A stretch of DNA of 64,000 nt from Chamaelirium japonicum (taxonomy: Eukaryota; Streptophyta; Magnoliopsida; Liliales; Melanthiaceae), in contig OX393552.1 in the NCBI GenBank assembly GCA_947650365.1, forward strand, positions 18,688,351-18,752,350, in the 5' to 3' direction. The notes under the pieces were generated by a model. The model was not told the DNA's origin, ran no database searches, and saw only the letters and a list, made by a program, of their open reading frames with translations. A program made the position numbers and the translations under genes. This document shows positions 1 to 64,000 of this stretch, piece after piece (position 1 is the first letter of the stretch; every line of letters begins with the position of its first letter).

Positions 1-177
1 AGCTCAAGGTCGCCCACTGGCTGCCTCTGAGGAACCCGGTCTTGCTTTAAGTCCACGCAACGGTGGACTGTTCTTTGAGGATGCTGCACGTGAGCTGATC
101 GCGTGCGAGCTGTTCGCTGTAGATTACTATCGAGCATAGATTTGAACTAGTCCAAACACACTATCGCACAAAATGGT

Positions 178-1456
178 TTACAAGAGGGCGCCTACGCGCA
201 AGGTAGGAGGCTGCTGCTGCTCGGCCATCTTCCCTCGACGATCCAGCACCACATCTTCGAGCTTAATGTGTTGTTGGACCAAGGCAAAGAGCTCGATCAT
301 GGTGCGGGGATCAGAAATGACTATCGCGTCATGAAGCTCACCTCCTTCGGGGAGCGCGCTCCGAAAGGCACTCACGGCCGTCCGGTCTCGCCCTGCTGAG
401 TCTCAAGAGCGAGATAGGCATTCCGGAATCGCATCGAGAAGCACCGGGGGGTCTCTCTTGCGCCCATGGTAAGACCGAACAGTGATTCGATCTGCTTCGG
501 AGGTCGCCAATTGCACCGGTACTGTTCCAGGAACAGCCCGGATAGAGCAGTGAAGTTCGGGACCGAGCCCGGAAGTAACTTATGAAACCAGTCGAGGGCC
601 GAACCCGCCAAGCTGCTCGGGAAGGCGCGGCACAGAACGTGGTCCTGATCCCGAAAGAATAACAACTTTCGGTAGGCCAAGAGGTGGTCCACGGGGTCTT
701 GCGACCCGTTGAACAAAACAAACTTTGGTGGGGTCCAGTGCTGAGGGAAACCTCCCTGGTGAACCTCGTTGGTGAAGGGCGAGCTCCCTCCCCGGACGAC
801 GAGCTCTTCTAAGAGGTCGACGGGCGTGCTAAGTAGCTGCCAGCGCTCGGGGTGATTTCCCAAAGACAGCTGCGCAGGTACCAAGCAATCATGCACGCTT
901 CCTCGAAACCGGTTCGCAGCCTTGCTACGATTGTACTCTGGGGCGACGTCCTCTGACTCGCCCGAGTCCGCACCGGGGCTTCGTCGGCGAGGAGGGGCCA
1001 TCGGCAGGGTTGACTTGTTGCTGGAGCGCTGGGTGCCGAGTCGCTGCGGCCGCTCGAGCGCAGTCCCTCTCGTCCGGCGCGCCACTGCGTCCTCCACAGG
1101 GGGCTCCTGCTGGGATGCCCGCCATGTAGGCGCCATAGTGGGCTGATGCGATGCTGGGACAAGGGGAGGTCGCACAGGGGAAATAACCCCCGCCGACACT
1201 CCTGGACGCTGGGACGGGATCACTGACTCTTCCCTCCGCGGGGTGAGCCCGGGGGAGAGATAGTGATCCGGCTCGTCGTCGGAACCTGGCGCAGTCGCAC
1301 TATCTCGCCCACCATGGCCCGCTGAGTGGCCAACACCTTCAAAAGGAGATGGCCGTTGAGCAGGACAGGGGGTTGTGATGCTTCAGCGAGCAGCTCGCTT
1401 TGTGCAGACTCGGCGCGGGCTTTCACCCGTTTCTGCCTCCGCGTGACCGGAGCCAT
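178..1456 (-). pseudogene. Ty3/gypsy gag, frameshifted (element runs off left edge)
   Basis: Gag polyprotein of an LTR retrotransposon on the minus strand, the capsid precursor that packages element RNA. The likely start is the ATG at 1456-1454 (MAPVTRRQKR), about 75 bases inside a primer-binding site. This frame stops at a TGA at 1222-1220. The gag continues in another frame from 1223 to 372, including a retrotransposon-gag domain (PPKFVLFNGS, then ALDWFHKLLPGSV, then FLEQYRC). It shifts again near 375 and continues to a stop at 178 (ALPEGGELHDA, FALVQQHIKLED). At least two frameshifts make it non-functional as read. Downstream pol would lie left of base 1. The Ty3 assignment rests on the gag domain and the LTR/PBS arrangement. 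Confidence 0.8.
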
Positions 1457-1546
1457 CCGGGTGTCTGGAGAAGCACGGCTTTCAACCGCGTGGTCGTGGG
1501 CGTTCTCGCAGGAACCAGTCGAAAGAATCCCACAGACGGCGCCAAA

Positions 1547-1864
1547 TGTTCGGGGGATTTTTCGTTGGTCCGTGCAGGCCACCTGCAAGATAAAGAAAAG
1601 AGAACGTGAGAACGGCTGGCTCCCTTAGGAGCGCAGACCCTCCGACGCTCAAGTCAGTCACGGTGGCACAACGGCGAGCTGTTGTATGCCAAAGTGGTAG
1701 GGAAAAGGATTTCGAACCTGTACTATGGAGCCTGGGGGTGAGCATTTATAGCAATCGGCGGCCTACCGTGGCCCGACACGTGGAGATTCTTTCCAGAGCC
1801 TTCCAGACCCCCACGTTCTGGCTCGCGTGGGTCTGACAGTCCTTGGTACTCGCGCCCTGACATT
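1547..1864 (-). repeat. 5' LTR of the minus-strand Ty3 element, with PBS
   Basis: On the minus strand this stretch begins TGTCAGGGCG and ends CCCCGAACA, so it has TG...CA ends. It carries a TATA box (CTATAAATG) near 1745-1754. It is followed at 1546-1530 by TTTGGCGCCGTCTGTGGG, a primer-binding site of the kind common in plant Ty3 elements. The inner boundary at 1547 is firm because of the PBS. The outer boundary at 1864 is a best guess, since the matching LTR is outside the window. Confidence 0.6.
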
Positions 1865-2665
1865 CTGTCGTCAAGCCTGCCAGGCGGTTTGAGTGGGGGA
1901 GGGCATCTTTCTTGTCGCGGCCAGGTGGCTATTCTGGAATGTTCAAGTCTGGGCGGTCTCAGGGAGGATGCAAAGGCAAGCTCGCCCGTCACTGTTCCGT
2001 CTTTTCGCCCATATCTATAAAGAGTCGGACCTCGCGGGAGCAACCTCTTCGATAAACAGGGGTCGGGGCGAGCTTGGACGAGCTTCGGAGCGAGCTAAGC
2101 GAGCTCCTGAGCGAGCTTGGCGAGCTCCGGAGAGAGCTTAGGCGAGCTCCTGAACGAGCTTAGCGAGCTCCTGAGAGAGCTTAGGCGAGCTCCTGAGCGA
2201 GCTTGGCGAGCTCCTGAGAGGGCTTAGGCGAGCTCCTGAATGAGCCTTTTGCCTTGGGCCCCTTCAGCCCAATGTGGATCCCGCTCCCTGTCAAGGTGAT
2301 TTGGTGAGCTCGGGGGGGGGGGGCGAGCTCATGGGCGAGTTTCTGCTACCACCAACAGTTTCTACGAGACGAGAATTTTTTTTCGGAGTGACTGTAATCA
2401 CTACAGTAATCTTAAAACCTTGTTGGCTAGTAGAAACTCAACAGATGAGTTTCAGAGTTTTCATCATCGCTTTCACCATTCAAGTGCATGCGCTAGTCTA
2501 GACCCACAGTTTATCGAGGTGCGACCACTCACCACATGCAACGAGGCCCCTTGGAGTTCGCATCGACAACGAGCCTTTTGCGAGCCCGTTGGAGCGGCGA
2601 TTTCGGTAAGCTGGCTCGCTACAGTAGCTAAGGAGGTACTGTAGCTAGGTCCCTTGGAGATGCTC
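1865..2665. repeat. Unassigned repeat DNA with a GAGCTC-rich minisatellite
   Basis: No gene is visible. From about 2068 to 2250 there is a degenerate tandem array of roughly 22-base units built on CGAGCTCCTGAGCGAGCTTAG. It is followed by a run of 12 G around 2310. The stretch closes with CCCTTGGAGATGCTCTAAAG (2651-2670), which looks like a MITE end. Bases 2660-2795 are a short ACCCG-rich block ending ACAGCCCTA, resembling a worn hAT end. Confidence 0.5.
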
Positions 2666-3020
2666 TAAAGACTTGGGTTGAAGATAAAACATGTCTTGAC
2701 CCGAATCCAAATCTTACCCGACTAAAGTTGGAATTGGATACGGGTCTGACATGGATTCGATCCGTTTTTAAATCCAACCCGTTTTTACAGCCCTAATAGT
2801 AGTGGCACCCGCCGCACCCCTGAATATAACCCGGGAAGTCGTCCGCCTGTTCGTACGGAGCGCGCACCCGTTCGTTCAGTCGCCCCACTCTCGACGCCTG
2901 CCAAAGAAACCAACGGAGAATCGGAGTTTTGGAGCCCCTCTTCACCGCCGGCGCCGGAGACGGAGCCCGCCGGAGCTGTGATCTCCACCTCGTGATCTTC
3001 ACGTTCTCTTCCCGCCGGTG

Positions 3021-18227
<15,207 letters not shown>

Positions 18228-19243
18228 AGGCGAAGATGATGTGCGATGATGACCGTTACAGATTTAGCTCCACTTCCTATGGATTTTTTTTTCCCGCAAG
18301 CGAATGTGGCTGGTGAAAACATGCACGTATGTCAATGCTATCTTGTTGATGCTGATCGATCGGTGGTGTGGCGTCATTTGCACATTGGGTTGGGCTTATT
18401 GTAGCGTAAACTTGAAGATCTTGAGTCATCGTTGGACGTCTGCAAAGGCATTTGTAATATCAATCGGGTGGTTGTGGATTGTCGATCGTTTCTGTATATG
18501 TCGACCAAGTGCTATACTTGTCCAGGGTGATGGACCGTAAATGACCAGGACTTCATTTCATTATCCTCCATGGTTGCATGCTATTGAATTGGGTGACCAA
18601 CAAGGCAGGTCTACTGAACCCACAACTGGCCAGTCTTTTATGTTTCTTGGCACTGCTCCTCTCGAGCCATGTGGCCCATGTTACCTTAGGTTTTCTGCAC
18701 CTGTATCGAATGGCTAGCAAGAAGTTGACAGCTTTCCCCGACAATTATATGAGTTGTGATGCTGGCTCTTGACTGTTGGTGATCAAGCAACAGACTAGTA
18801 CAACGGAAAACACAAGATCACCAGATTGTCACAAAAAAGTGACGGGTCCAATGCCAAGACCGATCCAACAGCAAAATTGCTCCAAAAACTAAGCATCCAA
18901 TCAGGCAGCGCTTATACAAATCCGAGAGGAAGCAATAGATGCAAAACAAACTATAAGCACAGAAATAGACATGGTTTACCGAGGTTCGGTAAATTTGCTT
19001 ATGTCCTCTCTCTACCTTGGGCTTCTCATGGTTTCTCGAACTTGGTCTCCACCTCTAACAATCTTCCACTTGGAGATCTAGAGAGAGTTATTGTGAGTAC
19101 CAGAATAAATGCCAAGGGAAGCGTCAATCAGAGGACACACGGGGGCCCTGAAATGATCTCGTCATGGACTGCTCACAGATTAACCCTAGAAATTACCAAA
19201 AGAGGAAATTTAGTAGTTGACAAAAGGGGGTATTGTGCTAACA
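18228..19243. other. 3' flank of LisH gene; possible LTR fragment
   Basis: The first few hundred bases are probably 3' UTR. From about 18775 (TGTTGGTGATCAAG) the sequence has phrases typical of decayed copia LTRs (GTTTACCGAGGTTCGGTAAA, AACAATCTTCCACTTGG). No second copy or PBS is present, so this stays tentative. Confidence 0.35.
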
Positions 19244-19747
19244 TAGGGGTGGCAATGGGTCGGGTCGGGTTGGGTTTGTGTCGTGTCTAGTTTTGGGTCA
19301 TGTCTAAAACCCCTAGATCCGGACCCGACCCGTTTAGCTAATCGTGTAGATCATAAACCCGGACCCGACCCAATTATAAACAGGTAGACCCGATTAGACC
19401 CGTTTACCACTCGGATCTATTTAGTTGACCCGATCCGACCCAATCCGACTCGACCCGAGCTGGTACTACATATTACAGTATCAGATTGCGGGTAGACCCG
19501 ACCCGACACGACCCGTTCAATTTTAAACAGGTCTTCCCGGTTCTACCGTGTCCAGACCCTAAACCCGGGCCCGACCCATTTATTAAACGGGTCTATCGTG
19601 TCGACCCGTTTACGACCCGAACCCGACCCGTTTATTAAACGGGTCTATCGTGTCGACCCGTTTACGAGCCAAACCCGTTTAACCCTGACCCAGACCCGCT
19701 AACTTCGTGTCGGGCCTGCCGTGTCGGGTCCAAAATTGCCAGCCCTA
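19244..19747. mobile_element. hAT-type element (ACCCG word), perfect 8-bp TSD
   Basis: 504 bp with ends TAGGGGTGGCAAT and (reversed) TAGGGCTGGCAAT, flanked by identical octamers TGCTAACA (19236-19243 and 19748-19755). It is filled with GGGTCGGGTC and its complement. TAGGG.TGGCAA ends are typical of plant hAT elements. It lies between the LisH and lectin genes, about 0.6 kb upstream of the lectin TATA box. Relatives are carried inside both MULE arms at 28-30 kb. Confidence 0.88.
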
Positions 19748-19755
19748 TGCTAACA

Positions 19756-20382
19756 TTTAGAACTATAGGTACCGATTTGGAACAAAAAAACTTCAAGGGG
19801 GCTAAATGAATTTGGACTAAACTTCAAGGGGTTAAAGTGTAATTTCGGGGTAGTTTTTCCCGCGCCCGCCAACCCCCCGCCCCCCTGTTGTCTCAGTGGC
19901 GAGCCTTTCATTTTCTGAAGCAAAGAAATTCAAACTACAAACGGTACTCGTTTCGGAATTTGAATGAGAGGCAGGGAGGAGAGGACGTCGGAGAAAAGGG
20001 TCGAATGCGGGCCCAACAGAACCCAGCACTGCTCCGACCACCACGACACCGGAGCAACTGCCGGAACGTCCATTCTGACCGTCCGGCCTGCTTCTCCGGT
20101 GACCGTGGATCCGGCCTACTCGATTCCAAGCATGTGTAAGACTATAGAGTAGTATAACCAGAAAGGACGTTCGGCGCCACCTGGTCCGGCCAGAGAGGAT
20201 GGGGGTTGTGCCGTCGTTCTCCGAAAAGAATAACCACCGGTGAAAAGAGAAATCAGTACTTTCATTCTCCATCGTGAACCCTAAAGAATCTCTAAAAGCC
20301 GATCCCACTTCCGGGCAATGTTTCCACGGAATCGAATTCCCCGAGCTTTTCGACACTGGATGTATCCCCCCCCCTCAGTCAC
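19756..20382. other. Lectin-gene upstream region, no gene seen
   Basis: Holds a minus-strand open frame of 174 codons with no recognisable motif and odd composition, read here as chance. Presumed distal promoter of the lectin gene. Confidence 0.4.
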
Positions 20383-20389
20383 TATAAAG
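20383..20389 (+). promoter_or_regulatory. TATA box of the jacalin-lectin gene
   Basis: CACTATAAAGGCCACCC sits about 100 bp upstream of the start codon at 20487. Transcription would begin near 20415. A simple TATA promoter fits an inducible lectin; this is inference. Confidence 0.55.
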
Positions 20390-20486
20390 GCCACCCACCA
20401 CTGATTTCAATGTAGGGCAGTTTTCCGAGCTCATTGAAGTTCAGGAACTTGCTTTCGGAACTGGGTTCATCCTCCCTTGTGAGAAA

Positions 20487-23400
20487 ATGGTAATTGTGAA
20501 CATAAACATTTGTGGATTTGTTTTGACTTTGCTGATGAGCTGAAACCAATTGAGTTATGTTTTTTTGAAATAGAGCTTCAACGAAGGGGTCGAGAAGAGC
20601 CCGATATTAGTGGGGCCTTGGGGAGGGCGAGGAGGAAACCCATGGGACGACGGGGTGTACACGACGGTGAGGCAGCTGATGGTTGTCCATGGAGCCGCGA
20701 TCGATTCCATTCGAACCGAGTATGACTGGAACGGGAGCTCAGTTTGGTCGGACAAGCATGGCAGTGATGGTGGCGCCAAGAAGGACAAGGTCAGTAGGAA
20801 TTGTTGCATGGTTTAACCAATTTATCTACTTTCTCATTGTTAACGGATAGTCCCATATCGGTGAGGGAGGCACCCATCACCCGCTTTATATACCCTCTGT
20901 GGACCTCCCCTTACAACCCGGGTATCTAACACTTGCAAATTCTAGATTGCGCATTGATAGATATTTCTTAGGTTCACCTTGCGACTCCTGTTTTGATGCC
21001 CTTTTCGTGCAACCAAGTGTTATCAAAAACTCTGATTTTTTGAATAAGTCTCGATTATAACACGACTTATTCAGTAAATATGCGCTTCACGACTCTTTCC
21101 CGATTTTTAAAAAAAAGTCACGATTTTCAGGTTTTAATCCCGATTTACCCGTTTTAATTCAGATTCATTGCTTTATAATCTCGTCATGGATTGCTCAAAA
21201 AACCTATTGTAACATCTATATATAAAATATGTTCTAAAATTTTACCATTTGTTTCCTTACCTTTCTGACTTTTCTCCGATTTGTCCGACTTCTACCCTAA
21301 TCGATTTTTTTTTTCAACTTCTGACTTGGTACCTATGATCCACACAAGAGGGATTTCTCAAAAAAGAAGAAGAAATATGTTAGTTTAAGTGTAGAAATCT
21401 CTATATCCTAACTTCTTGCTCTTGAAAGATTATCTATATTCATTAACAACCCAGACAGAGTCATCAAGCTCACTGTGTTTTGTATAGTTCCACATTTCTC
21501 AGGTACAGCTTGAATATCCACATGAGGTTCTCACTTCAGTAAGTGGTCACTATGGATCGCTCTCGAACGGGAGCCCTACTGTCGTAAGATCATTAACATT
21601 TGAGAGCAACTGCGCAAAGTATGGACCTTTTGGCTTTGAACAAGGAATGCATTTTTCATTACCGATGAGCGGTGGCAAGATCGTCGGTTTCCATGGGAGA
21701 TCAGGCCTGTATCTTGACTCCATTGGATTTTATTTAAAGCACCTTTGGAGCCCAAAAGCTTTGATTCCATCAGAAAGTCGAAGTATGGACTGTACTGATA
21801 AAGTTGGCTATGGCGTCGCCGAGGGAAGCATCAGCCCAAAGTATGACATAGTGTTTGCAGTAAGAGAAAGGGCAGACAACTTCAATGTTCTACCAAACAA
21901 TTATAAAGGGGAAGCCTCTCCTGTGAAGGAGTTCAGAAATGTGGATCATAAGAATAGGGTATGGCATCTTTCCCACAAAGGCTACACTGCACTTAAGCAA
22001 TGTTAAAAAACTCAAAACTCGGACTCGACTCGAAAGCCAACCGAGTCGAGTGAACTCGGTCCGACTCAGCCAAATAACTCGACTCGAAATCTGGCCTAGT
22101 CGAGTCGACTCGGTCTGACTCGATCGAGTTTTAAAAAGTGCACTTAATTATGTTCTGGATCTCGTTATACCTTATAACGTACCGTAATCTCCATAAAAAT
22201 AGATGCAAACAGGCATGGGCGATGCTTATCTTAACATACGATTTCTTCTTGAATATTCTCGACAATTTCCATTTGTTTTAACGAACAGATTTACTTGTTG
22301 GCATAGGTAAATTCTTTCAATTTCAAATCTATGACGCATCGTGTGGTGGCTAAGGATTTTTCGTTCTGCATTCTGTACATTTTATGCACCTACTAATTTT
22401 GAGCACCTACCAAATTTAGTCCTTGCATGGAAATGTGTTATTTTAGCAGATTTTGTTTTTATTTTACTTATTTATTAGCCTAATTTGGGAATGTTGTTTC
22501 ATTTCAGCTCCTTGGAATATAATTTGTGTCACATAGATGAATGTAATTCCTTATATAAAATCTTGCCTTTTACCCTCTTTGTCTAGACACTTTCCTAGTC
22601 TATAGGGATCCTTTGGGGTTGCTCCTTAGTTGCATGAGCTTAAACTCCGTAATCAATGAGGTAGGCATATGGTGGAAGGACATTGATGTAGGCAAGGGCG
22701 GGCCTAGACTAGGTTATGGAGAGATTTGGGGAAATTTGGAAGTTGGGACAGGCAGGGGTATTTTCATATTTTTAGGGTGTTCAGTTTTTTCGATCTTGAT
22801 GAAAATTGGTGGGGGTGAAGGTCTTGATATGAGGAAGGACTGGTCAAAGTTTGAAGGTGATCGAATCACTCGATCTAATGTTATGACTGAAACTGTGTGG
22901 AGATTTTATAAAACAACAAGCACAATTTTATGTAAAAAGAGGCTAAGACAAGTCTGCAAGGGCCACGATGATCCGATTAATTATAATGACGATCATGGAT
23001 TTTAATGGTCTTTAAAAGGAGTGAATGAAAACGATTATTGGAAGTGGAAAGGTTGCAAAAAACAATTAAAAATAATGGAGAATGATGCGGATGCAAAAGA
23101 AAAAGAAGGAAGAGAATAAATCACACCGCCGCGGATTTATAAGGAATTTCCCAGGGGATCCTACCATTCCTACGTGGAGAAATGTCGTCGATCAAAGTCG
23201 TCGGATCTTTCTATTCGCTAACCGATACCACTCCCAGAGACAGACACTGATGCTTCTCGAGGTGGAGTAAGCCCTTTTGGGCTTATCTTAAAAGCTGGTA
23301 GAGTTTTAAATAAGACCCATTAATTGTCACATCATTTAATTATTTAAGTTGTGATGATCTAACCGTTGGATCGAGTTCTAAACTCGACATTCGGGAGCTC

Positions 23401-26400
23401 TGTTGAACCCTGTAGCCATATTTTATTAAATATAAAGCTGGAAACTCATCGAAAAGAGCCCAGAATGATCGGATAAGCCCTCGAATGAGGTCATGACATC
23501 CCCGCACAACAAGGCAATAACCAAAGCGATAAATAAAGCTAAAAATGACCAAAAATAGCATAAACGGCTTAATGAATAAAAAAACTGATATAATAATGTT
23601 TTAAAGAATCTTGATGCAGATCAAGCCTGCATTAAATATGTAGATGGTCCAGTTGATACAATCCTCCCAGTTTGCGACCAATCCTAGTCCACCAATCGGT
23701 ACGCGGATTCTGCACAGAACAAGATGAGGTAGCAAATACGATGGTAAATCCAGAATAGAGGCTAGATTGATGGATAGATGAGGAACATAGAGAACTGAAG
23801 AAAAGGATAATCAAGGAGAGGAGGTAGCTCTACTCCAAGAGACAGGGAGAGGTATGTCATCAACAATGTGTATTTGAAATTGGGAAGGAACTGAAGAGTA
23901 GTTGGAGAGAATGGTACCATCATAGAGTAGCTACTAGTGCCAGAGGTCGTGATGGTGATCACCGCTATGAAGAACAACCGAGCGGATGTCGAAGGCGTAC
24001 TCCCATCAATGTGACCTACACATCGCATGCCTGAAGGTTGGAGCGAACTTCGAAGTGTTAGAGAACAATATCAAACTTAGAACATAGATACTTTAGGGAA
24101 CAATTAGAGCGAAAAATCTTACTCTGCTTCTGATACTGAGTATAGATGACGTCGGTTCGTTGGATTGAAGGAATCTCAAAGGAGAAGGCGGAAAGGAGAG
24201 AAAGGAAGAGAGAAGAGCCCTTAGCTCGGATACCGTGAAATCAAGGAGCACAAAATGATTACTAAATTGGGCATAAAGCCAAAAGACAGTATGCATATAT
24301 ACAATAAGGGTGTGAATGGACACCAACAAAGTGAGCATACCACACAAAAGATGATGAGAAGTAAGACCGCTAACACTAATAAGTGGAACCTATGGGGACC
24401 TTCTAGGTTTGATCATAAGGAAAATTTGGTTAATCAATAAGAATGTCCTATTTACAGTGTTGCGATTCCCATGCCCTCCCAAAACCGGTAATGAGAGGGA
24501 GGGGGCAACAGTATATAAAGATGTGAAACTCCCACCCCTTTACTGATGTGGGACTATTCTCAACACCTGCCCGCACGCAGAGCGCCTCTCGATCAGAGGG
24601 AGGAAGAAGATCTCGATCAGAGGGAGAAAGAGGGTGCGACGGGACCACATAGAGGAGAGACGGGGTGGGACCTAGCTCTGATACCATGTTACGATTCTCA
24701 TGCCCTCTCAAAACCGGTAACGAGAGGGAGGGGGCAACAATATATAAAGATGTGAAACTCCCACCCCTTTACCGATGTGGGACTATTCTCAACACACAGG
24801 AACCACTTAACCTTCCATTTCTTTTCATTTCTCATTTTTTTCTCCATTCATGTTACATATCTTTATAGTATGGAACATACATAACATTGCACTAATTATA
24901 AGTTATTTAGAGTTGTCATATTCAATTACACATCAATTACAAGTACATGCCATACTCAATTACACATCGATTACAAGTATATGAACATGTATGCATTGAT
25001 TGATGGATTTCATTCTTGCAGATGGTGTCTTTTCCGAGCTACACTGTGGAGAAGGGATCCTCAACCTTAGGAGGTCCTATAACACATGGTCCTTGGGGTG
25101 GTAGTGGTGGAACCATATTCGACGATGGCATATATACGGGAGTTAGACGGGTTAATTTAACACGCAACGCAGGAATCACTTCAATTAAGGTCCAATATGA
25201 CAGAAACGGGCAGTCGGTATGGGGAAACAAGCATGGAGGAAGCGGAGGAATTATAACTGACAAGGTGAGGAATTATTACATTGGCATTTCCTAAGCTGCT
25301 CATGTTGGAATTAAACTTTACTCGCTCGTTTCGCAGATAATATTTGATTTTCCCTTTGAGATCTTGTTATATATAACTGGTTATTTCGGAACTACGCTGT
25401 TGATGGGGCCAACTGCGATAAAATCACTCACATTTCACACTACAAAGAGGAAGTATGGACCGTATGGAGACGAGGAAGGTACGCTCTTCTCTTCTCGCTC
25501 GGCAGCTGGGATTGTAGGAATTCATGGGAGGAGTGGATGGTGCATACATAGTATTGGAGTTCATTTTCTTGAGGGTGAAGTGTCTTCGCACCAATCTCCT
25601 GCTGTTGATCCAAACCGAGGAAGTGATATGATGAGCACCAAGATGGATGATTCTCACTGGTCTAATAATCTGATTCTTGCAAGGAGAGGGATTGGACAAG
25701 CGGTAAATAGCCTTTAAAATCATCCTTAATTTGATTTCTCTTCAACTTGATATCAGCGCAAAAGTTGAAAAAAAAATCAGCAAACAAATTTCTTTAGCTT
25801 GCAGTGCCAACATAGATGATCCTTCAACAGAAATGACCAGCCAAGAAGGATTCATAAAGCCAACTCCAAATAGCTGGGAAAAGGCTTGATGGTTACTGTC
25901 AATGTGTTAGTTCTTAATCTTGAGATTTGCTCTCCGAAACTTGCGACATTCAGGTTACCTATGGTGTGGTGAAAGAACCAGTTCCAAGTGGACTCGGGCC
26001 ATGGGGTGGAGATGGCGGTAAGCCATGGGATGATGGGGTGTACTCAGGAATCATGCAGCTTCATATCACAAGAGGAGAAGCCATAAACTCGATACAGATC
26101 GAGTACGACAGGAGCGGCCAATCAGTTTGGTCTGCAAGACATGGAAGCAAGGGGGAGACCGCCCATCGGGTACTAATAGAATGCTCGATTTTCGATATTT
26201 GAACTGCCCGCCATCGATCACGATCGATCGCTAATCGTGTCAACTCCGCAGATCAAATTCGAGTACCCGAACGAGGTCCTGAACTGCATGAGTGGCTACT
26301 ACAGCAGCATCAATCGAGACGAAGGGACGAAGGTGGTGAGATCGCTTACATTCTACACTACTCGAGGTAAGTACGGGCCATTCGGTGAGGAGATAGGAAG

Positions 26401-26548
26401 CTACTTCAGTTCGACGACGGAAGGGAAGGTGGTGGGGTTCCACGGCAGGGGTGCGCTGTGTTTGGACGCCGTTGGGGTCCACATGCAGCACTGGTTGGGT
26501 GGCAGAAAACCCAACACCAAGTATTTGGTTTCCAAGTATCTATTCTGA
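20487..26548 (+). CDS. Triple-jacalin-domain mannose-binding lectin (JRL3-like), 7 exons
   Basis: Predicted cytosolic carbohydrate-binding lectin of the mannose-specific jacalin-related type; 598 residues, no signal peptide. Coding exons: 20487-20489 (ATG alone), 20574-20789, 21503-21958, 25022-25264, 25337-25702, 25954-26169 and 26252-26548 (TGA). All are phase 0 with GT-AG introns. Each domain is encoded by two exons. Domain 1 is about residues 13-153 (VGPWGGRGG, WDDGVYTTVRQ, KIVGFHGRSG, YLDSIG). Domain 2 is about 241-385 (HGPWGGSGG, GIVGIHGRSGW). Domain 3 is about 437-580 (LGPWGGDGGKPWDDG, VVGFHGRGALCLDAVG). Length and layout match Arabidopsis jacalin-related lectin 3. Domain 2 has lost the usual tryptophan in IFDDG, and domain 3 has ALC instead of GWY in the sugar-contact loop. 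Introns 2 and 3 carry transposons. Confidence 0.93.
20838..20931 (+). repeat. Solo LTR resembling a TRIM LTR (lectin intron 2)
   Basis: TGTTAACGGATAGTCCCATA...GGTATCTAACA, with internal CTTTATATACC. TAGTCCCATATCGGTGAGG is close to the TRIM LTR at 24458-24794 (reversed ATAGTCCCACATCGGTAAAG). No target duplication is evident. Confidence 0.5.
21009..21338. mobile_element. Degenerate hAT-like element (CGATTT/GACTT word), lectin intron 2
   Basis: AGTGTTATCAAAAACTC at the left and (reversed) GGTACCAAGTCAGAAG at the right, with CGATTT/TCTGACTT words between. It matches the reversed element at 26765-27013, including the segment around ACGACTTATTCAGTAA. No clean duplication. Confidence 0.45.
21998..22140. 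mobile_element. Mini hAT-type element (GACTCG word), 143 bp
   Basis: Ends CAATGTTAAAAAACTC and (reversed) CACTTTTTAAAACTCG. It is flanked by CACTTAAG (21990-21997) and CACTTAAT (22141-22148), 7/8. The body is almost wholly GACTCG/CGAGTC words in both orientations. It begins 39 bp past the lectin exon 3 donor. A transcript retaining intron 3 stops at TAA inside it (22004-22006). Confidence 0.75.
22149..23629. other. Lectin intron 3, unclassified repeat DNA
   Basis: No gene or bounded element recognised. The 22610-23000 open frame has no known motif. Bases 23130-23560 have a composition suggestive of an old LTR, but no partner copy is present. Confidence 0.35.
23630..24456 (-). pseudogene. Copia remnant (gag-protease fragment plus LTR)
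   Basis: On the minus strand, 23632-23730 encodes VQNPRTDWW and LGGLYQLDHLHI, the GAG-pre-integrase motif seen also at 13430. Garbled protease sequence follows to about 24030. At 24223-24235 a worn primer site (reversed CGGTATCCGAGCT) abuts a candidate LTR at 24236-24456 with TG...CA ends. Multiple stops and shifts. Confidence 0.6.
24458..24794 (-). mobile_element. TRIM (miniature LTR retrotransposon), 337 bp
   Basis: Two 108-bp direct repeats, 24458-24565 and 24687-24794, with TGTT...AACA ends and about 95% identity, enclose only 121 bp. On the minus strand the LTR is followed by TGGTATCAGAGCTAGG (24686-24671), the initiator-Met tRNA primer site. Flanks TACAG and CACAG are a near-perfect 5-bp duplication. 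Each LTR has a TATATAAAG box. No coding capacity, so it must move in trans. Confidence 0.9.
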
Positions 26549-26764
26549 TCAACTCCTCCTCACATTATCCTACAGAAGTTTGTTGTTGTTATCTACTAAA
26601 ACCTCAACTGGATATTTCATATGGCATGATAGTTAAAGCTATGGAAGCTACAATAGTGGCTTCTGTTATTGAATGTGCACAAAAATTGTTGGCCTCCAAC
26701 TCCATGTACTTGTATCTCTACAGATGGAAATCAGTCTCTAGCTAGTTCAATGCACTTGTCCATA
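26549..26764 (+). other. Probable 3' UTR of the lectin gene
   Basis: Unique-looking sequence after the lectin stop codon, ending where the element at 26765 begins. No clear polyadenylation signal was identified. Confidence 0.4.
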
Positions 26765-27013
26765 TATTGTTACCAACTCGGAAGTCGGGAAAAATTTGGC
26801 TAATGGGGAAATCGGCGGAAAACTAACTGTAGATAACAGGATTAAGATGCAATTAATCATGATTAAAATGCAAAAATCAGGATTAAAATATAGAAAATTG
26901 TAATTTTTTTACAAAACCGTGACTTTTAAAAAAATAACGAGAAAGTCGTGTTACTGAATAAGTTGTGTTTTAATTGTGATTTATTCAAAAAAATTCAAAG
27001 TTTTTGGTAAGAG
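26765..27013. mobile_element. hAT-type element (GATTAAAA/CGACTT word), 249 bp
   Basis: Ends TATTGTTACCAACTCGG and (reversed) CTCTTACCAAAAACTTTG. Flanks TGTCCATA (26757-26764) and TGTCCTAA (27014-27021) match at 6/8. Same family as 21009-21338, in the opposite orientation. Confidence 0.6.
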
Positions 27014-27329
27014 TGTCCTAAGTCGATCAAATTCCTATGTTCAAACGATGAACACGTCGATTATTCTGATTTTAGTACTTGAAAATCATTATGCCCCTAA
27101 TCTCCCATAAAACATGCACTTGTGTATCTCAGAAAGCATGGGTTTGATTTCATCACTATCATGCCTATCTAACTTGTTCTTTAATGTGATTTTTGCTAAT
27201 CCCTCCCTGACTAATAGGCCAATTACCGAAACCTCCTCTGCATTTCAGTATTTACAGAATCTCCCTCATGTACTGTTTCAGTAATACATGTACAAACATT
27301 TCAATGGTGTTGTACACAATGTGTGTACA

Positions 27330-27497
27330 TCTATACTAATATTATAAAGCTGAGGCCTTTGGTGCCACATGGCAGCCTGCCTATCCCCTGTCTCTCTCTC
27401 TCCACACACAATAGGGATGCGGCCCATGTGCTGCCGAATGTGCGATCCGATCTAGCAGCATTGTAATCATTCGTGCATTGCACGGGATTAGTACTAG
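27330..27497 (+). mobile_element. Non-autonomous Helitron, 168 bp
   Basis: Starts TCTATACTAATATTATAAAG and ends with the hairpin CGTGCATTGCACG, 10 bases, then CTAG. It is inserted between host A (27329) and T (27498) without a target duplication. These are the defining Helitron hallmarks. Confidence 0.88.
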
Positions 27498-27787
27498 TAT
27501 AGTACTAAAACTCTGCACACGACGAAGGTTTCTCCAAATATTGAGATATGAGAAAGGCTTCGATAATTGGCCTATTTGTTGGTGAGGAATTAGTAAAAGA
27601 CCCTTATTTTGTTATAAGACGATGGAGTTTTTTATTTTTTCGAAAGTCATTACGATGACGGAGTTGACCTAGGGAGATGTGTGAATGCCTTTGGGATGCA
27701 ATTATAGGTTACCCTTGAGGTGATACCCCAACATAATGATCCATTGATGCATATTAGGGTTTCTCTATATCGGCATACTGTATATTA

Positions 27788-28130
27788 GGGCAAATTACAA
27801 AAGCCTCCCCTGAACTATACACCTTAGTTCATATTGGTCCCTCAACTATTTTTTTGAACAATTTGATCCCAAAACTATGCTCCGTCTGCTTTTAGCCCCC
27901 TCGGCTAACTTTTATTCCGAAAATACCCTTGTCCTAGTAAGCACAAATTAAATAGTTAAAAACAATTTTGAGTCTTATTGGAAATTGATAAGGGTATTTT
28001 TGGGATAAAGTTGATGGAAGGGGGTAAATGCACACGGAGCAAAGTTCAGGGATCAAATTGTTCAAAAAAATAGTTGAGGGACCAATATGAAATGAGGTGT
28101 ATAGTCAGGGGAGGTTTTTGTAATTTGTCT
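27788..28130. mobile_element. MULE-type MITE (GGCAAATTAC ends)
   Basis: Inverted ends of about 80 bp: GGCAAATTACAAAAGCCTCC against (reversed) GACAAATTACAAAAACCTCC. The inner GAACAATTTGATCCC is also mirrored. Same family as 35544-35757, which shows a 9-bp duplication. The right flank is overlaid by the next element. Confidence 0.65.
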
Positions 28131-28139
28131 TTTTTTTTT

Positions 28140-29248
28140 GGAAAATTTTATTCATACCCCACAAATCTGTAATTAGCCCCCATTTCCAACAAACTTGAAC
28201 ACACCCCATTTTTCTTTTTCATACCCCATTCCTATCCCAAAAATATCCTTCCCCCTTACACCCCACCTTCAATACACCCCAGTTAAATGGCCCGCCCCAA
28301 CTTGATTATACCCCAATCAAAAACATACCCCCTTAAATATACCCCAATTATATGCACTCTTGAATATACCCCACTCTTAAATAAACCCCATGCAATTGGC
28401 TGATACTTGAAGGCACAAGTAGAGCTGCAACTTGGGCGGGCCAACCTGAACCCAACCCGAACCCAACCCGAATTTGGGCGGGCTAATCCGAGCCCAACCC
28501 GAATTATTTCTCCTCGACCCGACAGGACCCGACACGAAATTAGCGGGTCTGGGACAAGGCTAAACGGGTTCGGGTCGTAAATGGGTCGACACGATAGACC
28601 CGTTTAATAAACGGGTCGGGTCCGGGTTTAGGATCTGGACATGGTAGACCCGGGAAGACTCGTTTAGTATTCAATGGGTCGTGTCGGGTCGGGTCGGGTC
28701 TACCAGCAATCCAATACTATAATATGTAATACCAGTGGGTCTTTTGGGTCAGGTCGGATTGGGTCGGATCGACAAACTAAATAGATCCGGGTGGTAAACG
28801 GGTCTTACCGGGTCTTATCGTGTCTACCTATTTATTAGCGAGTCGGGTACGGGTTTAGGATCTAGACACGATTAGTTAAACGGGCCGGGTCCAGGTCTAG
28901 GGGTTTTGGACACGACACGAAACTAGACACGACACGAACCCGACACTACACGACTCATTGCCACCCCTAGCTGCAACTTGGGCGGGCCAACCCGAACCCA
29001 GCCCGACTTTGGGCGGGTTAACCCGGACCCATCCCGCACAACCCGGCCAACCCGACGGGTTGGGCTTGGGCTAAGTTTAAACAAACATTGGGTTGGGTTG
29101 GGGGTACAAAAGACGCTGCAGGGGCTTTGGGGTTTGGGGTACACAAAAAAGGGCATTGTTGGTATTAAAGGATTGTTGAGTAAGTTATTGAGAAACGCTA
29201 GGGATACGGGGGCTAATTACAGATTTTTGGGGTATGAATAAAGTTCCC
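28140..29248 (+). mobile_element. Mutator-like non-autonomous element, left arm of a 2.2-kb palindrome
   Basis: 1109 bp with about 40-bp inverted ends (GGAAAATTTTATTCATACCC and reversed GGGAACTTTATTCATACCCC). Nine T on each side (28131-28139 and 29249-29257) are compatible with a 9-bp target duplication. Inside is a fragment of the ACCCG-word hAT family, ending CATTGCCACCCCTA at 28971, plus GGGTTGGG word blocks. No transposase. Confidence 0.7.
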
Positions 29249-29260
29249 TTTTTTTTTGCA

Positions 29261-30348
29261 GGGAAATTTTATTCATACCCCAAAAATCTGTAATTAGCCC
29301 CCGTATCCCTAGCGTTTCTCAATAACAATGCCCTTTTTTTTTTTGTACCCCAAACCCCAAAGCCCCTGCTCAGCGTCTTTTGTACCCCCAACCCAACCCA
29401 ATGTTTGTTTAAACTCAGCCCAAGCCCAACCCGTCGGGTTGGCCGGGTTGTGCCAGGTGGGTTCGGGTTAACCCGCCCAAAGTCGGGTTGGGTTCGGGTT
29501 GGCCCGCCCAAGTTGCAGCTAGGGGTGGCAATGAGTCGTGTCGTGTCGGATTCGTGTCGTGTCTAGTTTAGTGTCGTGTCCAAAACCCCTAGACCCAGAC
29601 CCGACCCGTTTAACTAATCGTGTCTAGATCCTAAACCCGTACCCGACTCGCTAATAAATAGATAGACACGATAAGACCCGGTAAGACCCGTTTACCACCC
29701 GGATCTATTCAGTTGACCCGATCCGACCCAATCCGACTTGACCCGACCTGACCCGAAAGACCCACTGGTATTATATATTATAGTATTGGATTGCTGGTAG
29801 ACCCGACCCAACCTGACCCAACACGACCCGTTGAATACTAAACGGGTCTTTCCGGGTCTACCGTCTCCAGACCCTAACCCGGACACGACCCGTTTATTAA
29901 ACGGGTCTATCGTGTCGACCCGTTTACGACCCGAACCCGTTTAGCCTTGTCCCAGACCCGCTAATTTCGTGTCGGGTCCTGTCGGGTCGAGGAGAAATAA
30001 TTCGGGTTGGGCTCGGATTAGCCCGCCCAAATTCGGGTTGGGTTCGGGTTGGACTCGGGTTGGGTTCAGGTTGGCCCGCCCAACTGCATGGGGTTTATTT
30101 AAGAGTGGGGTGTATTCAAGAGTGCATATAATTGGGGTATATTTAAGGGGGAATGTGTTTGATACTTTGATTGGGGTATAATTAAGTTGGGGCGGGCCAT
30201 TTAACTGGGGTGTATTGAAGGTGGGGTGTAAGGGGGAAGGGTATTTTTGGGATAGGAATGGGGTATGAAAAAAAAAATTTGGGGTGTGTTCAAGTTTGTT
30301 GAAAATGGGGGCTAATTACAGATTTATGGGGTATGAATAAAATTTCCC
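29261..30348 (-). mobile_element. Mutator-like non-autonomous element, right arm (inverted copy)
   Basis: 1088 bp, nearly the reverse complement of 28140-29248, separated from it by 12 bases. It is flanked by the identical 9-mer TTTTTTGCA (29252-29260 and 30349-30357), a perfect Mutator-type duplication. The left arm has about 37 extra bases near 28400. The captured hAT starts at 29520 (TAGGGGTGGCAATGAG). Confidence 0.78.
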
Positions 30349-30429
30349 TTTTTTGCACTTGGATTTATCCAGGAGAGGAAACCTCCTAGTGGGTCGATGC
30401 GTATTTCCGGAAGGACTAGCCCGAGCCCG

Positions 30430-30473
30430 AAGTGGGTCCATTGCTCGAAACCCTTCGAGCAACGGACCCACTT
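30430..30473. other. 20-bp near-perfect hairpin
   Basis: AAGTGGGTCCATTGCTCGAA pairs with its complement across ACCC with one mismatch. Function unknown. Confidence 0.7.
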
Positions 30474-31669
30474 GCATCTGCAGAATAGTAAGGAGCCATT
30501 GATGGATTTAAAGCAAGGTTTATTGCTAAAGAGGTTACTCGGGAACAAGTCTGGAGTTATCACGAGACATTTGCTCCAGTAGCCAAGCTGGTCACTGCAA
30601 ATTAAGCTAGTCTCTTTATGGACTTAAACAAGCTTCTAGAAATTGATTTAGAAAATTCTTGTCCTGCACAGTCAGAAGCAGATTACTTGTTCCCCATTAT
30701 CTCTGCCTGAGTTCGATTCCTCTCCCCTTAACGACGGTTTGCTAGTTGTGGGGAGTTGTCCGATGTAGTGAGTACGCCCCCATTTCTCATATAAAATCAT
30801 CCCTTCCGAATCTCCATACCCCATCACCTTCTTGCCAGTACGTCAGTCACCGATACCTCCGCCAAGTCCCTTACCTCTTCTCCTCCTTCCCCACCATCAG
30901 AGCTGCAACTTCCTCCCCTTCCCATCCTCCTTCCCATTCCCAAAGTCATCGTTGCCTCCCCTAACCTTGCTCCCTCCTCTCCTTCTTGCCCATCACCGTC
31001 CTCCTTCCCCATCGCCACCCTGTCGCCCAGCCTGTCCGGTAGGCCAGTACCTAACAAGCTATTCGGTAGTGGACTACCAAACATGATGAACAACATTCGG
31101 TAATTAACTGTCGAATATGCTGGGCAACGATGAGAGGAAGGGGAGGTGACGGTGGATCCGGCAATGAAAAAAGAGGTGGAGGAGAAGGGGGGGAAGGGGG
31201 AGACGACGACAGCTCTGACGAGAAGGAGAGGCGGTGGCGGCTCCGGTAGTAGGGAAGGAGGAGCATGAGATGTGATAGCTGGCGGCGGCTCTAGTGGTGA
31301 GGAAGGATGGGAAGGGAATGAAGGAGGGGCAGGTGGGATATTAAGTAGAGGAGGCAAGTGGGGTATTAAGTAAAGGAGGCAGGTGGTGTATGAAGGAGGG
31401 AGGGTATACTTATAAAAAACTTAAAGGGAGAGGGAAAACCAGAGGAAACAGGGTATGGCGATCATTTTGGAGGTGTGAATAAAATTTTCTTTGTTTTTCT
31501 CTATTTCGATGATATTATCCTCACCAGTAACACCTACATGCAAAGATTAATCTACCATAGCCTTACATCATCAGCTAATTCATACATCAACCATATTAAT
31601 CTCATATAGATGCCATGCGTGTGCTTAACTATCTCAAATCCTCCCATGGAGAATAAAGCCCTTAACTTA

Positions 31670-31862
31670 GTTGCCCCGAACCACGGTATCACCGTGGTTC
31701 AGGGTCCAGCCATCGACACCTGTTATTTCCGTCCAAAAGGACGGTTCTAGACTGTTGAGTCTACAGGGCATCGGGTGAACCCTGGGGGGCTCCCATCATA
31801 AGGAGGGACATATGTCGATGGCTGGACCCCAAACCATGGTGATTCTGAGGGTTCAGGGCAAC
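31670..31862. mobile_element. TA-flanked MITE, 193 bp
   Basis: Long inverted ends (GTTGCCCCGAACCACGGT against reversed GTTGCCCTGAACCCTCAG; inner GGTCCAGCCATCGACA perfectly mirrored). Flanked by TA on both sides, suggesting a Tc1/mariner-type origin. It sits inside the copia pol remnant. Confidence 0.65.
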
Positions 31863-31967
31863 TATTTTAAGTCACTCGCATGGGAAAAGAAAGGTAGCAG
31901 TTCTTTGGAGATATTTGCATACAAACGAAGCAAGCTGTCACGACACATTGGTCCATTATAAACTCTC

Positions 31968-32153
31968 TTTTTTTACACCGGCAGGTGTCCTGAAACCTTT
32001 CAGGCTCGGACTAATCCCTTTGGGAACGCACACTGACTCACTCTAAAGTTTCGATCCCTAAGCACTACTGGGTAGCTCGAGGGGGGGAGGAATTGAACCC
32101 ACACCCTCCACATTAAAGCATCAGTTGGTTACCAACTGGTCCATTAGTAGCTA
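31968..32153 (-). mobile_element. tRNA-derived SINE (Au-like)
   Basis: On the minus strand it has an A-box-like stretch (TGGACCAGTTGGTAACC) and a B box (GGGTTCAATTCC) about 35 bases on. It ends with CACCGGCAGG-type sequence and an A-rich tail (complement of CTCTTTTTTT at 31968). This resembles the Au-SINE layout. Confidence 0.6.
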
Positions 32154-32218
32154 TTCCATATGTCATTAGGGACAATCCTTTCTCGGAAAAGCAAGAAGCA
32201 AAATTGTGAAGTAACTTA

Positions 32219-33343
32219 GGCCTTGTTTGGCATCACTTTTATTTTTTATTTTTTTATTTTGAAAACAGAAAAATAGAAAAGTGAAAGTGAAAACATGTTT
32301 AGCAACCCATTTTTATTTTTTGTTTTTTTAGAATTGTAAGTAAATTTTTGTAACCAGTATAAACAGAGAATTCATGTATTTGTTTTCAAAACAATAAACA
32401 AAAAATTATTGGTCTCTAGTTACTTGGGGAAGGGGGGTTGCTCAATGGGAACTTTTTGGTGACCTTGAAAGTGATGGACTCCCACGAACTCTTGTTGAGA
32501 GAGAATTTTAGAGAGTATTGTAGAGTGTAATAGAGATAAAATAATTTAGAGAGAGAATCAGTGTTATAGAGAGAACATTGTAGACAGAAAAGTTATAGAA
32601 AGAGAATGTTATAAAGAAAAAATATTATAAAGGTAAAACAGCATGGAGAGAACAATTTAGGATTTTTGCACATGACACTCTAGAAACTAGGCTAATTACA
32701 TTTCCTCCTACAAACTTCATATTTAAATACTGGCCCCTGAAAGCTAATTACTTGCTCACCTCCACCCCTCGGATTAATTGGCATCTATTTGGGGGGAGTA
32801 TTATAGGTATGCTCATAGTTAACCATTACCCACCATTCCCAGATATGCTATATCCAAGGTCAGTCTTTTACCCGAGGCTCAAATAACTATTTTACCCTTA
32901 ATAATAGAGTGCTCTCAACCTTCTCTCTCTGTTTGCCTTAAATTAGGGTTTTTGTTCAATTATCTGATTCTAAAAAGTATAAAATCAACCCAGTAAAACC
33001 GTCATATGAAAGAACCACTCAAACCATGACTAAACCTAAATATTCCCCCCAAATAGACGCTAGTTAACCTTAGGGGTTGATTTGCACAAGTATCCTAGTT
33101 TTTGGGGTCAATATATAAATATGAAGTTTCCAGGGTTCAATATGCAATTAGCTTAGTTTCCAGGGGGCTATATGCAAGAAAACCTTTTTGTTTTTATAAA
33201 CTATTCTATTTTATGTTTTTAAAACAGGCAGCAAATGGTATTACAAAACATGTTTCCTATTTTTGAAAATCTGAAAACAAAACAGAATATGAAAACATTC
33301 CCATTTTTTAAAACAAAAAATAAAACTGATGCCAAACATGTCC
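32219..33343. mobile_element. PIF/Tourist-like element with nested MITE
   Basis: Ends GGCCTTGTTTGGCATCA and (reversed) GGACATGTTTGGCATCA, flanked by TTA at 32216-32218 and 33344-33346. Around 32660-33190 it contains a second element with about 100-bp imperfect inverted ends (TAGAAACTAGGCTAATTAC against reversed GGAAACTAAGCTAATTGC). Without it the outer element is about 0.6 kb of AT-rich MITE sequence. Confidence 0.8.
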
Positions 33344-33346
33344 TTA

Positions 33347-33778
33347 GTTATAATTAAAATTGTTTTGAAGGGTTCTACTAGTTTCTACCAATGTAAATTC
33401 TTAGCCAACATATCCGACAACACTATCATCACCCCAACAGTTTGTGTTCTTCCTTATTGAACAAACAATTATTAGAAATATCAACTATTTCGTGATTGTG
33501 TTTCCTGATACCACATAACAGTTCGAAGATACCCATGTCGTGTTAGACCGCAGATCATTGCAAAGAAACCGAGCAAGTATCGATGACGACATCCCAGAGC
33601 TTGGACGAGTAGAACTTCGCAAAGATTCACTCACAACGATCCTTTATGGGCCAACAGCGACCGAATCCATTGGGGGCACCTGATGCATTACACAGTAACC
33701 CTTCCAGCATGAGGAACTCATAAACCTGCAACTGAGTTTAACTTGAGAACACGAGGATCCATACAAAATCAGCTCACC
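33347..33778 (-). other. Downstream flank / probable 3' UTR of the D2HGDH gene
   Basis: No gene. Lies directly past the D2HGDH stop codon on the minus strand. Confidence 0.4.
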
Positions 33779-36700
33779 TCAGTTCTGAAGAAGAGAACGA
33801 GGCAGAACTTTGTAAGGATTCATAATTCCTTTCGGGTCCAACAACTTCTTGATGGAAGCCATCAGTTTCACCTGACATAATAGATCATTATATGTATCAA
33901 AGCACAAAGAGCCTCAAAACACACGAAAAAAAGGAGAACTGACCATAATAAAGTAGGAAATGGGCCTGTTCCCATGTTCTTTCCATAGCAGGCATGGTAC
34001 GTTTGCGTGTTCCCTGAGAAATGATAGTCCATTGCATGTTGGATTTCATTTCTCAACCAAGCATCCCAAGAGTTGTAAATCTCACTGTACATCTCCCATC
34101 CTCATGGAGAAAGTATGTACCGGGATACAATACCCGAAGTGGGGAAATTTGTAACTCCCTGGGTACCTGGTGGTTTTATGGAAAGAATGTGGGAATGGAC
34201 CCATTTCCTGGGAATTCTAATTCCCCGGAAAAGAACACAGCCTAAATAAAATAGGCAGGTGGTTTCCCCAGGTTCAATTAAGTAAATTAAATAGATAAAT
34301 CTTTTTAAAGGCCATGACCTCAAAAAATCATCTTCCGACAAGATTATACAAATGGTTTTCAGTATTTGATAAATTGTAAACAATTTCCTTCTTAACAGTG
34401 AAGTAGACAAAATACAAATCTGGTCATGTTAACCATATAGCGATTTTAATGGTTAGATTCCATGACATTTACTACTTTGACAAACCTATAAGGATCTCAG
34501 ATTAAGTTATTTAGAGCCAATCACTTATGATGACAGAAATTACTATAGTTAACCCTACCAACCTAAAGATACTCTATTCAGTGAAAAAGATAAAGATTAT
34601 TTTAAATAGGATTGTAATAGGAGGTACTCGAATAATTTAAATTTCCAAGAAACTATAATTACCTTCATCTCTAATGTAAACCACAAATACCGTAAGTAAT
34701 TGGACAACGGAACCGTAAGTAATATGATAGATCTTGTGACTGATGATAGTTATTTGGCAAATATACTGTTAAGTGGCAGCTAGTTACAGTTTCTGTAGAC
34801 TTGCTATAGTGAATTTTGTCTGCCTTCATTAATCCTAAGCCATGCTCTGCGCTGATACTTCCCCTATGCGATGATGTCCACTGGTAGACGAAGGGTTCAA
34901 TCTTTGCAAGAACCTACAATATTCAGTGCAGATGAAACCATTGATATAAAATTTCATTGATATACAAGATAGACTTCACTTGGGAGATTTACATTATCAT
35001 CGTAGTGAGTTGTTGAGATATTGAGGTGCAAGTTACCATCTCCAAGGTGACCATACCCCAATACCTTCGCTGTCTGGCCTGAGAAACAAATCAAGCCATA
35101 AAAGAAGAAATTTCCAGTGTGAACTTAAATGTGTTCACGATCTTCCTTAATTGATGGAACTTAAAAGAGAGAGTTATGAAAGAAAATGATAATATATACA
35201 CGTTCATAATAGAATATTAGAAAAAGAGGAATTTTAAGGTAACATACCAAGTCGCAGCCGCATTTCTTCAACAATACTATAAAGTTTTTCAACAGGTAAT
35301 GATAAATCATACTTGTAGACAGCCCCTGCTTTCACCAATGCTTCCGTAATACCCTGACATCATGAGACCTTTTCAAATGCTAACACAATGGTCAATATAA
35401 ATAGCATGGTACGTTATAGTACTTTATGCGATGGGGCACAAGGTGTCCATAAATAATTGGATAAAGGTAGTATTTTACAGATCATGGGAAGTTGGGAACA
35501 CATCGATCAACTTTTCTGTAGGTTGGCCAGGGCATAAATAAAAGGCAAATTACATAGACATCCCCTGAACTATACCGGTACCTTGCTTTCACGTTGCTCT
35601 CTCAAGTTCTATTTTGAACAACTTGAGTCCTGAACTATACTTTTCCATTACAAAGGCATCCCTTGCATAGTTGAATGGTCAAGTTGTCCGAAATAGAACT
35701 CAAGGGACCAAAGTGAAAATGAGGGTAAGGTTCAAGGGCTGTTTATGTAATTTTCCCTGAATAAAATTGAGAAAGAACAAGTCAAAAGCTTAGAAATCTA
35801 GAAAAAAGAACAAGTCAAAAGCTTAGAATAAAATTGAGAAAGAACAAGGAAAGTTTCTTTAATGGCAGGGGACGTCTCATACTTCCTTAACCTTCTCCTT
35901 TCACCTCCCCTCCTTTTTCACTGTATCACCACCCATCAGTTTCCGTGTTCCATCAAGTGACTATAGAACCACCGTCATGCGACAGAGGAGAGGAGGCTGG
36001 CTGAAGGAAGACATTGAGGAAGGAAGACATGTTCCGTCAAGTGAATAGTGTTTGTTCCAATCTGTGATCTTTTCCACCATTAGAATGTTACCTGTTGTAA
36101 ATTGCGGAATTTTTTCATCAAAATTCTACTAGAGTGGAATGTTTCTTCTAGACTGTTAGCCTTCTGCTGTTGATGTTGGTGACTTGACATTTTTCTTGCA
36201 TGTCATAGACTCATAATCCTTGCATCTTATTGTCGATGCATAATGCAAACATCCACCAATTGTTATGTTGTTGTATATCACTTTATTTTAATTTTTTTTG
36301 TATTTTCCAATGCATTTGCAGTTGAGGCACAATACAGATTTAAGAAATTGCAAGATCCGGCTTCGTGTATCTAAAGGAGTGATCACTGGGTTTAAGAAAT
36401 TGCTGGCATTCATGCAGTGCTGCAAGTTGCAAGAGGGCACTTGATGTGGGGAAGGGACATCTTGAAGGTTTTCACAAAAAATATTCAGATACGTAAAAAT
36501 AAATTGGACTTCAGGACACAGGTGAATATTTAAGAAATAGAGAAGATGAAGAAATTAGTGTAGCGATGAAGAGTTCTTACAATATTTTTCTTTGTGCATA
36601 AAATTCATAAAAGTAAAAGGGCCAAAGAAGACATTGAGATTTGAGAAATAGAATTTGTAGCCCATATACAATTTAATACAAAGTTGATCATCTTCTAGAA

Positions 36701-39700
36701 GGGAAGAAAGTCATGGAAGTGAATGTCTGGTTGGTTGGGGGTTTCTTTACTGCAACAGTAACTATCGGAATAGGTCTTTCCTACATCTAGACTAACATGG
36801 GACCTTTTTGTAGAAGCCTATGGAGCAAATTAATTTTTACGACCAAGGAGGATCACTAGATTCACTATTGGTTTTGAAAGTTACAATTATTAATTAGTTC
36901 TATATTTGTAATAGCTCTAAAGTTGTAAGATAAGTATTAGTTACTTTCCTGGTCTATAATTTTGAAGTCTCAAAATTACTTGCTTCTTTCTGTGAGTTAA
37001 TTAGAGTTGTAAATGAGGTTGGGCCAGCCCAGGACCCATCAGGCCAGGCCCTATTGGGGCCCAATTTGGGCTGACTTAGCTTGGGCTTTGGGCCGGGCTG
37101 AGCTCGAAGATTCAAGTCCTACTGTATTGTGGGCCAGATATGGAAAATTTGCTAATCTAGGCAAAAGTCCCAACCTAAGCCATAATTATTTAAATATTAT
37201 TTTATATAAAATAATATGAAATTTTACACATCTACTCTACAAATATCAATGCCTCATATTTTAGGAGCATTACTTCACATATATCCTTTCAATTCCTATC
37301 ACAATCATCCTTTCAATTCCTATCACAATCAACATTGTTTTCCGCTTTTGTCGTGATCAAGAAAAAAAAAACCCAAAGATTTAGGCATGTATCGTGCAGC
37401 CGTGCTAGATGGTTAGACTTGATTTGAACTTGGTTTGGGCCTGGGCTTCATAATTTTTTTGGACTGGGTTTGGGCCAAGCCCAAAATAATTAATTTGGGC
37501 TGGGTTTGGGCACATGCTCACAAGTTTGGGTTGGGCCTGATCTTAGGGTGGCTGGACTTGAACCCGACCCATTGACGACCCTAGAGTTAATGTAGTCCTT
37601 CAAGATTATTCTTTTTACATGAAGCATGAGAAACCATGAAGTTCCATAAGGTGGAAATGTTAGTTATATTCCATATATCTTCATAGAAACAAGAGTTTAA
37701 GTGTTAGCGTTCTAAACTGTTGTAACTTCAACTCATAGTGGATTTGCGTTGGGAACGAGCTTGCTCGGTGAGGTTTTTTCAAGTTGGGTTTTCCTCGTAA
37801 AAATCTTCGAGTGTTTTCCGTGATTGATTATCTTGTTAGGTTAGAGCCTTGTATGTTTCCACCCTTTGACCTATTGCATGCATCATTAAGAGCAAGAGAG
37901 TTTTGAGAAAAATTTGGGAGCACCAAGTTTTTGTGCTGTTATTAAACCATTTGTAGTAGCTTCCACACTTTGTTTGATTGAGAATCCATCGCTACTCCTA
38001 GGATTTTCAAATTCCACTTCATGAGATTTCCAACCATGATGCACATAATACTACTTTTTATTTTAGAAGAAGTGAATACCAAACAAAGCTACCTTTATTT
38101 TAGAAGAAGTGAATATCAAGATAGGTCCTTCATGAGAACAAAAAAAATATGTTAAAGGTGACCAATGGTTGTAGGGAAGCATAAGCACATGGTGGTCTAT
38201 TGGAAAGGAAACCCTTTATTTGAGATATTTAAAGGTGTCTTGTCTGGAAAGTGATATGAATCGGACATATTTACTAGGGAAAAAATGTTGATGTTCACCA
38301 ATATTAACTTTAAATGGTAATAGGACCAAAGAGCAACCATAGTCAATATTCTAAAAAGCGCTAGGCGTTAGTCGGGCGGTGGGGGGCGTTTTTGCTTTTC
38401 TTAATTATTATTTTGATATTATATATAATATATGTTTTTTAACTTACTATAAATTCAAGACTATCTCAACTATTATTTTAAAGAGCATGTATCATTTATA
38501 TAACCATAAACAAAAGATTAACAAGAATAAAAGCAAGCATGATATTATCTCAGATAATATCATAATATCCATAATTTTAATACATTCCATATCTAAAATT
38601 TATGATTACCAATAATAGAATAACATATATACACGCTAGGCCCGCTTGGGACCGCCAAGGCGACCGCCTAGCCCCGCCTAGAGCCATGGGCTGCTTTTTC
38701 GCACTGCCTAGGACTAGGTTGAGCGGTGGGGGGTCCTTCTAACGCATACGCGGCCGCTTGGGCCGCTTTTTAGAACACTAACCATAGAGATGGCTAGAAA
38801 GGTAAGAACTGTTACTCTCTAATTTCTAAAGGCTAAAGAGTATGCCCACCAACTCCAGAAAAGAGTAGGCTGGTGTTTGATCCAGTGTTGTCAAGGTGGT
38901 CAGGCCTACCTAGGTGAGGCATGGCCTAGGCGAGACCTAGGCGACAACTTTTTCAAAATAATTAAATTTATATATATGGGATAATATTCGGATTTGAACA
39001 AATAATAAGCATAATACCATCAAAAACTTCATATGAAATTAATCAAACAACCGAAATCAAACATTTTTATCCAAAAAGAATATTCATGTAATCATTGTCA
39101 TGCTAAATCACTGAAATGCGAATATGTAAAATCATATGTCATACATTATCAACATGTAATGATCAATGAATCAAATTATGTTACTATTAAAAAGTTATAA
39201 TCTCGTGAGAACATTAAAAACCCTAGTCCCTAACACTCATTATGAAACAAAGCAAGCATAATAAACAAATCATAAAAAACAAGCACAACCCTAAAATTGG
39301 AGAAATAAAAGCACTAGAGAGGATAAATCACATGTATATAGAAAGATGATTCAAAGAGAAAAAAAAATCCATAAGCAAACTATAACATTAACACTAGTAA
39401 AATGAACATGATACAAACTCTAAGTCTCTAACACATAGAAAAAATACATAGATAGGTAAGAAAAAATACATAGAAAATGGTAGTAAAGTATGTGGCTCAT
39501 ACATACATTGAAAAAGGAAACAAAAAGAAGAGAAAAAAACAAAAAATAAATATTTTTTTTTATATAGGTCGCCCGCCTAGGCTGTGGCCTAGGCGACCGA
39601 CCTCCTAGGCGACGCCTTGACATCACTGGCTTGATCTAACTCCAAGGGAAGTCAAAATCAGATTTGAGGGAGCGATCATATGCGCAATTGGGCAAAGCAG

Positions 39701-42700
39701 AAGCCAAATTCATCATAAGGAAAGACTGACATGAAATTATCAATTTCGGAAGCATTTCGTTGCAGACAATCTCAGTACATATAGAGGAAACATGAGGCCT
39801 ATGGGAAGCTATTTGGGCGACTATAACTCTTGAAGTATCTTGCAGAATCTGAATCAAGTATATTTTGTTAGATTTCGAATTTAGCATATAGCTTATTTCG
39901 TAGTGCACTAAGTTACCGCCTAAAAGTATATCTTCTTTTTCATACTTATCTTTGTATGTAAGTAGAGACAGAATAGTGTGACAACAAAATGATGTCAATG
40001 GTTCAAAATGATTGAAGTGGTACCTCGACCAGATGAACTAGACCAAACATTTTGTTGTTCAACTGTCCATCTACCTTTATGGGTCACTAACAATAAACAC
40101 CACCTTAAAAGAAATAAAGAGTTAAAATAAAAAAAGTAGCCAAATCTCGAAGAAAGAACTTAAAACTATCAGTTATAAGAGGTTAGAACCTCACGAATTC
40201 GCCAAAATGAGGATGCCTGGTTAATGTCTTGAGCTATAACGCCATCGGATATGAGACCACCTTCCATAGAGCGTACTAGGAATGCTTCAAGTTTAGCTCT
40301 ATGTAGTCACCAATATAAACACAGGCCATCAAATCGAAATATTGTAAACCAACAAGCACAACAAACACACATTTGAACAAAGACAATTTGTATTACTTAC
40401 AAAGATATTCATCGTTATAACTGCATTAACTAAAGGATACACTTCACCAATGACGACATACAAATGAAGAACATTAAATAGAACGAAGATAATGCTAAAT
40501 TAGAAAACAATCATGAAACTATATGGAGAACAAATAAAATTAAGAGGAAGTTTTACTATAAAAAGTTGACTTCCAAAATCTATCTCAATTATCACAGATT
40601 TGAACATAACATTATTTTCAGATGTAAATTGAGATCTTATATCAGCTCATATCCAAAGCCAACTACAACAATTACAAAATCAAAAAATGTTATTTGGAAC
40701 CCAATTTGTTGAAGATTGTATAGTGTTTTAGGCAGAGAAACACTAAAATATTGACAAATTCCAGACCATGGCGGCCACATGTTGGATATCCCAAAATAAA
40801 TCTTTACTCTGGAATATAGCCATCTTATATGTAAGCACTGAAATATTGTCTTTGTACTCGGGTCTAAATTGACAGCGAACTACATTCCATACTGTAAAGC
40901 AGATTCATCGAAGCAAGCTCCATGGTTCTCATAAACTAAGTGAACGTGCACCACTGAAAAATGAACGAGTCCATCTCTGTTTTTTAAGAATAATGGGTTG
41001 GAAATTCAAACTAGTGTCATTTGTTTGACAGGAGACACATTTCCTCATTCTGATACTCCATAGTAGAAGTTTTATAACAAATACTATGCTAGGATAAACT
41101 ATATTCTATCAAGTTAAACTTTCTTACTTAAATTTTAAAATAACTGAACTATCCTCATTGCGAGCAATTAATTCTGAGCTCTTTTCTTGATCTATTAAGA
41201 AGAGGATCCTAATCCACAATAGGAAGAGTGTGGATACCGAGATTTGATGTGAGGAATCATCAGATTGAGCAACGAATGCAGGAGAATGAATTTTTCAAAC
41301 TTGATTATTTTAGAACCAACTAGAGGTCCAACATTTGAGGTGTGAAAGAGCAAGACATGACAATCACATACGTTGTCCACCAAAAATGAACTCAAATTTG
41401 ATGGAATGAAACTATGAGGAAGACATGTGATCCTTCTCTAAGAATAAAACCAATGCTTTAAAAAACGTGGAGTGTGCGTACCTAAGGCTTTTTTGGTTCA
41501 TGAGGCAAGGCATACTGAGGTGTAAGCCTTAATTTTCCCTACAAAATACTTAAAGACATACGTAACAATCTTCATTCTACAACATACAAAAAAATAATAA
41601 TAATAAAGCTTAAAAAACATATACAAGCAAGCTACATTCTTTGAAAATATATGCAGAATAAGTTGCATTCTCATAAACATAAGTAAATAAGTTTCACTTA
41701 GCAAAAACATAGAAACATTCCACATATAAAGTGTTATATAAGCAACTTCCTTTCTTTAGTGTCCATCTCGAACCACATCTTCACTAGAAGGATCATCCAT
41801 GGAATCATCCATATAGTTGAAATTGTTCTCATCCTCTTTATATGTTTCCTCGTCAACTTCTATCTCATCCACTTCCTCATCCTCATTGGATACTATCTCC
41901 TTTCCTTTGCCTAACAAGTAAGAAGTACAAAAAAAAACTTAAAAGTATAAGTTGTTGATAAACTCAATTGAATGATGACAAATATCTTTCTCTAGTATAA
42001 GTTGTTGCACTTATTTTCCTTCTCCTTAGACGCCTTGGACCGTCATCTATTTCTTCATCGTCCCCTCCTTTGCTTCTCCTTTGGATCTTCCTTTTCCTCC
42101 TTTTGTCTTCTGCTTCCCAAACCACTGTTATTTTTTTCCTTCCTCATGTTTGTGTTTTCTTCCCCTCCTTCAGTCACATGGGGTTTTTTTCCCTTGGGTC
42201 CAGCAGTAGCCGCTGTTAGGGTTATGGTGGGTTATGGACTAAGAAAGACACCTTATATATAATTAAGTGGCCTCAAGTGCTCAGCCCAAAGGCCCAAGTG
42301 TCCAACTGCATGCCCAATCATATTTACTTGGTGAAGCTTACGCCTCAGGAAGTGCCTCGCCTCATATATGAGGCATATGCCTCTATAAACAAAGGCGTAA
42401 GCCTCTGATTCTGCATACGAGACTTAAGACTCGAGGCATTTTTTGTGTGCCTCATCTTAAGGCATACACCTCGAGGCATTTTCTATGTGCCTCACCTCAA
42501 GGTGAACATCTAGAACGCCTCGAGGCGTGCCTTTTTAACCATGCATAAAACCCATAGGAAATTACCAACTAACCCTTTTCGACGAACAGTCCGAAGAGAT
42601 GCCCATGAAAGATTATTAAAGAATATACGGAGGAAATCACGGGAAGCTTCATGATTGATCTGTAAGCCACATTCAAGAAAAGTATCCATCGAGGAGCGCA

Positions 42701-45700
42701 AGGAAGAGCCCATGGATGAAGCTGATAATAAGCCAAAGGGAAGCATAGAGAGTATTTTTGGGAGAACCTAAGGAGGATCCCGTGATGGAAGTCGTGGATG
42801 TGTACTCTTTTTCGGATGACAGTCTAAATACACGCGTACTAAGTCTGCTGACAATAATAAGGGGGTGCTAGTCAAGTGGGATTTAAAATCATTGTTCAGG
42901 AGTCTGTAGACTTGTGGGCTTTGGGAGTCCGCAGACTTTTTTTGAAGAGTCTGCAGATTTTTTTTTAGGAGTCTACAAAATTTTTTGAGGAGTTTACTAT
43001 ATTAGAAATACCCTATTACAGGAGTTCACATGGGCTTTTTTGTGCACTTGGATATTGTAGACATTGAAATATTGCCTAAAGCCAGAAAATCGACAATTTG
43101 GCTAAGTCTGGAAGACTTTATTTCCCTGATGACCAGGGAAATTTTGCTTCCTTACATTCTGAAATATGGTTAAGTCTGGAAGACTTTATTTCCCTGATGA
43201 CCAGGGAAATTTTGCTTCCTTATACTTTATTTCCCTGATGACCAGGGAAATTTTTCTCTACACTCAGAAATTTGGCTAAGTCTGGAAGACTTTATTTCCC
43301 TGATGACCAGGGAAATTTTGCTTCCTTATACTTTATTTCCCTGATGACCAGGGAAATTTTTCTCTACACTCAGAAATTTGGCTAAGTCTGGAAGACTTTA
43401 TTTCCCTGATGACCAGGGAAATTTTGCTTCCTTATACTTTATTTCCCTGATGACCAGGGAAATTTTGCTTCCTTATACTTTATTTCCCTGATGATCAGGG
43501 AAATTTTTCTCTACACTCAGAAATTTGGCTAAGTCTGGAAGACTTTATTTCCCTGATGACTAGGGAAATTTTGCTTCTTTATACTTTATTTCCCTGATGA
43601 CTAGGGAAATTTTTCTCTACACTCAGAAATTTGGCTAAGTCTGGAAGACTTTATTTCCCTGATGACCAGGGAAATTTTGCTTCCTTATACTTTATTTTCC
43701 TGATGACCAGGGAAATTTTTCTCTACACTCAAAAATTTGGCTAAGTCTGGAAGACTTTATTTCCCTGATGACCAGGGAAATTTTGCTTCCTTATACTTTA
43801 TTTCCCTGATGACCAGGGAAATTTTTCTCTACACTCAGAAATTGACTAAGTCTGGAAGACTTTATTTCCCTGATAATCAGGGAAATTTTTCTTGCTTCCT
43901 TACGCTCTGAAATTTGACCAAGTCTGAGAGTAGGAAAGTACTATATCCCTATCGTCCAAAGGCTATATCTAAGTCAATAGAATGATACTTAGAGATGAGC
44001 ATCCTTTGACAAGCCGATATACAAGGCCGAAGAATAATCAAGCTTAAGCTCCTACAAATAAGCTTACGCTAGATTCGACAAACTCGTTGAATCCACCAAG
44101 TCAGAAAGGACCGGATCAAGAGTTAACTTTGTTAAAATCTGAGTCGCAGTAAGTCGACTCGGATTTTAAGACCCGAACCATAAGTCGTTTTAATCAGACC
44201 GGTTCACTCAAACTCAAAAGGATTAAACTACCGGTGGAAGTTATAAAACCACCTGAATATGATCCTAATCATCAAGGAGTTATGTAAACCACCTGGAAGT
44301 TTCTCTAACCATCCAAGGGAAGTTATAGAAACCACCAGGAGGTTGCTTCAACCACCCGAAGTAGTTATTCTCTACAATAACTACTTCGACCCTTATAAAA
44401 GGAGGGACAAGAACAGAAGAAAGGGGATCTTTGGCCATAGAAGAAGAACCCACAAAGCTTTTGACTGAAGATATTTCAAAGCTCCAAGAAATCCCGGAGA
44501 AGAATGATCGAAGATCGAAGCAAACCAAAGAAAATCGAAGACCGAAGATCGAAGAAGAAGATGGAAAATTGAAGATTCAAGTCCAAAGCAAGTCGAAGAA
44601 CGAGCGAAGAACAAGTGAAGATTCTAGGAGAAGAAGAGTAAAGCAAAGCCCCTAGCCGATCACGTGCAAAGCCCGGAAGGATCAAGCATCGCAACGCTCT
44701 CCTCTTTTCATTTTCTCACTTGTAATCTTTGTACTTCGAAATCGAGTATCAAAGGATCAAAGACGGATTTTCCCGCAATCTCTTGATATATTTTGTACTC
44801 CGCTCCCTCGAAGCGAGTCCTTTGAAATTTGTACTTGAGTGAAAATTCAAATATTTGCTCATACAAATATTTTGGCACGCCCGGGGGGACATCCGTCTCC
44901 TTTCATCCCTCCATTTCGTTGGTTCTCATACTCGAAGTTTTCTTCCTTACGAAGAATTCTTCTAATTCAAGTTTTCAACATGGTCGGTATCGGCGATGCT
45001 ATGGTCGTTCCCGTCACTATGCCCGTTGTTGAGTCAAATACACTCCAACAAGGCAACCAGGAGAATGTCACCACGAATGCTAATGTTTCGGCATCCGAGG
45101 AGGCCCCTGCACTACGTGTCTACACTAGGCGCAAGAAGACTACTTCTTCAGTTATACCTGAAGTCGAAACCGAGGGAGATCTTATGCACTAAGGAACTCG
45201 GGGTGAGAGACGAAGTAATCTTCAATCCAGATGGTCATGTGGACGCTGTTGTTCATCATGACTATGTCTCGGAAGACGATGTTGAGACTCTCGAGGCACG
45301 CCAGGAAGTTCGCCCAAATCCTACTAACTCCACAATGATTAAACTTGAGGAGGAAGTACAACAAATGAGTCAACTCATGGCTCAGATGGTCCAGACAATG
45401 GCAGAAAAGGATCGTCAAATCAACAGTCTTCTCCAAAAATTGGGTACTAAGGAAGAGGCTTTGGTTCCTGCAACAACCAAGGCCCTCCCCACGACTACTC
45501 GGACTTTGATGCCACCGATGATCACTTCTCCAGAGATAGGTGCAATCATGCCTACATCTTCACCTATGACTGTTGAGCAATTACAGTCTATGGTTGCGAG
45601 TATGATCCAAGCAAGGCGAGACGGATTTTCTAAGTCCACAGTAGGGTACACCAAGCCTTACTCCCAACGTATCCAAGACTTACGCTTTCCAGCAGGATAC

Positions 45701-48700
45701 AACCCACCCAAGTTCCAGCAATTCGAAGGAAAAGGCAATCCAAAGCAACACATTGCCCACTTCATAGAAACTTGTAACAACGCCGGCACTTATGATGATG
45801 AAATGATCAAACAATTCGTTCGGTCTATCAAAGGGACCGCATTCGAATGGTATGTAGACCTCACTCCGGGGTCTATCGATAGCTGGGAACAATTAGAACG
45901 GGAGTTCCTCACTCGGTTCTACAGCACTCGACGTGTGGTGAGTATGGTGGAACTTACTGCTGTCAAGCAACGCAAGGATGAGAAGGTCATAGACTATATT
46001 GATCGATGGAGAAACCTTGCTCTCAACTCACGAGATCGACTCTCCGAGTCTTCAGCGATAGAGATGTGCATTCAAGGAATGCATTGGGGATTGCTCTACA
46101 TTCTCCAGGGAATCAAACCCAGCTCCTTCGAAGAATTGGCCACACGAGCTCACGATATGGAGCTTAGCTTGGCCACTCACGGAGATTCCAAGCCAAGGGA
46201 CTTTTCGAAGTCTAAGGCAGACGGCAAAGAAAAAATGTCAGCCCCAAAAGCAAAACAAACAAATGTTGTAAACATCGCTTCTTCTTCCAAACCCTTGAAG
46301 ATGAAAGATAAACCAGACAACACCAAGCCTACTCCTGAGTCTTCATAGCAAAGGCCACCTCGGATGACCTTAGAAGAGCTTCAAGCGAAGAAGTATCCAT
46401 TTCCAGATTCAGAAGTTTCAGCCATGTTTGACCAACTCTTGGAGGAGAAGATGATTGAAATACCGTTATCAAAGAGACCAGAAGAAGCAAATAGAGTTGA
46501 TGATCCTTTATATTGCAAATATCATAGGGTCGTGAGTCACCCTATCGAAAAATGTTTTGTGTTCAAAAAGAAAATCATGTCGTTGGCACGTCAAGGAAAG
46601 ATTGAGTTGCCTTCTGATGAGATAGTCGCAACTAACATGACATCCATTGTTTTCGGTTCTCATCCACCAGTTCAAATTCCAGCAGCAAGGAAGAGGCTAG
46701 TTTTCAAGATAAAAACTTCAGCCCTCCTCAACAAGCAACATTCTTCAGTAAGGAGGCATATGCATGTTACTCAGGTTGCAAGCTTGGGGGCACCAGAACT
46801 CAGAATCCAGATGTGCAAAAATCAGATCAAGAGTTGTGAAAGTCTACCAACGAAAGAAGCCCCCTTGCCTCCAAAAGAGAATGACTATTCCCTTGAAAAA
46901 GAGGATTTGGAACAGAAGGATGGATGGACCTTGGTGGTTCGAAATAAAAGAACCCCTCGAGCCCCTCTCCGTAAAGTCTCTCCCATAATCTTCGATAAGT
47001 CTAAGGTAACGAGAGAAAAGACTTACGTCAAGAAGTCTTTGAAGAAGAAAGGCCAAAAGAAAAGTATGCCTAAAATTCTTACAGTCAATGATGAAGAAAT
47101 ACTACATCAAGCCGTCCGGCGACCTCTTACACTAAAAGACTTCATTCCTGAAGATTTCTTCGAAAATGATTTATCCTCTTCGTCAACTTGCTATACGGCA
47201 GAAGTCCATGAGAAAGAATCAAATGAGGAACTAACTCTTCAGCCTCCAGAAGTGTCAGATAATATACCTCCTGTTGAGCCGATCGAAGGAAACCTCGCAG
47301 CTACTTATGATGAAGCTATGTTACATTTGCCACTTATAGAGGCTTTCCATCTTTCGGAAGATGCACGCCACGCTATGGCTGCGGCATTGACTGACCCAGA
47401 GAGTCATCAAGTGAAGACTAATGAAGAAAAATCAGTCCAATGTGATATGACTATCTCCTTCTCTGACGAAGATTTGCAGTTGGGAGCACGGTTGCACAAC
47501 CGACCTCTTTATGTTTCTGGTTATATCAATGAAAAACCAGTAACTCGTATATTGATAGATGGCGGATCGGCTGTCAATATCATGCCTAGTCAAACCATGA
47601 AGGACTTGGGCATAAAAAATGATCAACTTTCCAGAAGCAAATTGGTCATTCAAGGCTTCAACCAAGGAGCACAGTCAGCTGTCGGCATCATACGCTTGAA
47701 GTTGTCAATCGGAGAACTTGACACTATGACTCTATTCCATGTCATAGACTGTCAAACCTCTTATCGACTCTTACTTGGAAGACCTTGGCTGCATATGAAT
47801 AAAATAATGCCTTCAACATTACATCAATGTTTCAAATATCACCAAGGGGGCATTGAGAAGTGTGTTCTGGCAGATGATAGACCATTTAATGAAGCAGAAG
47901 CTTATCTCGCTGACGCCAAATTCTACCACAGTAAGGGCTCCGTTATCAAGGAAACGTCACCTACAAATTTTCTCCAAGAAACAGAGGCAAACGAAGTGAC
48001 TCCATCAGTCAGGGTCTCTCCAAACCCTCCAACCCAACGTCATACGATGTTTGGTGATTGCGAATGTGACGAATGCCTTGAATAGGCTCTGGAATTGGAA
48101 TACGAAGATGATGAAGATCAGCGAAGGAAAAACAAGAAGTCATCACAACAATCTCTCAAACAAAGATATGAGAACGGTGACCCAGAAGTAGGTCTACTTG
48201 GCCAACCTTCAGGGAAATTCGATTTTTATGTCCTTTATCCGAAGAAATCAAACCAGCAAGCGGTGCCAGTTCAAATGAAGAGTATCAAAAGAAAACAGAA
48301 GGTTAATAAATATCCCTCAAAAATGGCTGAATCTGCTCCGGTGTTAAGTTTCGTACCACAGAGAGGCCGAAAGATAGGACAGCCACCATTCACTCCTATG
48401 CATACAAAGCCATCAACCTCTTTTACAGATGCTAATTTGGTCACTTTAAAAGAAGACTTGGTATTGCCGCTGCACAGCCTAACATCAGCTACTAACTCAA
48501 GTAAGGGCAACTCTACATTCAAACCAGAAGGAATATGGGGAAGCGAAGCATCAAGTCTCCTGAGCAAAGCTGAATTCACTCCAAAAGATGTTGAACGTTT
48601 AGGTACATTACCACCACGAACAGCCCCTTACGGTTTAACTAAAACCCAAGAGCGGCTCTTCTTGGCTGGAGAAAATATACCACAAACTCGACCTGGCATT

Positions 48701-51700
48701 GGAGCCAAGCAAATCCCCATTGTGCTCAAAACAAGCGCAAAAGAAACTATGTCCGCAAACGTCATTGAAGCCCAAGATGAAGAAGACTATGCAAAAGATT
48801 TATATGATGCAGATGATGATACAGTAGAAAAGAAGTATCTCGGTAACACAGATGAAGACTTTCAGACATTGTCTAAGTCAGCAAGAAGAAGGCGACGACG
48901 TGCAAAGAAGAAAGAAATACTTATGGCACAATATGAGATGCCCGATGTACATCACCAGTTAAAGCCAAACCGAACTTCAGTCTTTGAGAGGATAAAGAAA
49001 ACAAGAATCAGATCTGAAATCGTCAAAAATAATCATCCACGACAATCAGTCTTTGACAGACTTGAACTTGGTTTCGCAAAGCCCTCCCGCCCACCCAGGT
49101 TTCCTCATTCTCGACATGCCAAAATCTCCTATGGTCATAGCGGGTCTTTTCAGCGTCACAGTCTAACCTGGCATCGAGTTCCGCCTCTTCAGGATGTTCC
49201 TTTGACAATCAGTATCGATGCTACTTCTGACTCTACTACCAATTCTGCATGTTTGAACGCATCTTCTTCCTCTGGGTCGAAAAAGAAAATCGTTGTATCT
49301 GTCAATCATATTTCTACTGACTACATCGATTGCTCGTCTTCTTCTTCGGACAGTGACTTAGCTAATGCACCTCCAGTTCTTGAAGAAGGGGGGCAGTCCA
49401 CTGTGGATGATTTAAAAGAAATTAATCTCGGCACTGAAGAAGAGCCACGACCGACATTCGTCAGTTCTCTCCTAACAACGAACGAAGAAGTCGAGTATGT
49501 CAAGCTTCTCCAAGAATACAAGGACGTCTTCGCTTGGTCTTATAAAGAAATGCCAGGTTTAGACCCCAAAATTGTTGTTCATCAGCTTGCCGTGAAACAT
49601 GGTGCTAATCCTATCAAGCAAGGCCAAAGAAGATACCACCCAGAACTTATCCCACAAATTGAAGCCGAAGTGAACAAACTGATTGAAGCAGGGTTCATTA
49701 GAGAAGTTAAGTATCCTACTTGGATCTCTAGTGTTGTATCCGTGAAGAAGAAGAATGGGCAAATCAGAGTATGTGTCGACTTCAGAGACTTGAATAATGC
49801 ATGCCCCAAAGACGATTTCCCTTTACCAATCACCGAACTTATGGTGGATGCTACAATGGGATATGAAGCTCTATCCTTCATGGATGGCTCCTCAGGATAC
49901 AATCAAATTCGAATGGCACCCAAGGATGAGGAACTCACAGCTTTCCGCACACCTAAGGGCATCTTTTGTTATAAAGTAATGCCTTTTGGACTGAAGAACG
50001 CAGGAGCTACCTACCAACGAGCTATGCAACGGATCTTTGATGACATTCTTCACCAAAATGTAGAATGCTATGTTGATGATCTAGTCGTGAAGTCTAAACA
50101 AAGGTCTTCGCATCTGAATGATTTGCGTGCTGTCTTTGAAAGATTAAGAAGATATCAACTACGAATGAATCCGCTTAAATGCGCCTTTGGAGTTACATCC
50201 GGAAAATTCCTCGGTTTCATCGTAAGGCATCGAGGCATTGAGATAGACCAATCTAAAATTGATGCTATTCTCAACATGCCCAACCCTAAGTCACTTCATG
50301 ACCTTAGAAGCTTACAAGGTCACTTGGCTTATATCAGGCAATTTATAGCCACCCTCTCCGGGAGATGTCACCCTTTTCACCAGCTCATGAAAAGGGATGC
50401 TATTTTCAAATGGGATGAAGCATGTCAAAAGGCTTTCCAAGATATTAAGGACTATCTCTTGAAACCACTAGTTCTGACAGCACCCACTCCAGGGATATCC
50501 TTGATACTTTACATAAGCGCACAAGAACACTCTCTGGGGGCATTACTTGCACAAGAAAATGAATTTGGGAAGGAAGTGGCTTGTTACTATTTGAGTCGTA
50601 CTCTTGTGGGGGCAGAGTTAAAGTATGCTCCTATAGAAAAGATATGCTTGGCCCTTATTTTTGCCACAAAAAAGTTAAGGCATTATATGTTGGCTCATAC
50701 CATTAAACTTGTATCTAAAGCAGATCCCCTCAAATATATTATGTCAAGACCTGTTCTATCAGGAAGACTAGCAAAATGGGCTCTACTCTTGTCAGAATTT
50801 GATATCATCTTCACTCCCCAAAAAGCAGTTAAAGGGCAAGCCTTAGCGGATTTCTTGGCTCATCACTCCATTCCTGCTGATTGGGAGTTAACCGAAGAAT
50901 TACCAGATGAGGAGGTCTTCTTTATAAACGTAATCCCTTCTTGGGAAATGTTCTTTGATGGAGCTGCAAAACGACAAGCTGTGGGGGCAGGGATTGTTTT
51001 CGTTTCACCAAACTCTGAAACTCTCCCATACTCTTTCTCATTGGCAGAGCCTTGTTCAAACAACAAAGCAGAATACCAAGCATTAATTATTGGTCTTGAA
51101 CTTGCTCGGGACATGAAACTTCAAGGGTTACGAATATATGGTGACTCCAAACTCATCATTCATCAAGTCTTGGGAGATTATGAAGTCAATAAGGAAGACC
51201 TCAAGTCTTATCATGAATATGCTCTTACTTTATTCAACAGCATCGAAGCAGCAAGCATTCAACATGTACCAAGAAGTTCGAATCAACAAGCTGATGCATT
51301 GGCAAATCTAGCAGCATCGCTTGCTATTCAAGACCTTGACCAATTAAATATTCCAGTTTGTCGAAGGTGGATACTTACTTTAGAAGATCAATTCAATCAG
51401 GCTATAGGCCAGAAAAATGAAGATCATTCCTATGTCATTGAAGAACAAGACTGGAGACAACCCCTCATTGATTACCTTGAGAGTGGCAAGCTCCCTAAAG
51501 AAGTTAAACACAGAACTGAGATAAGAAGACGAGCCCCCAAGTTCTTACATTTCAATGGTGAATTATATCGTCGAAGCTATGATGGTACACTTATGAGGTG
51601 CTTGACCGGAGAAGATATCAAGTTTGCTCTCCAAGAGTCACATTCAGGCATATGTGGTACTCATCAGTCAGGGCCGAAACTTCACTTTCGTATCAAAATA

Positions 51701-54700
51701 ATGGGATACTACTGGCCTACCATGGTTAAAGATTGTTTAAACTTTTCCAAAAAGTGTCATGCATGCCAAATCCATGGTGATTATATTCCTCAGCCGCCAG
51801 AACCACTTCATCCTATAGTCGCTTCATGGCCATTTGACTCTTGGGGACTTGACATAGTCGGTCCATTACCCAAATCTTCTAAGCAGCACCTTTATATTCT
51901 AGCGGCGACAGACTACTTTTCCAAATGGGCAGAGGCAGTCCCTCTCAGAGAAGTGAACCGAAATTCAATCATGAATTTTATTCAAAATGATATCATCTTC
52001 CGATATGGAGTTCCTCGTTGCATCGTTACTGATAATGGCAAGCAATTCAAAAACGCTGCTATGGATAATTTCTGTGCTAAGTATAAAATCAAACAGAGAT
52101 GTTCTACAATGTATAATGCTCCCGCCAATGGTTTAGCAGAAGCTTTCAATAAGACCTTATGCAAGCTCTTGGAGAAGGTGATTTCTAAATCTAAAAAAGA
52201 CTGGCACAAGCGTATGCACGAGGCTCTATGGGCTTATCGAACATCGTTCCGCACTCCGACTCAAGCAACACCATATTCCCTTGTGTATGGAGTAGAGGCG
52301 ATTCTACCTCTAGAGCTTCAAATTCCTTCTCTAAGAATTGCTATCCAGGAAGGTCTTACTACTGATGAAAATGCTCAACTCCGACTTATGGAATTAGAAG
52401 CTCTAGACGAGAAAAGACATGAGGCTCAGCAACGACTTGAATGCTATCAAGCTCGTATTTCTCGAGCGTTCAATAAAAAAGTTAAGCCTCGCTTTTTCCA
52501 AGAAGGGGACTTGGTCCTAGCAGTGCGACGTCCCATCATCTTATCCCACAGAGCAGGAAAAAAATTCGATGCTAAGTGGGATGGCCCGCATGTCGTCAGA
52601 GAAGTTTATACCAATGGAGCATATCTACTTACGACACCAGAAGGACAACTTGGCCCAATCAACGGCAAGTTCCTCAAGCGATATTATGCATGAAGAAAAT
52701 CACTCTATATTTGCAAATGATAGTCCTGATAGATGTGGGTGCCAACCTAGTTGGGATGCATATCGATCAAGGTGATGCAAGTAAAAAAAAAAAATCCCAA
52801 AGGAACTACGTGTGACTTGATCCCTTGAAAAAGGGTACGTAGGCAGCCTGAGGAAACCCCTCAGGTTCAGTCCAAACAAAAAAATATAAAACCCATATTC
52901 AGCAGAGCAATCAAGAAGGAAATACCAAGCGAATTCATATATTGCATAAGTCTTAAACAAAGTCTAAAAAAAGAAAGTACAAGGCTTAATAATCAATAAA
53001 TCGAGCTTAAATCCCGAAGACGCTGCATAAGTTCCTCTCGTGCGCCATCAATAGCTAAGACAGAAGATGCCCCGGCTTCCCCTTGACCCTTAAGTTCGGT
53101 CAGTTCCTTCTCTTTTTCAGTCTTTTGTGCCTTCAGGGAGTTGAGGTAATTATGTTGTAAAGTCACAGCATCAAAAGCTGCAGCCAAACGATTTTCGCAA
53201 GAAATAACCACCGCTTTAGCCTCCTCCAATGCTAAATGAGCAGCAGTTTCCTCTGACTTTGCGGCTGACAGTGTAGAATCACCCTCGTTTAAGAATTGGG
53301 AGAACGACTTTAAAGTCTCTTCTATCTTTGCTATATGGTCTGGACTAACAATGGCCTTTTCTTTGACAAACGTTGAACGTCGGTTATGATAAGCACGACT
53401 GTCTTGAAGAAGTGATTCGATCCTTTCAACAAATACAGAATCGTTCACTCCGAATTTTCGAAGACGATCACAAAAGATAGCACCCATATTGGTCCACCAC
53501 TTCTCTAATGCTGAAAATCCCGCTTGATGAAAGGGCTTCAGTGAGCAGTCTATGAATGACCTGCAGGGAACCAGCATGATAGTAGCCAAAGAGCGGTCCA
53601 TCTCCTCAACTGAACCATGCATGAATCCAGTTGCCTCAGACATAGCTGGACTCATCCCAGCAATCGATCTCGGCTTTTTGAAAACAGGGACCTCGGCCTG
53701 AGCTTTCTGACATACCAAAGAAGATTGAACTTCATAATCTACTGGTGTTGTGGAAGGACCTGCAAGTTCTTCAAACATAGAGTCACCCACTATTTTTTCT
53801 GTGGTCATTTCAACGGTTACTGATGCCTCGTGATTTTTTCCAACACCCTCATCTTGCAAATCCTGGAAAAGGGGGTATGTCGCTTCAAAGGCATCATCCT
53901 CCAATAATCCTTTGCCAATCACTTCAGTTAGATCATCATTAGGAATGCAAAGGCCGCCAGCAGAATACCCTATACAACAAAGCAATAGGGTAAAACATAC
54001 AGTAATCATTAGTATTCAAGGATTACAAAAGGAACAACTTATACCTGAAGTAGTAATATCAACACCTTGAGTTGCCACATCAGGAGGAGAAGCTGCAACA
54101 AGAGCAGTCTCCAGTATTTGATGCCTCGATCCAGTAGGGGACGTCGCAAGAGGATTAATGATCTCCCGAATAGAAGAACTATCCTCTGACGTTCTTGCCC
54201 TCTTCCTGGCACCTCTTTCATCTCCCTGTCGCTCAGAAGGTACGGCTAGACGAACAGGACGCTCAGAAGTGCCCGAACAAGAAGACTCAACCTCTTTGTC
54301 AAATTCTGTTCGGCGATGGCACGCTCGTGAAGAACCAGGACGAGAGTTCTTTTGGAATCGAATCTCCGTCCTATCTCTCATACCTTCATCTTTTTTAAAC
54401 TCAAACGAGTTTTTCTCGCTTGATTTTAGCATAGAAGCAGGATACATAGCCAATCGATTCTTGATTCCCCCTCTTACTAAACTTGAATATACTGAAGATA
54501 CACAGTCTCTGAGGTTTACTTCTCGTAACGGGAGAGCAAAACTAACTCCAGTATGCCTCTCACTGAATGCTAACCAATAACCAAACGCTAACGTTGGAGA
54601 CACTTCTTCCTTATAAGGGATAGGTGTTCCAGATATCGTTTGCATAAAACATTGTTGACGAGAAAACCGATGAGGACTATATTGTGCTATCTGTACCATA

Positions 54701-57700
54701 TTACCCCGACGGAATACAAGAAACCCTGGTTTACAGCTCAACATTAAGAGGAAGATGGAGTATGACATCTTCGCATTATCATAAAAAATGCCCTTTTCTC
54801 TATCAGGGATCGGCTTCCAAGCTTCATTGGCAAAACGAAAATCAGCTTCTCCCATAGTACGAAGAATCATTCTAGCGTCTTGAGCTGACCCTTCCCAAGG
54901 CTGATAAGCTGCCAGAGCACCAGATACTGCTATGAGGAAAGGGAATCTCCTTTGCCGAAGATTCTTAGCAAATATCCCTCTTGGAAAGTGAAGTCCGATC
55001 CACCCATATAAGTAGTGAAGGGGACAAAAGGAACTCGCCCGACCTAGCTCACCACTGAACTTGGGGCTTGTAGACAGACTGCTGTAAGTCCGCGTCAGAC
55101 CGTTGTAGAGTAAGCATAATATTAGAACAACCAAATTGTATTCGGTACCTTTCACCATATTTACAGCTGGGATGAAAGTACCAGGACGAATCAAGTCACC
55201 ACTCCAAGACAGGGCGAACTTACAAAGAAAAAGAACAATCGCCGCAGACCTATAGACAATCTTCCCCAAAGTGCTATTGGCTGACAATCCAAGTAAAACG
55301 TAAGGACTGGGTTTCGATCCAGAAGGTCATTTCTCTGGAGGCATAAGACTAATTGGCCTATCAATATCTCCTGATTGGTCAAGTTTAGCTTTGGCTTTCC
55401 TTATGATATCAGTTTTCTGAGAATTAACAGCTCGAGGGTACCCACGAAACCAAAAATCAATCCAGTCACAATGCCAAACTCGGTCACTACGGCAAGATGC
55501 AGCAATAATTGCAAAGGCTTTGAAAAGATAAGAAAGTGCTGAAGGAGTATATACACAGTCGAAAAGTTCAAAGAGATTAGGAACTCTCTCTTGGTAATAT
55601 TCTCCACTCATGAGACAACCTGATATCTGGAAGAAGAAAAATGAAAAAAAAAGTAAGCCACACGTATGAATGTCACTCAAATTCAATTTCAAGTATATAC
55701 CTGATAAATCTCCGACAAGGAAATCCCTATTTCCCCAATAGAAGTGAGGAATGTATTTGTTTCTGGACACCAGAGCTCACACAAAGCTCTATACATTCCA
55801 TCAGGCCTACAATATTCATAACAAGCAAGTTCCAGCATAACAGATATGTTTCTAGTAGCCTCCCGGCCACGCAAAGCTTCGAAGACTTCGCGCATCCATT
55901 CACCGAAACCATTGAGATACTGGACATCGCCACGACCTCGTATTTCCTCACCCCATCGAGTGAATCTTGAAGCAATTTTTGAAGCAATTTGAGGAATGGG
56001 TACCATTTCAGCCGTTGTATGATGATACGGAAAAGTAAGAATCGTAGCCTTTTCAAAACGGCTAATGGGTCCAACGCTCTTCTCAGCTCCATGACTATCG
56101 CTGTCACAACTCTCATGCTCAACGATTCTCAAGGTAGTCAAAGAGTTTGGGCCATTCTTTTTCAGAGTTGCCCATGCTGCTTGCCTTTTGCATGAGGGAA
56201 AACAAGATAAGTGACCCCTCGTTCTTCTTCTTCTTCTAACCAACCATCTTCTGGCATAGCAATATATTTCTCTGAAGTACTCATACCTGCATACAGAAGA
56301 TTGGATTAAAAGTTAGAATACATTTTGCAAAAGTTGACCACCGAAAAGCATCAAATATCGAAGATCATTGCAAAGGAAGAAAAGAAGATCAAAGAACAAG
56401 CAAAATAAAGAAAAGGATCAAGAGTATGATTACTTTGAATAGATCTGATCGTTTTCTTGCCAAAGAAATCAAGCTTGCAAGATGGTTGTTGCAAAAAAAC
56501 CTCGAAGTAAAGTTTTTTGACCTAGCCCAAAGAAACACAGAAAAATAAGTTAGAAAAGGAGAGGAGACCGCATTTTATAGAAAAAGGGGGTCAAAGGACG
56601 AGCTGTACTGCCATCATAAAAAAAAAAAAAAATTTTTTTTTTTTGGCCGGCCCTGGAGGTTTCTGGCCGGCCCTAGTCAAACCTGGACGGCCCTGGCAAA
56701 AAAAAAAAAAAAGACCTGGTCAAACCTGACCGATTTGGGTAGATAAATGGTCAAAGATTATCTAGAAGTATGAAAAAGATCCAAGAATCAAACATCATGC
56801 AAGAGATAAAAAAAAAAAGAAGGTAAAAATGAGAGCAAAAATCGTTCTTGCAAAACCTTGAACTAGGGTTTCTACAAACCTAGCCGATTCAAGTAGATAG
56901 ATAGTCAAAGATCATCTAGAAGCATGAAAGAAGATCCAAGAATCAAATATCATTCAAGAGATATGCAAGAAGATCAAAAATTCAAAAAGGTAAAAGAGGA
57001 GATCAAAGATCATTCTTGCAAAACCTTGAACTAGGGTTTCGTTTTTTTTTCAAAGAGGCCCGCAAAGATCATTGCAAAAGGAGAAACGAAGATCAAAGAG
57101 CAAACAAAGCAAAGGAAAAGATCAAGATCATGATTACCTTGAATGGATTTGATCGTCTTCTTGCCAAAGGAATCAAGTTTGCGAGATGTTTTGTTTTGCA
57201 AAAAACCTTAAAGTAGGGTTTTTAGACCTAGCTCCAAAGAAATACAAAAAAATAAGTTAGAAAAGGAGAGGAGACCCCTTTTTATAGAAAAAGAGGGGCC
57301 AAAGGACGAGCTGTACCGCGCCATCCTAAAAAAAAAAAAAAAAATTTTTTTTTTGGCCGGCCCAGGAGGTTTCTGGCCGGCCCTGTCAAACCTGGCCGGC
57401 CCTGGCAAAAAAAATAAAAAATCAAAGACTGACCTTTTTCGCTTCTCGCTTGAAATGTCAATCCTTGAGAGGGCAATTTGTAGACATTGAAATATTGCCT
57501 AAAGCCAGAAAATCAAAAATTTGGCTATTGGCTAAGTCTGGAAGACTTTATTTCCCTGATGACCAGGGAAATTTTGCTTCCTTACATTCTGAAATTTGGC
57601 TAAGTCTGGGAAGCTTTATTTCCCTGATGACCAGGGAAATTTTTGCTTCCTTATACTTTATTTCCCTGATGACCAGGAAAATTTTTGCTTCCTTATACTT

Positions 57701-60700
57701 TATTTCCCTGATGACCAGGGAAATTTTTCTCTACACTCAGAAATTGACTAAGTCTGGAAAACTTTATTTCCCTATGACCAGGGAAAATTTTGCTTCCTTA
57801 TACTTTATTTCCCTGATGACCAAGGAAATTTTTCTCTACACTCAGAAATTGACTAAGTCTGGAAAACTTTATTTCCCTGATGACCAGGGAAATTTTTACT
57901 TCCTTATACTTTATTTCCCTGATGACCAGGGAAATTTTCCTCTACACTCAGAAATTGGCTAAGTCTGGGACACTTTATTTCCCTGATGACCAGAGAAATT
58001 TTTCTCTACACTCAGAAATTGGCTAAGTCTGGGACACTTTATTTCCCTGATGACCAGGGAAATTTTTCTCTACACTCAGAAATTGGCTAAGTCTGGGACA
58101 CTTTATTTCCCTGATGACCAGGGAAATTTTTCTTCCTTACATATTTGGCTAAGTCTGGGAAACTTTATTTCCCTGATGACCAGGGAAATTTTCCTCTACA
58201 CTCAGAAATTGGCTAAGTCTGGGAAGCTTTATTTCCCTGATGACCAGGGAAATTTTCCTCTTCACTCAGAAATTGGCTAAGTCTGGGACACTTTATTTCC
58301 CTGATGACCAGGGAAATTTTTCTCTACACTCAGAAATTGACTAAGTCTGGGCAGCTTTATTTCCCTGATGACCAGGGAAATTTTGCTCTCTACATTCAAA
58401 AATTGACTAAGTCTGGAAAACTTTATTTACCTGATGACCAGGAAAATTTTGCTTCCTTACACTCTGACATTTGACCAAATCTGAGAGTAAGGAAAGTACT
58501 ATATCCCTATCATCCAAAGGCTATATCTAACTCTTAGAGATGAGCATTCTTCGACAAGCCGATATACAAGGCCGAAGAATAATCAAGCTTAAGCTCCTAC
58601 AAGTAAGCTTACGCTAGATTCGACAAACTCGTTAAATCCATCAAGTCAAAAAGGACCGGATCAAGAGTTAACTTTGTTAAAATCTGAGTCACAGTAAGTC
58701 AACTCGGATTTAAGACCCGAACCACAAGTCGTTTTAATCAGACCGGTTCACTCAAACTCAAAAGGATTAAACTATCAGTGGAAGTTACAAAACCACTTGA
58801 GTATGATCCTAATCATCAAGGAGTTATATAAACCACCTGGAAGTTTCTCTAACCATCCAAGGGAGTTATAGAAACCACCAGGAGGTTGCTTCAACCACCC
58901 GAAGTAGTTATTCTCTACAATAACTACTTCGACCCTTATAAAAGGAGGGACAGGAAAAAAAGAAAGGATCTTTGGCCATAGCAAGAAGAACCTACAAAGC
59001 TCCCGACTGAAGATACTTCAAAGCTCCAAGAAATCCCGGAGAAGAAGGATCGAAGATCGAAGCAAACCAAAGAAAATCGAAGACCGAAGATCGAAGACCG
59101 AAGATCGAAGACCGAAGATCGAAGATCGAAGATGGAAAATTGAAGATTCAAGTCCAAAGCAAGTCGAAGAACGAGCGAAGAACAAGTGAAGATTCTAGGA
59201 GAAGAAGAGTAAAGCAAAGCCCCTAGCCGATCATGCGCAAAGCCCGGAAGGATCAAGCACCGTAACGCTCTTCTCTTTTCATTTTCTCACTTGTTGTAAT
59301 CTTTGTACTTCGAAATTGAGTATCAAAGGATCAAAGACGGATTTCCCCGCAATCTCGTGATATATATTTTGTACTCCGCTCCCTCGAAGCGAGTCCTTTG
59401 AAATTTGTACTTGAGTGAAAAATCAAATATTTGCTCATACAGCACCATACTTATAATTTCCAAAAGAGGATTCCTTCGAAAATTTGTTGTGCCCAAAAAA
59501 GAGAACCAAATATTGACCCATAGCCTAACTACCACAAAAATATGAAAATAAACTAGAAAATTAAAATAAAAAGAACGAATAATTTCTAACCTATTGACCG
59601 ATTAAAACCGACTTAACCCAACTATGACTTCACTCGGCTAAGATTATTAGTGGGACTCCGGTTAGCTCAACTAACCTAAATTGACTAACATGACTGATAA
59701 ACTTGAAATAACCAATTTGACTCAATAACTTAACTAACGACTTGACTAAGAGGAGTGTTTTAACTCTTAACTGATCAATTGACCAAAATACCTCTGACTT
59801 TACCTAACTTGCTTGAAAATTTTTGAAAAACATTCTGAAAAAAAAGACAAGTAAAAACTATTAGTTTTTGCAACTTGACTCAAGGCAACTCACAAACAAA
59901 ATTCAATGATGCTTAATGATACCTAAAAACACCTAATTGGATCTTCAATGGGTTAATGTATTACAAAAGTTTCACGCTAGGACTGACCCCGGATCCAGGA
60001 ATTCTTCTGCATCAAGAACCCAACTTGTTGCAGCCTATACCATTTTATTGCATCAAAGGACATGGAGAAATCTCTGTGGAACTTGCAATAATATAAACTT
60101 GAGAGTTTTATCATTCACCGAAGTCAGAACATGACGTTATTAAAATAATGTTTGTGGCCTTACATGAACACCATTTCAAAATATGTACATTCATCTTTAG
60201 TTACTTGTATCTCATGATGATGGTTCTCACTATTTGTTATAGAAAAATAAATGAATGTAACATCATTATATTAAAATATTTATTGCAAAAAAATGTAAGG
60301 TTAAATAAAATTAATTATTCCAGACCAAAAATATGGTATGAATTGACATCCACGATTATTAATACATGTTAAAAGGGAGTTTTTGACTATCAATTTCACT
60401 AAAGTAGATCTCAAGTTTTGATTATCGATTCATTAGAGTAGCTCTGACTGCCATAAATATGAGTAACCATCTGTAAAATTGTTATCTAAATATTCTTCGA
60501 GTTCGGAGTTCCCAAGAAATAGACAGTTGCAGATGAGAAACATAAAACATACAAGTGCTATTTATGAAGTACCAGATTCTGTCATGTAAGGTTTCGCTTG
60601 GCATAGAAATTCAATTTACAAAATCAAAGAACAGTAACAGAGGAACATAACATGGAATAAGACATAAGAAGCATACAACACAATTAACCGACTAAGAGAC

Positions 60701-60833
60701 AAAAAAATTAGCAGTCAAGGAATTTAACTTACTTGTCATATGATTCATCGCTACCAGTTGTCTCAATAAGAACATAAAAATTGTATAATGAAGGTGGTAA
60801 AGGATTGCGGACACCCTCTAAGTGAGCCAATAC
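33779..60833 (-). CDS. D2HGDH: D-2-hydroxyglutarate dehydrogenase, last six exons
   Basis: FAD enzyme of the mitochondrial matrix. It oxidises D-2-hydroxyglutarate to 2-oxoglutarate and passes electrons to the electron-transfer flavoprotein, linked to lysine breakdown. Exons in transcript order: 60833-60733, 40298-40190, 35353-35248, 35078-34993, 34913-34788 and 33871-33779 (TGA). Every intron is GT-AG; the phases close to 621 nt (206 residues). Motifs of the FAD-oxidase C domain: [52 protein letters not shown], the metal-binding [30 protein letters not shown], and the closing [18 protein letters not shown]. No frame break. The FAD-binding half and transit peptide are not found; they lie beyond 64000 or were missed. 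Two introns are 4.9 and 20.4 kb. Confidence 0.93.
33955..34242. mobile_element. Tourist-like MITE, copy 2 (D2HGDH last intron)
   Basis: The right end reversed is GGCTGTGTTCTTTTCC, followed by TAA. The body matches 17275-17585 (CCCATCCTCATGG-GAAAG, TGGAAAGAAT-TGGGAA, TTTCCTGGGAATTC). The left end is less clear and seems shortened. The two copies look roughly three-quarters identical. Confidence 0.6.
34246..34787. other. D2HGDH last intron, remainder
   Basis: AT-rich intronic sequence; nothing recognisable. Confidence 0.5.
35544..35757. mobile_element. MULE-type MITE, 9-bp TSD
   Basis: 214 bp. Ends GGCAAATTACATAGACATCC and (reversed) GGGAAAATTACATAAACAGC. Flanks TAAATAAAA (35535-35543) and TGAATAAAA (35758-35766) match at 8/9. 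Same family as 27788-28130. Confidence 0.72.
35767..36993. other. D2HGDH intron, unclassified
   Basis: A short direct duplication (AGAACAAGTCAAAAGCTTAG) at about 35777-35830. The rest is AT-rich with no recognised element or exon. Confidence 0.45.
37002..37583. mobile_element. hAT-type element (GGGCC/TTGGGC word), perfect 8-bp TSD
   Basis: 582 bp with ends TAGAGTTGTAAATGAGG and (reversed) TAGGGTCGTCAATGGG, flanked by identical GAGTTAAT at 36994-37001 and 37584-37591. The left arm has GGGCC/AGGCC words. The right arm has TTGGGC and GGGTTTGGGC words. AT-rich core; no transposase. Confidence 0.87.
37592..38335 (+). other. Intronic DNA with a possible copia LTR fragment
   Basis: CAACTCATAGTGGATTTGCG, TTTTCCTCGTAAAAATC and TTTTCCGTGATTGATTA (about 37727-37835) occur in the order seen in many copia LTR 3' ends. 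No partner LTR or PBS. Confidence 0.35.
38344..38780. mobile_element. hAT-type element (CGCCTAG/GGGCGG word)
   Basis: 437 bp. Ends CAATATTCTAAAAAGCGC and (reversed) TAGTGTTCTAAAAAGCGG. Flanks ACCATAGT (38336-38343) and ACCATAGA (38781-38788) match at 7/8. GCGCTAGGCG-like words at both ends surround an AT-rich core. Confidence 0.78.
38883..39628. mobile_element. hAT-type element (CCTAGGCG word)
   Basis: 746 bp. Ends CAGTGTTGTCAAGG and (reversed) CAGTGATGTCAAGG. Flanks GTTTGATC (38875-38882) and GCTTGATC (39629-39636) match at 7/8. CCTAGGCGA words in opposite orientation at the two ends; AT-rich core. About 100 bp from the previous element. Confidence 0.82.
39637..40189. other. D2HGDH intron; 120-codon minus frame of unknown nature
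   Basis: A minus-strand open frame at 39998-39636 ([19 protein letters not shown]) is long for this AT-rich context. It shows no family motif I recognise. It could be a decayed captured exon or chance. Confidence 0.3.
40299..41442. other. D2HGDH large intron, left part
   Basis: AT-rich intron sequence between exon 40298-40190 and the hAT at 41451. No feature recognised. Confidence 0.5.
41451..42543. mobile_element. hAT-type element (GCCTCGAGGC word)
   Basis: 1093 bp. Ends CAATGCTTTAAAAAACG and (reversed) CATGGTTAAAAAGGCACG. Flanks AATAAAAC (41443-41450) and CATAAAAC (42544-42551) match at 7/8. AGGCATA/GCCTCAAGG words at both ends, densest at 42330-42530. The interior has small frames without transposase motifs. 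Confidence 0.78.
42552..43055. other. Intronic DNA with GAGTCTGCAGACT words
   Basis: Repeated GAGTCTGYAGACT-type words at 42890-42990 suggest one end of yet another word-type element cut by the Tat insertion. A minus frame at 42746-42510 has no known motif. Confidence 0.35.
43056..44865 (+). repeat. Tat left LTR with 15-copy palindrome array
   Basis: 1810 bp, TGTAGACATT...GCTCATACA. U3 (43111-43896) holds 15 copies of CCCTGATGACCAGGG, variants included, in composite units that also contain CTAAGTCTGGAAGAC and CTCTACACTCAGAAATT. A TATA box lies near 44394 (CTTATAAAAGG). The transcribed part has a GACCGAAGATCGAA minisatellite. Confidence 0.92.
44980..46348 (+). pseudogene. Tat gag, one frameshift
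   Basis: Starts ATGGTCGGTATCGGCGATGC. The first frame ends at TAA 45190-45192. The continuation ([18 protein letters not shown]) is in another frame, so a one-base shift occurred near 45180. A coiled region ([20 protein letters not shown]) is followed by a retrotransposon-gag domain at about 45715-46010 ([41 protein letters not shown]). It ends at TAG 46346-46348, with the same frame continuing into protease. Confidence 0.85.
46349..48085 (+). pseudogene. Tat gag C-terminus / aspartic protease region
   Basis: In frame with gag after the TAG. Contains the zinc-like [14 protein letters not shown] (about 46512-46553). A retropepsin core follows: [20 protein letters not shown] then SAVNIMP near 47560, with DGGS in place of DTG/DSG as is common in this lineage, and LLLGRPWLH near 47770. 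It ends at TAG 48083-48085, again with the same frame open beyond. Confidence 0.85.
48086..52693 (+). CDS. Tat Pol: reverse transcriptase, two RNase H domains, integrase
   Basis: Open for 1535 codons with no lesion. Approximate positions from 48095: RT 500-720 ([17 protein letters not shown]; catalytic [10 protein letters not shown] at about 658); Ty3 RNase H 780-900 ([16 protein letters not shown]); archaeal-type RNase H 945-1080 ([33 protein letters not shown]); integrase zinc finger 1182-1226 ([19 protein letters not shown]); catalytic core with D in WGLDIVG (about 1251), D in VTDNGKQF (about 1312) and E in NGLAEAFNK (about 1349); C-terminal tail ending KFLKRYYA. All catalytic residues are present. 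No ATG is needed because it would be made by readthrough from gag-protease. Confidence 0.93.
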   Translation, partial: ALELEYEDDEDQRRKNKKSSQQSLKQRYENGDPEVGLLGQPSGKFDFYVLYPKKSNQQAVPVQMKSIKRKQKVNKYPSKMAESAPVLSFVPQRGRKIGQPPFTPMHTKPSTSFTDANLVTLKEDLVLPLHSLTSATNSSKGNSTFKPEGIWGSEASSLLSKAEFTPKDVERLGTLPPRTAPYGLTKTQERLFLAGENIPQTRPGIGAKQIPIVLKTSAKETMSANVIEAQDEEDYAKDLYDADDDTVEKKYLGNTDEDFQTLSKSARRRRRRAKKKEILMAQYEMPDVHHQLKPNRTSVFERIKKTRIRSEIVKNNHPRQSVFDRLELGFAKPSRPPRFPHSRHAKISYGHSGSFQRHSLTWHRVPPLQDVPLTISIDATSDSTTNSACLNASSSSGSKKKIVVSVNHISTDYIDCSSSSSDSDLANAPPVLEEGGQSTVDDLKEINLGTEEEPRPTFVSSLLTTNEEVEYVKLLQEYKDVFAWSYKEMPGLDPKIVVHQLAVKHGANPIKQGQRRYHPELIPQIEAEVNKLIEAGFIREVKYPTWISSVVSVKKKNGQIRVCVDFRDLNNACPKDDFPLPITELMVDATMGYEALSFMDGSSGYNQIRMAPKDEELTAFRTPKGIFCYKVMPFGLKNAGATYQRAMQRIFDDILHQNVECYVDDLVVKSKQRSSHLNDLRAVFERLRRYQLRMNPLKCAFGVTSGKFLGFIVRHRGIEIDQSKIDAILNMPNPKSLHDLRSLQGHLAYIRQFIATLSGRCHPFHQLMKRDAIFKWDEACQKAFQDIKDYLLKPLVLTAPTPGISLILYISAQEHSLGALLAQENEFGKEVACYYLSRTLVGAELKYAPIEKICLALIFATKKLRHYMLAHTIKLVSKADPLKYIMSRPVLSGRLAKWALLLSEFDIIFTPQKAVKGQALADFLAHHSIPADWELTEELPDEEVFFINVIPSWEMFFDGAAKRQAVGAGIVFVSPNSETLPYSFSLAEPCSNNKAEYQALIIGLELARDMKLQGLRIYGDSKLIIHQVLGDYEVNKEDLKSYHEYALTLFNSIEAASIQHVPRSSNQQADALANLAASLAIQDLDQLNIPVCRRWILTLEDQFNQAIGQKNEDHSYVIEEQDWRQPLIDYLESGKLPKEVKHRTEIRRRAPKFLHFNGELYRRSYDGTLMRCLTGEDIKFALQESHSGICGTHQSGPKLHFRIKIMGYYWPTMVKDCLNFSKKCHACQIHGDYIPQPPEPLHPIVASWPFDSWGLDIVGPLPKSSKQHLYILAATDYFSKWAEAVPLREVNRNSIMNFIQNDIIFRYGVPRCIVTDNGKQFKNAAMDNFCAKYKIKQRCSTMYNAPANGLAEAFNKTLCKLLEKVISKSKKDWHKRMHEALWAYRTSFRTPTQATPYSLVYGVEAILPLELQIPSLRIAIQEGLTTDENAQLRLMELEALDEKRHEAQQRLECYQARISRAFNKKVKPRFFQEGDLVLAVRRPIILSHRAGKKFDAKWDGPHVVREVYTNGAYLLTTPEGQLGPINGKFLKRYYA
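52694..52992. other. Tat spacer between pol and antisense gene
   Basis: Contains an A-rich run, then CTGAGGAAACCCCTCAGG, a small stem-loop at about 52849-52866, next to GGGTACGTAGGCAGC. That last phrase recurs after integrase in many Tat elements. It is the convergent 3' end of both coding units and may hold their termination signals. Confidence 0.45.
52993..56284 (-). pseudogene. Antisense plant-mobile-domain (PMD) gene inside the Tat element
   Basis: Spliced gene opposite to pol. Exon 1 runs from about 56284 to 55701, exon 2 is 55626-54045, exon 3 is 53969-52993 (stop). Both introns are 74-75 bp GT-AG and frame-preserving, giving about 1030 residues. PMD evidence: [20 protein letters not shown] at the end of exon 1; [20 protein letters not shown] and [15 protein letters not shown] in exon 2. 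Exon 3 ends in a coiled coil ([38 protein letters not shown]). Lesions: in-frame TGA at 55329-55327, and the best ATG (56284, [15 protein letters not shown]) is out of frame with the rest of exon 1. PMD is the domain of MAIN/MAIL proteins and of several plant transposons. Role in the element unknown. Confidence 0.85.
56361..56710 (-). promoter_or_regulatory. Antisense promoter / first-exon unit P1
   Basis: Minus-strand TATA box CTATAAAATG at 56580-56571. A non-coding first exon follows, with a donor after ATTCAAA at 56433 (GTAATC); the acceptor TATGCAG lies just before the ATG at 56284. Upstream of the TATA (about 56640-56700) are three GGCCGGCCC/GGCCCTGG motifs. Confidence 0.6.
57064..57420 (-). 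promoter_or_regulatory. Antisense promoter / first-exon unit P2 (duplicate of P1)
   Basis: Direct repeat of 56361-56710: TATA box CTATAAAAAGG near 57286, donor CATTCAAG then GTAATC at 57137, and the same GGCCGGCCC cluster at about 57355-57405. Between the two units a 130-bp segment is also doubled (56738-56871 and 56894-57040; shared CTTGCAAAACCTTGAACTAG). Confidence 0.6.
57479..59441 (+). repeat. Tat right LTR with 16-copy palindrome array
   Basis: 1963 bp, same ends as the left LTR. Outside the array the two LTRs are very similar. Within it (57548-58450) there are 16 palindromes with a different order of spacer types (CTGGGACAC and CTGGGAAGC variants dominate). The GACCGAAGATCGAA minisatellite is longer here (about 59085-59130). 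Confidence 0.92.
59442..60732. other. D2HGDH large intron, right part
   Basis: AT-rich sequence with TTGACTNAACT-like repeats at 59590-59800; no gene or bounded element seen. Ends at the splice donor (GTAAGT on minus) of exon 60833-60733. Confidence 0.5.
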
Positions 60834-63800
60834 CTTCATTTTCAAATAAACAGGAGATAAATGACATTTATTTTAAAACTTTTGAAGTGGCATGTTTAAG
60901 GATTTCACCTACAATACAAAGAATAAATAACGAATATAATGATCATTTTGTAACACATGAATTTAGTATGGCCTATAACTAAACTAGATTAGCAATTTGA
61001 TTTGCAGATAATGTATTTACAGCAATGAATGTAGACCAGAAAACAAGACTTACTACCCTATGATTGGGAAAATCAAAAATATCAAGATTGATGTAAAATA
61101 GAAAGCGTGGATCTAAAAGTAGTTTCAGATGAAAAGCAGCAGTAACAGATATGATGTCCATATTAAAACAAGTGCTTAGTTGAGACAAGACATCCACAAT
61201 TGATGGAAACATAAGCACTTACTATGGGGAAATGAAACAGTTGAAAGTAAACCCATTTGTTTATTAAACTTAATTCCTAGCCAAGTAGAACACAAACGAA
61301 ATATGCATTTACTCATATCCAGACTCCGAGTCGTCCATAAAAGCGAAGAGCAGAAGCATCCAACTCTTCAATCATGCATCTAACTTTTGTGGAATGATTT
61401 GAGTGTTATAGTTAAACATATTAAGAATAATCCAATGTCAACTCATTGAATGGACTAGCAAAGGGATTCGTTCAAGTTGTACACCCCACAAGTCTGGTTA
61501 GTCAACCATTATAATGACAATCACCTTCTACTTGATTTCATAATAAATTGATGAATAAGATTTTATATCAACAAGGAACTTCTGCAATATTTTCAATAAC
61601 AATAATACCACCATGTTCCAAAGTAGTCTGAAAATTAAAAAATTTCCATCTGTAGACTACTTTAAAAGGATAAAATACTCTATTTCTCTTATTATACACA
61701 TATGTTATGCATGAAAGTTGATGGATTATTGCAATTACAAATTATAAGCTATTGCAAATTATATCATCTAGGCAGGTAAAGGTGATATACAGTTTGCCAT
61801 ATTTATCGCCCTATTGTCTGCACACATTCCCCACATGTTGTTTTTCGAGTTAATGCTAGAATTGCACATGGACTATGACTGATTTAGGCTAATCCTTGAT
61901 CCAATAACTCCTCAATATATCGTAGAAGCTCTAATCTACTATTTGAATCAATTATAAAGGACGGTAGATTAGATGAACTTGCTTCACGTACAAAATTTAG
62001 GGCATGCTGAATTGTTCCCATCGGGTATCAGATAATTCATCTAAAGCAATATCTTTTAACTATTTCACCAATTTCTGTACTTCTTTCAGGGCCTCCTAGT
62101 GTAATGTAACTCTGATTATACCTGTTTGCTAGCACGAACAATACAACTCCATATTTTTGCATTATTTTTTAAATTGAGGAGCTGACAAAATGTTAATCTT
62201 GTCACTCCCATTGAAAGTGGTCGGAATTTCCTCCTTGAGAGTTTGTAAGTCTAATTTTGATGTAGGCACGCCCAGGCTGATTAGTTTTGAGTGTCCCCAC
62301 GAAAATCTAGGAGCCCGATAGAAGATCTGTCAGCTTTGCTATGATGTTCTTTCCATTGTGCCAAACATTGTTTTTTGCTTCATGTCGATCCAACTTATAG
62401 ATCTGAAGTTTTTTTAATTTTTATTTCAGGACAGTTAGGTGTGGGCCTGTGAGGGATGCTCTTACCCGACTCGAGCTCAAGTAGCATAAGTCGACTAATG
62501 AACTTAACTACTTAAGTTTAATCCATTGAATCTAAGTTAAGTTCCAATGAATGGACAAGATCTAAAAAATTCCAAGAGAGAGGGTCAATAGAAATTCTAG
62601 CCGCCACCTTTTCCATACCTGAATGCTACTCACAGATGAGGCCCACCGAAGGCACGATTCTTGAAAATCGTACCGACCATACAGCCTTTCCCCCGGCATC
62701 CCTCGTACAAGAGTGTTTTTTTCTCATGCCTCTTCTTTCCTTCTGTTATTTAAACCTCCTACGGTGAAACCGTAAGGGAGATTGAATTGAATTATCGAAA
62801 CTTTTCTGTGAACGGAGTGATGGTCGCTTGTTCGTGCCTTCTTCCCGACAAATCATCTTGATTCCTTGACTACTCTTCTCTCCATGAGTTTCCACCTAAT
62901 AACATCCACTTCATCCAAATCTTAGCGAAAGATCGGCTCTGTGATTCTTCTTCTTCAGAGATCACCTTGGCTTCTTCACCACATCTTTAGAGCCAACCTC
63001 TCTCTTCTACCACTTCATCCCTGACAGCTACTAACACCAAATTGCGACGAGTATCGACCGAGGCATAGAGCAGGATTAACAGCAACATCCTTACACGACA
63101 CTAAACATTACTGGTCTTTTCTTTGGCCTCTTTGCTGAATTTTATTGGGCTAGTAATGATTGTCTTGGCATTATAGGTCTTGATTATCTACGGCTCTTTT
63201 GTTAGATCTAGTATTTATTTGTTGAATCATAGCCTATTTGCGATATTGTCAAATCCTTCATTGTTGTGATTAATTTATTAAAATCATCTTTGCTTGTTTA
63301 TGGTCTTCTGAATGCCATTTGAGACTTTGGAAATACATAGTTGAACCTTGCATGTGATAGGCCTTTGTTAAATAATGCTGAATTTAAAATTTAAAAGTGC
63401 TGAAATTAGACTTTATTCTTAAAAATCTGCACTTAGGCCTCTTTAGGAACTCGCATGAATCAAGTTAGTATCAGAGCACAGCGTTGGCGTGTTCTGACAC
63501 ATTAATCGATTTGCACATCTTTGATTTTTATGCATGTTATAGAGTGATAACCCAGCAACTCCCAACTCTTCAAGGAGAGCCATATGAAAATCAAGTAACA
63601 TCCTGTTAGTTGCCCATGGATCCTATCAATTATAATTGAGCATAAACATTGTTCAATTTCTCTGTGATGTCATCCACATTAATCATATTGTCTTTAGAAA
63701 TGGAATTTTCGCAAAATTTCATCATATAACCAATATGTAAGAATTTCATCATATAACTAAAATTAGAACTTTCCTTTACCTTAGTACATTTTTTGTTCTT

Positions 63801-64000
63801 TGACACTTTACACTAAGGCCTCTTTTAGTAGACCGAAAGTTTAACTTAGGAGAAAGTAATGGGATTCCCTCACGTGGGCCCTACTGTCCCCTTTTGGTAG
63901 CCGGGAAAGTTTAAGTGTTTAACTAAGGAATGGGAAAGTCAGTCCAATCTCATACAAAAGCAAGCCAACCAGTGGGAAAGTGGCCGGCATCGCATTCCTC
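60834..64000. other. Upstream D2HGDH intron or flank; no exon identified
   Basis: No further D2HGDH exon could be recognised on minus. Small frames at about 61330-61390 and 61575-61640 (minus, LEHGGIIVIENIAEV) look exon-like but match nothing known to me. From 63817 (GGCCTCTTTTAGTAG, preceded by TAA) a Tourist-like element may begin and run off the edge. Confidence 0.4.

Follow-up and report, generated by a model that had tools for sequence, protein, structure and literature searches.

The window, a 64,000-nucleotide stretch of Chamaelirium japonicum DNA, contains a 16.4-kb LTR retrotransposon with a gene for a plant mobile domain (PMD) protein on its minus strand. The element is bounded by a 5′ LTR of 1810 bp (43056..44865, plus strand) and a 3′ LTR of 1963 bp (57479..59441, plus strand), which have internal tandem repeats of 41/68/106 bp and 42/64/106 bp, respectively. 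No target-site duplication was recognized by eye around the LTRs, and a search of viral contigs gave no match. The gag-pol frame (44966..52693, plus strand) encodes gag, protease, RT, RNase H, a second RNase H of the RVT_3 type and integrase. In the window copy the gag and pol frames are in phase with only a stop codon between them, and two in-frame TAG codons are found at 46346-46348 and 48083-48085. The domain order in the pol frame is RT (553-713), RT RNase H (805-905), RVT_3 (957-1076) and integrase (1249-1344). A second RNase H (aRH) in pol is the mark of the Tat clade, and its position between RH and integrase is described for angiosperm Ogre and Retand in the available part of one survey (PMC6317226). 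Judged by this pol domain order, the family belongs to the Tat-type Ty3/gypsy LTR retrotransposons.

The antisense gene lies between pol and the 3′ LTR. The earlier note had described it as a three-exon gene with a clear PMD and a coiled coil, and three coding exons (exons 2-4) were indeed found on the minus strand. Exon 2, the first coding exon (55701..56286), has its ATG at 56284-56282 and encodes the N-terminal part of the PMD; exon 3 (54045..55626) encodes the C-terminal part and a basic RKRAR motif, seen in the family copy L014; exon 4 (52993..53969) encodes a probable coiled coil. The gene is broken in the window copy by a frame shift in exon 2 and a premature stop in exon 3. Window exon 2 matched PF10536 with 28.5 bits (E 1.1e-6), under the curated cut-off of 34.9, and a profile search of window exons 3 and 4 gave no PMD match at E 0.01. 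The open frame of L014, comprising exons 2 and 3 with the in-frame intron 2 read through, reached 49.3 bits, above this cut-off, which qualifies its product as a PMD protein, and the equivalent of exon 3 alone covered positions 111-294 of the PMD profile with 23.4 bits. Against solved structures, the best match of the PMD frame was only E 0.56. The PMD thus holds for the family, while the coiled coil is probable only: window exon 4 gave just a weak TBCA match (E 0.0085), and L014 exon 4 displayed a heptad pattern that 8 of 300 shuffles equalled in score.

Upstream of this gene, two putative start units occupy 56361-57422 on the minus strand. The proximal unit B (56361..56712) contains a cluster of GGCCGGCC, a TTTGAC box, which we take to be a W-box core, a TATA box (56579-56573) and a predicted non-coding first exon with its donor at 56433. 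The distal unit A (57065..57422) likewise has a GGCCGGCC cluster, a TATA box (57286-57280) and a predicted non-coding first exon, with the donor at 57137. Gapped alignment of the two (57421-57065 against 56712-56361) gave 87.5% identity over 359 columns, confirming the previously noted pair of about 350-bp direct repeats, each with TATA box, GGCCGGCC cluster and splice donor; a direct-repeat scan detected 85% over 127 nt plus 79% over 94 nt. Both TATA boxes of the window read TATAAAA. This motif occurs twice in the unit region, against a shuffle mean of 0.09, and 1 of 300 shuffles reached that number. With both strands read, GGCCGGCC gave 10 hits from 5 palindromic sites, a number that none of 300 shuffles reached (mean 0.01). 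Both donors agreed exactly with the positions noted earlier, and the acceptor AG ends at 56287 instead of at about 56291. The predicted first exons are 119 and 116 nt long and free of ATG, and intron 1 of the window copy holds 15 ATG. As neither first exon contributes an ATG, either start would yield the same protein.

The spacer between the units (56713..57064, minus strand) consists mostly of a 166/152-bp direct duplication (57040-56875 against 56872-56721, 81.9% identity). Since this pair occupies most of the spacer, the repeat period is about 705 bp, and the spacer and unit A together make one monomer. On the sequence, then, what looks like a "doubled promoter" amounts to one and a half copies (1.5) of a tandem monomer of about 705 bp that holds the putative antisense start region.

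In a tree of the units, 34 distal and 26 proximal rows were split by a 100/100 branch. This complete separation means that the doubling was one event, older than the family copies, and it rules out homogenisation of the units. Paired units were found in 26 of the 30 loci retrieved with the unit region as query, a set that over-represents pairs because the query held both units. In a more divergent group, 24 of 28 places had them by manual count; a pair peculiar to the window locus is thereby ruled out. These counts favour the strongest rival explanation, that A and B are true alternative promoters for different tissues or stresses and that regulatory selection keeps the pair. Consistent with it, the donor GT is retained in 26/26 proximal units (24/26 distal), and first-exon divergence is 0.156 between A and B, compared with 0.053 among copies of A and 0.067 among copies of B, so that both units are old. 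Moreover, TTTGAC lies no more than 40 bp upstream of the TATA box in 35/38 distal or single and 23/26 proximal units. However, the proximal TATA box departs from TATAAAA in 8 of 26 units (four read TATAAA and four are clearly altered), while all 26 distal ones keep TATAAAA, and the protein expected from the two non-coding first exons of the window would be identical.

The proximal first exon and donor have also been deleted from many copies, the recent burst included. The deletion junction was found at 75 genomic places (44 exact) versus 53 matches for the proximal donor, both counts being too low for old diverged copies because only 3 mismatches were allowed. In the commonest deletion class the TATA remnant is changed as well. 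Among the loci found by the protein alone, 25 of 30 are without the proximal TATAAAA and donor, near-identical recent copies among them. For 8 copies with the deletion the sequence further upstream was retrieved, and in all 8 the distal unit keeps TATAAA and the donor. Growth was observed too, with one element carrying about 19 units; one usable unit, two and about 19 among the copies amount to the variable 3′ tandem repeats typical of Tat elements. The paired units that the earlier note wanted sought in other Tat copies are therefore widespread, but are also frequently reduced, so that single units in other copies, which the note had named as evidence against its reading, are half borne out. 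The doubled promoter was not supported as a working feature. As the recent burst carries the proximal deletion, the success of the element does not come from the doubling, and we regard dedicated alternative promoters as unlikely.

The protein itself has been conserved. A complete spliced frame, free of gap, insertion and stop, was present in 21 of 30 family loci (1047 codons in L014), with GT/AG borders at intron 2 in 30/30 loci and at intron 3 in 29/30. We compared 18 copies, chosen from 54 aligned ones, with L014 as the reference; they represent 16 elements, because two elements are each present as a pair of loci (L024/L047 and L026/L040). dN/dS was 0.10-0.28 in 17 of the 18 comparisons; for L039 and later loci these were limited to exon 2 plus roughly half of exon 3. 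The value of 0.65 for L026 was not used because of a misalignment in exon 4, with 166 bases of gap and 138 of insertion, and L040, which covers the front of this element, gave 0.10. Separate calculation for each of the three coding exons, done for four copies, gave dN/dS of 0.14-0.42. In 26 copies and 480 codons (L047 dropped), pN/pS was 0.36 for shared variants versus 0.60 for singletons (p 0.013). The values were 0.36 versus 0.62 (p 0.008) with the doubled element kept (27 copies) and 0.31 versus 0.65 (p 0.0007) without L047, L026 and L061 (24 copies). The dN/dS comparison among copies, which had been proposed as a check, thus favours a functional protein that was under purifying selection, and rules out a decayed passenger gene. 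Reverse-transcribed spliced copies were searched for at two of the three splice junctions, exon 1-2 and exon 2-3, with 0 matches each at up to 3 mismatches, which speaks against the model preferred below.

Selection of this kind also bears on a second rival, in which the antisense RNA rather than the protein matters, pairing with the 3′ part of the genomic RNA and dampening the element. The gene does overlap the element RNA in antisense, and a role of this type has been proposed for antisense ORFs in the accessible text of PMC7264820. However, the protein frame is under purifying selection in each of its three coding exons, which would not be expected of a pure RNA function and makes this account very improbable. 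Least credible of all is that the gene belongs to a nested element, or was captured from the host, and just happens to lie in the window copy: the genome does have many PMD genes (126 matches), and DNA transposons are reported to carry them (PMC9289625, seen in part), but exon 3 matches align at 91-100% in 98/98 scored, exon 2 lies within the fetched stretch at 24 of 30 start-region loci (two of the other six, one on C9 and one on C16, show a PMD match some 5.4 kb beyond), and similarity to the host PMD copy L001 is only distant.

We therefore prefer a Tat family with an antisense accessory PMD gene whose start region lies in a copy-variable tandem monomer, with no dedicated two-promoter switch, and consider this explanation probable. 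In such a family, RNA polymerase II would start in unit A, and also in B where it is intact, and the non-coding first exon from either unit would be spliced to exon 2. The PMD protein might then act in trans as an accessory factor, probably in the nucleus. The antisense gene could keep its introns because the genomic RNA comes from the other strand and would be unable to splice them. The unit pair represents the two-copy state of a repeat-prone 3′ region that shrinks, leaving one usable start in the burst, or grows to about 19. Both units are about equally well kept in older copies, which leaves room for use of the second one, and alternative first exons are possible there.

Several parts of this arrangement are already known: Grande antisense accessory genes with their own promoter, extra ORFs that encode a PMD, and tandem repeats in the 3′ region. 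As described in the available part of PMC7264820, maize Grande gene23 is antisense, lies between pol and the 3′ LTR, has its own upstream promoter and encodes a nuclear protein. The gene studied here shares this site and orientation with gene23, compared by description only, but differs in its PMD protein, its predicted introns and a start region within a tandem monomer. Retand-lineage elements, according to the accessible portion of PMC11963269, have a long region from pol to the 3′ LTR with antisense TRP28 ORFs and often tandem repeats. Our family resembles them in this long region with an antisense ORF and tandem repeats. In contrast to that survey, in which 97% of Retand clusters have an antisense TRP28 (PF04195) ORF, the domain gave no match at E 0.01 in the window or at E 0.1 in L014; the LTRs are 1.8-2.0 kb rather than 315-1194 bp, and the repeat unit is about 705 bp rather than 8-100 bp. 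In Ogre, PMD (PF10536) occurs in extra ORFs of 57% of elements, frequent but not defining in the extracts of PMC6317226; the PMD extra ORF of L014 and the very large element are Ogre-like features. Tandem repeats downstream of gag-pol in Tat/Ogre elements vary in number, can expand into long arrays and seed satellites, as stated in the available text of PMC7004042. Here, too, the unit number downstream of gag-pol varies and can expand; what sets this monomer apart from those repeats is that the antisense gene has its TATA box, its predicted first exon and a splice donor in it.

We did not find this combination of antisense gene and tandem start module in an LTR element in the accessible parts of the open-access literature. 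The family joins two subjects usually treated separately, antisense accessory genes and satellite-seeding 3′ tandem repeats, and bears on the question of what Tat antisense genes do. Its copies carry one, two or about nineteen start modules and its protein has been under selection, so that a single genome allows the number of promoters to be compared with antisense RNA and with the success of the element. More tentatively, the 3′ repeat region could be an amplifiable start module, in which every monomer of about 705 bp adds a TATA box, a first exon and a donor, so that the process that breeds satellites would also set the antisense promoter number. If this were true, arrays of such promoters might make up some of the satellites that derive from Tat elements elsewhere.

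Between pol and the 3' LTR, on the minus strand of the window element, lies a gene for a plant mobile domain (PMD) protein with three coding exons, exon 2 at 56286-55701, exon 3 at 55626-54045 and exon 4 at 53969-52993 (all minus strand). The gene is broken in this copy, and intact copies are present elsewhere in the genome. A protein search of the genome gave at least 98 scored matches at 91-100% identity (98 scored out of 2921 first-look candidates, the counts being lower bounds), many of which sit in open frames of 789 codons with intron 2 included. Among 30 loci chosen by protein alone, the window's own included, the spliced frame was without gap, insertion or stop in 21; L012, L017 and L032 had gaps only, whose summed length in each is divisible by three. 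GT/AG borders flanked intron 2 in all 30 loci and intron 3 in 29, the exception being the misaligned L026, while the AG acceptor of intron 1 was found in 29 and was absent in L011. In L014, the copy used as dN/dS reference, the three coding exons fuse in frame to give 1047 codons, and the open L014 frame that covers exons 2 and 3 together with intron 2 matched the PMD profile at 49.3 bits (cut-off 34.9).

Against L014, dN/dS was 0.10-0.28 in 17 of 18 comparisons, and per-exon values in four copies were 0.14-0.42. Shared variants were less often amino-acid-changing than singleton variants (p 0.013; 480 exon 2 and exon 3 codons in 26 copies, the set after one doubled element was corrected for). 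Selection on the protein is observed, and splice borders and TATA motifs are conserved. The intact frames, the splice borders and these statistics indicate that the antisense PMD protein was maintained during the spread of the family.

Upstream of the gene are two direct repeats on the minus strand, the distal unit at 57065-57422 and the proximal unit at 56361-56712. Each carries a GGCCGGCC cluster, a TATA box and a GT donor about 150 bases past the TATA. With starts assumed 30 bases past the TATA, the window copy would have first exons of 119 and 116 nt, both ATG-free; its intron 1 holds 15 ATGs. TTGAC, the W-box core, occurs seven times in the unit region (56594, 56680, 56723, 56754, 56908 and 57389; other strand 56521) against a shuffle mean of 1.87, with none of 300 shuffles as high, and a stress-responsive promoter is our guess.

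A 1.2-kb unit query gave 30 loci (from 40 scored of 212 first-look candidates), selected by similarity to both units, and 26 of them, counting the window, had both. In a tree of 64 units, four of them unlabelled single units, a branch with support of 100/100 separated all 34 distal rows from all 26 proximal rows, indicating that the duplication was a single event older than the copies compared. By our reading of the match listing, paired units also occur in 24 of 28 places of a more divergent group, though many of the places on contigs C12 and C10 could have arisen by segmental duplication rather than as separate insertions. On C12 (~42.7-45.1 Mb), with C291, C229 and C204, family copies stand roughly 95-200 kb apart, as if a chromosome region had undergone segmental duplication in tandem.

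The loci chosen by protein alone gave a different picture from the unit-query set. TATAAAA and donor upstream of exon 2 were missing in 25 of the 30 and kept in four, namely the window copy, L013, L024 (scored by eye from its sequence) and L026; L011 was counted as unclear. The deletion removes the first exon and donor and leaves a TATA remnant, which reads ACATGAAA in the commonest class and ACATAAAA in many diverged copies. Across the 1.52-Gb assembly the deletion junction was found at 75 places, 44 of them exact (up to 3 mismatches allowed), and the proximal donor gave 53 matches, five within a single array on contig C5; these counts are what the patterns reach, and old diverged copies escape both. 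The distal unit retained TATAAA and donor in all eight deleted copies whose upstream part was read. Pairwise, 24 burst copies differ by a mean of 0.9% (largest 2.9%). The lineage that multiplied last thus spread with one usable predicted start.

The units have also expanded. The window's pair amounts to 1.5 copies of a ~705-bp monomer, and at G000:C5:66775663-66803673 (loci L077, L079 and L078) the monomer matches about 19 successive places by our count from the match listing. The 5.2 kb read at the array start has seven TATA boxes, one every 700-740 bases, and an unread 14.8-kb stretch that splits one monomer looks like an insertion. Because the array start adjoins the 3' LTR (L077) and its end, in L078, runs unbroken through the proximal unit and acceptor into the PMD exons, the array lies inside one element. 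One old duplication, then, and both loss and expansion of units are observed.

The antisense gene is most likely an accessory protein gene driven by its own TATA promoter; its orientation would let it keep its introns, and the promoter would have been caught in a tandem repeat that contracts and expands. Transcription, splicing of exon 1 and nuclear action in trans are the steps we infer. Among described elements, Grande has antisense accessory genes that carry a promoter of their own (PMC7264820), Retand has antisense TRP28 ORFs together with 3' tandem repeats (PMC11963269), PMD is a known extra-ORF domain of Tat elements (PMC6317226), and tandem repeats downstream of gag-pol grow into satellites in Ogre (PMC7004042). 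A tandem monomer containing the start region of an antisense gene was not found in a search of titles and abstract openings of open papers.

The window occupies G000:C4:18688351-18752350, and the element and the PMD genes suggest that the genome is a plant's. The whole element spans 43056-59441, with LTRs at 43056-44865 (5') and 57479-59441 (3'). Outside the tandem arrays the two LTRs are separated by K2P 0.040, which at rates of 1.3e-8 and 7e-9 suggests an age of roughly 1.5-2.9 million years. No target-site duplication was seen by eye in the bases adjoining the two LTRs. The LTRs differ in length by 153 bp, and their tandem repeats of 41, 64, 68 and 106 bp are differently arranged (43115-43897 vs 57545-58450). 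The pol order is RT, RNase H, second RNase H and integrase; it matches the arrangement described in PMC6317226 for both Ogre and Retand. This copy's gag-pol frame is split at two in-frame TAG codons (46346-46348 and 48083-48085), which separate gag, protease and RT-integrase from one another. Elsewhere in the window, open frames at 21488-26548 (plus strand) presumably resemble jacalin-type lectins, judging by a motif.
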